Positions 1 through 64,000 of a stretch of 64,000 nt of DNA are shown here, one piece after another. The DNA comes from Pseudomonadota bacterium (GTDB lineage: Bacteria; Pseudomonadota; Gammaproteobacteria; Burkholderiales; Thiobacillaceae): contig JAJZPG010000013.1 in assembly GCA_021811235.1 (NCBI GenBank), positions 1 through 64,000 of the forward strand, given 5' to 3'. The notes beneath the pieces were generated by a model. It made no database searches, was not told the origin of the DNA, and was given only the letters and a program-made list of their open reading frames with translations. Every line of letters begins with the position of its first letter. Positions within the stretch are counted from its first letter, which is position 1. Made by a program: the position numbers and the translations under genes.

Positions 1-92
1 TTGACTACATCGAAGTCTTTTACAATCGAAATCGCCGTCATAGCCATCTGGGCGGCGTCAGTCCCGAGGCCTTTGAACGGGCGTCGGCGTGA
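1..92 (+). CDS. IS3-family transposase OrfB, C-terminal fragment (cut by window start)
   Basis: The reading frame starting at base 3 gives 29 residues and a TGA at 90-92. It contains the signature end of the DDE integrase domain of IS3-family OrfB proteins: DYIEVFYN, then a basic RNRRHSHLGG segment, then SPEAFE. This tail is highly conserved, especially in the IS51/IS150-like groups, so the family call is firm although only the extreme C-terminus is visible. The N-terminal part and the catalytic residues are outside the window, so it cannot be judged whether the gene is intact. Confidence 0.85.
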   Translation, partial: DYIEVFYNRNRRHSHLGGVSPEAFERASA

Positions 93-127
93 GGCTCCGG
101 TTTGTCTACTGTTCTAGGGGCAGTCCA
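1..127 (+). mobile_element. Right end of an IS3-family insertion sequence
   Basis: The window opens inside an insertion sequence. The last codons of an IS3-type transposase (to 92) are followed by about 35 bases of non-coding DNA that end in the T/G-rich stretch 103-127, finishing in GGGGCAGTCCA, which looks like a right terminal inverted repeat. The left end lies outside the window, so completeness, target duplication and exact boundary (about 127) cannot be determined here. Confidence 0.7.
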
Positions 128-236
128 GAACGCGCAATGCGTCCAGACCGGAAAACGCCGCAGCCGGACACGATACGGCAGGGTTTTATTCCGCCTCGCC
201 ATCCCGGCTCACGAAAAATTTATCCGCCCGACCCGC

Positions 237-262
237 GGGAATAATCCGAATTGCCAAACGTT
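237..262 (+). promoter_or_regulatory. Possible ECF-sigma-type promoter before the repeat-protein gene
   Basis: GGGAATAA at 237-244 and CGTT at 259-262 resemble the -35 and -10 elements of some ECF sigma factors, but the 14-base spacing is shorter than usual (about 16-17). The site lies about 70 bases upstream of the start at 333. Weak, pattern-based call. Confidence 0.2.
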
Positions 263-332
263 CATGGAAGTGAATGGCGCGATACACGTCATTTGCCAAA
301 ACGAAACTCGTCATTTTTATAGGAGTCATCAC

Positions 333-644
333 ATGAACACCCGCACCCTGATCGTCGGATTCATCTCTGCCGCGGCCTGCATGGCATCGCTTCCTTCCCT
401 GGCCGAATCCGCAACGTGGACCAACCCCGACCTGTACGGCCACGTCGTCTTCGATCCGCCGCATTCCACGACCGACGCCACCCGCGAACCCGGCGAGGGA
501 GACATGTACGGCAGCGTCCTGCTGGACCCGATCTCCAAGGCCACGACCGATGCCCTCATCGAACGCGGCGAAGGCGATCTGTACGGCAGCGTCCTGCTGG
601 ACGACGTCGTCGCGGGCAAGCGCGTTTCTGCAAAGGGGGTCTGA
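333..644 (+). CDS. Small secreted protein with a 24-25-residue YGSVLLD repeat
   Basis: 103 residues starting at ATG 333, preceded by AGGAGT at 321-326. Residues 1 to about 24 form a signal peptide (hydrophobic core, then PSLA). The rest is an acidic repeat: DLYGHVVFD at 33-41, DMYGSVLLD at 57-65 and DLYGSVLLD at 82-90. The linkers are rich in Thr, Asp and Glu and contain the shared pieces TTDA and GEGD. No enzymatic motif or cysteine pair is seen in the mature part. The stop is one base from the start of the next gene, so the two are probably co-transcribed, pairing a repeat protein with a periplasmic binding protein. No family is recognised and the function is unknown. A metal-binding or surface role would be a guess from the acidic repeats. 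Confidence 0.75.
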   Translation: MNTRTLIVGFISAAACMASLPSLAESATWTNPDLYGHVVFDPPHSTTDATREPGEGDMYGSVLLDPISKATTDALIERGEGDLYGSVLLDDVVAGKRVSAKGV

Positions 645-645
645 C

Positions 646-1446
646 ATGAAGCTATCCACTTTCGTCGCCGCCGCCTGCGTGGTGCTGTCCGGCTCGGCTC
701 TCGCGCAGGAGAGCGGCCTGTATGACCCGTCGATCAAGCACATGCCCAAGGACGGTGTCGTGAGATTCTACGGCGCCGGCGGGCCGCACACCGCCTTCAA
801 GAAGGTGGCGGATGCCTGGGAGAAGAAGACCGGCAAGCGCGTCGAGATCATTGCCGGGCCTGAGCGCAAATGGTCGGCCAAGGCCCAGGCGGATGCCGAC
901 ATCCTCTGGGGCACGTCGGAACAGTCGATGACCGCGTTCCTGGAAACCTACAAGACCTTTTCCTCGGACCAGGTCGAACCGATCTACATCCGTCCGACGA
1001 TCATCGCGGTGAAAACCGGCAACCCGAAGAAGATCAAGCGTTTCGAGGACCTGCTGAAGGATGGCGTCAAGATCGTCGTCACCGAAGGTGCGGGCGTCTC
1101 CAATACCTCGGGCACCGGCACCTGGGAGGACGTTGCGGGACGCCTGGGACGGCTGGAGGACATCCGTGCGTTCCGTCGCAACATCGTCGCCTTCGGCAAG
1201 GGGTCGGGCGCAAGCCTCAAGGCCTTCAAGAATCTCAACGCGGATGCGTGGATCACCTGGCCGGATTGGCCGGTCACCTATGCGGATACGCTCGAAGAGG
1301 TTCCGCTGCCCCGCGATCGGCAAATCTGGCGTGACGTGAATGTGGCGCTTTCGCCGGACGCGGATCCGGAAGCGAAGCAGTTCCTGGATTTTCTCGTAAC
1401 CCCGGAAGCCCAGGTTTTGATGAAGACCGAGGGATGGATTCGCTGA
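646..1446 (+). CDS. AcfC-like periplasmic substrate-binding protein
   Basis: 266 residues. A signal peptide (about 1-20, ending SALA) precedes a type II periplasmic-binding fold. The sequence VRFYGAGGPHTAF, then the ADILWGTSEQS block and the IYIRPTIIAVKTGNP block, resemble AcfC (accessory colonization factor C) and, more distantly, ModA/sulfate-type binding proteins. These bind small oxyanions or carboxylates in the periplasm. No permease or ATPase gene lies nearby, so it is either a stand-alone binding protein or works with a transporter elsewhere. It follows the secreted repeat protein by one base, and a strong terminator follows it. The family call is good; the ligand is unknown. Confidence 0.75.
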   Translation: MKLSTFVAAACVVLSGSALAQESGLYDPSIKHMPKDGVVRFYGAGGPHTAFKKVADAWEKKTGKRVEIIAGPERKWSAKAQADADILWGTSEQSMTAFLETYKTFSSDQVEPIYIRPTIIAVKTGNPKKIKRFEDLLKDGVKIVVTEGAGVSNTSGTGTWEDVAGRLGRLEDIRAFRRNIVAFGKGSGASLKAFKNLNADAWITWPDWPVTYADTLEEVPLPRDRQIWRDVNVALSPDADPEAKQFLDFLVTPEAQVLMKTEGWIR

Positions 1447-1481
1447 TCCTGCGAACTGTCTGAGTCATCCCGGGAAAGCGA

Positions 1482-1514
1482 AAGGCCTGACAGGTTTCCT
1501 GTCAGGCCTTTTTT
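1482..1514 (+). terminator. Rho-independent terminator after the AcfC-like gene
   Basis: A perfect 13-bp stem (arms 1482-1494 and 1498-1510, AAGGCCTGACAGG and its complement) with a TTT loop runs into T residues to about 1514. It sits 35 bases after the AcfC-like stop. Confidence 0.92.
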
Positions 1515-1580
1515 GCGTGATGGGCGCGGAGGGAAGTCCTGCGCCCCGATCGCATCTCCCGGCGAGGGCCGGAGAAGCGC

Positions 1581-2782
1581 TCACTCGTGCCGCAGGGCGT
1601 CGATCGGATTGAGGCCGGCTGCGCGGCGCGCCGGGAAATAGCCGAAGATCACCCCGATGGCGGCGGAGAAGAAGAAGGACAAGAGGTTGATGCCGGGGTC
1701 GAACAGGTAGGGCACGTTCATCAGGCCGGCGAGGAAGATGGAGGCCGCGGTGGCGATGGCGATGCCGATCAGTCCGCCCAGGCTGGCCAGCACCACCGCC
1801 TCGATCAGGAACTGCAGCAGCACTTCGCGTTCCAGCGCGCCGATGGCGAGGCGGATGCCGATCTCGCGGGTGCGCTCGGTGACCGACACCAGCATGATGT
1901 TCATGATGCCGATGCCGCCGACCAGCAGGCTCACCGCGGCCACCGCGCCGAGCAGCATGGTGAGGATCTTGGTGGTGCTGGTCAGCGTCTCGGCGATCTG
2001 CCGGGTGTCGAGCACGCGGAAATCGTCTTCCTCGTTCTCGGTGATGTTGCGCCGCTCGCGCAGGAGGTCGGTGAGCTGGTTCTTGACCGCGTCGATCGAG
2101 GCGCTTTCCTTCACCGAGATCGTCAGCCGGCCGATGTCCTGGCTGCCGGAGAGGCGGCGCTGCACGGTGCGCAGCGGCATCACCACGATGTCGTCCTGGT
2201 CGGAGCCCATGGACGACTGGCCCTTGGCCTTCAGGAGGCCGATCACTTCGCAGGCGAACTGCTTGATGCGGATCTGGCTGCCCACCGGGCTCTGGCGGCC
2301 GAACAGCTTCTCGCGCAGGGTGTCGCCGATCACGCACACCGCCTTGCCCGAGCGCTCCTCGGCTTCGCTGAAGCTGCGGCCGGCGGCGATTTCCCAGTTG
2401 CCGGCCTCGAAATAATCGTTCGTGCTGCCGGCGACCACGGTGGACCAGTTGTTGGCCTGGTAGACCGCCGTCGCCGCCTTGGTCACCACGGGCGCGACCA
2501 GCCGGGCGCCGGTGATCTGGTTGCGGACGGCGTCGACGTCGGCGAGCTTGAAAGGCGCGCCCGCCTCGGCGCCGGGGCCGAAGCGCTGGCCCGGGAGCAC
2601 CATCAGGAGGTTGCTGCCCATGCTCGAGATCTGGTCCGACACGGACTGGGTGGCGCCGTTGCCCAGCGTGACCATGGTGATGACGGCGGCCACGCCGATG
2701 ACGATGCCGAGGATGGTGAGGAAGGAGCGCATCAGGTTGCGCCGGATCGAGCGCAGCGCGAGCAGCAGGGTATTCCACAGCA

Positions 2783-2783
<1 letters not shown>
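1581..2783 (-). CDS. MacB-like ABC transporter permease
   Basis: 400 residues. The N-terminal stretch SIRRNLMRSFLTILGIVIGVAAV is the first membrane helix of MacB/FtsX-type permeases. A MacB periplasmic core domain follows (about 45-240). The C-terminal FtsX domain has three helices, starting at TKILTMLLGAVAAVSLLVGGIGIMN, and the conserved TREIGIRLAIGA loop. In this mechanotransmission family the protein does not carry substrate through its own membrane segments but drives an outer-membrane tunnel. It overlaps the upstream ATPase gene by one base (ATG within ATGA). It is the last gene of the efflux operon; ATPase and permease are separate here, unlike fused E. coli MacB. Confidence 0.9.
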
Positions 2784-3486
<703 letters not shown>

Positions 3487-3490
<4 letters not shown>

Positions 3491-4782
3491 TTCGGGGCGC
3501 TCAGCGTCTCGGTGATCACCTGCATGCCTGCCTTGAGCGCCCCGCCGGTGATCTCGGTCATGCGGCCGTTGCTGGCGCCGGTCTGCACGTCGACGGCGAC
3601 GGGCTGGCCATCCTGCAGCACCCACACGCGTTGCGAGCCGTTCCGGGGCGCCGGCTTGGCCTTGCTGGTCGCCCTGGGCATGCGCGGCATCAGGGCACTC
3701 ATCACGCTGCTACCCGATTTCTTCTCGGTGGAATCGGCGGTCGCCGGGCTGAAGCGCAACGCGGCATTCGGCACCAACAGCGCGTTTTCCCGCGTGAGCG
3801 TGGTGATGTCGGCGGTGCCGGTCATGCCGGGGCGCAGGCTGAGGTCGTCGTTGGCGACCTCGAGCACGGTGAGATAGGAAATCACGCCTTCCGCTTCCTG
3901 CGAGCCGTAACCGACCCGGGTGATGACGGCGCTGTACTCGCGGCCGGGCCAGGCGTCGACGCTGAAGGTGGCCTTCTGCCCCGCCTTGACCTGGCCGACG
4001 TCGGCCTCGTCGACGTCGACCTGCAGTTCCATCTTGGTCAGGTCCTCGGCCAGCTTGAACAGCACCGGCGCCTGGAAGGACGCGGCGACGGTCTGGCCCG
4101 GGTCCACCTCGCGCGACAGCACCACGCCGTTGATGGGCGAGCGGATGCTGGCCTTGCCGAGGTTGGTTTCGTCCGACTGCAGGGTGGCGCGCGCCTGGGT
4201 CACGCTGGCCCGGGCGCTGGCGACGTTGGCCTCGGCGCGCTTCAGGTTGGCCTCGGCGCTGTCCATTTCGGTCTTCGACGGCACCTTGCCGCCCGACAGC
4301 TGCGACACCTGCTGGTAGCGGGCAAGCGTGGCGCGCGCTTCCGCCACCGTAGCCTGCGCCTGCAGCACCTGCGCCTCGGACGCGGCAAGACTGGCGCGCG
4401 ACTTCGCCACGGCATCCCGCAGCTTGGACAGATCCAGTTTCGCCAGCAGCTGGCCCTTCTTCACCTCGTCGTTGTCGTCGACGTAGACCTGGTCGACGAT
4501 GCCGGAGAGTTCGCTGCCGACGTCCACCGTGTTGGTCGGCTGCAGGTTGCCGGTGGCCGAAACCTTGACCACCAGGGTGCCGACCGTGGCCGCGTCGGTG
4601 GCATAGCGCGGTGCGGCCTTGTCCTCGCCCGTACGCAGGAACAGCCAGGCCGCGACGGCAATCACGATCAGTGCGACAGTCAGCCACAGCCAGCGTCCGG
4701 AAAACAGGCCGCCGGATTTGCTTGCGAGGATGTGCTTCAGGGCGGGTCCCTGCTTGGCTTGCGTAATGTTGGAATCGTTCAT
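3487..4782 (-). CDS. MacA-like periplasmic membrane-fusion (adaptor) protein
   Basis: 431 residues. A single membrane anchor (about 31-49, LTVALIVIAVAAWLFL) is followed by the HlyD/RND-type adaptor layout: a lipoyl-like half-motif (VKVSATGNLQPTNTVDVGSE), a long Ala/Gln-rich alpha-helical hairpin (about 110-190), the second lipoyl half (SPINGVVLSREVDPGQTV), then beta-barrel and membrane-proximal domains. It bridges the inner-membrane ATPase/permease and the outer-membrane channel. An insert rich in Ser/Lys/Pro near residues 350-390 is not typical. Both ends overlap neighbouring genes by 4 bases, so the stoichiometry is probably translationally coupled. Confidence 0.9.
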
Positions 4783-6230
4783 TGAGCGTCCTTGCGGGCC
4801 GGGTCGGATTCGGCCTGGGGCGACCAGCCGCCGCCCAGGGCCTTGTACAAACGGATCAGTGCCGACACACCGTCGGCGCGGGTGCTGGCCAGGCTGTCCT
4901 CGAAGGACAGCAGGCTGCGCTCGGTGTCGAGCACCGACTGGAAATCGATCAGGCCGGCGCTGTAGCGCTGCCGTGCGAACTCGGCCGCATTGCGTGCGGA
5001 ATCGACGGCGCTCGACAGCGCCTGCTCGCGTTCGCGGTTGCGCGCAAGGGCGACCAGTGCGTTTTCCACGTCCTGCAACGCGGTGAGCACCGCCTGTTCG
5101 TAGGCCACCTGCGCCTGTTCGCGCACCGCGTCCTGGATCTCGACCTGGGCGCGCAGGCGACCGGCGTTGAAGACGGGGCCCGTGATGCCGGCGAGCAGCG
5201 ACGAGGTGGCGGCGCCGCCGTTGCCGAGCGCCCCCAGGGTCAAGGCTTCGAGTCCGATCGAACCGGAGAGCTTGAAGGACGGATAGCGTGCCGCCTCGGC
5301 CACGCCGACGCGTGCGGTTTCCGCTGCCAGCTTGCGTTCGGCAGCGCGCACGTCGGGCCGCTGGCGCAGGGTGTCGGCCGGGATGCCGACGGCGATCTGC
5401 GGGGGAACCACCGGCAGCGTGCCGGGCGGGGCCAGGCGCGCATGCAGCGCGCCCGGCGCCTTGCCCAGCAGCAGATCCAGGCGGTGTTCCGCCTCGGCGA
5501 GGCTGGTTTCCAGGGTGGGGATCTGCGCGCGCGTCTGTTCGCGGTTGCTGCGCGCCTGTTCGACGTCCTGGCTGCTGACCAGTCCGGCTTGCGCGCGCCA
5601 GTCGGTGAGTTGCAGCGTCTCCGACTGGCTGGCGAGGTTGGCGCGAGCGATGCCGAGGCGGGTTTGCAGGGCGCGCACCTCGACGTAGTTCAGCGCGACC
5701 TCGGCTGCCAGCGAAACACGGGTGGCGTCCAGATTCGCGCGCGACGTGTCGAGATCGGCTTCGGCCGCCTCGACGCCGCGCCGCACGCCGCCGAACACGT
5801 CGAGCTCCCAACTGGCGTCGAGGCCGGCGCTATAGAAATTGCGCGTGGTGCCGCTGCCGCTCTCCTCGCTGGATTCGGTGCGGCTGGCGCTGCCCGATGC
5901 GGTCACGCTCGGCAAGCGCCCGGCGGCAGCCACCGTCCGGCGGCCACGGGCCTCGCGCAGCCTGGCCTGCGCGCTGCGCAGATCGGGGCTGGCCTGCTGC
6001 GCCTCGGCAACCAGGCCGGACAGCAACGGGTCGTCGAGGGTCTGCCACCACTGTCCGAGGTCGCCGGGCGTTTCGGCACGCACCACCGGTTGGGCCGAGG
6101 TGTCGAGCCGGCTCCAGCCGGCGGGCGCGTCGGGCGCCGCCGGCGTGTAATCCGGTCCGACCGTGACGCAGCCCGTGAGGCCGAGCCCGGCAAGCGCGAG
6201 CAGCGCAGAGAAAGTCAGAGGGGCATTCAT
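4779..6230 (-). CDS. NodT-family outer-membrane efflux lipoprotein (TolC-like)
   Basis: 483 residues. The start at 6230 gives a lipoprotein signal ending in the lipobox LTGC (Cys21), followed by VTVGPDYTPP-like residues typical of the NodT/OprM family. Two outer-membrane-efflux repeats follow, rich in long amphipathic helices (for example LLSGLVAEAQQASPDLRSAQARLREARG and its second-half counterpart). The protein should form a trimeric channel across the outer membrane. It is the first gene of the operon, with the adaptor, ATPase and permease behind it, so this is a complete tripartite MacAB-type pump. The substrate is not evident; related pumps export macrolides, peptides or siderophores. An in-frame ATG at 6311 exists but would bury the signal peptide. 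Confidence 0.9.
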   Translation of the reverse strand: MNAPLTFSALLALAGLGLTGCVTVGPDYTPAAPDAPAGWSRLDTSAQPVVRAETPGDLGQWWQTLDDPLLSGLVAEAQQASPDLRSAQARLREARGRRTVAAAGRLPSVTASGSASRTESSEESGSGTTRNFYSAGLDASWELDVFGGVRRGVEAAEADLDTSRANLDATRVSLAAEVALNYVEVRALQTRLGIARANLASQSETLQLTDWRAQAGLVSSQDVEQARSNREQTRAQIPTLETSLAEAEHRLDLLLGKAPGALHARLAPPGTLPVVPPQIAVGIPADTLRQRPDVRAAERKLAAETARVGVAEAARYPSFKLSGSIGLEALTLGALGNGGAATSSLLAGITGPVFNAGRLRAQVEIQDAVREQAQVAYEQAVLTALQDVENALVALARNREREQALSSAVDSARNAAEFARQRYSAGLIDFQSVLDTERSLLSFEDSLASTRADGVSALIRLYKALGGGWSPQAESDPARKDAQ

Positions 6231-6483
6231 GGGAAATTGTGAGACGCGATTTCGAAATTGTATGGTGGCTGCCTGCAGCGGATCGTGTCGTTTTGTTACA
6301 GAGTGCGTCAATCATGACATGGGAACGCCCATGAAGCCGGAAAGCTGCCCTTCTCACGACTGCCCAATCCGGCAGGCGTTCCACGCCATGCATGAAAAAA
6401 CCGCTTCGAACGCCCGGCTTCCGGGGGCATGGATCGAAACGGAACTGGCATAATCAGGTTTCCTCGCACGACGCCGAGCGCCC

Positions 6484-7356
6484 ATGAATCCCGATCGCAC
6501 GCCCCTTGCCCTGTCCGACACCTTCGCGCTGCATCCAGGCCAGCTGATCGCCCTGCAGGTTCATGCAGCCCACGCAGCCGGCTTGTCCGACCCCCATTTC
6601 CACGACCGCCTCGCCGACGGCACGGTCGCACCCGCCCTGGCGGTGATTCCCGCAGGGGCCTTCGAATATGGCGCCGCGCCGCACGAAGCGGCCCCGGCGC
6701 AGGATCGCCCGCGGCGCGCAGCCCTGGTCGAACGCAGTTTTGCCTTCGGCGTGCATCCGGTGACCACCGAGGAATTCGAAGCCTACGCCCGCGCCACCGG
6801 CTGGCAGCCGCGGGCGGAACTGGTATGGCTGTCCGGCCGCAAGCCGGTGATCAATGTGCGCCAGACCGAGGCGCGCGACTACTGCGAGTGGCTATCCGCT
6901 GAAACGGGCCACCGCTATCGCCTGCCGACCGAACAGGAATGGGAATACGCCTGCCGCGCCGGTGCGGCGAGTGCGTATCCGAACGGCGACCGCATCAGCC
7001 CGGCGGAAGCGCTCTACAACACCAGCCGCGGCTTCGACGCGGTGCGGCCCAAGCGTCCGCGCCTGCTGTCGCGCTGCTTCGTGCGCTGCGGGGCGATGGA
7101 GGTCGGCAAGCTGCCGCCCAACCGCTGGAACCTGCACGACATGGCGGGCAACGTGTGGGAATTCACCGCCAGTCCGTGGACCCGCGACCATGCCAGCCTG
7201 CCCGAGCGTCCCCTGCCCGGCCGGCCGCAGGCGGTCGTCACCAAGGGCGGCTCGTGGTTCGACGGCCCCGAGGATTGCCGCGCCGCGGCGCGCAGGCGCC
7301 GGCTCGAGAACGAGCTGGATATCAACCTGGGCTTCCGCGTGGTGCGCGAAATCTGA
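6484..7356 (+). CDS. Formylglycine-generating-enzyme/SUMF1-domain protein
   Basis: 290 residues. After about 50 residues without a recognised domain, the FGE-sulfatase fold begins at LAVIPAGAFEYGA. Landmark segments are HPVTTEEFEAYARATG, RLPTEQEWEYACRAG, NLHDMAGNVWEFTASPW, TKGGSWF and the final LGFRVVRE. Members generate formylglycine on sulfatases, make thiol-histidine derivatives, or serve as non-enzymatic binding modules. The cysteine pair needed by aerobic FGE is not evident: the region after GGSW reads FDGPEDCRAAARRRR with a single Cys. I would not call it a sulfatase activator. No sulfatase gene is in the window. Confidence 0.8.
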   Translation: MNPDRTPLALSDTFALHPGQLIALQVHAAHAAGLSDPHFHDRLADGTVAPALAVIPAGAFEYGAAPHEAAPAQDRPRRAALVERSFAFGVHPVTTEEFEAYARATGWQPRAELVWLSGRKPVINVRQTEARDYCEWLSAETGHRYRLPTEQEWEYACRAGAASAYPNGDRISPAEALYNTSRGFDAVRPKRPRLLSRCFVRCGAMEVGKLPPNRWNLHDMAGNVWEFTASPWTRDHASLPERPLPGRPQAVVTKGGSWFDGPEDCRAAARRRRLENELDINLGFRVVREI

Positions 7357-7447
7357 GCACCGGCCGGGCCCGGGGCGGCCGATTTCGCCCGGGCGGATCA
7401 AGATCGCCCGCCGGATGGTCGATTAATGACAGGTGGGAAACTTGACT

Positions 7448-8332
7448 ATGCCCGACCTGCCTGCCGAAACCGATTTCTTCATCGCCGAACTCGACGCTGC
7501 GGTCGAGGCGCACATGAACTGGACGCGACGCATCGTCCGTTGCGCCGTGTTGCGCTCGACGCCCGGCGAGGACGTGCTCGATCCCCTGGCACACACCCTG
7601 TGCCACTTCGGCGCCTGGTTCGTGGCTAACCGCGATCAGTTCAAGGCGCTGGAGCCCGAGGCAACCCGGCGCGTGGAGGCGGTGCATCAGGCCATGCACG
7701 ACGCCATCCGCTCGATCTGCAGCGATGTCCTGGCGGGACGCCCCGGGCGCAGTGCCGATCTGGATGAATTCGAGGCCTCGCAGGCCGAGCTGATCGGCCT
7801 GCTCGCCAGCTTCAAGACGCTGATCCTGTCGCAGGCGGTACGCAACGACCCGCTGACCGAACTGCCCCTGCGCTACACCATCGAAAACGATTTCGGCCTG
7901 TACCAGAAGGAGGCCCGGCGCAATCGCACCCTGCTGTATGTGGGAATGATCGACGTCGATCACTTCAAGCCGATCAACGACACCTACGGTCATCTCGTGG
8001 GCGACAAGGTGTTGCGCCATCTGGCAGACACCCTGAAGCGCACGCTGCGCAGCGACGAGCCGCTGTATCGCTACGGCGGGGAGGAATTCCTCTGGCTGCT
8101 GAAGTGCAAATCCCCGGAAGAGGCCCGGCAGTCGGCGCGTCGCGTGCTTGCCACCGTCGGCACGACGCCGGTGCCGATCGACGAGGAAGAAACGCTCAGA
8201 TTGACCATCACCCTCGGCCTGGCCAAGGTGGGCGAGCGGGAAGACCTGTCCAGTGCGATCAAGCGGGCCGACCTGGCCTTGTACGAGGGAAAGAACCTCG
8301 GCCGCAATCGCTTCGTCTTCGCCGAGTCCTGA
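7448..8332 (+). CDS. Zinc-binding (CZB) diguanylate cyclase, DgcZ-like
   Basis: 294 residues, starting at ATG 7448 (AGGTGGGA at 7431-7438 is the ribosome site; a GTG at 7433 is less likely). The N-terminal CZB domain keeps the 3-His/1-Cys zinc set at His22, Cys52, His80 and His84, spaced as in E. coli DgcZ (YdeH). The C-terminal GGDEF domain (about 135-290) has YRYGGEEF as its active-site loop, preceded by a DVDHFKPINDTYGH segment. No RxxD inhibitory site is visible just before it. It should make cyclic di-GMP in the cytoplasm, inhibited by zinc. It links metal status to the motility/EPS switch, both of which are encoded in this window. Confidence 0.9.
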   Translation: MPDLPAETDFFIAELDAAVEAHMNWTRRIVRCAVLRSTPGEDVLDPLAHTLCHFGAWFVANRDQFKALEPEATRRVEAVHQAMHDAIRSICSDVLAGRPGRSADLDEFEASQAELIGLLASFKTLILSQAVRNDPLTELPLRYTIENDFGLYQKEARRNRTLLYVGMIDVDHFKPINDTYGHLVGDKVLRHLADTLKRTLRSDEPLYRYGGEEFLWLLKCKSPEEARQSARRVLATVGTTPVPIDEEETLRLTITLGLAKVGEREDLSSAIKRADLALYEGKNLGRNRFVFAES

Positions 8333-8356
8333 GACGCGGCCTGTCGCCGCCCGGTC

Positions 8357-9322
8357 TTACAGCGCCAGTTCTTCCTTCGACTGCATGATCGCCTGTGCCA
8401 GCCGGGTGCCGCTTTCCCACGCGCGTTCGACGCCCACGCCGGCAATGCCGTCGCCGATCAGCGCGACGCGATTCTCGCGGTCGCCCACCCAGAAACCGCC
8501 GATCGACGCGACCGGACGCGCATGGCGCCACAGGTGGGAGGCCTCGATCTCGACCGGCCACGGCAGCCCCAGCAGGCCCATCAGGGCCGAAGCCGCCCGG
8601 TTGCTGGCTTCCATCTCGGACGCTTCGAGATAGGTCTCGGCGAATTCGTGGCTGCTGTGCACCGCCCACAGCCCGTCGCCGCCGGTGGGCTGGCGCACGG
8701 CGAGGTTCAGCAGATGGTCGTCGAACTTGATCACGTCGGCCGTGGGGCCGCCCTCCCAGCGCATCAGGAAGGACCAGATCGGACGATAACGCACGTCGAT
8801 CAGGCGTTCGCGCAGCAGCGGCAGCGCGTCGAGCATGGGAATGGCCTGCGGAACGGGCACGCTGCAGATCACGCAATCGTAGTCGTCGAGGCTGCGGCCG
8901 TCTTCCAGCACCAGGGTGCGCGGCCTCAGGGCGACCACGCGGCTATCGGTATGCAGACGGGCTTCGCCGAGCAGCTGGCGCACCAGTTGCGAGGGCTCGA
9001 TGATGGGGCGGTAGTGGTTCTGCATTTGCGCCTGCGCCCACGAAAGGGTGGCACGCCCCTGCCAGACGTCGCCGCGCACTGCCGCGAGCCAGCCCTGGCG
9101 CACCCAGTCGCGCAGCTGGCTGCGGAAGGGTTCGCGCTTGGCGGAAATGAAGGGCGTGCCGAGCGTCGCCCAGCCCTGCTCGAAACGCCTGGTCGACAGG
9201 CGCCCGCCTGCGCCGTGCGCCTTGTCGAACACGTCCACCTCCCAGCCCGCCGCAGCGAGCGTACCGGCGCAGCTGGCGCCCGCGATGCCCGCTCCAACGA
9301 TACCTGCTTTGAGTTTTGCCAT
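8357..9322 (-). CDS. FAD-dependent oxidoreductase, renalase/amine-oxidase-like
   Basis: 321 residues. An N-terminal dinucleotide-binding motif GIVGAGIAGASCAGTLAAAGWEV, then FDKAHGAGGRLSTRR (the GG motif of the amine oxidase/renalase group), and a C-terminal VALIGDGIAGVGVERAWESG segment that closes the FAD site are seen. Proteins of this small type are widespread in Proteobacteria and mostly uncharacterised. The substrate could be a reduced nicotinamide derivative or a small amine. It is transcribed convergently with the diguanylate cyclase, 24 bases apart, so they share no operon. Confidence 0.85.
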   Translation of the reverse strand: MAKLKAGIVGAGIAGASCAGTLAAAGWEVDVFDKAHGAGGRLSTRRFEQGWATLGTPFISAKREPFRSQLRDWVRQGWLAAVRGDVWQGRATLSWAQAQMQNHYRPIIEPSQLVRQLLGEARLHTDSRVVALRPRTLVLEDGRSLDDYDCVICSVPVPQAIPMLDALPLLRERLIDVRYRPIWSFLMRWEGGPTADVIKFDDHLLNLAVRQPTGGDGLWAVHSSHEFAETYLEASEMEASNRAASALMGLLGLPWPVEIEASHLWRHARPVASIGGFWVGDRENRVALIGDGIAGVGVERAWESGTRLAQAIMQSKEELAL

Positions 9323-9433
9323 TCCTGTCTACCCGTGTATGTCGATGGGCGGCCAAGCGGTCGCCAGGGGGAACTCTATCAGTAAATTCTTAAGTGCCGA
9401 TGCAATGGCCCTGTTCCGCCTGATGGGTTGCAC

Positions 9434-9862
9434 TCAGGCGAGGTCTTTTTGCATGGCCACGTGCGGAATGCCGGCCTCGTCGTATACGGGCCCTTGGGCC
9501 ATGAAGCCGGCGCGCGCATAGAACGCGGCGGCATGCGTCTGGGCGCTCAGTCGCAAGACGGCATGGCCACGGGCCCGGGCGGCGGCCAGGGCGGCGGCCA
9601 GCAAGGCTCGTCCGACGCCGCGTCCACGCCAGCCCGGCAATACCGCCATGCGGCCGACATGGCCGTCAGGCAGCAGGCGCGCGCAGCCGATGGGGCTGCC
9701 GTCTTCCGCGAGCGCGAGGAAATGCACCGAATCGTCATCGTGTTCGTCCCACTCCAAGGCCTCGGGCACGCCTTGCTCGTCGATGAACACCGTTCGCCTG
9801 ACTGCGGCGAGGCGGGGTGCATCGTGCGCCCAGTCGGTTTCGAGTATGCCGAATGCCCGCAT
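9434..9862 (-). CDS. GNAT-family N-acetyltransferase
   Basis: 142 residues. The acetyl-CoA pyrophosphate loop is WRGRGVGRALL (about 78-88), preceded by VGRMAVLPG and followed by the YARAGF motif near the C-terminus; this is the ElaA/YjcF-like subgroup of the GNAT fold. It transfers an acetyl group from acetyl-CoA to an unknown amine. The start at 9862 is two bases beyond the stop of the upstream transporter gene, so it is the last gene of a three-gene minus-strand operon with the MFS and ABC exporters. Confidence 0.88.
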   Translation of the reverse strand: MRAFGILETDWAHDAPRLAAVRRTVFIDEQGVPEALEWDEHDDDSVHFLALAEDGSPIGCARLLPDGHVGRMAVLPGWRGRGVGRALLAAALAAARARGHAVLRLSAQTHAAAFYARAGFMAQGPVYDEAGIPHVAMQKDLA

Positions 9863-9864
9863 GC

Positions 9865-11196
9865 TCAGGCGCGGGCGAAGCGGCGCGCCGCGCGGTGGCC
9901 GCGTGCCGCCTGCACGCCGCGCAGCGCCCACAGGCCGGCGACGAAATAGCTGCCGGTGATGAGCAGCGCCTGGCGGTGGTCGCCGTGGCTGATCCAGCTG
10001 GCGGCGCCGTAGGTCAACGGACCGAGGATGGAGGCGAGCTTGACCGCCAGCCCCCACAGACCGAAGAACTCGGCCTGCTGCGAGGGCGGCGCCAGCAATC
10101 CGACCATGGCGCGCCCGGCCGACTGCGAGGCGCCCATGCACAGGCCGGCGAGGTTGGCCGCGACCCAGAACATGCGCTCGTCGGGCGCCGCCCAGGCGAT
10201 CGCCACCATGGCGATCCAGCCGAGCAGGGTCAGCGCGATCGCGCGTACGTGACCGATGCGGTCCTGCACGTGGCCGAAGGCGAAGGCGCCGAGCGCGGCG
10301 GTGACGTTGACCAGCAATACCAGCAGGATCGTCTGCCGGGTGTCGAAATGGAACACCTGGCTGGCGTAGATCGCCGCCAGCGTGATGACCGCCTGGGTGC
10401 CGGCCTGGTACAGCACGGTGCAGACCAGGAAGCGCTTCAGGTCCGGCAGCTGGGCGAGATGGCCGAGGGTGTGGCCTACCTGCGCCCAGGCGCTTCGCGC
10501 GCTGCGTCCCGGCTGCGGCACGGCGCGCTCGCGCAGCAGGAAAAGCGTCGGCAGGCTCGCCAGCGCGAACAGCGCCGCGGTGATGAGCATGGTCACCGGC
10601 ACGAACTCGGCGGCGCCCTGCCCCCGGCCCTCCGCCCAGCCGATGTAGGCGAGGCTGGCGCCGAGCGACGCCAGCCCGCCGACGTAGCCCAGGGCCCAGC
10701 CCCAGCCCGACACCCGGCCCAGCGCGCGCGGTCGCGCCAGCTCGGGCAGGAAGGCGGCGATCAGGTTCTCGCCGGTGCCGAAGAAATAGTTGGACAGCAC
10801 CAGCGCGGCGATCGCCAGCGCAAGCGCACCCGGCACCGCGAAATAGAGGGTCGCGGTGAAGCCGACGCAGCCGAGCGTGGTCAGCCACAGCAGTCTTTTC
10901 TTGCTGGCGTGCGCGTCGGCCCAGGCACCGATCAGCGGCGCCGTCAGCATCACCAGCGCGTAGGACACGGACAACGCAAGCGTCCAGGCGAAGGTCGCCC
11001 ACGGCGCGTCGCCGGCGACGACCCCGACGAAATAGGCGCTGAACACGGCGGTGATGACGACCGTCGTGTAGCCCGAATTGGCGAAGTCGTACATCGCCCA
11101 CGCCCACACCTCGCGCCGGCGCACGCCGGGCTGCAGCCGGCCTGTCCTGAGACGAGTCGAAGGGCCTGTCCTGAGTCTGGTCGAAGGGCGTCCCAT
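9865..11196 (-). CDS. MFS transporter, UMF1/BtlA type
   Basis: 443 residues with about 12 hydrophobic helices. The start of the conserved part, REVWAWAMYDFANSGYTTVV, and the later FGTGENLIAAFLPELA segment are typical of UMF1-family permeases (Atg22-like), which export small solutes such as amino acids or lipids. The ATG at 11196 is favoured because it overlaps the ABC exporter stop as ATGA. The first 24 or so residues are encoded by a tandem DNA repeat (PSTRLRTG twice) and probably are not part of the fold. A GTG at 11124 would start the protein right at the conserved sequence and is a real alternative. Confidence 0.85.
   Translation of the reverse strand: MGRPSTRLRTGPSTRLRTGRLQPGVRRREVWAWAMYDFANSGYTTVVITAVFSAYFVGVVAGDAPWATFAWTLALSVSYALVMLTAPLIGAWADAHASKKRLLWLTTLGCVGFTATLYFAVPGALALAIAALVLSNYFFGTGENLIAAFLPELARPRALGRVSGWGWALGYVGGLASLGASLAYIGWAEGRGQGAAEFVPVTMLITAALFALASLPTLFLLRERAVPQPGRSARSAWAQVGHTLGHLAQLPDLKRFLVCTVLYQAGTQAVITLAAIYASQVFHFDTRQTILLVLLVNVTAALGAFAFGHVQDRIGHVRAIALTLLGWIAMVAIAWAAPDERMFWVAANLAGLCMGASQSAGRAMVGLLAPPSQQAEFFGLWGLAVKLASILGPLTYGAASWISHGDHRQALLITGSYFVAGLWALRGVQAARGHRAARRFARA
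11139..11186. repeat. Two tandem 24-bp copies of a CCTGTCCTGAG...GTCGAAG repeat
   Basis: Copies at 11139-11162 and 11163-11186 differ at three positions. Because the unit is 24 bp it keeps the reading frame and adds an eight-residue repeat to the start of the MFS protein. Units of this sort (CTTCGAC...CTCAGGACAGG) resemble short interspersed repeats I have seen in other Proteobacteria; that comparison is from memory. Confidence 0.85.
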
Positions 11197-12992
11197 CAGG
11201 CCTGTTCTTCCTCGGCCTGCTGCTGCAGCGCCCACATGTGGGCGTACACGCCGTTCTTCACCAGCAGCTCGGGATGCCGCCCGCGCTCGACGATGCGGCC
11301 GCCTTCCATCACCAGGATCTCGTCGGCCTCGACCACGGTGGAGAGGCGGTGCGCGATGATGAGGCTGGTGCGGCCCCGGGCGATTTCCAGGAGCTCGGCC
11401 TGGATTGCCTTCTCGGTCTTGGTATCGAGCGCCGAGGTCGCCTCGTCGAGGACGAGGATGGCGGGGTTCTTCAGAAGCGTGCGCGCGATGGCGACGCGCT
11501 GCTTCTCGCCGCCCGACAGCTTCAGGCCGCGCTCACCCACCACGGTGTCCCAGCCCTGCGGCAGGCTTTCGATGAAGTGCAGGATATGCGCGGCGCGCGC
11601 GGCCTCGATCACTTCCTCGCGGCTGGCCTCGGGGCGGCCGTAGGCGATGTTGTAGTAGATGCTGTCGTTGAACAGCACGGTGTCCTGCGGTACCACCCCG
11701 AGCGCGGCACGCAGCGAATCCTGGGTGACGTGGCGGATGTCCTGGCCGTCGATGGTGATGCTGCCGGCGCCGACGTCGTAGAAGCGGAACAGCAAGCGGG
11801 CGAGCGTCGACTTGCCGGCGCCGCTCGAGCCCACCGCCGCCACCGTCCTGCCGGCGGGAATGGTGAAGCTGACGTCGTGCAGGATCGGGCGGTCGGGATT
11901 GTAGGCGAAGCTCACGTGGTCGAATTTCACTGCACCGGCGATCACGTCGAGCGCGCGCGCATCGGGCTTGTCCTCGATCTCGCGCGGCCGCTTGAGCAGA
12001 TCGAACATGCGCTCGACGTCGGTGATCGATTCCTTGATCTGGCGGTACATCACGCCGAGGAAGCTGAGCGGCTGGAACATCTGCAACAGGAAGGCGTTGA
12101 CCATCACCAGGTCGCCCAGCGTCAGCGTGCCCTCGACCACGCCGGCGGCGGCGCGCAGCACCATCAGGGTGACGCCGATCGCGATCACCCCGGCCTGCGC
12201 GGCATTCAGCAGGCCGAGCGAGCGCTGCGACTTCAGCGACATGTCCTCCCATTCGACGAGGCTGTCGTCGTAGCGCCTCGCCTCGTAGCGCTCGTTGCCG
12301 AAGTACTTGACCGTCTCGTAGTTCAACAGGCTGTCGATGGCGCGGCCGTAGGCCTGCGAATCGAGCGTGTTGGCACGGCGCACGAACTGGGTGCGCCACT
12401 CGGTGATGGTGACGGTGAAGCCGATGTAGGCGGCGAGCGTCACCAGCGTGATGAGGCCGAACACCCAGTCGAGCTTGACGAACAGGATGGCGGCGACCAT
12501 GAGGATTTCCAGCACCGTGGGGGTGATGCGGAACAGCAGGTAGCCGACCAGACTCGAGACCGCGCGGGCACCGCGTTCGATGTCGCGGGTGATGCCGCCG
12601 GTCTGGCGTTCCAGATGGAAACGCAGCGACAGCGCGTGCAGGTGGTCGAACACCGCCATGCTGATGCGGCGCATCGCGCGCTGGGTGACCTTGGCGAAGA
12701 CGATGTCGCGCAGGTCGGCGAAGGTGGTGCTGGCGAAGCGCAGCAGGCCGTAGGCGAGGATCAGCGTCAGCGGCAGCACCAGTTCGGGACGCGGCTTGTC
12801 GAGCGCATCGATGATGTCCTTCAGCACCAGCGGCACCGCCACCGAGGCCAGCTTGGCGCCGATCAGCAGCGCCATCGCCAGCAATACGCGGCCGCGGAAC
12901 TCCCACAGATAAGGGAACAGGCGGCTGATCGAGCGCAGGCTGGGTTCGCCGAGGGGCGGCGGCGCGGCGTGGGAATGAACGGCGGGATGCAT
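11196..12992 (-). CDS. Atm1/HMT1-type ABC exporter (fused membrane and ATPase domains)
   Basis: 598 residues from ATG 12992. Six membrane helices (about 25-320) precede a nucleotide-binding domain with Walker A GSSGAGKST, signature LSGGEKQRVAIARTLL, Walker B AILVLDEATSALD and the H-loop LIIAHRLST. The sequence resembles bacterial Atm1 homologues (for example FHLERQTGGITRDIERG and LLNYETVKYFGNERYE), which export glutathione-linked compounds and protect against heavy metals. It probably acts as a homodimer in the inner membrane. It heads the operon with the MFS and GNAT genes. Confidence 0.9.
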   Translation of the reverse strand: MHPAVHSHAAPPPLGEPSLRSISRLFPYLWEFRGRVLLAMALLIGAKLASVAVPLVLKDIIDALDKPRPELVLPLTLILAYGLLRFASTTFADLRDIVFAKVTQRAMRRISMAVFDHLHALSLRFHLERQTGGITRDIERGARAVSSLVGYLLFRITPTVLEILMVAAILFVKLDWVFGLITLVTLAAYIGFTVTITEWRTQFVRRANTLDSQAYGRAIDSLLNYETVKYFGNERYEARRYDDSLVEWEDMSLKSQRSLGLLNAAQAGVIAIGVTLMVLRAAAGVVEGTLTLGDLVMVNAFLLQMFQPLSFLGVMYRQIKESITDVERMFDLLKRPREIEDKPDARALDVIAGAVKFDHVSFAYNPDRPILHDVSFTIPAGRTVAAVGSSGAGKSTLARLLFRFYDVGAGSITIDGQDIRHVTQDSLRAALGVVPQDTVLFNDSIYYNIAYGRPEASREEVIEAARAAHILHFIESLPQGWDTVVGERGLKLSGGEKQRVAIARTLLKNPAILVLDEATSALDTKTEKAIQAELLEIARGRTSLIIAHRLSTVVEADEILVMEGGRIVERGRHPELLVKNGVYAHMWALQQQAEEEQA

Positions 12993-13000
12993 GGCCTCAG

Positions 13001-13034
13001 GTAGAATCACGTCTTTGGTTTTTCCCGATTCTAC
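13001..13034. promoter_or_regulatory. Inverted repeat carrying back-to-back TAGAAT -10-like boxes
   Basis: GTAGAATC at 13001-13008 and GATTCTAC at 13027-13034 are perfect 8-base inverted arms between two divergent genes. Each arm contains TAGAAT in the orientation of one gene (yffB on plus, the exporter on minus). No good -35 boxes were found. Confidence 0.35.
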
Positions 13035-13073
13035 GTCCATGTGCGGCGCTTGCCGACGTGGACGTCCATAACC

Positions 13074-13421
13074 ATGAAGCTTTACGGCATTCCCAACTGC
13101 ACCACGGTGAAGAAAGCACGCGCCTGGCTCGCCGAAAACGGCCATGACGTCCCCTTCCACGACTTCAAGAAACTGGGTATCGATGCGGCATGGCTGCGCC
13201 AGGTCAGCCGTCAGACAGGCTGGCAGGCGCTGCTCAACACGCGCGGTACCACCTGGCGCAAGCTGTCCGACGCCGAGAAAGCCGCCGCCGGCGACGAGGC
13301 CGGCGCAATTGCCCTGATGGTCGCCCAGCCCAGCGTGATCAAGCGCCCGGTGCTGGAACGCGACGGCCGCTACCACCTCGGCTTTGCCGAAGAACAATAC
13401 CAAGCCCTATTCGGAGCCTGA
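13074..13421 (+). CDS. yffB: ArsC/Spx-family thioredoxin-fold protein YffB
   Basis: 115 residues. MKLYGIPNCTTVKKARAWL is the N-terminal thioredoxin-like strand-loop-helix with one active-site cysteine (Cys9 of NCTT). RGTTWRKL and the basic SVIKRPVLE segment match the ArsC/Spx/MgsR group. It lacks a second cysteine in a CXXC arrangement, so it is not a classic thioredoxin. The biochemical role of YffB is not firmly established; glutathione-dependent thiol chemistry has been proposed. It lies six bases before dapE, an arrangement also found in E. coli, which supports the identity. Confidence 0.88.
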   Translation: MKLYGIPNCTTVKKARAWLAENGHDVPFHDFKKLGIDAAWLRQVSRQTGWQALLNTRGTTWRKLSDAEKAAAGDEAGAIALMVAQPSVIKRPVLERDGRYHLGFAEEQYQALFGA

Positions 13422-14558
<1,137 letters not shown>

Positions 14559-14562
14559 CGCG

Positions 14563-15459
14563 ATGAAACATTTCGACGACACCGAATCCCTCATCACCGT
14601 GCGCGACTGGCTGCGCTTCGCGGTGTCGCGCTTCAACGAGGCGCAGCTGTTCTTCGGCCACGGCTCGGACAACGCCTTCGACGAGGCGGCGTATCTGATC
14701 CTGCACACCCTGCATCTGCCGCTCGACCGCCTGGAGCCCTTCCTCGACGCCAGCCTGACGCACGGCGAATCGGAACAGGTGCAGGCGGTGATCGAACGCC
14801 GGGTCAAGGAACGCATTCCGGCGGCCTATCTCACCCATGAGGCGTGGCTGGGCGAGCATCGTTTCTACGTCGATGAGCGGGTGATCGTGCCGCGCTCCTT
14901 CATCGCCGAGCTGCTGCGCGAACACCTGGCACCGTGGATCGACGATCCGGAAGCCGTCGTGCGCGCGCTCGATCTCTGCACCGGGTCGGGCTGTCTTGCC
15001 ATCCTGGCCGCACTGGCCTTCCCGAACGCCGGGGTCGATGCGGTGGATCTGTCGAAGGATGCCCTGGATGTCGCCGCGAAGAACGTCGCCGACTACGGCC
15101 TCGCGGATCGCATCGAGCTGATTCAATCGGATCTGTTCGCGGCGCTGGATGGCCGCAGCTACGACCTCATCATCAGCAATCCCCCGTACGTGAATGCCGA
15201 ATCAGTCGCCGCGCTGCCGCCGGAATATCAGGCTGAGCCGGCGCTGGCGCTGGGCTCGGGCGAGGACGGCCTGGATGCCACGCGGCAGATCCTGGCCGCA
15301 GCCAAATCGCATCTGAATCCGAACGGCCTGCTGGTGGTGGAAATCGGCCACAACCGCGACGCGCTCGAAGCGGCTTATCCCGCCCTGCCCTTCACCTGGC
15401 TGGATACCGAAAGCGGCGACCAGTTCGTGTTCATGCTGCGGCGCGAGGATCTGCCTTAA
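14563..15459 (+). CDS. prmB: Ribosomal protein L3 N5-glutamine methyltransferase
   Basis: 298 residues. The SAM-binding motif is ALDLCTGSGCLAILAA and the catalytic motif is NPPYVN, the signature of N5-glutamine methyltransferases (HemK/PrmC class). The N-terminal helical part and the phrase ERIPAAYLTHEAWLGEHRFYVDERVIVPRSFIAELL separate PrmB (ribosomal L3) from PrmC (release factors). It acts in the cytoplasm on nascent L3. Its position after dapE is seen in several betaproteobacteria. The next gene is convergent and its stop lies four bases away. Confidence 0.95.
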   Translation: MKHFDDTESLITVRDWLRFAVSRFNEAQLFFGHGSDNAFDEAAYLILHTLHLPLDRLEPFLDASLTHGESEQVQAVIERRVKERIPAAYLTHEAWLGEHRFYVDERVIVPRSFIAELLREHLAPWIDDPEAVVRALDLCTGSGCLAILAALAFPNAGVDAVDLSKDALDVAAKNVADYGLADRIELIQSDLFAALDGRSYDLIISNPPYVNAESVAALPPEYQAEPALALGSGEDGLDATRQILAAAKSHLNPNGLLVVEIGHNRDALEAAYPALPFTWLDTESGDQFVFMLRREDLP

Positions 15460-15463
15460 TTCG

Positions 15464-17713
15464 CTAGTCGTTGCGGGCGAGTTCCGGACGATCCATCCGG
15501 GCAGCCAGCTCCCCCGCCGCAAGCGGGCGGCCCATCAGATATCCCTGGCCGAATTCGCAGCCGCGATCGCGCAAAAAGTCGTACTGGGCCTGGGTTTCGA
15601 TACCTTCGGCGATGACTTCCAGTTCCAGGCCCTTTGCCAGCGCCAGAATCGTCGTGATGATCTGGGTGTCCCCCGCCAGTCCGGGGATGCGGCTGACGAA
15701 CGACTGGTCGATCTTGAGTGCGTGAAAAGGCAGCTGCTTGAGGTAGCTCAGGCTGGAATAGCCGGTGCCGAAATCGTCGAGCGACAGCCGTACGCCCATC
15801 TCGCGCAGCGTATCGAGGCTCCAGCGCACGTCGTCGTTCATGATCAGCATCACGTTTTCGGTGATTTCGAGCTCCAGGCATTCCGGCGCCAGGCCGGTGC
15901 GCGCGAGTGCCTGCTCGACCGATTTCACCAGACGCCTCCCCTCGAACTGGCGGGTCGACACGTTCACCGCCAGCGTCAGCCTGCTTGCCATGCCCTGCTG
16001 CTGCCAGCCACGCAGCTGGGCGCAGCCGGCTTCCAGCACCCATTCCCCGAGCGGAACGATCAGCCCGGTGTCCTCGGCGGCCTGGACGAACGCGCCGGGC
16101 ATGACGAGTCCCTTTTCCGGATCGTTCCAGCGCACCAGCGCCTCCACGCCGACCATGCGGCGATCGTCCAGCGCCACGATCGGCTGGTAGTGCAGCATCA
16201 GTTCGCCGCGCTCCAGCGCCTGGCGCAGGCGGGTATCGAGCGTCAGCCGCTCGACCACGCGCGCGGTCTGCTGCGCATGGTAGAAGAGGAAGCGGTTGCC
16301 GCCCTGCTCCTTGGCCTGGTACATGGCGGTGTCGGCGTGCTTGAGCAGCGTATCCACGGTGGTCGCATCGTCCGGGTACAGCGCGATGCCGATGCTGGCG
16401 CTGCTGTAGATGCGCGTGGGGCCGATATCGACCGGCGCGGCCAGGCTGCTTAGAAGACGGGTGGCGACCAGTTCGGCGTCCGACGATTCGCCGATCTCGG
16501 ACACGATGACAACGAATTCGTCGCCGCCGAAACGGCTCAGATAATCGTGCGCACGCAGCACCGACCGCAGGCGCTCGGCGATGTGCTGCAGCAGCAGGTC
16601 GCCGGCGCCATGCCCGAGCCCGTCGTTGACGTTCTTCAGGCGGTCGACATCGACGAACAGCAGCGCCAGGCGCTCGTCGGTTCCCTGCAGCTCCGCCAGC
16701 ATCTTGTTGAGCTCGATGCGGAAGCCCTCGCGATTCGGCAGCCGCGTCAGCCCGTCGAAATAGGCGAGCTGGTTGAGATGCTGCTGCACTTTCTCGCGCT
16801 GTTCGATCTCGGACTGCAGCAGTTCGGCGCGACGTTGCAGTTCACCGGTCTGCCGCCGGACCTGGTGGCGCAGGAAAGCGGCGATCGCCAGCGCCAGGCC
16901 CAGCAGCCCCCCCGCCGCGCCTGCGACCCACGGCAGCCAGCTCGGATAGCGATGGGCGGGGGCCGCCTCCAGCCATTTCCGCAGGGATTCGTAATAGGCC
17001 GATTCCGGGTCGGCCTTGAGCGCGGCCAGATGCCGGTCGAGCGCGGCCAGCAGGGCCGGGTTGGCCTGCTGCGGCGCTGCGTAGTGGACGTAGATGGGGT
17101 TGTAGACGATGGCGGTCGCGACGACGTCCTGCGTATGTGCGTGCAGCGCGGCGAACACCCGGTTCACTGCGCCGGCTTCGGCGCGTCGTTCGACGATCGC
17201 CTCCAGCACCTGGGGATAGGTGTCGACATAGACCGGCGTGAACGGAGCCTCGAACTGTTCCGCCAGTTGGACCAGGGCCTGGCTGTGCGTGCTGCCGCGC
17301 ATGAGTGCGACGCGCTTGCCTTTCAGGTCGGGGAGCGACGCGATATCGGCCTGCGCGTGGCGGAACACCATGCCCCAGTTGCCGAGCAGATTCTCCCGGG
17401 TGAACTGGAAGCGGCGGGCGCGTTCCTCGCTGTAGGCCACGCCGACCAGCAGATCGATCTCGCCCTTTTCCAGCCGGGACACGAGCCTGTCGAAGCTGTC
17501 CGCGACATAGGTGACCTGCCAGCCTTCCCGCTCGGCCACCCAGCGGATCATGTCGATCGCGATGCCCTCGGGCGCCACGCCGGATGCCGTGCCGACGATG
17601 GGGGGATTGTCGAACACGCCCACCCTCACCGGGATGCGCTCCGGGGCTGCACAGGCCACGGAAAACGGCAGCAGGCAGAGCAGCCACGCCAGCAGGATGG
17701 AACGATACGTCAC
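15464..17713 (-). CDS. Transmembrane sensor with periplasmic SBP3 domain, GGDEF and EAL
   Basis: 749 residues from a GTG at 17713, preceded by AAGGA. Order: signal peptide (1 to about 22, LLCLLPFSVACA), an extracytoplasmic amino-acid-type binding domain (SBP_bac_3, about 25-245), one membrane helix (WLPWVAGAAGGLLGLALAIAAFL, near 265-290), a short linker helix, GGDEF with an intact SRFGGDEFVVIV loop, and EAL with VEALVRW, ITENVM, DDFGTGYSS and AEGIET. Both the cyclase and phosphodiesterase sites therefore look catalytically competent. It should sense a small periplasmic ligand and adjust cyclic di-GMP. It lies next to, but is spaced 142 bases from, the hydrogenase operon end. The start is inferred, as no ATG precedes the signal peptide. 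Confidence 0.88.
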   Translation of the reverse strand: MTYRSILLAWLLCLLPFSVACAAPERIPVRVGVFDNPPIVGTASGVAPEGIAIDMIRWVAEREGWQVTYVADSFDRLVSRLEKGEIDLLVGVAYSEERARRFQFTRENLLGNWGMVFRHAQADIASLPDLKGKRVALMRGSTHSQALVQLAEQFEAPFTPVYVDTYPQVLEAIVERRAEAGAVNRVFAALHAHTQDVVATAIVYNPIYVHYAAPQQANPALLAALDRHLAALKADPESAYYESLRKWLEAAPAHRYPSWLPWVAGAAGGLLGLALAIAAFLRHQVRRQTGELQRRAELLQSEIEQREKVQQHLNQLAYFDGLTRLPNREGFRIELNKMLAELQGTDERLALLFVDVDRLKNVNDGLGHGAGDLLLQHIAERLRSVLRAHDYLSRFGGDEFVVIVSEIGESSDAELVATRLLSSLAAPVDIGPTRIYSSASIGIALYPDDATTVDTLLKHADTAMYQAKEQGGNRFLFYHAQQTARVVERLTLDTRLRQALERGELMLHYQPIVALDDRRMVGVEALVRWNDPEKGLVMPGAFVQAAEDTGLIVPLGEWVLEAGCAQLRGWQQQGMASRLTLAVNVSTRQFEGRRLVKSVEQALARTGLAPECLELEITENVMLIMNDDVRWSLDTLREMGVRLSLDDFGTGYSSLSYLKQLPFHALKIDQSFVSRIPGLAGDTQIITTILALAKGLELEVIAEGIETQAQYDFLRDRGCEFGQGYLMGRPLAAGELAARMDRPELARND

Positions 17714-17855
17714 GCGATGTCTTGTCCTTGTAGAACCCGCTGCTGCGGCTTCTGTCTCGATCGTGATTGCAAGTATAGGCAGTGGAAACGGCGCAAACCA
17801 TGGTACAGGAGGCGCCGTCCCGCTTGACCACGCGATAGGCAGGGAAATGCCCCGC

Positions 17856-18323
17856 TCAATGCGAGGGTGCCGCCTGTTCCAGTTCCGCCGCGAGGTGGCG
17901 GGCGAGACGCTGCGCCGCTTCCCGAACGCGGTTGTCGGGCGGGAGACCCGGATCCGCCGAGGCGATTTCGATCCCATACAGGTCGATCCGCGGCGGCAGG
18001 CTGCCGAGCGCACACGCCAGCGCCAGCGCATCGAGCACGCCGAATCCATGGCTGGAGAGACCCTGCCCATATTGCATCCAATCTTGCTGGCCGAAATGCC
18101 GGATGCGGCCGACATCGCCGCCGGCCTGCATGGCGTCGATCAGGATCAGCCACGCGGCGTCTTCCATCTGGGTCGTCAGGCTGGCACCCGGGCGATCCAG
18201 CTTGTCGATGATGACGCGGTCGCGCGCTTGCACGCCCGTGCCAAGCAAGGCGTCGACCGTCAGCCAGCCGGCCTGGTCGTCGCCGGACGGCGAGCCGATG
18301 CCGAGGATGCGGATCGGCTTCAT
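17856..18323 (-). CDS. hyhD: NiFe-hydrogenase maturation protease
   Basis: 155 residues. The N-terminal ILGIGSPSGDDQAGW is the family motif with the nickel-sensing acidic residue (GDD). LILIDAMQAGG carries the second ligand Asp and LSSHGFGVLDAL the His ligand, as in HyaD/HybD/HycI proteases. It trims the C-terminus of the large subunit once nickel is inserted. Its ATG overlaps the hyhL stop by four bases, so it is co-translated with its substrate. The gene name is by analogy. No hyp genes for cofactor assembly are present in the window. Confidence 0.9.
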   Translation of the reverse strand: MKPIRILGIGSPSGDDQAGWLTVDALLGTGVQARDRVIIDKLDRPGASLTTQMEDAAWLILIDAMQAGGDVGRIRHFGQQDWMQYGQGLSSHGFGVLDALALACALGSLPPRIDLYGIEIASADPGLPPDNRVREAAQRLARHLAAELEQAAPSH

Positions 18324-19618
18324 CGCTCGACGTTCAGGCGCAGGAAATGGGTCGCGCAGGAAATGCAGGGATCGTAGTTGCGGATGACCTTTTCGCAGTG
18401 CAGCCGCAGTGCCTCGTCCGCATGATCGAGACCGAAGTTGAGCAGCGACAGGCGCAAGTCTTCTTCGATGCGCGCCTGATTCTGGCTGGTGGGCGGCACG
18501 ATGCGCGCGTTGACCACGCAGCCGTCGGAGTCCATTTCGTAGCGGTGCCACAGCAGGCCGCGCGGCGCCTCTGTGCACCCGGTGGCGATGCCGGCGCGCG
18601 GGGTGACCGGCACCCAGGGCGAATCCGGCAGCCGGTAGTGTTCCAGCAGGCGCAACGCTTCCTGCAACGCGAGCAGGATTTCGACGGCGCGCGCGACCAG
18701 GCTGTGAAAGAGGTTGCGGCTGGGCAGCGCGAGGCCGCTCTCGGCCAGCAAGGCCTGGATGCGTTCGGGCAGCCGGTCGTGGTTGAGGTTGAGCCGCGCC
18801 AGCGGCCCGACCAGATAGGGTTGCCCGCGATAACTGCTGAACAGCGCGGTGGAATGCGGCTCGTGGCGTTCGGCGAAATGCGCGTCGAAGTCGTGCGCTT
18901 CGATCAGCAGACCGTCGCTGGCGGCGATGCCGCCGCGCTCGATGGCATAGTCGCCGGGATGCCGCAGGGCGACCGAGACGAAGGCCTGGTCGTCCTGCGG
19001 CATCGGGATCGTGGCAGCCCAGCGGATCAGCGCCTCGGCCTCCGGCAGCGCGTCGCGCAGCCGGTCCCGCATGTCCTGGATGCGGGACAGCGAGGGCGCG
19101 CCATGGAAACCGCCGATGCGCACGCCCACCGGATGCACCGAGCGGGCGCCGAACAAATCCATCAGCGCATTGCCCAGCGCCTGGATGCGCAGGCCGCGGC
19201 GCACTTCGTCCGGTGCGATCTTCGCCAGTTCGATGGCGTTGTTGCAGCCGAAGAAATCCGGCGCGGCCAGCAGGTGGATGTGCAGGCTGTGGCTCTGGAT
19301 CCATTCGCCGCAGTAGAACACCCGGCGCATGGCACGTGCCCATGGGCTCAATTCGACACCGAAGAGTTGTTCCAGAGCCTGCGCAGCGGTGACCTGGTAG
19401 GCCACCGGGCAGATGCCGCAGATGCGCGCCACCATGTCGGGGATCTCGGCGTAGTGGCGGCCTTCGAGGAATTTCTCGAAAAAACGGGGCGGCTCGAAGA
19501 TGCGCAGGCGCAGTTCGCTGATGTCGCCGTCGTCGATGCGCAGGTCGAGTGCCCCCTCGCCTTCCACTCGAGCCAGCACGGGGACGTGGATCGCCACGCT
19601 GCGCCGTTCGTCACTCAT
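18320..19618 (-). CDS. hyhL: NiFe hydrogenase large subunit, group 3b type
   Basis: 432 residues. The L1 motif is RICGICPVAYQ and the L2 motif is DPCISCATH, giving the four nickel/iron cysteines. Other family segments are IEPP-like IFEPPRFFEKFLEGR and GFHGAPSLSRIQDMRDRL. The short length and the four-gene operon indicate the cytoplasmic, NAD(P)-linked group 3b (sulfhydrogenase, bidirectional) rather than a membrane uptake enzyme. L1 has Tyr where most hydrogenases have His at the end of RxCGxCxxxH. The tail after the last His is only FLRLNVER. It interconverts H2 and protons, with NADP(H) as partner and possibly polysulfide as acceptor. The small-subunit gene overlaps it by eight bases. Confidence 0.93.
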   Translation of the reverse strand: MSDERRSVAIHVPVLARVEGEGALDLRIDDGDISELRLRIFEPPRFFEKFLEGRHYAEIPDMVARICGICPVAYQVTAAQALEQLFGVELSPWARAMRRVFYCGEWIQSHSLHIHLLAAPDFFGCNNAIELAKIAPDEVRRGLRIQALGNALMDLFGARSVHPVGVRIGGFHGAPSLSRIQDMRDRLRDALPEAEALIRWAATIPMPQDDQAFVSVALRHPGDYAIERGGIAASDGLLIEAHDFDAHFAERHEPHSTALFSSYRGQPYLVGPLARLNLNHDRLPERIQALLAESGLALPSRNLFHSLVARAVEILLALQEALRLLEHYRLPDSPWVPVTPRAGIATGCTEAPRGLLWHRYEMDSDGCVVNARIVPPTSQNQARIEEDLRLSLLNFGLDHADEALRLHCEKVIRNYDPCISCATHFLRLNVER

Positions 19619-20408
19619 CGCACCCCATCCTCGCCTTGTCCGCCGCCGCCAGGAATACCGGCGCCTGGCTGTTGATCGACTGGAAGCGGTGCACGATGGC
19701 CTGCGGTTCCAGGCCCAGATGGTCGAACTGCGTCGCCAGCGCGTCGGTGTTGGCGTTTTCCGCCGGGCCGTAGCAGCCGTAGCAATCGCGGCCCAGGCCG
19801 GGGCAGAGCGCGCCACAGCCCGCGCGCGTCACCGGCCCCATGCAGGCGACGCCGCGGCTCACCATCACGCAGGGGTAGCCCTGGCGCTTGCATTCGGTGC
19901 ATACCTTGTCGGCGTTGGCGCGCGGCGTCACGCCGAGCAACAGCGCATTCACCACCGCCAGCATTTGCGGACCGCTGACCGGGCAGCCCCACAGCTCGAA
20001 GTCCACCTTCACGTGGCTGGCGATCGGAGTGGAATGCGCGAGGCTGGAAATCGCCTCGGGATGGCTGTATATCCGCGCCACCCACTCCGCGCCGTCGGCG
20101 CCGTTGCGCAACGCCTGTATGCCTCCGGAGGTGGCACAGGCGCCGATGGCGATGAGCATGCGGCTGTGCCGGCGGACCTGCTGGATGCGCTCGAGGTCTT
20201 CCGGCGTCGACACGCTGCCCTCGACGAAGGCGATGTCCACCTCGGTATCCGGATCGAGCGGCCCGGCCTCCGCGAAATGCACCAGCTCGACGCGCGCGGC
20301 CAGCGCCAGCAGATCCTCGCCGAGATTGAGCAAGGCCAGCTGGCAGCCGTCGCAGGAGCTGAATTTGTGCACTGCGACGCGCGGCTTGACGGCTGTCTGC
20401 GCGTCCAT
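19611..20408 (-). CDS. hyhS: NiFe hydrogenase small subunit, group 3b type
   Basis: 265 residues without a Tat signal, so cytoplasmic. The proximal iron-sulfur cluster ligands are in SSCDGCQL, GACATSGG and WGCPVSGP. A cysteine-rich C-terminal half (CTECKRQGYPC, GVACMGPVTRAGCGALCPG, CYGCYGP) provides the ligands for the medial and distal [4Fe-4S] clusters that pass electrons to the diaphorase subunits. Its start overlaps the stop of hyhG as ATGA and its own stop overlaps the start of hyhL. Confidence 0.93.
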   Translation of the reverse strand: MDAQTAVKPRVAVHKFSSCDGCQLALLNLGEDLLALAARVELVHFAEAGPLDPDTEVDIAFVEGSVSTPEDLERIQQVRRHSRMLIAIGACATSGGIQALRNGADGAEWVARIYSHPEAISSLAHSTPIASHVKVDFELWGCPVSGPQMLAVVNALLLGVTPRANADKVCTECKRQGYPCVMVSRGVACMGPVTRAGCGALCPGLGRDCYGCYGPAENANTDALATQFDHLGLEPQAIVHRFQSINSQAPVFLAAADKARMGCDE

Positions 20409-21256
20409 CAGAACCCCTTGTGCGCGAGCAAGGCCTTGACCTCGCCCCAGTTGAACACCGGGCCGTCGCGGCAGACGAAGGCCCCGCCGAGCTGGCAGTG
20501 GCCGCAGCGGCCCACCGCGCACTGCATGTTGCGTTCCATGCTGAGATACAGGCGCGACTCGGGCAGGCCGCGTCCCAACAAGCTGTCGGCGGCGGCGCGC
20601 ATCATGCCCTCGGGGCCGCACATCATCGCCACCGCGCACTCCGGATTGAAGCGCGCCAGGCCGAACAGCTCGGTCACCCGCCCGACGTGCCAGGGCCAGA
20701 ACGCCGCCCCCTCGCTCGCCGCCACCAGCACCTGGGTGTCCGGCAGCTTCGCCCAGCGGTCGTACTGCTCGCGCCAGATCAGGTCCTCGGCGTGCTTCAC
20801 GCCCTGCACGATGACGAGCTTGCCGAAGCGCTCGCGTCGCCGCAGCACGTAATGGATCACCGACACCACCGGCGCGCAGCCGAGGCCGCCGGTCACCAGC
20901 ACGACGTCGCAGCCGCTCACTTCCTGCAGCGGCCAGCCGCGTCCGAACGGCCCGCGCAGCCCCACCTTGTCGCCCGGCTGCAGTTTGGCGAGGCCCTGGG
21001 TGACGCGGCCCTGCGCACGGATGGTGTGGCCAATGAGGTCGCGCTCCTCAGGGTCGGACATGATGGAAATCGGCACCTCGCCGACGCCATAGAGATAGAG
21101 CATGTTGAACTGGCCGGGCGCAAAGCGGTAGGCAGCCTGTGCCGTTGCGTCGTCGAGGCGCAGCTGCAGGGTGAAGATGCCGGGCGATTCCTGGGTGCGC
21201 GCCGTCACCGTGGCGGCGTGCGGCGCGCCGGCGTCGAGATGCGCGCGCCCGTTCAT
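20408..21256 (-). CDS. hyhG: Hydrogenase FAD/NAD(P)-binding subunit (sulfhydrogenase gamma)
   Basis: 282 residues. A ferredoxin-reductase-like module: an FAD-binding barrel with FAPGQFNMLYLYGVGEVPISIMS, then an NAD(P)-binding fold with VLVTGGLGCAPVVSVI and VAMMCGPEGMM. A C-terminal cysteine cluster (MQCAVGRCGHCQLG, then FVC) binds a 2Fe-2S centre, as in dihydroorotate dehydrogenase PyrK-type subunits. It exchanges electrons between NAD(P)H and the hydrogenase small subunit. It overlaps hyhB and hyhS by 4 bases and one base-pair frame shift (ATGA) at both ends. Confidence 0.92.
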   Translation of the reverse strand: MNGRAHLDAGAPHAATVTARTQESPGIFTLQLRLDDATAQAAYRFAPGQFNMLYLYGVGEVPISIMSDPEERDLIGHTIRAQGRVTQGLAKLQPGDKVGLRGPFGRGWPLQEVSGCDVVLVTGGLGCAPVVSVIHYVLRRRERFGKLVIVQGVKHAEDLIWREQYDRWAKLPDTQVLVAASEGAAFWPWHVGRVTELFGLARFNPECAVAMMCGPEGMMRAAADSLLGRGLPESRLYLSMERNMQCAVGRCGHCQLGGAFVCRDGPVFNWGEVKALLAHKGF

Positions 21257-22371
21257 GGCTGTGCCCCCTCCGTTATCGCGGCCGCTTCCTCGGTGAGGTC
21301 GATGCCGACCGGGCACCAGGCGATGCAGCGGCCGCAGCCGGTACAGCCGCTGCGGCCGAACTGGTCGTGCCAGGTTGCGAGCTTGTGGGTGAGCCACTGG
21401 CGGTAGCGGCTGCGGATGTCGGGACGCACGTTGAAGCCGTGCAGGTGGCCGTGCGATTCACCGAAGCAGGAATCCCACATCCGCTGGTGGCGGCTGGATT
21501 CGCCGTCGAGCGCCGGCACGTCCATCTCGGCGTGGCAGAAGCAGGTCGGGCACACTGCCGTGCAGTTGCCGCAGGCAAGGCAGCGCGCCGCCACCGCGTC
21601 CCAGCGCGGGTGCTCGAGCCGGCCCATCAGCGCATCGCGCAGGTTCCGGCCCGGCAATCGGCGCGTCTGCGCGGCGGCCGCGGCCACGCCTTGCTGGCGC
21701 ACCGCCTCGATCTGTTGGGTGGTGGCAGGGGCCAGGTCCAGTGCGGCGAGGACAGCGCGGCCCGCGTCGCTACCCGCCGCCGCGACGAAGCCATCGGAGA
21801 GTTCTGCCAGGGCCAGGTCGTAGCCTGCGGCCGGCGTCGGTCCGTCACCGGTGGAGGCACAGAAACAGGTGGCGGCCGGCTCGGCGCATTGCACGGCGAC
21901 CAGGAACAGGCGCTCGCGCCGTGCTGCGTAATGCGCGTCGACCCGTCCCGCACGCAGGAAATGCGCGTCCTGCAGGGCCAGCGCGGCAAGGTCGCAGGCG
22001 CGCACGCCGATGATCGCCAGCGCCTGCACTGCGGGCGGCGTGGCCTCGAATTGCAGCGCGCCTGCCGCGTCGCGTCGTACCTGCCACACGCTTTCCTGCG
22101 GCGCAAAGGCCAGAGGCTTGATGGCCTGCGGGCCATTGGCCCAGGCGAAATAGCGATGGTACGGGTCCTGCGTCAGGCGGTAGTGGCCGGGGCCCTGCTC
22201 GGCCTGCAGCCCGCGCGGGAGATCCTCCTCCGCATCCAGTTCGCGCATGACGATGGCACCGTTTTCGGCGGCAGGACCGAGGCAACGATAGCCTCGATCC
22301 CGAAGTGCCGCGATCAGCGAACGCAAGCGGGCATGTGGCAGAAATCCGGCAGGATCGGGCTGGGTGAGCAT
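21253..22371 (-). CDS. hyhB: Hydrogenase 4Fe-4S subunit (sulfhydrogenase beta)
   Basis: 372 residues, start ATG 22371 with AAGGGA upstream. The N-terminal 230 residues are an AsrA/HyhB-type domain with ACDLAAL and CFCAST. The C-terminal part carries two 4Fe-4S motifs: CLACGNCTAVCPTCFC and CTGCGRCIAWCPVGID. In P. furiosus-type enzymes this subunit (also called SHI/SHII beta, similar to anaerobic sulfite reductase A) connects the FAD subunit to the hydrogenase and was named for sulfur reduction activity. It is the first gene of the hyhBGSLD operon; the 154-base region upstream separates it from a divergent gene. Confidence 0.9.
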   Translation of the reverse strand: MLTQPDPAGFLPHARLRSLIAALRDRGYRCLGPAAENGAIVMRELDAEEDLPRGLQAEQGPGHYRLTQDPYHRYFAWANGPQAIKPLAFAPQESVWQVRRDAAGALQFEATPPAVQALAIIGVRACDLAALALQDAHFLRAGRVDAHYAARRERLFLVAVQCAEPAATCFCASTGDGPTPAAGYDLALAELSDGFVAAAGSDAGRAVLAALDLAPATTQQIEAVRQQGVAAAAAQTRRLPGRNLRDALMGRLEHPRWDAVAARCLACGNCTAVCPTCFCHAEMDVPALDGESSRHQRMWDSCFGESHGHLHGFNVRPDIRSRYRQWLTHKLATWHDQFGRSGCTGCGRCIAWCPVGIDLTEEAAAITEGAQP

Positions 22372-22488
22372 GGTCTGGCGTTCCCTTGGCGGGTTTATGC
22401 CAGTGTAAGCACAAAATCCAGCTTGGGACAGCCCGTGCGGGTCATGCGAACAGGCGCCCTTCCAAAAAAACCTTCGCGGTCCGTTCGT

Positions 22489-22494
22489 TATAAT
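22489..22494 (+). promoter_or_regulatory. Perfect -10 box TATAAT for the CmpX-like gene
   Basis: TATAAT at 22489-22494 lies 31 bases before the ATG at 22526 and faces the plus-strand gene. No recognisable -35 was found at the correct spacing. Confidence 0.5.
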
Positions 22495-22525
22495 GGCTTT
22501 TTGAGCAGTGATGGAGGAGTGTGTC

Positions 22526-23191
22526 ATGCAGCAGCAACTCGATGTGTTCGTCGCTTCCCTGACGTCTTTCTGGACGCAACTCGCGGCATTCGTGCCGCAA
22601 CTGCTGGCAGCCCTGCTGCTGCTTTTCGTCGGCTGGCTGTTCGCCAATCTGGTCAGGACCGGGGTCACCAAGCTGCTCGACGTGCTGCGCTTCGACAGCC
22701 TCGCGGAAAAGACCGGCATCGAGGCCTTTCTCAAGCAGGGCAATCTCGACGTCACCCTGTCGCGCATCCTGGCGCGCCTGGCCTACTGGATCGTGATCTT
22801 CGTCGTCGTCGTCACCGTGGCCAACAGCCTCGGACTGCACATGGTCGCCGAGTTGTTCAACAAGGTGGTGTTCTACATTCCCAACATCATCGTCGCCATT
22901 CTGGTTCTGGTGTTCGGCGTGCTGGTGGCGCGCTTCATCAACCGCATGGTGTTCGCCTACCTCAACAACATCGGCGTTCAGGGGGCGTTGACCATCAGCA
23001 CGCTGTCGGAATACGCCGTGATCATCTTCGTGGTGTTCGTCGCGCTGGAACAGCTCGAGATCGGCACCCACCTGCTCACCGCCGCCTTCCAGATCGGCTT
23101 CGGTGCAGTCGGCCTGGCGTTCGCACTGGCCTTCGGCCTGGGCGGCCGCGAATGGGCCGCCGGCGTGATCAAGAAACTGACCGAGAAATAA
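22526..23191 (+). CDS. CmpX/MscS-related small membrane protein with TM-helix repeats
   Basis: 221 residues with GGAGGAG at 22514-22520 as ribosome site. Five hydrophobic segments are visible: LAAFVPQLLAALLLLFVGWLFA, ILARLAYWIVIFVVVVTVANSL, VVFYIPNIIVAILVLVFGVLVARFI, YAVIIFVVFVALEQL and AFQIGFGAVGLAFALAFGLGGREW. They form the conserved TM_helix repeats of CmpX-type proteins, which resemble the membrane part of small mechanosensitive channels but lack the large cytoplasmic MscS domain. It probably forms or regulates a membrane channel in the inner membrane; function is not firmly known. It is transcribed alone, with a terminator behind it. Confidence 0.8.
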   Translation: MQQQLDVFVASLTSFWTQLAAFVPQLLAALLLLFVGWLFANLVRTGVTKLLDVLRFDSLAEKTGIEAFLKQGNLDVTLSRILARLAYWIVIFVVVVTVANSLGLHMVAELFNKVVFYIPNIIVAILVLVFGVLVARFINRMVFAYLNNIGVQGALTISTLSEYAVIIFVVFVALEQLEIGTHLLTAAFQIGFGAVGLAFALAFGLGGREWAAGVIKKLTEK

Positions 23192-23266
23192 GTCAGGCGG
23201 ATGCCGCGGCCGGCGGCGTGTCGTGTCCAGGTGTGCAAGACGGCCTAAACCGCTGGGCCGGCCGGC

Positions 23267-23288
23267 ATGACGCTCCACGCGTCATTTT
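23267..23288 (+). terminator. Rho-independent terminator of the CmpX-like gene
   Basis: A 7-bp perfect stem ATGACGC/GCGTCAT (23267-23273 and 23279-23285) with a 5-base loop is followed by TTT. It faces the plus-strand gene that ends at 23191. Confidence 0.65.
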
Positions 23289-23363
23289 CCGCACCCGCCG
23301 TCGCGCGGCCCCTGGCAGCCTGGACAATCCGGGGCGAACGCGCGCCCGCTTACCCGCGGCCAA

Positions 23364-25301
23364 TCACAAATCAAGCTTGAGCGTCACGTACCCGCGCGGC
23401 CCAAACGACCGGTCGGGGTTCACGTCGGGGTCGCCTTCCCCTTTGATTTCCAGGTAATCGCCGAGCAGGCTCTGGCCGACGAGAGCGAGTTCGGCGCGGG
23501 CGCCGTTCCACTTGAAGGCGCGGGCGACGCGCAGATCGAGCCGGTCGTGGGCGGGAACGTCGTCGTAGTTGATCCAGCGCATATCGCCGCGAGTGTAATA
23601 GCCGAGGCTGGCGGTGAAGGCGCCGAAGTCGTGGTTGGCCAGCAGCGACAGGCTATGGCTGGGCGCGGAGCGGCGCAGATCGGATGTGTCGGCGCGGGTT
23701 CTCACCCAGGACTGGGCGAGGGTGAACCAAGTGGCGTTGCCGGTCTGCCAGCGCAGCTGGTATTCGATTCCGGCCTGCCGCGCCTGGTAGAGGTTGGAGA
23801 AGACAATGTTGGTGATGCCCGGGCTGATCTCGCCCGTGACGACGTAGCTGCTGTCGCTGTCGATGATGTGGTCGAGACGGTTGTGGAACAGGCGCACGTC
23901 GAGGTCGAGCCGGCCGCGGTGAAACAGGTAGCCGAGTTCGACGCTGTCCATGCGCTCGGGTTCGAGTTCGTAGGGGCTCAGCAGGATCTGGTCGAACACG
24001 GCGCCGCCGAGGCGCAGGGCGAAATCGGATTCCTGTTCCAGGATGGTGGGCGAGCGGTAGGCGCGGCTGGCGCCGACGCGCAGGGCGTGGCCTTCGGCCG
24101 GCAACCAGTTCACCGCGACGCGCGGCGACAGGCGGGTGCCGGCGTAGTAGTGTTTTTCCAGCATGAGGCCGGCATGCAGGACCCAGTCCTCAGCCGCGCT
24201 CCATTCCGCGCTGCCGGACAGGCGATACATGTTGCCCGCATGCGTGCCCGGCCCCGCGAGGCTGGGCGAACGGGCCCGGTCACGGCGGGCCTCCACCGTC
24301 CATACCGTACGCAGGCTCTCCAACGGACGCGCCTGCATGGAGAATTCCAGCGCGCTGCGGCTGAACCAGTAGTTGAGATTGTCCGGGCTGAGTGCGCCGA
24401 ACAGCGGAGGAAAGGTTTCGTCCGCCTGCGTGTGGCTGTGATTGAACAGCAGGCTCCATTCGCTGTCGGCAGACAGGGTGCGCTGCCAGCGCGCCTGCAC
24501 GTAGGCGTTGGAAAAATCGGTGGTCTGCGCGGGCGACAAGGTGAAATCGATCGTGCTGCCGTTCCACTCGCCGAGCGCGCCGCCGGCCTGGAAGGTAACT
24601 TCGTCGCGCGCGTTGGGACGCCATTCGGCGCGCGCGTCGAGCAGGTGGTCGCGCGCGCGGTCGTTGCGGCCGTCGAGCCAGTCGTCGCGCCGGCTGTTGA
24701 GCGTGGCACGCCATTGCCAGTCGCCGGCGGCGCCGGCGTGACGCAGCAGACCGTCGCGGATGTCGGTCGAACCCAGCGTTCCGGCAACCGTCCAGCCGGG
24801 CGTGGCGGCGGCCGGGCGGGTGAAGATATGGATGCTGGCGACCACCGCATTGGCGCCGTCGTTGGGGGCATTGGGACCGCGCACGACCTCGATGCGGTCG
24901 ATGTCGTCGAGCGCCAGCGGGATGCCGCGCCACTGCACCGAGCCATAGCCGGGGTTGTACACCGAGCGGCCGTCCACCAACACCTGTACATGGCGCGAAT
25001 AGATGCTGGAGAGCCCCTGGTAGGTGACGGTGGGAATGCTGCCGCTGACCCAGCTGACCTGGAAGCCCGGCACCAACCGGAACACGTCGGGCAGTTGGCG
25101 GAAGCCCGAGGCTTCGATCATTTCGCGGGTGATGACGGTGACTGCGGCGGGCGCGCGGTCGAGCGCCTGCGGCAGGCGCGAGGCCGACGATACCAGCGGC
25201 AGGTCCGCGAGAAAAACGTCTTCCGAAAACGTATCGGCTGACGCGGCCCATGTCCCGGCCGCATGCAGGCAGGCCAGGCCTGCCAACGTGACTTTCAACA
25301 T
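23364..25301 (-). CDS. TonB-dependent outer-membrane receptor
   Basis: 645 residues. Signal peptide 1 to about 20 (GLACLHAAGTWA). A plug domain follows: APAAVTVITREMIEASGFRQLPDVFRLVPGFQVS and, at about 110-140, QVLVDGRSVYNPGYGSVQWRGIPLALDDIDRIEVVRGP with IEVVRGP as the hallmark. The rest is a 22-strand-type barrel ending in an aromatic-rich strand (SFGPRGYVTLKLDL, final Leu rather than Phe). A clear TonB box is not obvious; FSEDVFLADLPLV near residue 27-40 is a candidate. The family imports iron chelates, cobalamin or other large nutrients. No ABC importer or TonB genes are nearby, and no Fur box was identified, so the ligand is unknown. TACAAT at 25326-25331 (minus strand) may be its -10. 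Confidence 0.9.
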   Translation of the reverse strand: MLKVTLAGLACLHAAGTWAASADTFSEDVFLADLPLVSSASRLPQALDRAPAAVTVITREMIEASGFRQLPDVFRLVPGFQVSWVSGSIPTVTYQGLSSIYSRHVQVLVDGRSVYNPGYGSVQWRGIPLALDDIDRIEVVRGPNAPNDGANAVVASIHIFTRPAAATPGWTVAGTLGSTDIRDGLLRHAGAAGDWQWRATLNSRRDDWLDGRNDRARDHLLDARAEWRPNARDEVTFQAGGALGEWNGSTIDFTLSPAQTTDFSNAYVQARWQRTLSADSEWSLLFNHSHTQADETFPPLFGALSPDNLNYWFSRSALEFSMQARPLESLRTVWTVEARRDRARSPSLAGPGTHAGNMYRLSGSAEWSAAEDWVLHAGLMLEKHYYAGTRLSPRVAVNWLPAEGHALRVGASRAYRSPTILEQESDFALRLGGAVFDQILLSPYELEPERMDSVELGYLFHRGRLDLDVRLFHNRLDHIIDSDSSYVVTGEISPGITNIVFSNLYQARQAGIEYQLRWQTGNATWFTLAQSWVRTRADTSDLRRSAPSHSLSLLANHDFGAFTASLGYYTRGDMRWINYDDVPAHDRLDLRVARAFKWNGARAELALVGQSLLGDYLEIKGEGDPDVNPDRSFGPRGYVTLKLDL

Positions 25302-25358
25302 CGAAGTTCCCTGCTGCGTATGCGTATTGTATTTTTTGCGCGCCCCGTTGCTTGCGGG

Positions 25359-26255
25359 CTAGCCGCGTATCCTCGGCTTGCGCGTGTGCTTGTCCGGCAC
25401 GCCGCGCGTCTGCCGGCGCGGGCTGGGCTTCATCCCGGCCCATTCCAACACCCGCGCGACGAGGTCGTCGTCGAGTTCCATCTTCTGCCCGCGCTTCAAT
25501 TGCGGCGGCAGCGCGATCGGGCCGAAGCGGATGCGCGTCAGGCGTGACACCGTGAAGCCCAGGTGTTCGAAAATCCGCCGCACCTCGCGCTTGCGACCTT
25601 CCTTGATGATGACGCGATACCAGCGGTTGGCGCCCTCGCCGCCCGCGCGGAAGCAGCTCTGCAGCTGCGCCGGGCCGTCGTCGAGCTCGACGCCGTCGAG
25701 CAATTGCTGGATCTGCTCGTCGCTCAGCTCGCCGAGGATGCGCACCGCGTATTCGCGCTCGACCTCGAAGCGCGGGTGCATCAGCTGGTTCGCCAGCTCG
25801 CCCGAGGTGGTGAAGATCATCAGGCCGTCCGTGTTGTAGTCGAGCCGGCCGATCGAGATCCACTTGGCGCCGCGCAGCTTGGGCAGCGCGTCGAACACGG
25901 TGGCGCGGCCCTTGGGGTCGTCGCGGCTGACGATCTCGCCCTCCGACTTGTGATAGATCAGGATGCGGGTGCGGCGCGTGTCCTCGAAGCGCAGGTAGAC
26001 GCGGCGGCCGCTGACCTTGACCACGTCGCGCGGGCCGACCTTCATGCCGATCGTCGCGGTTTCGCCGTTGACCTGCACGCGGCCCTCGGTGATCCATTCC
26101 TCCATTTCGCGGCGCGAGCCGATGCCGGCCGAGGCCAGCGCCTTCTGCAGGCGCTCGCTCGGCGCCTCGGGCGCGATGGCCTGCTGCAGGCGCGCCGCCG
26201 CGCGCCCCTTGGGAGCGGTGGGCGAACGCCGGATGGGGGATGCGGGGCGGGCCAT
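25359..26255 (-). CDS. rluB: Ribosomal large-subunit pseudouridine synthase, RluB family
   Basis: 298 residues from ATG 26255. An S4 RNA-binding domain (SERLQKALASAGIGSRREMEEWI) precedes the RsuA/RluB catalytic domain with the active-site Asp in GRLDYNTDGL and the RKREVRRIFEHLG segment. RluB makes pseudouridine in helix 89-93 region of 23S rRNA (E. coli position 2605). Both termini are basic and disordered in character, with an N-terminal Arg/Pro-rich leader and a Lys/Arg-rich tail. It follows scpB closely (1 base after its stop) as in many Proteobacteria, where scpA-scpB-rluB is an ordinary operon. Confidence 0.93.
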   Translation of the reverse strand: MARPASPIRRSPTAPKGRAAARLQQAIAPEAPSERLQKALASAGIGSRREMEEWITEGRVQVNGETATIGMKVGPRDVVKVSGRRVYLRFEDTRRTRILIYHKSEGEIVSRDDPKGRATVFDALPKLRGAKWISIGRLDYNTDGLMIFTTSGELANQLMHPRFEVEREYAVRILGELSDEQIQQLLDGVELDDGPAQLQSCFRAGGEGANRWYRVIIKEGRKREVRRIFEHLGFTVSRLTRIRFGPIALPPQLKRGQKMELDDDLVARVLEWAGMKPSPRRQTRGVPDKHTRKPRIRG

Positions 26256-26256
26256 A

Positions 26257-26890
<634 letters not shown>

Positions 26891-26910
<20 letters not shown>

Positions 26911-27718
26911 GGAGCTTTACGTAGATGGGGGCGAACGGCTCGGCCTGGGTGACGTCGAGCAGGGTTTCCTTGGTCAGTTCCAGCACCGCGAGGAAGGTGA
27001 CCACGAGTTCGTGCACGGTCGACGATTCCGGGAACAAGTCCTTGAATTCCATGAATTCGCCGGGAACGAGCCGCTTCAGGATGCGGCTCATGTGCTCGCG
27101 GATGGAGAGTTCCTGGCGACCGATGCGGTGATGGGTGCGGTTCTTCGCGCGCGACAGGATCGCCAGCCAGGCGGCGGCGAGTTCCTCGGGGTGGATGCTC
27201 GGCATGCGCCTGGCAGCGGCCGGCAGGAACACGCTCACGGTGTCGAATTCGCGCCCGGCCTGCGGCAGCGCGTCGAGCGTCTGGCCGGCCAGTTTCATCT
27301 GCTCGTATTCCAGCAGGCGGCGCACCAGTTCGGCCCGCGGGTCCTCGCCCTCGTTCGCCTCCTCGGCCTGCTCGCGGCGCGGCAGCAGCATGCGCGACTT
27401 GATGTCGATCAGCATCGCCGCCATCAGGAGGTATTCCGCCGCCAGCTCCAGCCGGGTCGCGCGCGCCGCCTCGACGTAGGCCATGTACTGCTTGGTGAGT
27501 GCCGCCATCGGGATGTCGAGCACGTCCAGGTTCTGGCGGCGGATCAGGTAGAGCAGGAGGTCGAGCGGGCCCTCGAAGGCGTCGAGGAAGACCTCGAGCG
27601 CGTCGGGCGGGATGTAGAGATCCTGCGGCAACTCGGTGAGCGGCTCGCCGCGCACCTTGATGACGGGTACGTGGGGCGTTTCCTGGTGCGGCGGATCGAG
27701 AAGCTCGGCTTCGGTCAT
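26891..27718 (-). CDS. scpA: Condensin kleisin subunit ScpA
   Basis: 275 residues. The N-terminal kleisin helix region [36 protein letters not shown] binds the Smc neck. The following [20 protein letters not shown] is the family signature. The C-terminal winged helix (about 195-265, [30 protein letters not shown]) binds the Smc head. Works with Smc and ScpB in chromosome segregation. ScpA and ScpB overlap by 20 bases and are read from the same minus-strand operon, with rluB behind. The start at 27718 yields a short leader of 30 residues before the kleisin region. Confidence 0.95.
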
Positions 27719-27801
27719 CCGGGCATTTTACCCGACTCCCCTGCCGGCCCCGGGGTATTTGGCGCAGGAAATCCTGGCCGGCAGCCTTTCCGCCAAGGCG
27801 C

Positions 27802-27830
27802 TTGCATTTTACCGAACGGTCAACTAGTAT
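27802..27830 (+). promoter_or_regulatory. Promoter of the TetR gene with operator inside the spacer
   Basis: TTGCAT (27802-27807), a 17-base spacer and TAGTAT (27825-27830) fit a sigma-70 promoter. The palindrome ACCGAACGGT (27811-27820) lies wholly inside the spacer. The -10 is only 7 bases before the ATG at 27838, so the mRNA would be nearly leaderless. The same palindrome core recurs twice before tusA, so autorepression is likely. Confidence 0.7.
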
Positions 27831-27837
27831 CCGGCGC

Positions 27838-28443
27838 ATGAACCTCGCAACCGACACCCGCACCCGCATCATCGCCGCCGCCAAGCCGCGCTTCCACTCG
27901 CGCAGCTACGCCAACGTGGGCATCCAGGAAATCTGCGAGAGTGCCGGGGTGCAAAAGGGCAGCTTCTATCATTTCTTCCCGTCCAAGCGCGACCTGGTGC
28001 TGGCGGTGATCGACGAGTTCGCCGACGACTGGGCCAACGGCTTCGTCGCCGAAGCCTTCGACCCCGCCCTGCCGCCGATGGAGCGCATCGACTACCTGGT
28101 CGACGCCGCCTATTTCTGGCAGAAGTCGATCAAGCAGGTGCACGGGCGCATGCTCGGCTGCATCTTCGGCAATCTCACGCTGGAAGTCAGCACCCAGGAC
28201 GACATCCTGCGCGCCAAGCTGCTGGCCATTTTTTCGCGCGCCAAGTCGCGCTTCAAGGACACCCTCGAAGAAGCCGTCGCGGCCGGCACCATCGCCCCGC
28301 TCGATGCCGACCGCACCGCGGAAGCCATGCTGGCCTACCTGGAGGGCGTGATCCTGCTGGCCAAGTCGCAGAACGATCCCGAGGTGATCTATCGCCTGGG
28401 CCCGGCGATCAAGACTCTGCGCATCGAAGCATCCGGCGGCTGA
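27838..28443 (+). CDS. TetR/AcrR-family transcriptional repressor
   Basis: 201 residues. Helix-turn-helix domain at about 8-55: TRTRIIAAAKPRFHSRSYANVGIQEICESAGVQKGSFYHFFPSKRDL with the GSFYHFF recognition helix. The C-terminal half is an all-helical ligand-binding domain (YFW, GCIFGNLTLE, AYLEGVILLAKS) of the TetR_C_33/AcrR-like type. The upstream promoter holds the palindrome found also before tusA, so it probably represses itself and the downstream tusA-dsrE2 pair. The inducer is unknown; a reactive sulfur species would fit the context but is only inference. It precedes tusA by 180 bases. Confidence 0.9.
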   Translation: MNLATDTRTRIIAAAKPRFHSRSYANVGIQEICESAGVQKGSFYHFFPSKRDLVLAVIDEFADDWANGFVAEAFDPALPPMERIDYLVDAAYFWQKSIKQVHGRMLGCIFGNLTLEVSTQDDILRAKLLAIFSRAKSRFKDTLEEAVAAGTIAPLDADRTAEAMLAYLEGVILLAKSQNDPEVIYRLGPAIKTLRIEASGG

Positions 28444-28484
28444 TCGACATGCCAGGCAGCCGGTTTTTTTTCGCGCTCGATTGT

Positions 28485-28494
28485 ACCGACCGGT
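28485..28494. promoter_or_regulatory. TetR-type operator copy 2, ACCGACCGGT
   Basis: Palindrome ACCGACCGGT followed by C and TAGTA, matching the arrangement at 27811 (core, then TAGTA a few bases on). It lies 130 bases before the tusA ATG, and may mark an upstream promoter. Confidence 0.6.
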
Positions 28495-28590
28495 CTAGTA
28501 GCTGGCGTGCCCATCCCCTTCGTGGCATCCGCCACTCCCCTTCCCTGCAGTTCAGCCTTTTCACCCGGCAATTTTTTGCCGATTTTCTTG

Positions 28591-28600
28591 ACCGGACGGT
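28591..28600. promoter_or_regulatory. TetR-type operator copy 3, ACCGGACGGT
   Basis: Core ACCGGACGGT, preceded by G and followed by CATCTACTAC. It lies 11 bases before the AGGAGG ribosome site of tusA, where a bound repressor would block a promoter or transcript start. Confidence 0.65.
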
Positions 28601-28623
28601 CATCTACTACAGGAGGTTTCACC

Positions 28624-28857
28624 ATGAGCTCGAACGCAACCCAGACCCTGGACACCCGCGGCATGAACTGCCCCCTGCCCATCCTGCGCACCAAGAAGGC
28701 CCTGGCTGAACTTGCCCAAGGCGAAACCCTCGCCGTCACCGCCACCGACCCCGGCTCGCTCAAGGACATGCAGGCTTTCTGCAAGCAGACCGGCAACGAA
28801 CTGGTCGCGTCGAGCGCGAACCAGGGCGAGTTCGAATTTCTCATCCGCAAAGCCTGA
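28624..28857 (+). CDS. tusA: TusA-family sulfurtransferase/sulfur carrier
   Basis: 77 residues. AGGAGG at 28611-28616 precedes the ATG at 28624. The family motif LDTRGMNCPLPILRTKKAL contains the catalytic Cys (Cys16) in CPxP form, which carries a persulfide sulfur. The rest is the compact beta-alpha-beta fold (LAVTATDPGSLKDMQAFCKQTGNELV). In sulfur oxidisers TusA homologues pass sulfur among rhodanese, DsrE2 and heterodisulfide reductase-like enzymes; in others it feeds tRNA thiolation. The immediate dsrE2 neighbour favours the dissimilatory role. Three operator-like palindromes connect it with the TetR gene upstream. Confidence 0.93.
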   Translation: MSSNATQTLDTRGMNCPLPILRTKKALAELAQGETLAVTATDPGSLKDMQAFCKQTGNELVASSANQGEFEFLIRKA

Positions 28858-28867
28858 GGAGACGATC

Positions 28868-29476
28868 ATGGGCGCAAACGAAAAAAGCATCGCAACCCTA
28901 GACCCGGCTCTGCTCGACCAGTGGTTCGACCAGCGCTTCGAAGCGAAGATGGCCGAACGCGAAGCCGCGCATGTGCCGTCGCTGTCGATCATCGCCACCA
29001 AGGGCACGATGGACTGGGCCTACCCGCCCTTCATCCTCGCCTCCACCGCCGGCGCGCTCGGCTGGGACGTGTCGGTATTCTTCACCTTCTACGGACTCGA
29101 ACTGCTGAAGAAGGACCTGCACCTCGAGATCAGCCCGCTTGGCAATCCCAGCATGCCGATGAAGATGCCGTTCGGCCCGCAGTGGCTGAAGGACATCAAC
29201 TGGAAGGTGCCGAACGTCGTCATGGCCGGCATACCCGGGTTCGAGAAAGTGGCGACCGGGCTGATGGAGCAGACGGTGAAAAGCAAGGGCGTCGCCAGCA
29301 TCGACGAATTGCGCAGCGCCTGCCTCGAGGCCGACGCCAAGCTTTTCGCCTGCCAGATGACGGTGGACCTGTTTGGCTATTCGCAGGACGAGTTCATCCC
29401 CGAGATCGCGGGCTGGATCGGCGCGGCGAGCTTTTTGCCGCAGGCGCAAAAGTCGGATGTGTGTTTGTTTATCTGA
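28868..29476 (+). CDS. dsrE2: DsrE2-family sulfur-trafficking protein
   Basis: 202 residues. After a short Glu/Asp-rich helical leader, SLSIIATKGTMDWAYPPFILASTAGALGWDVSVFFTFYGLELLKK is the DrsE_2 domain (DsrE/DsrF-like fold, membrane-associated subgroup). Later segments include KVPNVVMAGIPGF and LFACQMTVDLFGYSQDEF with a Cys that is a candidate sulfur-binding residue, plus DVCLFI at the end. Such proteins accept sulfur from or donate it to TusA. It starts 10 bases after tusA, so the two form one transcript; a rhodanese gene, common in the third position, is missing here. No enzymatic activity is assigned. Confidence 0.88.
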   Translation: MGANEKSIATLDPALLDQWFDQRFEAKMAEREAAHVPSLSIIATKGTMDWAYPPFILASTAGALGWDVSVFFTFYGLELLKKDLHLEISPLGNPSMPMKMPFGPQWLKDINWKVPNVVMAGIPGFEKVATGLMEQTVKSKGVASIDELRSACLEADAKLFACQMTVDLFGYSQDEFIPEIAGWIGAASFLPQAQKSDVCLFI

Positions 29477-29486
29477 GTCGTGTCAT

Positions 29487-29523
29487 GCCCGGGTCGCGTC
29501 GGATGCATCCGCACGGCCCGGGC
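29487..29523. terminator. GC-rich hairpin after dsrE2
   Basis: Outer arms GCCCGGG (29487-29493) and CCCGGGC (29517-29523) enclose the 12-bp palindrome CGGATGCATCCG (29500-29511). It lies 10 bases after the dsrE2 stop but is not followed by a T run, so a true intrinsic terminator is uncertain. Confidence 0.4.
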
Positions 29524-29583
29524 GACTGAGAGGATAGGAATGTTGTTTTGCAAGACCTGACCCCGCGGCCCTCGGCGTTGTCT

Positions 29584-30183
29584 TCATTTGACGAAGAAGG
29601 CCTCAGCTTCCTTTACGACCTCAGCATAGTAGTTGAGGGCAGTCTCGGCCGTAGCCGAAAGGTCCTCTGGATTGATGGAGTTCCCATTGTGGGTAGTGGG
29701 CACTTCATATGTCCTTCCTCGATTCACGACACGGGCCATTCTGGCTCTCGTCGGTTTGAATTCGAACTTGAGAGGTTGCTTAGAGCGAACGTGAATGCCA
29801 CGCTCGCTCGATCGGATTTCAAGATGCTCGATAAGGACCGAACCATCAGGCTGTACGCCGACACCATCTGCGAGTCCTATTCCAACACTGCCGGGTTCTC
29901 GCTCGGTAATCTCATTGACTGTGTGCTCTTCCGCTCCCCGGGCATTGCATAGGTACGCAAGAAGAGGATCCTTCCGACGGAACTCCTCGATGGGCGCAGC
30001 CCAATTGCCAAATTTTGGGCTTTTCCCGTAGTGCGCCTTAGTCTTGTTCCATACCCGCTCAATGCGGTGCAAGAAAGCTTTCCAGTGCTCTTCGAACTCG
30101 TCAAGAGAGAGGGCTGACCTCATACGCGCGATTGCCTCGCCCGCGCGCTCAAGCTCTGCATGTGGGGCTGTGGAACGTTGCAT
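29584..30183 (-). CDS. Hypothetical protein of unrecognised family, low-G+C for the region
   Basis: 199 residues from ATG 30183 (an in-frame TGA lies just upstream). No signal peptide or membrane segment is visible. The N-terminal 40 residues look helical (SLDEFEEHWKAFLHRIERVWNKTKAHYG), the middle contains RARMARVVNRGRTYEVPT and the end is ALNYYAEVVKEAEAFFVK. The base composition is visibly poorer in G+C than its neighbours (dsrE2 and lon), including the flanks from about 29570 to 30340, suggesting recent acquisition. No helper gene or known mobile element is adjacent. I do not recognise a family. Confidence 0.75.
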   Translation of the reverse strand: MQRSTAPHAELERAGEAIARMRSALSLDEFEEHWKAFLHRIERVWNKTKAHYGKSPKFGNWAAPIEEFRRKDPLLAYLCNARGAEEHTVNEITEREPGSVGIGLADGVGVQPDGSVLIEHLEIRSSERGIHVRSKQPLKFEFKPTRARMARVVNRGRTYEVPTTHNGNSINPEDLSATAETALNYYAEVVKEAEAFFVK

Positions 30184-30369
30184 GTTTCAAAACGCCAGCG
30201 TTATTAAAAGCGCACCTCCCGACTCCCCACGCTGCCCAAATCGGCACGCGTACAAGCCTGTGTGCTGTAGTTGTTTGGTTTCGCGAGACTCTACTCCCCG
30301 CCCACGCAACCAAGCAAACCTGAAAATCGCGGACGACAGTTCGCGTAATTTTTTACCTAGCTGTCCCCC

Positions 30370-32742
30370 TCACCCAAACACCACCTCGGCCACATCCTGA
30401 TACCGCTTCGCGAAATGCACCGTCAGCCCGGCGCGGATGTGGTCGGGCAGCTTGTCGAAGTCGCGCCGGTTGGCTTCGGGCAGGATGAGTTCGTGGATGC
30501 CGAGGCGGCGCGCGGCGATGACCTTCTCGCGGATGCCGCCGACCGGCAGGACCTGGCCGGTGAGCGTGAGTTCGCCGGTCATGGCGAGCGGGCGCGGCAC
30601 CTTCCTGTTCTTCGCCAGTGACAAGAGCGCGGTGGCCATGGTGACGCCGGCGCTGGGGCCGTCCTTGGGGGTGGCGCCTTCGGGCACGTGCAGGTGGACG
30701 AAGCTCTTGTCGAAGAAGGTCTCGTCGGCGCCGTAGGCCTTGAGGTGCGAGGCGACGTAGCTGTAGGCGATTTCGGCGGATTCCTTCATCACTTCGCCGA
30801 GCTTGCCGGTGAGCTTGAACCCGCGGTTGAGGGTGTGCACGCGGGTGGCTTCGACCGGCAGCGTGGCGCCGCCCATCGCGGTCCACGCCAGCCCGGTGAC
30901 GACGCCGATGCCGGTGATCGGCTTTTCCTTGGTGAAAACGGGCTTGTCGAGATAGGCCTCGACTTCCTTGGTGCCGATCTTGATCGGTGTTGCGGCGCCG
31001 CCGAGGATCTTGACCACGGCCTTCCTCGCCACGCGCCCCAGCTGCTTTTCCAGGTTGCGCACGCCGGCCTCGCGCGCGTAGCCCTCGATGACGTGGCGGA
31101 TCGCGCCTTCGCTGATGCTGAGCTGGTTCTTCTTCAGCCCGGACCGTTCGAGCACGCGCGGCCACAGGTGGTGCTTCGCGATCGCAACTTTTTCCTCGGT
31201 GATGTAGCCGGAGAGGCGGATGACTTCCATGCGGTCGAGCAGCGCCGACGGGATGGAAAAGTCGTTGGCGGTGCAGATGAACAGCGCCTTGGAGAGGTCG
31301 AAGCGTACGTCGAGATAGTGGTCGAGGAAGTCGGCGTTCTGCTCGGGGTCGAGCACTTCCAGCAGCGCGCTGGCCGGATCGCCCTGGTAGCTCGCGCCGA
31401 TCTTGTCGATTTCATCCAGCATGATGACCGGGTTGGCCGAGCCGGCCTCCTTCAGCGCCTGCACGAACTTGCCCGGCATGGCGCCGATGTAGGTGCGGCG
31501 GTGGCCCTTGATCTCGGCCTCGTCGCGCATGCCGCCGACCGAAAAGCGGTAGAACTTGCGCCCGAGCGCCTCGGCGACCGACTTGCCGATCGAGGTCTTG
31601 CCGACGCCGGGCGGACCGATCAAGAGCAGGATCGAGCCCGCCATCTCGCCGCGCATCGCGCCGACGGCGAGGAATTCGACGATGCGGTCCTTCACGTCCT
31701 CGAGGCCGTCGTGGTCGCGGTCGAGGATGCGGCGCGCGCGCTCGAGGTCGATCTTGTCCTGGGTGTGCACGCCCCACGGCAGCACGGTCAGCCAGTCGAG
31801 GTAGTTGCGGGTGACGGTGTATTCAGGCGAGCCGGTTTCCAGCAGCGAGAGCTTGTGCATCTCCTCGTCGATGCGCTTTTTCGCCTGCTCGGGCAACGTC
31901 AGCTTGGCGAGGCGTTCGCGGAAGGTATCGAGCTCGGCGGTCTTGTCGTCCTTGGCGATGCCGAGCTCTTTCTGGATCGCCTTGAGTTGCTGGCGCAGGA
32001 AGAACTCGCGCTGCTGCTCGCTCATCTTCTCGTCGACCTTCTCGCGGATTTGCGACTGCAGGCGCGCGACGTCGAGCTCCTTCTTCAGCAGCACCAGCAC
32101 CTTTTCCATGCGTTTCTTGAGGGAAAAGGCTTCGAGCACGTCCTGCAGTTCCTGCTTCGACGCGGTAGTGAGGCTGGCGGCGAAGTCGGTCAGCTGCGAC
32201 GGCTCGTTCGGCCCGAAGCGGTTGAGGAAGAACTTCAGCTCCTCGGAATACAGCGGGTTGAGCGGCAGCAGTTCCTTGATGGTGTTGATGATCGCGATCG
32301 AATAGGCGCGGATTTCCTCGGATTCCGGCTTGCCCGGCTCATTGGGGTATTCGACGCGCACCCGGTAGGGCGGCGTGTCGGACAGCCATTCGACGATGCG
32401 GAAGCGCCGCACGCCCTCGGCGATGAACTGCATCTTGCCGTCGGACCTGACCGGATGATGGATGCGCACGGCGGTGCCGATGGCGCGAAAATCGCTGCGC
32501 TTGACGTCGTCGGTGTTGTCGGGCTTGACCACCACCAGGCCCACCATGTGGTGCGCGGTGTCGCCGATGGCTTCGACGGTCGACAGCCAGGGGGCCTCGT
32601 TCATCAGCAGCGGCAGGGTCTGCGCCGGGAAGAAGGGCTTTTCGGTCAGGGGCAGCAGGTGCAGTTCGGCCGGCAGCACCGGCGTGGCCGGCAGCTGGCG
32701 GTCGTCGGGGATGACTTCACCTTCAAGGGGATCGTTGGGCAT
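30370..32742 (-). CDS. lon: ATP-dependent Lon protease
   Basis: 790 residues, standard length. N-terminal LON substrate-binding domain ([26 protein letters not shown] region), a long coiled region (about 190-300), the AAA+ domain with Walker [10 protein letters not shown] and Walker B ILLDEIDK-type, and a serine-lysine proteolytic domain with [22 protein letters not shown] (catalytic Ser in GPSAG) and [10 protein letters not shown] (catalytic Lys). It degrades misfolded and regulatory proteins in the cytoplasm. A sigma-32-like promoter lies at 32780-32807. The neighbouring motD gene is on the same strand but its stop lies 60 bases upstream. The ATG at 32742 is preceded by an AGAATCAGACC leader. 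Confidence 0.97.
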
Positions 32743-32779
32743 GGTCTGATTCTTCGCAATCCGGACAACGGAACTCGAA

Positions 32780-32807
32780 GTATCGGGCCTGCCCGCCGGT
32801 TTTCAAG
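32780..32807 (-). promoter_or_regulatory. Sigma-32 (heat-shock) type promoter of lon
   Basis: Read on the minus strand: CTTGAAA (32807-32801), 13 bases, CCCGATAC (32787-32780). The heat-shock sigma consensus is CTTGAAA-N11-16-CCCCATNT, so -35 is perfect and -10 nearly so. It is 38 bases before the lon ATG. The -35 element overlaps the motD stop codon (TGA at 32805-32803). Confidence 0.65.
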
Positions 32808-33594
32808 GGGTGGCGGGACTGCCCTGCCCCGGCGCGCCCTGGACCGGGATTTCCTCGATGGTATCGGGCATGCTGGACAGGATCATCAGCTCGACCCGGC
32901 GGTTGCGGGCGCGCCCTTCTGGCGTGTCGTTGGCTGCGATCGGCTGGCTCGCTTCGCGTCCGATCGCATACAGGCGCTCCGGGGCGATACCGTTGTCGGC
33001 CAGCAGGCGCACCACGCTGGTGGCGCGCACCGCCGACAGTTCCCAGTTGGAGGCGAAGGCCGAATTCCTGATCGGTACGTTGTCGGTGTGGCCGGTGATT
33101 TCCAGGCTGAAGGGTTCGTTGCTGAGGGTGGCCGCGACTGCACGCAGCACTTCCAGCGAGCGCGGTTCCAGCTCGGCCCGCCCCGGCTCGAACAGCACGT
33201 TGGCGTTGATCTCGATGCTGACGCCGCGCCGGCTCTGGGTGACGCGCACCTTGCCCTCCTTCACCAGCGGCCCCATGACGTCGAGCAGGTTGCGCGCGAC
33301 GTCGGTCATGTGCGCCTGTTCCTCGATCGCCTGCTGCTGTTTCAGGGTGCGCTGCTTCACTTCGGGCGGCAGCGGGGTCGAGGCCAGCTGCGGCACCGGC
33401 AGGTCGCCCGATCCGGTCTTGCCGAAGGCGTCGCCGAGGGCGTTGGCGAGAATGCGGTATTTGCCTTCGTTGACCGCCGAGACGGCGTACATCACCACGA
33501 AAAAGGCGAACAACAGCGTGATGAAGTCGGCGTACGACACCAGCCAGCGATCGTGGTTGTCGTGGTCGGAGGCGATGCGCCGGCGGCGTCGCAT
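32803..33594 (-). CDS. motD: Flagellar motor stator protein MotD (MotB-like)
   Basis: 263 residues. After a basic tip (MRRRRRIASDHDNHDR), a single membrane helix (WLVSYADFITLLFAFFVVMYAVSAV) contains the conserved Asp of MotB-type stators (YADFITLLFAF, the proton-binding position). The C-terminal OmpA-like peptidoglycan-binding domain has FSLEITGHTDNVPI and NRRVELMI. With MotC it forms a second stator. It follows motC by 3 bases in the flagellar operon. The MotD name follows the Pseudomonas MotCD genes and is by context rather than by a diagnostic residue. Confidence 0.85.
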   Translation of the reverse strand: MRRRRRIASDHDNHDRWLVSYADFITLLFAFFVVMYAVSAVNEGKYRILANALGDAFGKTGSGDLPVPQLASTPLPPEVKQRTLKQQQAIEEQAHMTDVARNLLDVMGPLVKEGKVRVTQSRRGVSIEINANVLFEPGRAELEPRSLEVLRAVAATLSNEPFSLEITGHTDNVPIRNSAFASNWELSAVRATSVVRLLADNGIAPERLYAIGREASQPIAANDTPEGRARNRRVELMILSSMPDTIEEIPVQGAPGQGSPATP

Positions 33595-33597
33595 GGT

Positions 33598-34335
33598 TTA
33601 CAGGTATCCCTTGAGACGCGCCTCGATGATGCGCGGATTGTCGCCCTGGGCGATGCCGATGAGGCCGTCGCAGACGATCTCGTGCTCGGCGACGCGGCGC
33701 GCGATGGTGAACTTGATCTTGTTGGCGATCGGCAGGAACACCAGGTTGGCGAATCCTACGCCGTAGATGGTGGCGACGAAGGCGACCGCGATGCCGGTGC
33801 CCAGCTTGCTGGGGTCGGACAGGTTCTCCATGACGTGGATCAGGCCCATCACCGCACCCAGGATGCCGAGCGTGGGCGCATAGCCGCCCGCCGCTTCCCA
33901 CACCCGCCCGGCCTGGCGTTCGGCGGTTTCGAAGCTGGCGATCTGCACGTCGAGGGTGTCGCGCAGCTTGGCCGCGTCGGCACCGTCGATCAGGAGCTGC
34001 AGCCCGGTCCGCTGGAACGGGTCGTGCGTCATGTTGAGGTGTTTCTCCAGCGCCAGCATGCCCTCCTGGCGCGCGGTGTGCGACCACTGCACGACACGGC
34101 GGATCAATGTCTGGGCTTCCGATTCCGGCGGACGGAAGACCCATCTCGCCATGCGCACGCCCTTGAGGAAAACCGGCAGTGGATGGTGCAGCAGCACTGC
34201 CGCGAGCGTGCCGATCACCACGATGACGAAGGCGGCCGGCTGCAGGAACATGCCGATCCCGCCCCCTTCCATCGCCTGGCCGCCAAGGACGGCCGCCACC
34301 GCCAGTCCGAGTCCGATCAGACTGCTGCGATCCAT
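33598..34335 (-). CDS. motC: Flagellar motor stator protein MotC (MotA-like)
   Basis: 245 residues with four membrane helices: SSLIGLGLAVAAVLGG, FLQPAAFVIVVIGTLAAVLLH, and the last pair WEAAGGYAPTLGILGAVMGLIHVM and GTGIAVAFVATIYGVGFANLVFLPIANKI. The cytoplasmic loop carries the basic/acidic residues that contact FliG. It is the proton-channel partner of MotD. It starts within fliA (19-base overlap), so it belongs to the flhBAFG-fliA-motCD series. Two stator sets (this and motAB at 40561-42375) are present. Confidence 0.88.
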   Translation of the reverse strand: MDRSSLIGLGLAVAAVLGGQAMEGGGIGMFLQPAAFVIVVIGTLAAVLLHHPLPVFLKGVRMARWVFRPPESEAQTLIRRVVQWSHTARQEGMLALEKHLNMTHDPFQRTGLQLLIDGADAAKLRDTLDVQIASFETAERQAGRVWEAAGGYAPTLGILGAVMGLIHVMENLSDPSKLGTGIAVAFVATIYGVGFANLVFLPIANKIKFTIARRVAEHEIVCDGLIGIAQGDNPRIIEARLKGYL

Positions 34336-35057
34336 GCGTCTTCCTTGAGTTTGGCGCGCAGGCGCGCGATGGCCTGGCCGTGCAGCTGGCAGATGCGCGA
34401 TTCGCTGACGCCGAACACTTCGCTGATCTCGCGCAGGTTGAGTTCCTGCTCGTAGTACAGCGACATCAGCAGCTGTTCGCGTTCGGGCAGGTTCTCGATG
34501 CCGGCGATGATGCAGGCGCGCAGATTGGCGTCGAGCAGCTGCGGCAGCGGCATGCTGGCCTCGTCGGCGGACTGCTTGTCGAGGAAGGAATCGTCCTCGT
34601 CGGAGTCGCCGAAGTCCTCGAAATACAGCAGCTGGTGGCCGCGCGCATCGCCCAGCATGGACTGGTAGTCGGCCAGCGGGATCTTCATCGATTCGGCGAT
34701 CTCGGTTTCGCTCGGCTGGCGGCCGAGCTTGTGCTGCAAGGCGCTGATGGTCTGCTCGATCTTGCGCATCGACTGCCGCGCGCTGCGGGGCATCCAGTCG
34801 ATCTGGCGCAGTTCGTCGATCATCGAGCCGCGGATGCGCTGGATGGCGTAGGCCTCGAATTGTGCGCTCTGCGCCTCGTCGTAGCGGCTGATCGCATCGA
34901 GCAGTCCGATCATGCCGGCCTGCACCAGGTCGTCCTCCTCCACGCTGGGTGGCAGCCGCCCCATCATGTGGTGGGCCAGGCGCTTCACCATGGGCATGTA
35001 CTGCGACAGCAGGTCGTTCTTCTCGCTCTTTTCGCTTTTGCCGGTTGCGGTATACAT
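34317..35057 (-). CDS. fliA: Flagellar sigma factor sigma-28
   Basis: 246 residues. Regions in order: sigma-70 region 2 with MVKRLAHHMMGRLPPSVEEDDLVQAGMIGLLDAISRYD and FEAYAIQRIRGSMIDELRQ, region 3 with SARQSMRKIEQTISALQHKLGRQPSETEIAE, region 4 with LPEREQLLMSLYYEQELNLREISEVFGVSESRICQLHGQAIARLRAKL. It directs RNA polymerase to late flagellar, motility and chemotaxis promoters, such as that proposed for motA. An 8-base-type overlap at both sides and a 3-base gap to flhG tie it to the flagellar operon. FlgM, its inhibitor, is not encoded in this window. Confidence 0.96.
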   Translation of the reverse strand: MYTATGKSEKSEKNDLLSQYMPMVKRLAHHMMGRLPPSVEEDDLVQAGMIGLLDAISRYDEAQSAQFEAYAIQRIRGSMIDELRQIDWMPRSARQSMRKIEQTISALQHKLGRQPSETEIAESMKIPLADYQSMLGDARGHQLLYFEDFGDSDEDDSFLDKQSADEASMPLPQLLDANLRACIIAGIENLPEREQLLMSLYYEQELNLREISEVFGVSESRICQLHGQAIARLRAKLKEDAWIAAV

Positions 35058-35060
35058 GCC

Positions 35061-35939
35061 CTACCTCCTATAGGCTTCCACCAGACGGCCACCCTGGATC
35101 ACGCGCTGCATGAAGCCGCCCACGCTGCCGAGGCTGGGCGGTTGCGGCCAGCGCAACAGGCCGTCGGCCAGCTTGCGGAACTGCGAGGTGGACTGCGCCA
35201 CCGGGAAGGCATCCACCACCGAGGTGTGCAAACGGCCCGCGCGGCTCAGACGCTCGTCGACCGGAATATAGCCCAGGTAGTCGACCGACACCCCCAGATA
35301 CTGCTCGGCCGTATGGGCGAAGTTGCGGGCGACGGCCTGAGCCTGTTCCGGCGAGTCCATGCGGTTGAGCAGCAGGCGGAACTGGCGCTTGCCGAAATTC
35401 TGCGCCAGCCGCTTCACCAGCGTGTAGGCCTGGGTGATCGCGGTGCTGCCGGGCGGCAGCACGACCATGATCTCGGAGGCGGCAAGGCCCAGCGGCAACG
35501 CATCTGGGTCGGTCGCCTCCTCCATGTCGACCAGCACCACGTCGACGCCGCACTGCAGATGGTTGAAGCTCTGCGCCAGCCATTCCTGGTCGTGCTCGGA
35601 CAGTCGTCCCAGGCGGTTGAACCCGCCGCCGAGCGGCAGCACCTGGACGTTGTCCGGGCCGGCGAGCATCAGCGCGTCGAGCGTGCAGCGGCCGGCGAGC
35701 ACGTCGGCCACGTCGTAGCGCGGCGTGAGGCCCAGCGCCGCAGCGGCGCCCTGGCCGTGGCGGTCCTGGTCGACGATGAGGACGTCGCGCCCGGAACGCG
35801 CCAGCGCGACGGCGAGGTTGGCGGTGGCGGCGGTCTTGCCGGCGCCCTTCTGGCCCGACATCACGGTGATGACCTGAAACCCGGTCTGCCCCAGCAGGCG
35901 GCGCAGCCCGGCGGCCTGATCGCTGACGAATTTATCCAA
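35061..35939 (-). CDS. flhG: MinD-like ATPase FlhG (flagellar number regulator)
   Basis: 292 residues from a TTG at 35939 that overlaps the flhF stop by 8 bases. The MinD/ParA-type ATP-binding loop is VMSGQKGAGKTAATANLAVALA, and a DLPPG-like VLPPGSTAI and the Walker B LIVDQDRHG follow. FlhG (YlxH/FleN) keeps the flagellar number in check by opposing FlhF and stimulating its GTPase. A helix at the extreme N-terminus (FVSDQAAGLRRLLG) holds the FlhF-activating segment expected for this family. TTG is chosen because no ATG is near and the N-terminal activating helix is retained. Confidence 0.93.
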   Translation of the reverse strand: MDKFVSDQAAGLRRLLGQTGFQVITVMSGQKGAGKTAATANLAVALARSGRDVLIVDQDRHGQGAAAALGLTPRYDVADVLAGRCTLDALMLAGPDNVQVLPLGGGFNRLGRLSEHDQEWLAQSFNHLQCGVDVVLVDMEEATDPDALPLGLAASEIMVVLPPGSTAITQAYTLVKRLAQNFGKRQFRLLLNRMDSPEQAQAVARNFAHTAEQYLGVSVDYLGYIPVDERLSRAGRLHTSVVDAFPVAQSTSQFRKLADGLLRWPQPPSLGSVGGFMQRVIQGGRLVEAYRR

Positions 35940-37200
35940 GGGTCACCGCGCTTTCACGATGGCTTGCCTGCATGCCGGAGAGCGCGAACGCCAGCTCGCT
36001 GTCCTCCAGCTGCCACGGCGAGGAGAGCGTGCGTGTCTTGAAGGCGCGGTGGATGAGGTACTGGCGGTTGGCCAGGTGCAGGTCTTCCGGCACGCGCTGG
36101 CCGGTGGCCAGGTAGTGAACGTTCAGTTCGTGGCGGATCGCGCAATCGAGCGCCGGGCCGAGGCTTGCTGCCTCGTCGATCTTCGACAGGATGCAGCCGT
36201 CCAGCCCGCGGGTCTGGTAGGCCTGCACCACTTCGTTGAGGGTGTCGCCGTGGCTGGTGGCATTCAGCAGCAGCAGGCGCTTGATCGGCTTGCCGGCCTG
36301 ACACAGCATCTCGACCTGCTCGGCGACGGCCTGGTCGCGCTGGCTCATGCCGACGGTGTCGATCAGCACCGTATGCTTGTTGCGCAGCTCGGACAGCGCC
36401 AGGCGCAGGTCGGCGGCATCGCGCACCGCGTGCACCGCGACGCCGAGGATCTTGCCGTAGATGCGCAGCTGCTCGTGGCCGCCGATCCGGTAGCTGTCGG
36501 TGGTCAGGAGCGCCAGCTTGTCGGCGCCGTGGCGCACCACGAAGCGCGCGGCCAGCTTGGCGGTGGTGGTGGTCTTGCCGGCGCCGGTGGGGCCCATCAG
36601 GGCGAACACGCCGCCCGCGTCGAGCAGCTCGTTCTCGCTCTGCATCACTGAGAGGCGCTTCATCAGGGTATTGCGCATCCAGGCCTGCACCTGTTCGGCG
36701 TCGCCCTTGGGGGCGGCTTCGAGCAGCTCGCGTGCCAGGGTGGCGGAAAAGCCGGCCGCCAGCACCTCGCGCATCATCGTGGCTCCGGCCGGATCGCGGG
36801 TCGGCAGGTCGCGCCAGGTGAGGTCGGCGAGCTGGCTTTCCAGCTTCGTCTGCATCGCCTTGATCTCACTGATGACACTTTGCGCCAGTTGGGTGCTGTC
36901 CTCGCTCGGCACCGCGACGCGTTCGATCAGGCGGCGCTTGAAGGTGACGGCCGGAACCGGGTCCGCCTCGGCGCGGCGCGGTTCGGAGGCTGCGGCGCGG
37001 GCGGCCGGCACCGGCTCGGCGGCGGGCACGTCGACCACCGGCGGGGCCATCGCGGCGATGTCCTCCGCCGGCAGGGCCAGCACCTCGACGCCGCCGTCGA
37101 CGGCGCGATTGGAGAGAATCACCGCATCCGGCCCGAGCAGGTCGCGCAACTGGCGCATGGCCTCACGGGATGTCTTGGCGACGATACGTTTCACGTTCAT
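35932..37200 (-). CDS. flhF: SRP-type GTPase FlhF (flagellar placement)
   Basis: 422 residues. N-terminal B domain MNVKRIVAKTSREAMRQLRDLLGPDAVILSNR, a Pro/Ala-rich linker (about 60-115), then N and G domains with GPTGAGKTTTTAKLAARFV (P-loop), VLIDTVGMSQRD (DTxG) and LNATSHGDTLNEVVQAY. A Ffh/FtsY relative that marks the pole or lateral site for new flagella and recruits the basal body. Usually pairs with FlhG. Its ATG overlaps the flhA stop (ATGA), so the order flhB-flhA-flhF-flhG-fliA is one transcript. Confidence 0.95.
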   Translation of the reverse strand: MNVKRIVAKTSREAMRQLRDLLGPDAVILSNRAVDGGVEVLALPAEDIAAMAPPVVDVPAAEPVPAARAAASEPRRAEADPVPAVTFKRRLIERVAVPSEDSTQLAQSVISEIKAMQTKLESQLADLTWRDLPTRDPAGATMMREVLAAGFSATLARELLEAAPKGDAEQVQAWMRNTLMKRLSVMQSENELLDAGGVFALMGPTGAGKTTTTAKLAARFVVRHGADKLALLTTDSYRIGGHEQLRIYGKILGVAVHAVRDAADLRLALSELRNKHTVLIDTVGMSQRDQAVAEQVEMLCQAGKPIKRLLLLNATSHGDTLNEVVQAYQTRGLDGCILSKIDEAASLGPALDCAIRHELNVHYLATGQRVPEDLHLANRQYLIHRAFKTRTLSSPWQLEDSELAFALSGMQASHRESAVTLG

Positions 37201-39275
37201 GCTGTTCCTCCTACCAGGGAAGTCACTTTGATCTGTTTGCCTTCGGGCACTTCAGCGTGCGAAAGCACCTTGAGTTGCGGCACGGTGCGCCGCAGAAAAC
37301 GGGCGAGCAGCGGGCGCAGCACCGCCGGGGTCAGCAGCACCGGCGGATGGCCGAGCGCCTCCTGCCGTTGCGTCGAAGTCTGCGTGCGCTCGAGCAGGGT
37401 ATCCGCGAGGCCGGGCTCCATGGCGGCGCCCTCGTTGCCGGCCTGCAGGGTCTGCAGCAGCAGGCGCTCCAGGCCCTGATCCAGCGCGATCACCGGCAGT
37501 TCGCTGGTCGAGCCGTAGATCTGCTGCACGATCGAGCGGCCCAGCGCAACCCGCACCAGCGCGGTGAGTTCGTGCGGATCCTGCACGCGTGCGCCATGCT
37601 CCAGCAGGGTATCGATGATGGTGCGCATGTCGCGGATCGCCACGCCTTCGGTGAGCAGGTTCTGCAGCACCTTCTGCACGCTGGACAGCGGCAGCATCTT
37701 CGGCACCAGGTCTTCCACCAGCTTGGGCGCGCTCTTGCCCAGGTGGTCGAGCAGCGCCTGGGCTTCCTGGCGGCCCAGCAGCTCGGCGGCATGCAGGGTG
37801 ACCAGGTGATTGAGATGGGTGGCGATCACGGTGCCGGGATCGACCACGGTGTAGCCCATGGCCTGGGCCTGTTCGCGCATGTCCGCCTCGATCCACACCG
37901 CCGGCAGGCCGAACGCGGGATCGCGGGTGGCGACGCCAGGCAGCGCAGTGGCGACGCTGCCGGGGTCGATGGCGAGAAAGGAACCGGTGCGCACTTCGCC
38001 GCCGCCGATCTCGACGCCCTTGAGCGTGATGCGATAGCTGTTCGGGTTGATTTCGAGGTTGTCGCGGATGTGCACGGCGGGCGGCAGGAAGCCGATTTCG
38101 CGTGCGAATTTCTTGCGGATGCCCTTGATGCGGCGCACCAGTTCGCCGTCGGCGCTGCTGTCGACCAGCGGGATCAGGCGATAACCGACCTCGAGCCCCA
38201 GGGTGTCGATCGGGGCGACGTCCTCCCAGCTGGCTTCCTGGGCTTCGACGGCGGCGACCGGCGCCGAGTGCACTTCCGGCTGCACCTCATCCTTCGGCCG
38301 GCCGTTGCGCCAGGCCAGCCAGACCATGCCCCCCGCCAGCAGCAGGAAGGCGAAGTTCGGCATGCCGGGGATCATGCCCATCATGCCGAGTATCCCGGCG
38401 GTGATGTAGAGCGCCTGCGTCTTGCTGAAGACGTTGGACAGCATCTGGCCGGCGATGTCCTCCTCGGTGCTGACGCGGCTGACGATGATGCCGGCGGCGA
38501 TCGAGATCACCAGCGCCGGGATCTGCGCCACCAGGCCGTCGCCGATCGCCAGCAGGGTGTAGTTCTGCGCGGCGTCTGCCATCGACAAGTCGTGCTGCAT
38601 CACGCCCACCACGAAACCGCCGATGATGTTGATCAACAGGATCAGGATGCCGGCGATGGCGTCGCCGCGCACGAACTTCGAGGCACCGTCCATCGAGCCG
38701 TAGAAATCGGATTCCTGTGCGATCTCGGCACGACGGCGACGCGCCTCGTTCTCGTCGATGAGGCCGGCGTTGAGGTCGGCGTCGATCGCCATCTGCTTGC
38801 CCGGCATCGCATCCAGGGTGAAGCGCGCGCTGACCTCGGCGATGCGGCCGGCACCCTTGGTGATGACGATGAAGTTGATCACCACCAGGATGACGAACAC
38901 GATGATGCCGACCGCGTAATTGCCGCCGACCAGGAAATGGCCGAAGGCCTCGATCACCTTGCCGGCCGCATCGGGGCCCGAGTGGCCCTCGAGCAGCACC
39001 ACACGGGTCGAGGCGACGTTGAGCGACAGGCGCAGCAGCGTCGAGAGCAGCAGCACCGTGGGAAAGGCGGCGAAGTCGAGCGCCTTCTTGGTCGACAGGC
39101 TGACCAGCAGCACCATGATCGACAGCGCGATGTTGAAGGTGAACAGCATGTCCAGCGCGAATGGCGGCAGCGGCAGCACCAGCATCGCGAGGATGAGGAT
39201 GATGAACACCGGCGCGGCCATCGCACGTGCATTGGCCGGATTGAAGATATTCGAGAGACTCAGGCTGCCGTTCAT
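37197..39275 (-). CDS. flhA: Flagellar export-gate protein FlhA
   Basis: 692 residues. Eight membrane helices in the first 330 residues (for example [22 protein letters not shown] and the FIPEP loop-like [25 protein letters not shown], where the family FHIPEP signature sits), and a large cytoplasmic domain with [24 protein letters not shown] and LVALRRTIVQQIYG-type segments that bind chaperone-export substrates. It forms the nonameric gate of the flagellar type III secretion apparatus. Start ATG overlaps the flhB stop as ATGA. Confidence 0.96.
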   Translation of the reverse strand: [692 protein letters not shown]

Positions 39276-40414
39276 ACGGATGCGTTCAACGGATCGAGTT
39301 CAGGGGGAACCGGCAAGGCGGTCGGCGCATTGGGATACGCCCCGCCCACCTGCTGGAAGTGGCGCAGCTGGAACACGTAGGCCAGCACTTCGGCCACCGC
39401 TGCGTAGAGGGTGGCCGGGATTTCGTCGCCGAGCTCGGTGTGGCGGAACAGCGCACGTGCCAGCGGCGGCGCCTCCAGCAGCGGCACCTGATGCTCGGCC
39501 GCGAGTTCGCGGATCTTCGCGGCGACGGCGTCGGCGCCCTTCGCCACCACGCGGGGGGCGCCCATCTTGCCTTCGCTGTATTTCAATGCGACCGCATAGT
39601 GAGTCGGGTTGGTCACCACCACGTCGGCGGTGGGCACCTCGGCCATCATGCGGCGGCGCGCCATTTCGCGCTGCTGGGCGCGGACGCGCGCCTTGATGTG
39701 CGGGTCGCCTTCGGATTCCTTGGCTTCCTGGCGCAGCTCTTCCTTGGTCATCTTGAGCTTGTTGTAGTAGCTCCACAGCTGGTACGGCAGGTCGAGCACG
39801 ACGATGAAGATCATCGCACCCGATGCCAGCAGGAAGACCTTGCCGATCAGGTCGCCCATATGTTGGATGGCAGTGGACGGCTCTTCGAGGCTGAGCGAGA
39901 AGATGGCGTCGAGATTGGACCAGATCAGCCAGACGGCGACGACGCCGAGCAGGCCGACCTTGGCGAGCGCCTTGACCAGCTCGACCAGACCCTGGTGGGA
40001 AACGATGCGCTTCATGCCTGTCAGCGGATTCAGGCGTTTGAAATCGGGCATCAGCGCCTTGGTGCTGAACAGCCAGCCGCGCAGCAGCAGCGGCGAGGCC
40101 AGGGTGGCGACCATCATCAGGAGCAGAAAGGGCGCCAGCGCGAAGGCGGCGTCGAAGAACTGGCCCGACAGCTGCGCCATGGCGTGGGAACTGTCGCGGG
40201 CGATGGAAGGACGGAACTGCAGGCCGCCGCGCACGATCTGCGACATGGTCTGGCCGAGGCCGGTGGCCATCATCCACAGGCCGGCCCCGCCCGCCATCAG
40301 GACGACGAACGTGGCTAGTTCGCGCGACTGCGGCACCTGGCCGTCTTCGCGCGCCTTTTCCAGTCGCTGTGGCGACGGGGCTTCTGTCCGTTCCTGATCG
40401 CTTTCCTCAGCCAT
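39272..40414 (-). CDS. flhB: Flagellar export-apparatus switch protein FlhB
   Basis: 380 residues. A charged N-terminus (AEESDQERTEAPSPQRLEKAREDGQVPQSREL) is followed by four membrane helices and the cytoplasmic domain that contains the autocleavage site NPTH in VVTNPTHYAVALKYS (about 270). Self-cleavage there switches secretion from rod/hook to filament proteins. Its last 20 residues are Pro/Ala-rich. First gene of the flhBAFG-fliA-motCD operon; a 146-base region precedes it (to motB stop 40561). Confidence 0.96.
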   Translation of the reverse strand: MAEESDQERTEAPSPQRLEKAREDGQVPQSRELATFVVLMAGGAGLWMMATGLGQTMSQIVRGGLQFRPSIARDSSHAMAQLSGQFFDAAFALAPFLLLMMVATLASPLLLRGWLFSTKALMPDFKRLNPLTGMKRIVSHQGLVELVKALAKVGLLGVVAVWLIWSNLDAIFSLSLEEPSTAIQHMGDLIGKVFLLASGAMIFIVVLDLPYQLWSYYNKLKMTKEELRQEAKESEGDPHIKARVRAQQREMARRRMMAEVPTADVVVTNPTHYAVALKYSEGKMGAPRVVAKGADAVAAKIRELAAEHQVPLLEAPPLARALFRHTELGDEIPATLYAAVAEVLAYVFQLRHFQQVGGAYPNAPTALPVPPELDPLNASV

Positions 40415-40438
40415 CCCTGATTCACCTGTTGAAGGGGG

Positions 40439-40464
40439 CCGTCTCGTGCGCCTGCGCGAGACGG
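40439..40464. other. Hairpin in the flhB leader region
   Basis: CCGTCTCG (40439-40446) and CGAGACGG (40457-40464) form an 8-bp stem 25-50 bases upstream of the flhB start. On the plus strand it is followed by CTTTCTTA, but no plus-strand gene ends there; on the minus strand it would lie in the flhB leader. Nothing else recognisable is in 40415-40560. Confidence 0.35.
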
Positions 40465-40560
40465 GCTTTCTTAGGCTGGATTATTGGTCATGCCCGGTGC
40501 GGGCAATCAGGGGAATAAGGGGAGATTTACCTGCTATTTCACGCCAAGGACGGCGTGCGG

Positions 40561-41490
40561 TCAGCGCGGTGTGCCGGCCTTCTCGACTTCGCTGCGCGCT
40601 TCGGCGCCGTTCGTCACGTTGACGCCGCTGGCTTCCTTGGTGACGGCCTCTTCGGTGCGCTTGTTCATCACGATGATGCTGATGCGGCGGTTGACCGGGT
40701 CGAACGGACCGGCGCTGCCGAACGGCACCGACGACGCCAGGCCGACGACGCGCAACATCTTGTCTTCCTCCATCCCGCCGACGATCAGTTCACGCCGCGA
40801 GGCATTGGCGCGGTCGGCCGACAATTCCCAGTTGCTGTAGCCGCGTGCGCCGTTGGCATACGGCGTGGCATCGGTGTGGCCCGACAGGCTGACACGGTTT
40901 TCCACGTCATTCAGCGTCTTGCCGATCTCGTGCAGGATGACCTTGGTATAGGGCTGCAGCTCCGCGCTCGCCAGGTTGAACATGGGCCGGTTCTGCTCGT
41001 CGACGATCTGGATGCGCAGGCCTTCGCTGGTGATGTCGATCAGCAGCTGGCGCTTGAACTGCTTCAGGGTCGGGTTGGCATCGATCGCGGTTTCCAGCTT
41101 TTTCTTCAGCTGTTTGAGCTTGGCGGTTTCGAGGCGTTCGATCTCGGCTTGTGCGGCCTTGAGGTTGTAGGATTTCTTCTCGGCCTCGGTGTCGCCACGC
41201 TTGATCTGACCGTCCTCGCGCGTCAGATCTGCACCGCCGCCCTTGATGACGCTGGAACTGTCTCCGCTGCCCGAACCACCCTGCATGGCGACCTTGAGCG
41301 GCGTCTTGAAATATTCGGCGATGCCTTCCAGGTCGCCCTTGGTGGTCGATCCCAGCAGCCACATCAGCAGAAAGAACGCCATCATCGCGGTCACGAAGTC
41401 GGCGTAGGCGATCTTCCAGGCGCCGCCATGGTGGCCGCCGGCCACCTTCTTGATGCGCTTGACGACGATGGGGGCTTTTTGTTCGCTCAT
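40561..41490 (-). CDS. motB: Flagellar motor stator protein MotB
   Basis: 309 residues. Short cytoplasmic tip (KAPIVVKRIKKVAGGHHGGAWK), then the single helix IAYADFVTAMMAFFLLMWLLGS with the proton-binding Asp, then a plug and linker (about 60-130) and the C-terminal OmpA-like domain with VSLSGHTDATPY and NRRISIIVMNKRTEEA. It pairs with MotA at 41515-42375 and anchors the stator to peptidoglycan. It is followed (minus strand) by a 146-base region before flhB. Confidence 0.95.
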   Translation of the reverse strand: MSEQKAPIVVKRIKKVAGGHHGGAWKIAYADFVTAMMAFFLLMWLLGSTTKGDLEGIAEYFKTPLKVAMQGGSGSGDSSSVIKGGGADLTREDGQIKRGDTEAEKKSYNLKAAQAEIERLETAKLKQLKKKLETAIDANPTLKQFKRQLLIDITSEGLRIQIVDEQNRPMFNLASAELQPYTKVILHEIGKTLNDVENRVSLSGHTDATPYANGARGYSNWELSADRANASRRELIVGGMEEDKMLRVVGLASSVPFGSAGPFDPVNRRISIIVMNKRTEEAVTKEASGVNVTNGAEARSEVEKAGTPR

Positions 41491-41514
41491 GGGAAGTGTC
41501 AGCCGAAGCCAGGC

Positions 41515-42375
41515 TCAGCGTGACTTCGCGCCCTTGACGTGCTCTTCCAGCTCGCTGAAGGAGGGACGCTCGGTCGAGAACAGCACCTTGCGCCCGAACT
41601 CGACCGCGATCGCCGGTGCGTAACCGTTGATGCTGGCGAGCAGGGTGACCTTGACGCACTGGAACATCTTGGTCGATTCGTGCACCTTCTGTTCGAGCAG
41701 GTTGGCGAGCGGCCCGACGAAGCCGTAAGCCAGCAGGATGCCGAGGAAGGTTCCGACCAGCGCGTGCGCGATCAGGATGCCCAGTTCCGCCGGCGGCAAG
41801 CCGACCGACTCCATGGTGTGGACCACGCCCATCACCGCCGCCACAATACCGAACGCGGGCAGGCCATCGCCGACCTTGGCGATGACGTGCGCCGGGACTT
41901 CGCCTTCGTGATGATGGGTTTCGATCTCGTTGTCCATCAGGTTTTCGATCTCGAAGGCATTCATGCTGCCGCTCACCATCAGACGCAGGTAGTCGGTGAG
42001 GAACTCGACGATGTGATGGTCGGCCATCACCGTGGGATACTTGGTGAACAGCGGGCTGTTCTCGGGCGAATCGACGTCGGCCTCCACCGACATCAACCCT
42101 TCCTTGCGGATCTTGGTCAGCAATTCGTACAGCAGCGCAAGCATGTCCATGTAGAGCGCACGCGTGTATTTAGAGCCCTTGAACACGGTGGGCAGCGCCT
42201 TCAGCGTGGCCTTGATCGCCTTGCTGTTGTTGCCGACCAGGAATGCGCCGCCGGCGCCGCCGCCAATCATCAGCAGTTCCAGCGGCTGAAACAGGGCTGC
42301 GAGGTGTCCGCCCGCCAGCGCAAAGCCGCCGAAGACGCAGATCACCACAACGATATATCCCGCAATGACTAGCAC
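41515..42375 (-). CDS. motA: Flagellar motor stator protein MotA
   Basis: 286 residues from a GTG at 42375, preceded by AAGGAAC. Four membrane helices: MLVIAGYIVVVICVFGGFALAGG, LMIGGGAGGAFLVG, then GLPAFGIVAAVMGVVHTM and LIAHALVGTFLGILLAYGFVGPLAN near the C-terminus. The large cytoplasmic loop between the second and third carries the MotA-type basic residues (KYTRALYMDMLALLYELLTKIRKEG). Proton-driven torque partner of MotB. A sigma-28-like promoter lies upstream at 42469-42495. The gap to motB is 24 bases. Confidence 0.95.
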   Translation of the reverse strand: MLVIAGYIVVVICVFGGFALAGGHLAALFQPLELLMIGGGAGGAFLVGNNSKAIKATLKALPTVFKGSKYTRALYMDMLALLYELLTKIRKEGLMSVEADVDSPENSPLFTKYPTVMADHHIVEFLTDYLRLMVSGSMNAFEIENLMDNEIETHHHEGEVPAHVIAKVGDGLPAFGIVAAVMGVVHTMESVGLPPAELGILIAHALVGTFLGILLAYGFVGPLANLLEQKVHESTKMFQCVKVTLLASINGYAPAIAVEFGRKVLFSTERPSFSELEEHVKGAKSR

Positions 42376-42468
42376 GGCAGTGTGTTCCTTCTGATTGGTT
42401 CAACGGGCGGGAACCGCCTGTTCTGCCACGCATTCGTCATCTTTCGAATACGAGGCCCTCAGGATGAG

Positions 42469-42495
42469 AATTCGACCGGATCGAAAGAAACTTGA
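42469..42495 (-). promoter_or_regulatory. Sigma-28-like promoter before motA
   Basis: On the minus strand TCAAGTTT (42495-42488), 11 bases, GTCGAATT (42476-42469). The sigma-28 consensus is TAAAGTTT-N11-GCCGATAA, so -35 matches 7/8 and the spacing is exact, but -10 only 4/8. It lies about 95 bases before the motA start. Confidence 0.4.
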
Positions 42496-42528
42496 TGGCG
42501 CGGCGCGAGTATTTCCGCTGGCGCCGTT

Positions 42529-43284
42529 TCACATCCGCCAGGCATACAGCGTGTGGCCTGCACCCGCGCGCGGCGTCACCACGTGGTCCGGCGCCCGCCC
42601 ATCGGCCGGAAACGCCAGGCTGACGAACAGGCTGCCGCTGCGCATCTGGGCCTCGACCTGCCGCCACAGGGCGGGCATGGCCGCAGGCGAGAGAAAGGCA
42701 AAGACCACGTCGAACTCTCCCAGATCGAGGCCGGCATAATCGCGGCGCAGGAACCGCACCCGGCTCCCCTTCAGCCAGGTGCGCGCACGGCTGATGAGCC
42801 AGGGCGCAGGGGCGATCTCGGTACCGGAGAAATCGCCTTGTGCAAAACGGGATTCCAGGTAGAGCGGCACGCCGCCGAGGCCGCTGCCGAGATCGATGAA
42901 GCGGAACGGCCCCGTCTGCGGCAACAGCGACGCCAGTGCCTGCCAGGCCGGATAACCGGACAGATACAACGGTACCCGGGTGCGGAACGTGCTCCAGTAG
43001 AAGAGGACCAGCACAAGGAAGGCGGCAAGGTAGACCCAGGCAGGCACGCTCGCCTGTTGGGCCAGCAGCGCGGCGGGCACAAAGGCGAAATGCAGCGGGG
43101 GCCACCATGCGGCCTGGCGCCAGGACAGGCTCAGCGCCGCCGCGACCGCCCCGACTGCCAGGGCCAGCTGCCACAGCGGGATCGGATAGGTGAAGAAATG
43201 TTGCAGCAGGAAACCAAGCAGCGCCGCCAGCAAGACGGCAGCGCCCTGGATGAAAAGCGACTGGAAACCGACCGGCAGGCGCAT
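42529..43284 (-). CDS. Membrane-anchored class I SAM-dependent methyltransferase
   Basis: 251 residues. The N-terminal half is very hydrophobic (about 10-105): LFIQGAAVLLAALLGFLLQHFF, LALAVGAVAAALSLSWRQ, AFVPAALLAQQASVPAWVYLAAFLVLVLFYW, three to four helices. The C-terminal half has a Rossmann-type SAM motif FIDLGSGLGGVPLYLESR, then GTEIAPAPWLISRAR and YAGLDLGEFDVVFAFLSP. The substrate is unknown. It stands between flhC (43308) and motA with the same strand. Whether it is part of motility regulation is not evident; related proteins are found in other betaproteobacterial genomes in other contexts. Confidence 0.75.
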   Translation of the reverse strand: MRLPVGFQSLFIQGAAVLLAALLGFLLQHFFTYPIPLWQLALAVGAVAAALSLSWRQAAWWPPLHFAFVPAALLAQQASVPAWVYLAAFLVLVLFYWSTFRTRVPLYLSGYPAWQALASLLPQTGPFRFIDLGSGLGGVPLYLESRFAQGDFSGTEIAPAPWLISRARTWLKGSRVRFLRRDYAGLDLGEFDVVFAFLSPAAMPALWRQVEAQMRSGSLFVSLAFPADGRAPDHVVTPRAGAGHTLYAWRM

Positions 43285-43307
43285 CGTCTCTCGCCTGCAG
43301 AGAACGC

Positions 43308-43862
43308 TCAGACTGCGGCGGTCAGTTCGATGCCGGCTTCGGCCTTGGCCTTGCGGGTCTTGCCGGCTCGCGCGGGCATGTTGCACAGGCCGCACACGTA
43401 CTGATTGTGCAGGTCGTCGGGATGGACCACGAAATTGCCGCCGCAGCAGGTGCACGCGGCGGTATCGAGCATGCGGCTTTCGAAGAAGCGGTTCAGCGTC
43501 CAGGCACGGGTGAAGCTCAGCACACCCTCGATCTGGTTGGTGTGCAGGTATTCCTGGTACAGGCGATAGCTTTTCAGCACGGCCTCGATACCGCCGCATT
43601 CGCTGTTTTTCGTGATGTAGCGGTGGATATTGATGAACAGCGAGGAATGGACGTTGGGCAGCCAGGTCAGGAACCAGTCGGTCGAGAACGGCAGCATGCC
43701 CTTGGGCGGCGACACGCCTTTGACTTCCTTGTACAGCTTGAGCAGACGTTCGCGAGACAGGCTGGTTTCGGCTTCCAGAACCTGCGGACGCGCACCCAGC
43801 TCGATCAATTCGATGGCCAACTGGGTGTCGCGCATTTCGTTCACCAGGCTTTTCTTGCTCAT
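43308..43862 (-). CDS. flhC: Flagellar master regulator subunit FlhC
   Basis: 184 residues. The typical features are the helical DNA-binding part (RDTQLAIELIELGARPQVLEAETSLSRERLLKLYKEVKG) and a zinc site of four cysteines: CTCCGGNFV at about 137-145 and CGLC at about 157-160. With FlhD forms the heterohexamer that activates class 2 flagellar promoters. It lies 29 bases downstream of flhD. The C-terminal 20 residues are Lys/Ala-rich, as in other betaproteobacteria. Confidence 0.95.
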   Translation of the reverse strand: MSKKSLVNEMRDTQLAIELIELGARPQVLEAETSLSRERLLKLYKEVKGVSPPKGMLPFSTDWFLTWLPNVHSSLFINIHRYITKNSECGGIEAVLKSYRLYQEYLHTNQIEGVLSFTRAWTLNRFFESRMLDTAACTCCGGNFVVHPDDLHNQYVCGLCNMPARAGKTRKAKAEAGIELTAAV

Positions 43863-43891
43863 CTCACGCTCCCCATCGTGTGCTGGCAGAT

Positions 43892-44209
43892 TCAGGCGAA
43901 GGCTTCGACCTGCTGCCCAGCCATCAGGATGGCTGCATGGGACTGGGCCAACGCGCGATCCTTGGTGTAGTTGGTCAGCAGGTTGAGCACCATGCCGTCA
44001 TCGAAGCGGAAGCGCGACACCAGCATGCCGGAGCCCGCGAGCTTGAGAATCTGTGCGGGGGTCAGCGCAGCGATCAGGTCGGCCACGTCCTGGCTGATGC
44101 CCAGACGGAAGACGGCGGTCGCCTTGTCGTGCTGAATCATGTTCTGAGCCAGCATGAGGTAGTTGAGATTGATGTCGCGCATCTCGTCCAGCATTTCGTC
44201 CAGTTTCAT
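43892..44209 (-). CDS. flhD: Flagellar master regulator subunit FlhD
   Basis: 105 residues. Compact helical protein (LDEMLDEMRDINLNYLMLAQNMIQHDKATAVFRLGISQDVADLIAALTPAQILKLA) followed by a C-terminal helix-turn-helix tip with FRFDDGMVLNLLTNYT. It makes a dimer with FlhC to start the flagellar cascade. The ribosome site is GGAGAGGG before ATG 44209. A perfect inverted repeat lies 30 bases upstream at 44239-44271, and the whole 268-base region up to manC holds nothing else that is coding. Confidence 0.95.
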   Translation of the reverse strand: MKLDEMLDEMRDINLNYLMLAQNMIQHDKATAVFRLGISQDVADLIAALTPAQILKLAGSGMLVSRFRFDDGMVLNLLTNYTKDRALAQSHAAILMAGQQVEAFA

Positions 44210-44238
44210 CTGCCTACCCTCTCCGTCGAAATTTTTTT

Positions 44239-44271
44239 CGAATTCACACTTCAGTCAGCGTGGTGAATTCG
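44239..44271. promoter_or_regulatory. Perfect 9-bp inverted repeat upstream of flhD
   Basis: CGAATTCAC (44239-44247) and GTGAATTCG (44263-44271) are perfect inverted arms with a 15-base spacer, 30-62 bases before the flhD ATG. Dyads of this size and spacing are common operator sites, or the RNA could form a hairpin in the flhDC leader. No regulator is assigned. Confidence 0.6.
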
Positions 44272-44387
44272 TTTTCGGACGACGCCGGGCAAAGTTAACG
44301 CAGACAAAGACTGTATCGGGAGACGGCATGCAGACACCCGCCGTGTAGGTGTTTGTCCGACATACTTTTGTACCAGCCGGCGAAACG

Positions 44388-44421
44388 CCGCGCCCGGCTT
44401 GTGTCAGGCCGCCGGGCGCGG
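44388..44421. terminator. GC-rich inverted repeat between manC and flhD
   Basis: CCGCGCCCGG (44388-44397) and CCGGGCGCGG (44412-44421), perfect 10-bp arms, 14-base loop. It lies 57 bases downstream of the manC stop (minus strand) and would stop or slow transcripts of the polysaccharide operon before flhDC. There is no T run, so it is not a canonical terminator. Confidence 0.45.
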
Positions 44422-44477
44422 AGATATGGGCATGGCTGAACCGTCCGGCCGACCGGCTGGACCTGCCGGGGCGGCTG

Positions 44478-45899
44478 TCAGCTGCGCTTGTAGATATCTT
44501 CGAAGCGCACGATGTCGTCTTCGCCCAGATAGGAACCCGACTGCACCTCGATCATGTGGAGATCGATCTTGCCCGGGTTTTCCAGTCGGTGGGTGGTCCC
44601 GAGCGGAATGTAGGTCGACTGGTTCTCGGTCAACAGTTCCACGTGCTCGTCGCGCGTCACCCGTGCCGTGCCGGACACCACGATCCAGTGCTCGGCGCGG
44701 TGGTGGTGCATCTGCAGGCTCAGCTTCTCGCCCGGCTTGACCATGATGCGCTTGACCTGGAAGCGTTCCCCCTCGTCGATGCCTTCGTACCAGCCCCAGG
44801 GCCGGTAGACCTGCTTGTGGACCAGATGCTCGCAGCGCTTTTCGGCCTTCAGCCGGTCGACCAGCTTCTTCACGTCCTGAACCTGGTCCTTGTTCGCCAC
44901 CAGCACGACGTCGGCGGTTTCCACCACCACCAGGTCCGACACCCCGAGCATCGCCACCATGCGCGACTCGGCGCGAATGAAGTTGTTCTGGGCATTTTCC
45001 AGCATGACGTCGCCGCGCGCGGCGTTGCCCGCCTCGTCCTTTTCCGCCACTTCCCACAAGGCCGACCAGGCACCGATGTCGTTCCATTCCATGTCGGCAG
45101 GCACCATGGCGGCGCGGCGGGTGTGCTCCATCACGGCGTAGTCGACCGACTCGGACGGACAGGCCTCGAACTCGGCCGGGTCGAGCCGTACGAAATCGAG
45201 GTCGGGCTTGGCGGCCTCCAGCGACGCCCGGCTGGCCGCCAGGATGTCGGGCCGCAGCGCCTGCAGTTCCTTGAGGAAATCCGAGGCACGGAACAGGAAC
45301 ATGCCGCTGTTCCAGAAATAGTCGCCGGAATCGACATACTGCTGCGCCGTGGCAAGGTCGGGCTTCTCGACGAAAGCCGCCACCTCGTGGGCACCGGCCG
45401 TGTCCGCCAGCGGCGCGCCACGGCGGATATAGCCGTAACCGGTCTCGGGCGTGGCGGCGACGATGCCGAAGGTGGCGAGATGGCCGTTCTGTGCCGCCTG
45501 CGCCGCGGTGCGGATGGCGTCATGGAAGGCGGCGACGTCGCCGATCAGGTGGTCGGCCGGCAACACCAGCATCAGCGCATCGGGATCGTCACGCGACAGC
45601 ATCAATGCGGCCACCGCGATGGCCGGCGCGGTGTTGCGCCCCACCGGCTCCAGCACGATGGCGCGCGGCTGGGTGCCGATCTGACGCATCTGCTCGGCGA
45701 TCATGAAACGGTGCTCGACGTTGCACACCATCAGCGGCGGGGCCATTTCCGGCATGTCTGCCAATCGGCCGACAGTGTCCTGCAGCAGGCTCCGGTCGCT
45801 GGCCAGGGGCAGCAGCTGCTTGGGCAGCGCCGCGCGGGACAATGGCCACAGGCGTGTGCCCGAGCCGCCGGAGAGGATCACAGGATGGATGGTGGTCAT
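44478..45899 (-). CDS. manC: Mannose-1-phosphate guanylyltransferase/mannose-6-phosphate isomerase
   Basis: 473 residues, the usual length for the bifunctional type II AlgA/ManC enzyme. The N-terminal nucleotidyltransferase has PVILSGGSGTRLWPLSR (GMP-transfer loop) and FVEKPDLATAQQYVDSGDYFWNSGMFLFR. The C-terminal cupin (about 340-470) carries the isomerase site: RPWGWYEGIDEGERFQVKRIMVKPGEKLSLQMHHHRAEHWIVV. It makes GDP-mannose from fructose-6-phosphate via mannose-6-phosphate, for exopolysaccharide. It follows rfbD by 44 bases and is the last gene of this operon. Confidence 0.95.
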   Translation of the reverse strand: MTTIHPVILSGGSGTRLWPLSRAALPKQLLPLASDRSLLQDTVGRLADMPEMAPPLMVCNVEHRFMIAEQMRQIGTQPRAIVLEPVGRNTAPAIAVAALMLSRDDPDALMLVLPADHLIGDVAAFHDAIRTAAQAAQNGHLATFGIVAATPETGYGYIRRGAPLADTAGAHEVAAFVEKPDLATAQQYVDSGDYFWNSGMFLFRASDFLKELQALRPDILAASRASLEAAKPDLDFVRLDPAEFEACPSESVDYAVMEHTRRAAMVPADMEWNDIGAWSALWEVAEKDEAGNAARGDVMLENAQNNFIRAESRMVAMLGVSDLVVVETADVVLVANKDQVQDVKKLVDRLKAEKRCEHLVHKQVYRPWGWYEGIDEGERFQVKRIMVKPGEKLSLQMHHHRAEHWIVVSGTARVTRDEHVELLTENQSTYIPLGTTHRLENPGKIDLHMIEVQSGSYLGEDDIVRFEDIYKRS

Positions 45900-45943
45900 A
45901 TCGTCTGCTCTTGAGATTGGTATTGTGTCGAACGAGGCAAATA

Positions 45944-46798
45944 CTATTCCAGACAGAGGGCAAGCGCTTCTTCCCAGTCGGGCAGGCGCACGCCGAACGT
46001 GGCGGCCAGCTTGCCACACTCCAGCTGCGAATTGGCCGGACGCATCGCCGGTGTCGGATAGGCCGAACTCGGTATCGCGCTGAGCCGGGCCAGTTTGCCC
46101 TCCGTGGCGGCCAGGTTCGCCAGGATGGCCGCTGCGAACCCGTGCCAGCTGGTGCGTCCGCTACAGCTCACATGATAAACGCCGGATGTTGCAGTTTGAT
46201 CGGGGCCCAGCAGCCAGCGTGCGATCGCCAGTGACGTCGCTTCGGCCACCAGGCGAGACCAGGTCGGCGCACCGAACTGGTCGTTGACTACATTCAGGGC
46301 ATCGCGCTCGCGCGCGAGACGCTGCATGGTGAGCAGGAAATTACGCCCGCGCAGCCCATATATCCAGCTGGTGCGCAGGATCAGATGAGGGACGCCGGCC
46401 CGCTGCACCGCCCGCTCCCCCGCCAGCTTGGAGGCGCCATACACGCCCAGTGGATTGGGTGCGTCGGCTTCCGTATAGGCGCCGGCCTTCTTCCCATCAA
46501 AAACGTAATCGGTGGAAAAATGCACCAGCGGGATGCCACAAGCGGCCAGCTCGCCCGGCGCGGCGGCGTTGATGGCGTGTGCCAGTCCGGATTCGGACTC
46601 GGCCTTGTCCACCGCCGTATAGGCGGCCGGGTTGACGATCAGGTCCGGCGCGAGCGCTGCCACCCTGCGGCGGATGGAGGCCGTGTCGGCGAGGTCGAGC
46701 ACGCCGCGACCCGCGGCGATCACCTCCCCCAGAGGCGCCAGCGTACGCTGCAGTTCCCAGCCCACCTGCCCGCTGATGCCGGTGAGCAGTATCCTCAC
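45944..46798 (-). CDS. rfbD: dTDP-4-dehydrorhamnose reductase
   Basis: 284 residues. A GTG start at 46798 overlaps the rfbC stop as GTGA; an ATG at 46813 would extend the protein by five residues. The NAD(P)-binding N-terminus RILLTGISGQVGWELQRTL, VNPAAYTAVDKAESE and the catalytic Tyr-Lys in YGASKLAGERAV show a short-chain reductase of the RmlD family. It makes dTDP-L-rhamnose in the last step of the pathway. Neighbours rfbC, rfbA and rfbB complete the four-enzyme set; order B-A-C-D in the direction of transcription. Confidence 0.95.
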   Translation of the reverse strand: MRILLTGISGQVGWELQRTLAPLGEVIAAGRGVLDLADTASIRRRVAALAPDLIVNPAAYTAVDKAESESGLAHAINAAAPGELAACGIPLVHFSTDYVFDGKKAGAYTEADAPNPLGVYGASKLAGERAVQRAGVPHLILRTSWIYGLRGRNFLLTMQRLARERDALNVVNDQFGAPTWSRLVAEATSLAIARWLLGPDQTATSGVYHVSCSGRTSWHGFAAAILANLAATEGKLARLSAIPSSAYPTPAMRPANSQLECGKLAATFGVRLPDWEEALALCLE

Positions 46799-47337
46799 GC
46801 GAACACCTCGCATGCAGAGAGTGGCAGGGCAGCCTGGTCTTTGGCGGACAGCAGGGGCTCGCCTTCGAGCGGCCAGCCGATCGCCAGCGCCGGATCGTTC
46901 CACAGCAGACTGCGTTCGAACTGCGGCGCGTAGTAGTCGGTGGTCTTGTAAAGAAATTCGGCGTGGTCCGACAGCACCAGGAAGCCATGCGCAAAGCCGG
47001 GGGGAATCCATGCCATGTCGTGCGACTCGGCCGAGAGTCGAAATGTGGCGGCACGGCCAAAATGGGGCGAACTGCGGCGCAGGTCCACTGCCACGTCGAA
47101 CACTTCCCCCGCCACCACGCGCACCAGCTTGCCCTGCGGCTGCTGGAGCTGATAATGCAATCCGCGTAGTACGCCCTTTGCCGAACGCGAATGGTTGTCC
47201 TGCACGAAATCGTCTGTGATCCCTATCTCGGCAAAGGCCTTGCGGTTGTAGCTTTCGAGAAAGAACCCCCGTGCGTCGCCAAATACCTTCGGACGCAGAA
47301 GCAGGACGTCAGGATGCTGGGTTGCGGTCACTTGCAT
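46795..47337 (-). CDS. rfbC: dTDP-4-dehydrorhamnose 3,5-epimerase
   Basis: 180 residues, full length. The cupin-type RmlC fold shows VFGDARGFFLESYN at the N-terminus, the catalytic His in RGLHYQLQQPQGKLVRVVAG and the Tyr segment near DMAWIPPGFAHGFLVLSDHAEFLYKTTDYY. It epimerises C3 and C5 of dTDP-4-keto-6-deoxyglucose. Its ATG overlaps the rfbA stop by one base (TGATG), and its stop overlaps the rfbD GTG. Confidence 0.96.
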   Translation of the reverse strand: MQVTATQHPDVLLLRPKVFGDARGFFLESYNRKAFAEIGITDDFVQDNHSRSAKGVLRGLHYQLQQPQGKLVRVVAGEVFDVAVDLRRSSPHFGRAATFRLSAESHDMAWIPPGFAHGFLVLSDHAEFLYKTTDYYAPQFERSLLWNDPALAIGWPLEGEPLLSAKDQAALPLSACEVFA

Positions 47338-48221
47338 CAGAACACCCGGTCGTTCAATACGTCGATCAGGTAGCGCCCATAGCCGTTTTTCAGCAGCGGC
47401 CGTGCCAATGCCTGCAACTGGGCTGCGTCGATGAAGCCCTGACGATAGGCGATTTCCTCAGGACAGGCGATCTTCAGCCCCTGGCGTTTCTCGATGGTCT
47501 GGATGTACAGCGCCGCCTCGATGAGAGAATCGTGGGTGCCGGTGTCGAGCCAGGCCTGGCCGCGGCCCATCACCTGTACGTCGAGTTCGCCCCATGCCAG
47601 GTACTGGCGGTTGACGTCGGTGATTTCCAGCTCGCCGCGCGGCGAAGGCTTCAGCGCGCGTGCGACGTCGATTACCCGGTTGTCGTAGAAATAGAGGCCG
47701 GTGACGGCATAGCGGGATTTCGGCTTGGCTGGTTTTTCCTCCAGGCTGACCGCATGGCCGGCAGCGTCGAACTCGACCACCCCGTAACGCTCGGCATCGT
47801 GCACCGGATAGGCGAAAACGGTGGCGCCGTGCGCGCGTGCTCCGGCCGCCTTCATGTCCTGTGCCAGTTCGTGGCCATAGAAAATGTTGTCACCCAGCAC
47901 CAGGGCGCTGGGTGCATTGCCGATGAAATCGCTGCCGATGAGGAAGGCCTGCGCCAGCCCTTCAGGGGAAGGCTGCACCGCATATTGGATATTCAGCCCC
48001 CACTGGGCGCCGTCGCCCAGCAAGTGTTCGAAACGCGGCGTGTCTAGGGGGGTCGAGATCAGCAGGATATCGCGAATGCCCGCCAGCATCAGCGTGGTCA
48101 ACGGATAGTAGACCATGGGCTTGTCGTAGACCGGCAGCAACTGCTTGGAGACTGCCTGCGTAATGGGATAGAGCCGGGTGCCGGAGCCTCCGGCGAGGAT
48201 GATGCCTTTGCGTGAGATCAT
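47337..48221 (-). CDS. rfbA: Glucose-1-phosphate thymidylyltransferase
   Basis: 294 residues. The pyrophosphorylase signature is [36 protein letters not shown], with the conserved [39 protein letters not shown] and the metal/sugar-binding [13 protein letters not shown]. It makes dTDP-glucose from dTTP and glucose-1-phosphate, the first step of the rhamnose route. It starts 2 bases after the rfbB stop. Confidence 0.97.
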
Positions 48222-48223
48222 GT

Positions 48224-49285
48224 TCAGCGTAATGCGTAGTTTTCTGAAACCCAGCTGCGGTATTCGCCGCTGGTCACGTGGGTCACCCAGTCCTGGTTCG
48301 CCAGATACCAGGCGACCGTCTTCCTGATCCCGGTCTCGAAGGTTTCGCTCGGCTTCCAGCCGAGTTCCCGCTCGATCTTGATGGCGTCGATGGCATAGCG
48401 ACGGTCGTGACCTGGACGGTCCGTGACGAAGGTGATCAATCCGGCGTGGGGGACGACCGGCGAATCCGGGTGCAGGTCGTCGAGGATGGCGCACAGGGTC
48501 TTCACCACCTCGAGGTTGGTCTTTTCGTTGCAGCCGCCGATGTTATAGGTTTCCCCCACCCGCCCGGCCTCCAGGACCCGCCGGATCGCGCTGCAATGAT
48601 CGCCGACGTACAACCAGTCGCGAATATTGCTGCCGTCGCCATAGATCGGCAGCGGCTTGCCTTCCAGCGCATTGTGGATGACCAGCGGGACGAGTTTTTC
48701 CGGAAACTGCAACGGCCCGTAATTGTTCGAACAGTTGGTGGTCAGCACTGGCAGACCATAGGTATGGTGATAGGCCCGCACCAGATGATCCGAAGCCGCC
48801 TTCGACGCCGAATACGGGCTGTTCGGCGCATACGGCGTGGTCTCGGAAAAAGCCGGTTCGTCCGGGCCGAGCGAACCGTAGACTTCGTCGGTCGAAACGT
48901 GAAGGAAGCGGAAAGCCGCCTGCTCGCCAGCGGGCAGCTGCATCCAGTATGCCTTCACCGCTTCCAGCAGATTGAAGGTCCCGACGACATTGGTCTGAAT
49001 GAACTCGGCCGGGCCGTGGATGGAGCGGTCGACGTGACTCTCGGCGGCAAAATTGACGATCGCGCGCGGCCGGTGTTGCAGCAGCAGCGCGTCGATCAAT
49101 GGACGATCGCCGATGTCGCCGCGCACGAACACGTGCCGCGCGTCTCCTTGCGCCTGCCGCAGGTTTTCCAGATTGCCCGCGTAGGTCAGCTTGTCGAGGT
49201 TGACGACAGGCTCGTCCCCCGTCGCCAGCCAGTCCAGGACGAAATTGGCACCGATGAAGCCGGCACCGCCGGTAACAAGAATCAT
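48224..49285 (-). CDS. rfbB: dTDP-glucose 4,6-dehydratase
   Basis: 353 residues. NAD-binding [28 protein letters not shown] (TDE catalytic segment) and the Tyr-Lys pair in [17 protein letters not shown] are diagnostic. The [23 protein letters not shown] block and the DWLYVGDHC motif are family-specific. It converts dTDP-glucose into dTDP-4-keto-6-deoxyglucose. It is the first enzyme gene after the epsD-like gene, separated by 7 bases. Confidence 0.97.
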
Positions 49286-49292
49286 GATGAAC

Positions 49293-50162
49293 TCAGGGGG
49301 TGTCGGTTTGACTGGAAGGAGGCGCGGCAGCAGGCGTCAATCCACTGGCGTATTCGATCTTGCCGCCGGCACGCAGTTTGCGGATTTCGGCGTCCAGCAG
49401 GGTTTTGCGTTTCTCTCCCAGCAAGACGCGCTCGATCGCAGCCCGTGCCTGCTCCAGCGCAACCGGCTGTGCCTGGCTGCCCTGCAACTGCAATACGCTG
49501 ATGCGATCCACTCCCACCGGCAGCATCACCACCTGCCCGTCCTGCATGGCGGAAAGCCGCGCCAACAGGGGAGCCGGAATCTGTTCCGCTGGTTTCACTG
49601 CCCCGCCGGCCTTGACGTCAACGCCCTGCTCCTTCAGCCAGTCGGCGAACGCCGCCAGGGTGCGGCGCTGTTTCAGCTGGGCTTCCAGCTCCGCAATGCG
49701 GGCGGGCGGCAGGGCCAGCTCCAGTTCCCGGACGCGGTACAGTTTGCGTCCCTCGAACAGTTCGGGATGACGGGCATAGTAGTCCCGGACTTCGGCGTCC
49801 GAAGCCTGGGGCAGGTTCTTGAACAGGCGCTCGATGTAGGCCTCGACCATCACCTGTCGCTGCGCCTGCCGCATCGCACGCGCAACTTCGGGCACCTTGT
49901 CCAGCTTGGCGCTTTTGGCTGCATTGCTGACCAGATGCTGGTCGATCATGGCCTCCAGGACCTTGCTGCGCGCCTGAGCGGATTCTGTCTCATCCAGGGG
50001 GCCGAGGCGGGCCACTGCACTGCCAAGTTCAGCCTCGCTGATGATTTCACCGTCCACTGTGGCTGCCACCGCATCGCCAGCGGTCGTTGCCGGCTGTTCG
50101 CACGCGGATAGCGCAAGAGACAAGGCTGAGACAGCTGCGACGAACGCGCGTCGGTTTTTCAT
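49293..50162 (-). CDS. epsD: EpsD-family peptidyl-prolyl isomerase-like lipoprotein
   Basis: 289 residues from ATG 50162 (GGAGGG precedes it). Lipoprotein signal with lipobox LSAC (Cys20). The mature part is a SurA/PpiC-like chaperone: [20 protein letters not shown] at the N-terminal helices, a parvulin-like region around [21 protein letters not shown] to [16 protein letters not shown]. Such EpsD proteins are encoded at the start of betaproteobacterial EPS clusters and fold secreted EPS machinery. Here it leads the rfbBACD-manC genes. No glycosyltransferases are in the window. Confidence 0.8.
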
Positions 50163-50593
50163 CGACCCTCCGGTCAACCATCGAAATGCCCGGTATGGTG
50201 CGGGATTCGGCCGCGCAGAGCAAGCCGCGATGGACAGACGGAGAACACGCTAAAGAAAAAGATACCTGCGCCGTAATTCAAAATCACTACTTCATGCTGA
50301 ACCAATTTGCCGATGGCGCGATTTGTTTGTTGGCCTATATTCAGCTTGTAGAGATTTTCCCTTGTAGTTCTCCCGGTAGGGGTTCATCCCCAGGCGCTCC
50401 TCCTCCTGCCACACCGGGTTTTTTCGCGGCGCCTTGGGCGCCGCTTTTGTTTGCGCTCGGCAGGTGAAATATGCGGGCGCGTTAAAGCGTGCCACCAACC
50501 CGTTCGGGGAGAACCCTTAGACTTTCATGAAATCGGGGAACGGGCGCGCAGGCAGGCTATCCGGATAGGGCATGAAGCCTCGGCCTGCCTTCC
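50163..50593. other. 431-base region without a protein gene; holds candidate sRNA
   Basis: Between the epsD-like start and the coiled-coil protein. The only structured part is the two-hairpin segment about 50360-50452 described separately. A minus-strand short frame (ATG 50387, about 31 codons, preceded by a GGAGGAGGAG) overlaps it and could be a small peptide, but has no recognised similarity. The rest (50453-50593) shows nothing supportable. Confidence 0.5.
50355..50452 (+). ncRNA. Candidate small RNA with CUCCUCCUCCU loop and terminator
   Basis: On the plus strand CCCGGT (50372-50377) pairs with ACCGGG (50413-50418), enclosing a GGGG-TTCAT-CCCC stem and the unpaired loop CTCCTCCTCCTGCC, followed by TTTTTT. 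A second, perfect 8-bp hairpin GCGGCGCC-TTG-GGCGCCGC (50426-50444) and TTTTGTTT form a good rho-independent terminator. An unpaired C/U-rich anti-Shine-Dalgarno loop is a hallmark of base-pairing sRNAs. The 5' end is unknown; a weak TTGTTG-N16-TAGAGA (50327-50354) could be its promoter. Confidence 0.5.
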
Positions 50594-51205
50594 CTATTCC
50601 GAAAATGCTTTCGGGCCGCTGGCGGTGCGCGCCTGTTTGAGCGCTTCAGCCGCCCTGGCTTTGGCCGCCGCCCTGCGTTCACGGGCCTGCTCTTCGAATG
50701 CCGCCTCGCCCACTGATTCCCGCGCCTGCTTGAGCGCTTCGGCCGCGCGGCGCTTGGCTTCCTCCTGCTCTGCCGCCTTGCCCTTGTCTTTGGCCTGCCT
50801 CATCAGGGCAGCCTGCTTTTCGCGCTCGGCCTTCTCGGCCAGCTGCTTCCTGGTTCGCTCCGCTTCCTGGCGTTCGCGTTCGACCTGTGCCGCGCGCGCC
50901 TTGGCGGCTTCCTGGGCCTGTTCTTCCCGGATCGCCTGCTGGCGCGCCAATTCAGCCTGATGCTTGCGCTCAGCTTCCTCCCTTGCCTTCTGCGCCTCCA
51001 GCCGGGCACGGGCCTCCTTCAGGTCGGCACGGATCTGCGCACCGGTCTGGCGGATGCGCTCGCCAATCGACGTCAGGTCATCACCGGAAAGATTCGAATT
51101 GTCAGGGGGGGCCTTGCCATTCCCGGTTTCTGCAGAATGGACGCCGATCGGCACCAGACCGATCAGCACGACGGCAACAAGACGCAATACAGGGTGGCTG
51201 TTCAT
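50594..51205 (-). CDS. Secreted/periplasmic coiled-coil protein, Ala/Glu/Lys-rich
   Basis: 203 residues. Signal peptide 1 to about 24 (LVAVVLIGLVPIGVHSA). A short Gly/Asn-rich stretch is followed by a long uninterrupted helix (about 55-200), rich in Ala, Arg, Glu, Lys and Gln with heptad character: ERKHQAELARQQ, AEKAEREKQAALMRQ and two similar units AAEALKQARESVGEAAFEEQARERR and AAEALKQARTASGPKAF. This composition resembles TolA domain II but has no membrane anchor or TolA C-terminal domain, and there is no tol operon here. Function unknown. It is transcribed toward epsD with 431 bases between. Confidence 0.65.
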   Translation of the reverse strand: MNSHPVLRLVAVVLIGLVPIGVHSAETGNGKAPPDNSNLSGDDLTSIGERIRQTGAQIRADLKEARARLEAQKAREEAERKHQAELARQQAIREEQAQEAAKARAAQVERERQEAERTRKQLAEKAEREKQAALMRQAKDKGKAAEQEEAKRRAAEALKQARESVGEAAFEEQARERRAAAKARAAEALKQARTASGPKAFSE

Positions 51206-51352
51206 GGGATGTTCCTCCGTCTGGACACAATGTCACAGGCACAGCACACCCCACTTGGCGGCTTCGGGATGAAGCCGGATACGGGTCGAACCGGGCATGT
51301 ACCTGCCGCATCAACGGCTAACGGCCATACATGCCGGATTCTTTACCGGAAA

Positions 51353-53605
51353 TTAGGCCGGCACGGCCTCCTCGAACTCCAGACTGACCTTGCCGTCGGC
51401 GTCGACGTCGATGGTTACCCGCCCTCCATTGGCCAGCCTGCCGAACAGCAGTTCGTCGGCCAGCGCCTTGCGGATGGTGTCCTGGATCAGGCGCGCCATC
51501 GGGCGGGCGCCCATCAGCGGGTCGAAGCCGTGCTGGGCGAGATGGGTCTTGAGCGCGTCGGTGAACACCGCCTCGACCTTCTTCTCGTGCAGCTGCTCTT
51601 CGAGCTGCATCAGGAATTTGTCGACCACCTGCAGGATGATCGGTTCGGTGAGCGCCGCGAACGGGATGATGGCATCCAGCCGGTTGCGGAATTCCGGGGT
51701 GAACATGCGCTTGATCTCGCCCATCTCGTCGCCGCTCTCGCGCGCGCTGGAGAAGCCGATGGTCGCCTTGTTCAGCATTTCGGCCCCGGCGTTGGTCGTC
51801 ATGATCAGCACCACGTTGCGGAAATCCGCCTTGCGCCCGTTGGTGTCGGTCAGCGTGCCGTGGTCCATCACCTGCAGCAGCACGTTGAAAATGTCCGGAT
51901 GCGCCTTCTCGATTTCATCCAGCAGGACAACCGCATAGGGATGCTTGTTGATGGCTTCGGTCAGCAACCCGCCCTGGTCGAAGCCGACGTAGCCGGGCGG
52001 CGCCCCGATCAGCCGCGACACGGCGTGGCGCTCCATGTATTCGGACATGTCGAAACGGATCAGCTCGACCCCCAGCACGTAGGCGAGCTGGCGCGCGACC
52101 TCGGTCTTGCCGACCCCGGTGGGGCCGGAGAACAGGAAGTTGCCGATCGGCTTTTGCGGGTTGCCCAGGCCGCTGCGCGACATCTTGATGGCCGTGGCCA
52201 GGGCGTCGATCGCCGCGTCCTGACCGTACACCACGGCCTTGAGATCGCGGTCGAGCGTCTTCAGCGAATTCTTGTCGTTGGCCGACACGGTCTTGGGGGG
52301 AATGCGCGCGATCTTGGCGATGATGTCCTCGATCTCCCTGGGCGTGATGACCCGCTTCTGCTTCGATTTCGGCAGGATGCGCTGCGCCGCGCCCGCCTCG
52401 TCGATGACGTCGATCGCCTTGTCGGGCAGGTGGCGGTCGTTGATGTAGCGCGCCGACAACTGCGCCGCGGTGCTCAAGGCCGCAGCCGTGTACTTGACGC
52501 CGTGGTGGTCCTCGAATCGCGACTTCAGGCCGCGCAGGATCGCCACCGTCTCGTTGACCGAGGGCTCCGGTACGTCGATCTTCTGGAAGCGCCGCGACAG
52601 CGCGTGGTCCTTCTCGAAGATGCCGCGGTACTCGGTGTAGGTGGTGGCGCCGATGCAGCGCAGGTTGCCGGACGACAGCGCCGGCTTCAAGAGGTTGGAC
52701 GCGTCGAGCGTGCCGCCGGACGCCGCGCCGGCGCCGATCAGCGTGTGGATCTCGTCGATGAAGAGCACCGCCTTGGGATTGTCCGAGAGCTGCTTCAGCA
52801 CGCCCTTCAGGCGCTGCTCGAAGTCGCCGCGGTATTTGGTGCCGGCCAGCAAAGCCCCCATGTCGAGCGCGTAGACCGTGCTCTGCGCGAGGATGTCAGG
52901 CACCGTGCCTTCGACGATGCGGCGCGCCAGACCTTCGGCGATCGCGGTCTTGCCGACGCCCGCCTCGCCCACCAGCAGGGGATTGTTCTTGCGGCGGCGG
53001 CACAAGGTCTGGATCACGCGTTCGAGTTCCTGATCGCGTCCGATCAGCGGGTCGATCTTGCCGGCCAGCGCCTGCGCGTTGAGGTTCTGCGCGAAGCTGT
53101 CGAGCGGAGAACTGGAAGGCGCCTCGGGGCTGCTCTCAGGCGCTTCTTCCGGACGCACGGGCTCGCTTTGCGGCGTCTTGGTGATGCCGTGGGAGATGTA
53201 GTTCACGATGTCCAGCCGGCTCACGCCCTGCTGGGTGAGGAAGTACACCGCGTGGGAATCCTTCTCGCCGAACACCGCCACCAGCACGTTGGCGCCGGTC
53301 ACTTCCTTCTTGCCGGACGACTGCACGTGCAGGATGGCGCGCTGGATCACGCGCTGGAAGCCGAGCGTCGGCTGGGTGTCGACCTCGCCCTCACCCGCCA
53401 CCTTGGGCGTGTGCTCGTCGATGAACTTGCCGAGCTGTTCGCGCATCGTTTCGATGTTGGCGCCACAGGCGCGCAGCACCTCGGCGGCGGAGGGGTTGTC
53501 CAGCATCGCCATCAGCAGATGCTCCACCGAAATGAATTCGTGGCGCTTCTGCCGCGCATCCATGAAGGCCATGTGCAGCGAAACTTCGAGTTCCTGGGCG
53601 ATCAT
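51353..53605 (-). CDS. clpA: ATP-dependent Clp protease ATP-binding subunit ClpA
   Basis: 750 residues, typical. The N-domain has two repeats ([32 protein letters not shown]). The two AAA+ modules follow: D1 with Walker [16 protein letters not shown] and [15 protein letters not shown]2 with [15 protein letters not shown] and [24 protein letters not shown]. An IGL loop-like FSSARE region contacts ClpP. It unfolds substrates for ClpP degradation in the N-end rule pathway. It starts immediately after the ClpS stop. Confidence 0.97.
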
Positions 53606-53914
53606 CTAACTTTCCTCCATCGTACATTGCAGCGGATGCTGATGCTGCCGCGCGAAATCCACAACCTGCTCGACCTTGGTGTGCGCGATATCCCGCGGAT
53701 ACACTCCGCACACTCCCACACCCTCAGTATGCACTTTGAGCATGATTTGTGTCGCCCGTTCATGGTCGATGCCGAAAAACTTCTGCAGGACATGCACCAC
53801 GAATTCCATCGGGGTGTAATCGTCGTTCAGCAACAGCACCTTGTACAAGGGCGGCGGCTTCACCTTCGCCGCAGACGGTTCCAGTAGGGTACTGCCTTCT
53901 CGCTTGGTTGCCAT
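53606..53914 (-). CDS. clpS: ClpA adaptor protein ClpS
   Basis: 102 residues. The conserved core [65 protein letters not shown] includes the N-end-rule binding residues (Asn-Asp-Asp-Tyr) and the ClpA-contact helix. The N-terminal extension ([19 protein letters not shown]) is typical. It delivers N-degron substrates to ClpA. A heat-shock-like promoter candidate precedes it at 53948-53972. It ends directly at the clpA ATG. Confidence 0.97.
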
Positions 53915-53947
53915 AGCCGGAATAAGCCTGGATTACTGGCTTTATTT

Positions 53948-53972
53948 TGATGGGATGGAGGGATTTTTCAAG
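53948..53972 (-). promoter_or_regulatory. Possible sigma-32-type promoter before clpS
   Basis: Minus strand: CTTGAAA (53972-53966), 10 bases, TCCCATCA (53955-53948). -35 perfect, -10 partly, spacing one base shorter than the usual 11-16. It lies 34 bases before the clpS ATG. A sigma-70 reading (TTGAAA, 17, AAAATA) is also possible. Confidence 0.35.
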
Positions 53973-54021
53973 CCCGCTGTAAGTAGGGCCAAGCGACATC
54001 AGGGGGATGTCAGGTACGGAA

Positions 54022-54111
<90 letters not shown>

Positions 54112-54211
54112 GGCGGCGCGTATTGTAACCGAGGTCGGCCGCTTCGCACGCCCGGGTGGACGAAATTTTCCTGCTGAGCCAGACTGTCTGCATGCCCACC
54201 CTAAAAAGACA

Positions 54212-55612
54212 ATGATGGGATCGATCGGGAGACTCGTCGCGCTGGCCTTGGCGCTGGCACTGGCTGCCTGCAGCCGGCCGGCGCCGCCACCGGAAACCAC
54301 CGGCGAATTGCGGGTGGGGACGCGCAACAGCCCGGCCAGCTACTACATCGCCCATAGCGGCGAGCCTGCCGGATTCGAGCATGACCTGCTCGTCGCGTTC
54401 AGCCGGTCGCAAAAGTGGACGCTCGAATGGACGGAGAAATCCCGCCCCGAAGCGCTGTTCGAGCTCCTCGACAGCCATCAGATCCATCTCGCGGCAGCGA
54501 CCCTGCCGCAGGCCGTGGTCAAGGAACGCCACCTCATCTCCGGGCCGATACTGTACGAAACCCCGGTCCATGTCGTGGTCCGTTCCGGCGAGCGGGCACC
54601 GCGCAACGTAGCCGCCCTGGCGGGCAGGAAGCTTGCACTGATCATCGGCTCCGGCCACACGCCGATGCTGATGCGCCTGAAGCGCAAGCATCCGAAACTG
54701 GCCTGGGCGGCGCTGGAGAACGTCTGGCCGGAGGAGCTGCTGGCGCAATTGCGCGCGGGCAGGTATGACGCGGTGGTCATCAACGGCATGGATTTCGACC
54801 CCATGCGCAATGCCTACCCGGACCTGAAGGTGGCACTCGACCTTCCCGACAAGCAGAAAATCGTGTGGGCCCTGCCCAAACGCAGCTCGCAGCTCCTGCG
54901 CAACGAACTGGCGCGCTTCGTCGAGCGGGCGCGCAAGGACGGCACCCTCAAACGCGTCTACGAACGCTATTTCGGCCACGTCAGAAGGCTCGACAGCTCC
55001 GACATCCTCGGCATCATGCAGCGTCGCCCGCAGCGCCTGCCCGGTCTGCGCCGGCATTTTCACGAGGCGCAGACACTGAGCGGCATCGACTGGCGCCTGT
55101 TGGCCGCGATCGGCTACCAGGAATCGCAATGGAATCCCTATGCCACCTCGCCCACCGGGGTGCGCGGGCTGATGATGCTGACCGGCGAAACGGCCGACCG
55201 CATGGGAATCAGCGATCGGCTCAATGCACGCCAAAGCATCCTCGGGGGCGCACGCTATCTGGCCTTGTTGAAGGACGCCCTGCCCCCCCGGATCGCCGAA
55301 CCCGACCGCACCTGGCTGGCGCTGGCCGCCTACAACCAGGGGCAAGGGCATCTGGAGGACGCCCGCCGCATCGCGCAGGCGCGCGGCGGCAATCCGGACA
55401 GCTGGGCCGACGTCAAGGAAGCCCTCCCCTACCTGGGGCGCGGCACGTATGCGAGGGTGATGAAGTACGGCTACGCGCGTGGCGGCGAGGCGCTGCATTT
55501 CGCCGAGAACATCCGCAACTACTATGACGTCCTGCTGCGGCTCGAACCCGCATACGACCCGCTGATCAACCTCGGTACCAGCGAGGACGACGGCCTCGCC
55601 GTGCCGGGCTGA
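54212..55612 (+). CDS. mltF: Membrane-bound lytic murein transglycosylase F (MltF-like)
   Basis: 466 residues. A lipoprotein-type signal with AACS (Cys20) precedes a periplasmic-binding domain (SBP_bac_3: GELRVGTRNSPASYYIAHSGEPAGFEHDLLVAFSR) at about 30-270. The SLT catalytic domain follows (about 290-440) with the catalytic Glu in AAIGYQESQWNPYATSPTGVRGLMMLT and the AAYNQGQGHLEDAR motif. It cleaves peptidoglycan glycan strands to form 1,6-anhydromuramyl ends. A paralogous SBP3-type sensor domain occurs in the protein at 15464-17713. Promoter not obvious. Confidence 0.92.
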   Translation: MMGSIGRLVALALALALAACSRPAPPPETTGELRVGTRNSPASYYIAHSGEPAGFEHDLLVAFSRSQKWTLEWTEKSRPEALFELLDSHQIHLAAATLPQAVVKERHLISGPILYETPVHVVVRSGERAPRNVAALAGRKLALIIGSGHTPMLMRLKRKHPKLAWAALENVWPEELLAQLRAGRYDAVVINGMDFDPMRNAYPDLKVALDLPDKQKIVWALPKRSSQLLRNELARFVERARKDGTLKRVYERYFGHVRRLDSSDILGIMQRRPQRLPGLRRHFHEAQTLSGIDWRLLAAIGYQESQWNPYATSPTGVRGLMMLTGETADRMGISDRLNARQSILGGARYLALLKDALPPRIAEPDRTWLALAAYNQGQGHLEDARRIAQARGGNPDSWADVKEALPYLGRGTYARVMKYGYARGGEALHFAENIRNYYDVLLRLEPAYDPLINLGTSEDDGLAVPG

Positions 55613-55649
55613 AGAGCGGCCGGCGCGCCAGCGTGCCCGGCAACTCGAT

Positions 55650-60522
<4,873 letters not shown>

Positions 60523-60541
60523 GACAGCGGACCTAAGCTTT

Positions 60542-60547
60542 TATAAT
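60542..60547 (+). promoter_or_regulatory. Perfect -10 box for queF
   Basis: TATAAT at 60542-60547, 70 bases before the queF ATG; no clear -35 is visible. It sits in the 95-base divergent region shared with smc. Confidence 0.45.
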
Positions 60548-60617
60548 GGGTGTCGTCTCAAAGCGCCGTTCGGTATGCGGCGTTCTTGTTTTCGTCACAT
60601 TCTACACCGAGCCTCCC

Positions 60618-61037
60618 ATGCCCTCCACGCCCGCCAAGACCCTGGAAACCTTCGCCAATCCCAAACCGGGACGCGACTTCCATATCCACATGGAAGTCCC
60701 TGAATTCACGTGCCTTTGCCCCAAGACCGGGCAGCCCGACTTCGCCACGCTCATCCTCGACTACATCCCCGACAAGAGCTGTGTCGAACTCAAGAGCCTG
60801 AAGCTCTACATGTGGAGCTTCCGCGAGGAAGGGCATTTTCATGAAGATGTGACCAACCGCATCCTCGATGATCTGGTCAAAGCAACCAAACCCCGCTACA
60901 TGCGGCTGACCGCCAAGTTCTACGTGCGTGGCGGCATCTTCACCAACGTCGTCGCCGAGCACCGCAAGAAGGGCTGGCAGCCGGCGCCGCGCGTCGACCT
61001 CATGCAGTTCGAACACCAGTCGAACACACGCGGATAA
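60618..61037 (+). CDS. queF: NADPH-dependent 7-cyano-7-deazaguanine reductase
   Basis: 139 residues, the short (unimodular) form. Catalytic segments: [17 protein letters not shown] with the nucleophilic Cys, and the family [30 protein letters not shown] motif. It reduces preQ0 to preQ1 in queuosine synthesis. The stop codon TAA (61035-61037) coincides with a target-site duplication of a short inverted-repeat element, so the element abuts the gene exactly. No riboswitch structure was identified upstream. ATG 60618 chosen over an upstream in-frame ATG at 60546. Confidence 0.96.
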
Positions 61038-61410
61038 GGGCCTGATAATGCTGATTTTTCACCTGCGTTGCCGCGAGAAAGCGATGGATGCAAGGCGCGT
61101 CGCGCCGGCAAGGGCCATCCCTTGCCAAGCGGCGCAACGCTGCAGGCGCGCTTTCTCGCGGCAACCCGCAGAGACGGGGCCGCTTCGGGCGCATTCCTTT
61201 GTCGCGAGCCGCTTACAGTGCCAGCACTGCGGCGCGGCGCGCTTCGCGGAGCAGCGCCGGAGCGTGGGCAGCGAAGGCGAACACCGGCTCGCGTCGTACG
61301 TGAGCGGCGCTGCGACGGCTCGCTTCGCTGCCCAACTCCGCAGGGGCCACGCTACGTGGGCCATCCCGAAGCGGTCCCGTAGCAGGCGTGAAATCAGCAT
61401 TAACAGGCCC
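61038..61410. mobile_element. 373-bp MITE-like element with terminal inverted repeats
   Basis: The left terminus 61038-61066 (GGGCCTGATAATGCTGATTT onward) and the right terminus 61382-61410 (its inverse) match at 25 of 29 positions. TAA is directly repeated on both flanks (61035-61037 and 61411-61413). Inside is a second inverted pair, GCGTTGCCGCGAGAAAGCG near 61065 and its inverse near 61150. No intact transposase is encoded; 3-base duplications and GGG ends are compatible with IS5-type transposition, but the family is not established. It lies exactly between queF and the kinase gene. Confidence 0.8.
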
Positions 61411-61415
61411 TAACC

Positions 61416-62675
61416 TTGTTTTATCTCGGTATCGACTTCGGCACCTCGGGCGCGCGCACGTGCGTGATCGACGCCGACGGCGCGATCGTCGCCGCGGATG
61501 TGCGCGACTTCGGGACGCTGGAAGAGTACGAACGCGCCGGCATCTGGCGCGAGGCGCTGTGGGATCTGGTCGCCGCGCTGCCGCCCGCGATCCGCACCCG
61601 GCTGTCGGATATCGCACTCGACGGCACGTCGGGCACCGTGCTCGCCTGCGACGAGGAACTGAGTCCGCGCCATCCGCCGCTGCTCTACAACGACGACCGC
61701 GCGGTCGAAGAAGCCGCGCTGATCGCGAAAACGGCCACCGCCGGCCACCCAGCCGCCGCCGTCACCTCGGGCCTGGCCAAGGTGCTGTGGCTGAAAAAGC
61801 GCCTCGGCCTCACCGGCGCCCGCCTCTACCTCAACCAGGCCGACTGGCTGTCAGGCCTCCTGACCGGCCGCGTCGGCATGACCGACTACCACAACGCCCT
61901 CAAGCTGGGGCTCGACCTCGACACGCTGAAATGGCCGGCCTGGGTCGAGTACCTGGCCGACGTCGACTATCTGCCGGTGCCGATCGCGCCGGGCGCCCGG
62001 CTTGCCACGGTGTCGCGGCCGCGCGCACGCTACCTGGGCGTCTACCCCGGGTGCATGGTGCATGCCGGTACCACCGATTCGATCGCGGCCTTTCTCGCCG
62101 CCGGTGTCACCCGCAGCGGCGACGCCGTCACCTCGCTCGGCAGCACACTGGTGCTGAAGCTTCTGTCCGACACCCGGGTGGAATCGGTCGAGCACGGCGT
62201 CTACTCGCACTGGTTCGGCAGCCGCTGGCTGGCGGGCGGCGCCTCCAACGCCGGCGGCGCGGTGCTGCGGCAGTTCTTCGACGACCGCACGCTGGCCGCG
62301 CTGAGCGAAAACATCGATCCCGCCGTCGCCAGTCCGCTCGACTACCTGCCGTTGCCGAAACCGGGTGAGCGCTTCCCGGTCAACGATCCCACGCTGGCGC
62401 CACGCCTGACGCCGCGACCGGCCGACGACGCCGAATTCCTGCACGGTCTGCTGGAAAGCCTGGGCCGCATCGAGGCACGCGGCTATGCCCTGCTCGGCGA
62501 GCTCGGTGCCACGCCGGTGCAGCAGGTCGCAACCGCCGGCGGCGGTGCGCGCAATCCTGCATGGACAGCTATCCGCGGCCGCCTGCTGGGCGTGCCGGCG
62601 GCACCCGCCGCCCACACCGAAGCCGCCTACGGCGCCGCCCTGCTTGCGCGCGACGGCTCCCAGCGCTTCGCCTGA
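61416..62675 (+). CDS. FGGY-family carbohydrate kinase (xylulo-/ribulokinase-like)
   Basis: 419 residues, TTG start at 61416, only 5 bases after the inverted-repeat element; no ATG is available and an in-frame stop lies at 61401-61403. FGGY ATPase fold: N-terminal phosphate-1 motif FYLGIDFGTSGARTCVIDADG, ALDGTSGTVLACDE, and the C-terminal HAGTTDSIAAFLAAGVT, SLGSTLVLKLLS and ATAGGGARNPAWTAIRG. Shorter than typical xylulokinase (about 480), and similar to plant/cyanobacterial D-ribulose kinases. It probably phosphorylates a pentulose or similar sugar; the substrate is not fixed by the sequence. No sugar transporter or isomerase is nearby. Confidence 0.85.
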   Translation: MFYLGIDFGTSGARTCVIDADGAIVAADVRDFGTLEEYERAGIWREALWDLVAALPPAIRTRLSDIALDGTSGTVLACDEELSPRHPPLLYNDDRAVEEAALIAKTATAGHPAAAVTSGLAKVLWLKKRLGLTGARLYLNQADWLSGLLTGRVGMTDYHNALKLGLDLDTLKWPAWVEYLADVDYLPVPIAPGARLATVSRPRARYLGVYPGCMVHAGTTDSIAAFLAAGVTRSGDAVTSLGSTLVLKLLSDTRVESVEHGVYSHWFGSRWLAGGASNAGGAVLRQFFDDRTLAALSENIDPAVASPLDYLPLPKPGERFPVNDPTLAPRLTPRPADDAEFLHGLLESLGRIEARGYALLGELGATPVQQVATAGGGARNPAWTAIRGRLLGVPAAPAAHTEAAYGAALLARDGSQRFA

Positions 62676-62695
62676 GCCCGCGTCCGGGGGCGGAC

Positions 62696-62711
62696 TACGA
62701 CTAAAGTTGTA
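62696..62711. promoter_or_regulatory. 16-bp palindrome TACNACTWWAGTNGTA (response-regulator-like site)
   Basis: TACGACTAAAGTTGTA is a perfect TAC-N-ACT-N2-AGT-N-GTA dyad 105 bases before the amidase ATG. Such sites resemble those of LuxR/FixJ/NarL-type response regulators, from memory of the motif form. The regulator is not in the window. Confidence 0.5.
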
Positions 62712-62740
62712 TATCCATCCATGGGCGTTTGTCCTATGGT

Positions 62741-62800
62741 GGGGTGATTCACCGCGTCGCGGATGGGTTATCCCGTTTCGCCCCGCGGTGAATCCACCCC
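62741..62800. other. Long inverted repeat in the amidase leader
   Basis: GGGGTGATTCACCGCG (62741-62756) and GCGGTGAATCCACCCC (62785-62800) are inverted copies, with one extra base in the second. The right arm ends just before the GGGGAGA ribosome site of the amidase. Could be an operator or an RNA hairpin affecting translation. Confidence 0.55.
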
Positions 62801-62815
62801 GGGGAGACAACACCA

Positions 62816-63655
62816 ATGAAAATCCGCACTCACCGTCTGATGCGGGACGATGGTCGTGCCGGCGCCTATGTCGCCAGCCCTCATGCCGGCGGGCTCATTG
62901 CGCCGCGCTTCCTGGTGATCCATTACACCGCAGGCAGCAGCGCGGCCGGCACCATCGCCTGGTTCCGCAATCCCGCCTCGCGCGTGTCCGCCCATCTGGT
63001 CATCGCCCGCGACGGCAGCGTAACCCAGATGGTGCCGTTCAACCGCGAGGCCTGGCATGCCGGCCAGTCGCGCTGGGCGAATCTGTCCGGGCTCAACCAC
63101 CACAGCATCGGCATCGAGCTCGACAACGCCGGCCATCTGATCAGGAGCGGCGGCAAATGGGTCTCCCCGCTCACCCGCCGCAGCTATCCCGACAGCGAAG
63201 TCACCCTTGCCCCCCACAAGAACGATCCGCCCGGCGCCGCGCCCAGCGGGTGGCACGCCTATACGCCGGAGCAGATCGAGGCCACGCTGGCATGCGGCAT
63301 GGCGCTGGTCGCGCATTACGGGCTGGCCGACGTGCTGGGACACGACGACATCGCGCCGGGCCGCAAGCGCGATCCCGGGCCGGACTTTCCGCTGGAGTCG
63401 GTGCGCGCGCGCCTCATCGGGCGCAGCGACGACCATCCCGAGCACTACCGCACCACCGCACGACTCTACGTGCGGGACGGCCCCGGCCCGGGCTTCGCCG
63501 CCCTGCCGGGCACGCCGCTGCCGCCCGGGACCGAGGTCGAGGTGCTGGCGAAGAACGGGCTGTGGTGGCAGATCGACGTGCTCGGAGAAGTCAACGGCGT
63601 GATGGACATCGTCGGCTGGTCCCACAGCAAATACCTGGAGGCCGTCGATGTCTGA
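62816..63655 (+). CDS. N-acetylmuramoyl-L-alanine amidase (AmiD/AmpD type) with C-terminal SH3-like domain
   Basis: 279 residues. No signal peptide is visible at the N-terminus, so location is uncertain. The amidase_2 fold: FLVIHYTAGSSAAGTIAWF has the first zinc His, SAHLVIARDGSVTQMVPFNREAWHAG the second segment, NHHSIGIELDN the glutamate region, and VLGHDDIAPGRKRDPGPDFP the last zinc His and Lys/Asp. It cleaves the amide bond between muramic acid and L-Ala. The C-terminal 65 residues (YRTTARLYVRDGPGPGFAALPGTPLPPGTEVEVLAKNGLWWQID...GWSHSKYLE) are a bacterial SH3 domain that binds peptidoglycan. It overlaps the patatin gene by 8 bases. Confidence 0.88.
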   Translation: MKIRTHRLMRDDGRAGAYVASPHAGGLIAPRFLVIHYTAGSSAAGTIAWFRNPASRVSAHLVIARDGSVTQMVPFNREAWHAGQSRWANLSGLNHHSIGIELDNAGHLIRSGGKWVSPLTRRSYPDSEVTLAPHKNDPPGAAPSGWHAYTPEQIEATLACGMALVAHYGLADVLGHDDIAPGRKRDPGPDFPLESVRARLIGRSDDHPEHYRTTARLYVRDGPGPGFAALPGTPLPPGTEVEVLAKNGLWWQIDVLGEVNGVMDIVGWSHSKYLEAVDV

Positions 63656-64000
63656 GACGCCGACCTCGCTCGACTGGGACACCGTGCATGCGCGGGAACG
63701 CGCCGCCATCCGCGAACCCGACGGCCGCAACGACGGCCCCGACCGGCCGCTGACCGGGCTCGCTTTCTCCGGCGGCGGCATCCGCAGCGCCACCTTCAAT
63801 CTCGGCATCCTGCAGGCGTTGGCCGAACTGCGGCTGCTGCGGCAGTTCGACTACCTGTCGTGCGTGTCGGGCGGCGGCTACATCGGTGGCTGGCTGTCCG
63901 CCTTCATCCATCTCAAGTGCAACGGCCGCGTCGAGGACGCCGAACCGCAGCTGCATACCGGGGGCAGCGAAAACCCCGCGATCCGCTTCCTGCGCAGCTA
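63648..64000 (+). CDS. Patatin-like phospholipase, N-terminal part (cut by window end)
   Basis: 117 residues are visible and the gene continues. After a short polar leader (SETPTSLDWDTVHARERAAIREPDGRNDGPDRPL) comes the patatin fold: oxyanion hole LAFSGGGIRSATFNLGILQAL, then FDYLSCVSGGGYIGGWLSAF with the nucleophile Ser in CVSGGGY (the family G-x-S-x-G loosened). It resembles large bacterial patatins, which are lipid acyl hydrolases. ATG 63648 lies within the amidase gene; the 8-base overlap predicts co-translation. The catalytic Asp is outside the window. Confidence 0.88.
   Translation, partial: MSETPTSLDWDTVHARERAAIREPDGRNDGPDRPLTGLAFSGGGIRSATFNLGILQALAELRLLRQFDYLSCVSGGGYIGGWLSAFIHLKCNGRVEDAEPQLHTGGSENPAIRFLRS

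Follow-up and report, generated by a model that had tools for sequence, protein, structure and literature searches.

Does a TetR-type repressor govern, through one shared operator, both its own gene and the sulfur-carrier genes tusA and dsrE2, and what kind of signal would release it? These questions are raised by a locus in the window analysed here, which is the whole stretch of 64,000 nucleotides. Its genes tetR, tusA and dsrE2 lie in that order on the + strand, and scpA adjoins them in the opposite direction. Judged by its regulator, which is 96% identical to that of a Thiobacillus MAG and 94% identical to that of T. thioparus DSM 505, the genome is of the Thiobacillus kind. The features of the locus are the following:

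27802-27830, + strand: putative tetR promoter with TTGCAT (27802-27807), a 17-base spacer and TAGTAT (27825-27830), from the sequence
27811-27820, + strand: candidate operator site 1, ACCGAACGGT, at -27 from the tetR start (exact sequence match, conservation)
27838-28443, + strand: tetR, predicted repressor of the NemR/AcuR class, 201 aa (TetR_N, TetR_C_13, residues, fold match)
28485-28494, + strand: candidate operator site 2, ACCGACCGGT, 42 bases past the tetR stop codon (exact match, present in most genus loci)
28566-28581, + strand: small terminator-like hairpin CGGCAA-TTTT-TTGCCG just 5' of site 3 (sequence scan)
28591-28600, + strand: candidate operator site 3, ACCGGACGGT, past the hairpin and ahead of the tusA ribosome site (exact match, genus alignment)
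28611-28616, + strand: tusA ribosome binding site AGGAGG (sequence, genus alignment)
28624-28857, + strand: tusA, sulfur-carrier protein, 77 aa (PF01206 at 8.1e-26)
28868-29476, + strand: dsrE2-like gene, 202 aa (PF13686 at 1.6e-46)

On the 3' side of dsrE2, an open reading frame of 199 aa (29584-30183, - strand) matched nothing in Pfam or NCBIfam at E 0.001.

A sequence-only reading of this DNA had named three copies of one motif, and all three are exact (27811-27820, 28485-28494 and 28591-28600). Within the window, the core ACCGNNCGGT has five matches versus 1.44 expected, a number equalled in 1 of 100 shuffles, and the two remaining matches (58166 and 61696) have a CG centre. Compared with a GAC-n6-GTC palindrome, the outer G on the left is replaced by T at sites 1 and 2. 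Each copy had also been described as followed by C and, 1 to 3 bases later, by TASTA. This spacing fails at site 2, where TAGTA stands directly after the C (0 bases). Moreover, in relatives the TASTA of site 2 is mostly replaced by TAGCGA or similar. Since it is not retained there, TASTA lies outside the operator, and its inclusion in the motif had to be abandoned.

Site 1 lies inside the 17-base spacer of TTGCAT/TAGTAT, and the CTTGCA of this promoter is shared without change by all 28 genus loci aligned. Only 7 bases separate the -10 hexamer from the tetR ATG (27838), so the tetR mRNA would start at or beside the ATG, leaderless or nearly so. The suggested placement of site 1 in a promoter with a nearly leaderless start is thus borne out by the hexamers, the spacer and the distance to the ATG, but a stricter sigma-70 scan of positions 27600-28700 did not include TTGCAT/TAGTAT in its output. 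The same scan returned no sigma-70 promoter around sites 2 and 3 or for tusA, and the supposed tusA promoter region between these two sites therefore found no support in it. The hairpin at 28566-28581 is retained in most of the 27 aligned genus loci, with attenuator, terminator and promoter element as its candidate roles.

Conservation among relatives carries most of the argument. From 104 loci, 32 duplicates were removed, which left 72 loci with non-identical TetR proteins; many of these are close kin from one genus, so that the number of independent events is smaller than 72. More independence can be claimed for the gammaproteobacterial loci (65-79% identity) and for a group at 43-51% identity. 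Allowing at most one mismatch and scanning 40 start positions, we found a site upstream of tetR in 68 of the 70 non-identical relatives with upstream sequence (56 exact), and none by this criterion in L096 and L211. The site starts at -27 (43 sites), -26 (18) or -28 (7). Likewise, 58 of the 59 loci with tusA and/or dsrE2 downstream have at least one site in the gap behind tetR (45 exact). The one locus with no gap site is L205, where only 30 bases separate tetR and dsrE2. Site density was 0.0120 per base in the upstream and gap stretches and dropped to 0.00021 elsewhere in these loci. The comparison with orthologous tetR-tusA loci, proposed as a check on the motif, hence came out in its favour.

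Within the genus, 28 aligned loci show a nearly constant CTTGCA-TTT-ACCG-nn-CGGTC-AACTA, and the sequence 5' of CTTGCA is unalignable. The tetR-tusA gap of 27 genus loci has mostly kept its two operators, a T-run, the small hairpin and the ribosome site; the exceptions are site 2 in L045 and L046 and site 3 in L049 and L050, which are lost or altered. Across the family, the regulator is present in 37 of 117 genomes (E 1e-20), and a strict 16-mer, TKDACCGNNCGGTCWW, lies at most 1 kb from the regulator gene in all 37. Among the 80 family genomes without the regulator, isolated matches to the 16-mer occur in 26, and two separate sites within 1 kb occur in none. For five strict matches (G008:C66, G091:C62, G109:C60, G063:C6 and G070:C27), the flanking stretches contained no TetR, TusA or DsrE2 relative.

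Counts over the window's own genome must be read with more care. It had been suggested to scan this genome for the motif, and the outcome depends on how the motif is written. The core plus C (ACCGNNCGGTC) is not enriched, with 31 + 19 matches versus 98 + 100 for the reversed control, which makes the bare core unfit for a regulon search. The strict 16-mer has exact matches in the 2.85 Mb genome only at the three sites, a count that is not independent because the 16-mer was written from these three sites plus relatives. As the reversed control of the 16-mer has 2 + 2 matches in the same genome, it is the placement of the strict 16-mer that is striking, not its count. Nine further places in the genome differ from the 16-mer by one mismatch. 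All nine lie within stop-to-stop open frames of at least 1 kb and are thus probably coding, for which reason a wider regulon built on them was rejected. By these matches, the regulon in the window's own genome looks like a one-locus regulon.

What kind of protein would bind these sites? The TetR protein has a TetR_N and a TetR_C_13 domain (Pfam, 50.4 and 53 bits, both above the cut-offs), the same two domains as NemR itself. It belongs to the TetR family by Pfam and by fold, and not to the ArsR family. Its top NCBIfam model is AcuR (NF051457), at 85.6 bits versus a cut-off of 247. A structure model (mean pLDDT 83.6, pTM 0.71), used for fold matching only, placed 3bru of Rhodobacter sphaeroides first among PDB entries, followed by PA2196 (4l62, 3rd3), with NemR (4yze) at rank 7; the 4l62 structure of PA2196 was solved with operator DNA. 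On the basis of domains and fold, we assign the regulator to the NemR/AcuR class (TetR_C_13).

Three residues, C33, C108 and K176, do not vary in any of the 67 relatives compared, ten of which have other cargo. C33 sits in the DNA-binding domain, where NemR has leucine. C108 belongs to a GC motif common to other TetR_C_13 proteins, which makes it weaker evidence than C33; residues of the C108 and K176 type may be widely shared in TetR_C_13. As all three are equally invariant in the ten relatives with other cargo, they do not point to sulfur specifically. C108 aligns to NemR C106, and K176 to NemR K175, which we take to be the sulfenamide partner of C106.

The layout of operator and promoter is familiar from described regulators. 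Escherichia coli nemR has TAGACCGACTGGTCTA at -27 before its start, a nearly identical operator at the same position. Its upstream GCTTGCACTAGACCGACTGGTCTACTACACTCCAACGCATG and the window's GCTTGCATTTTACCGAACGGTCAACTAGTATCCGGCGCATG form a gap-free alignment over 41 bases of promoter region, the operator being at -27 in both. However, the two proteins share 26% identity over 132 residues, which falls short of orthology, and NemR targets nemA and gloA (nemR-nemA-gloA) instead of tusA-dsrE2. Known triggers of NemR are N-ethylmaleimide, methylglyoxal and bleach; for bleach, oxidation of Cys106 is reported to be enough, and Cys21 and Cys116 have been proposed for electrophiles (PMC3739934). It acts via a thiol:sulfenamide switch (PMC9600549). 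AcuR of Rhodobacter sphaeroides (acuR-acuI-dddL) is an autorepressor with an inverted repeat, TAATAGAC-n6-GTCTATTA, over a leaderless promoter, and thus shares with our locus the promoter-overlapping GAC-n6-GTC repeat, the leaderless mRNA and the regulator gene in first position (PMC3017554). It differs in its co-inducer acrylate and its targets, and our protein stays far under the cut-off of the AcuR model in NCBIfam. AltR of Pantoea ananatis is a NemR-related repressor released by sulfur electrophiles (thiosulfinates) via Cys100, and its cluster contains inverted repeats in several positions; in contrast to our locus, its operator is CAATCTAC-n6-GTAGATTG and it targets allicin-tolerance genes (PMC13178969). 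The operator and promoter layout of the window is thus that of a known class of autorepressors, and the operator itself is not new.

The predicted target genes are well recognised at the domain level. TusA scores 90.1 bits with PF01206 (cut-off 28.6) and its active-site cysteine C16 is present in 46 of 46 relatives, while the NCBIfam TusA equivalog was missed (66.1 versus 78). DsrE2 exceeds the Pfam cut-off (PF13686, 158.5 versus 25) and narrowly misses NCBIfam NF047629 (209.3 bits versus 210). The same genome encodes a second DsrE2, 58% identical, in a rhodanese-tusA-dsrE2 cluster (G000:C23, L188), which makes the TetR-linked pair a second set. That cluster resembles our locus in having adjoining TusA and DsrE2 homologues, and differs in its rhodanese gene and in a DsrE2 above the NCBIfam cut-off (262.7). 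It adjoins genes, presumably soeBC, whose products are a DmsB-like Fe-S protein and a membrane anchor resembling DmsC. No exact ACCGNNCGGT was found in the 13 kb around it. DsrE2 relatives occur in 108 of the 117 family genomes, far more than hold the regulator.

The unit of tetR, operator, tusA and dsrE2 recurs in beta- and gammaproteobacteria, mostly in differing surroundings. Outside the genus, few further neighbours are common between loci, with one family common to L091 and L092. Regulators of at least 63% identity account for 55 of the 72 loci, and tusA and/or dsrE2 come next in 52 of them; in the others (L058, L097 and L099) the contig edge lies just 3' of tetR. Two loci have dsrE2 without a recognised tusA (L205, L206) and four a recognised tusA only (L048, L090, L210, L211). 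Of these four, L090 ends within tusA, and no dsrE2 was recognised in the remaining locus of L048, L210 and L211. Those of these closer relatives for which names were obtained come largely from sulfur-oxidiser groups.

Among more distant relatives, the cargo varies. A class-wide search found the regulator (E 1e-50) in 28 of 369 genomes drawn across the class. It supplied 16 of the 17 non-identical relatives with 43-51% identity, the remaining one being L195 from the family; seven of the 17 have tusA and/or dsrE2 and ten have neither. In eight of these ten, a site lies within 220 bases 3' of the regulator gene, the misses being L223 and L228. Seven of the ten encode a protein with a CxFC motif, as judged by eye. 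These AhpD-like proteins match an NCBIfam peroxidase-related enzyme model below its cut-off in L220 and L226, have no Pfam match in L220 and L225, and in L226 have 2pfx as best PDB match (E 6.3e-11). The cargo of L228 is an AhpC/TSA peroxiredoxin, and L217 has a nitroreductase 3' of the CxFC gene. L218 (G367:C13), from the group with tusA and/or dsrE2, combines a relative of the regulator with tusA, followed by ydhR-like and glyoxalase genes, an arrangement that resembles the setting of NemR with gloA.

In a tree of 46 regulators and NemR, from which 21 near-identical Thiobacillus rows were excluded, the 29 sulfur-linked rows of at least 63% identity form one group (100/100). The sulfur label needs 4 changes overall, in a tree where NemR is a very long branch and gives no reliable root. 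Taken together, the loci suggest that one NemR-like family swaps its targets (tusA-dsrE2, AhpD-like genes, peroxiredoxin) with operator and promoter layout retained.

The mechanism predicted to fit this evidence best is that of a NemR-like autorepressor with thiol-based release and transcription of tusA-dsrE2 as its output. TetR would bind the palindrome (about TTGACCGnnCGGTCAA) between the -35 and -10 hexamers of its own near-leaderless promoter, and also the further operator copies between tetR and tusA. Binding would limit TetR synthesis and shut off tusA-dsrE2. A thiol-reactive signal would then modify C108, which corresponds to NemR C106, and perhaps C33 as well, and the released locus would provide a second, inducible TusA-DsrE2 set beside that of the rhodanese-tusA-dsrE2 cluster. 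That one operator serves TetR autocontrol and tusA-dsrE2 had been proposed in the sequence-only reading: orthologous loci of like gene order do retain the motif, its strict form has no further exact match in the genome, and from this we infer binding, repression and transcription into tusA-dsrE2. We consider this link between repressor, operator and target highly probable, and the cysteine switch moderately probable. Our guess for the natural signal is a persulfide, a polysulfide or a polythionate, in other words a reactive sulfur species. Taken as a whole, we propose tentatively, as a possibility clearly below an even chance, that in sulfur oxidisers among the beta- and gammaproteobacteria a NemR-class protein that carries a second conserved cysteine, located in the DNA-binding domain, senses reactive sulfur species and switches on a second relay of TusA and DsrE2 as cytoplasmic sulfane sulfur or polythionate builds up.

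The sites themselves leave little room for other explanations. That they arose by chance, or that another regulator owns them, might be argued from the bare core, which is unenriched in the genome. Yet two results make this scarcely conceivable: their conservation at a fixed distance, by which a chance origin was rejected, and the lack of any operator-type site in the 3.3 kb locus of the single further TetR_C_13 gene found in this genome, which was thereby rejected as their owner. It is also very unlikely, if less so, that TetR regulates only itself, with sites 2 and 3 unbound or acting otherwise. The scan recognised no tusA promoter and individual gap sites are lost or altered in some loci, as this explanation would have it, but at least one gap site is kept in all but one of the loci with tusA and/or dsrE2, and most of the other-cargo loci also have a site close behind the regulator gene.

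The nature of the signal is less constrained. The same repressor and operators could respond, as with NemR, to electrophiles or oxidants in general (aldehyde, quinone, peroxide, hypochlorite), with TusA-DsrE2 serving thiol repair or persulfide buffering under stress and not lithotrophic sulfur flow. We regard this as quite possible, only somewhat below an even chance. The protein is of the NemR class and bears NemR residues, NemR itself answers to such compounds (PMC3739934), and in relatives at 43-51% identity the operator recurs together with AhpD-like, peroxiredoxin or nitroreductase genes, or with tusA plus ydhR-like and glyoxalase genes. However, a general stress sensor need not be linked to sulfur carriers, whereas tusA and/or dsrE2 follow in all 52 relatives of at least 63% identity with a continuing locus, and those with names are largely from sulfur-oxidiser groups. 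Moreover, the thiosulfinates to which the related AltR answers are sulfur compounds (PMC13178969). Alternatively, a reversible small ligand might free the repressor from a pocket, as acrylate does with AcuR, the cysteines being structural. This would agree with AcuR as the best NCBIfam model (though far under its cut-off), with 3bru as the top fold match and with the presence of the GC motif around C108 in other TetR_C_13 proteins. It is nevertheless unlikely, as general TetR structure hardly explains an invariant C33 where NemR has leucine. As the more distant relatives come with other genes, thiol-active or for detoxification, the reading of the predicted thiol-switched repressor as a sulfur sensor is no more than plausible, and the evidence for sensing of sulfur intermediates is circumstantial.

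The novelty of the locus is in its target genes and the conserved cassette, as the NemR-class operator was already known. Our literature search covered open-access papers and found there no description of this regulator and no paper with TetR and DsrE2 together. How sulfur oxidisers sense their cytoplasmic sulfur load is little known. In the available part of one source, the described repressors, sHdrR and SoxR of Hyphomicrobium denitrificans, are cysteine-based, sulfane-sulfur-responsive repressors of sulfur-oxidation genes, with tusA and dsrE3C among the genes tested (PMC12423496). In contrast to our TetR protein, these two belong to the ArsR family and are tied to sox and shdr genes (PMC12423496). 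If our proposal is true, sensing of sulfur by a TetR-type protein would be a control route apart from ArsR-type repressors. As a conserved and portable unit, regulator, operator and cargo offer genes that can be tested directly, together with a 16-base operator prediction and two cysteines as candidate sensors.

Some further observations concern neighbouring subjects. The other TetR_C_13 regulator of the genome (L230, G000:C55:6875-7141 plus flanks) is followed by a glyoxalase-type gene, as judged by eye. In G001, a different TetR-like gene (29% identity) stands next to relatives of tusA and dsrE2 that are arranged differently (L194, G001:C44:9000-18000); a second TetR-like gene (22%) is nearby, and no ACCGNNCGGT site occurs in the 9 kb. 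From this locus, TetR control of tusA/dsrE2 may have arisen more than once. As a separator of family genomes with and without the cassette, dsrA was uninformative, since 113 of 117 genomes match it at E 0.001 and 94 exceed the cut-off. The window's own genome has two dsrA matches over the cut-off (G000:C4:21736-22989, 504.3 bits; G000:C38:78145-79398, 495.7 bits), which suggests two dsrA copies.
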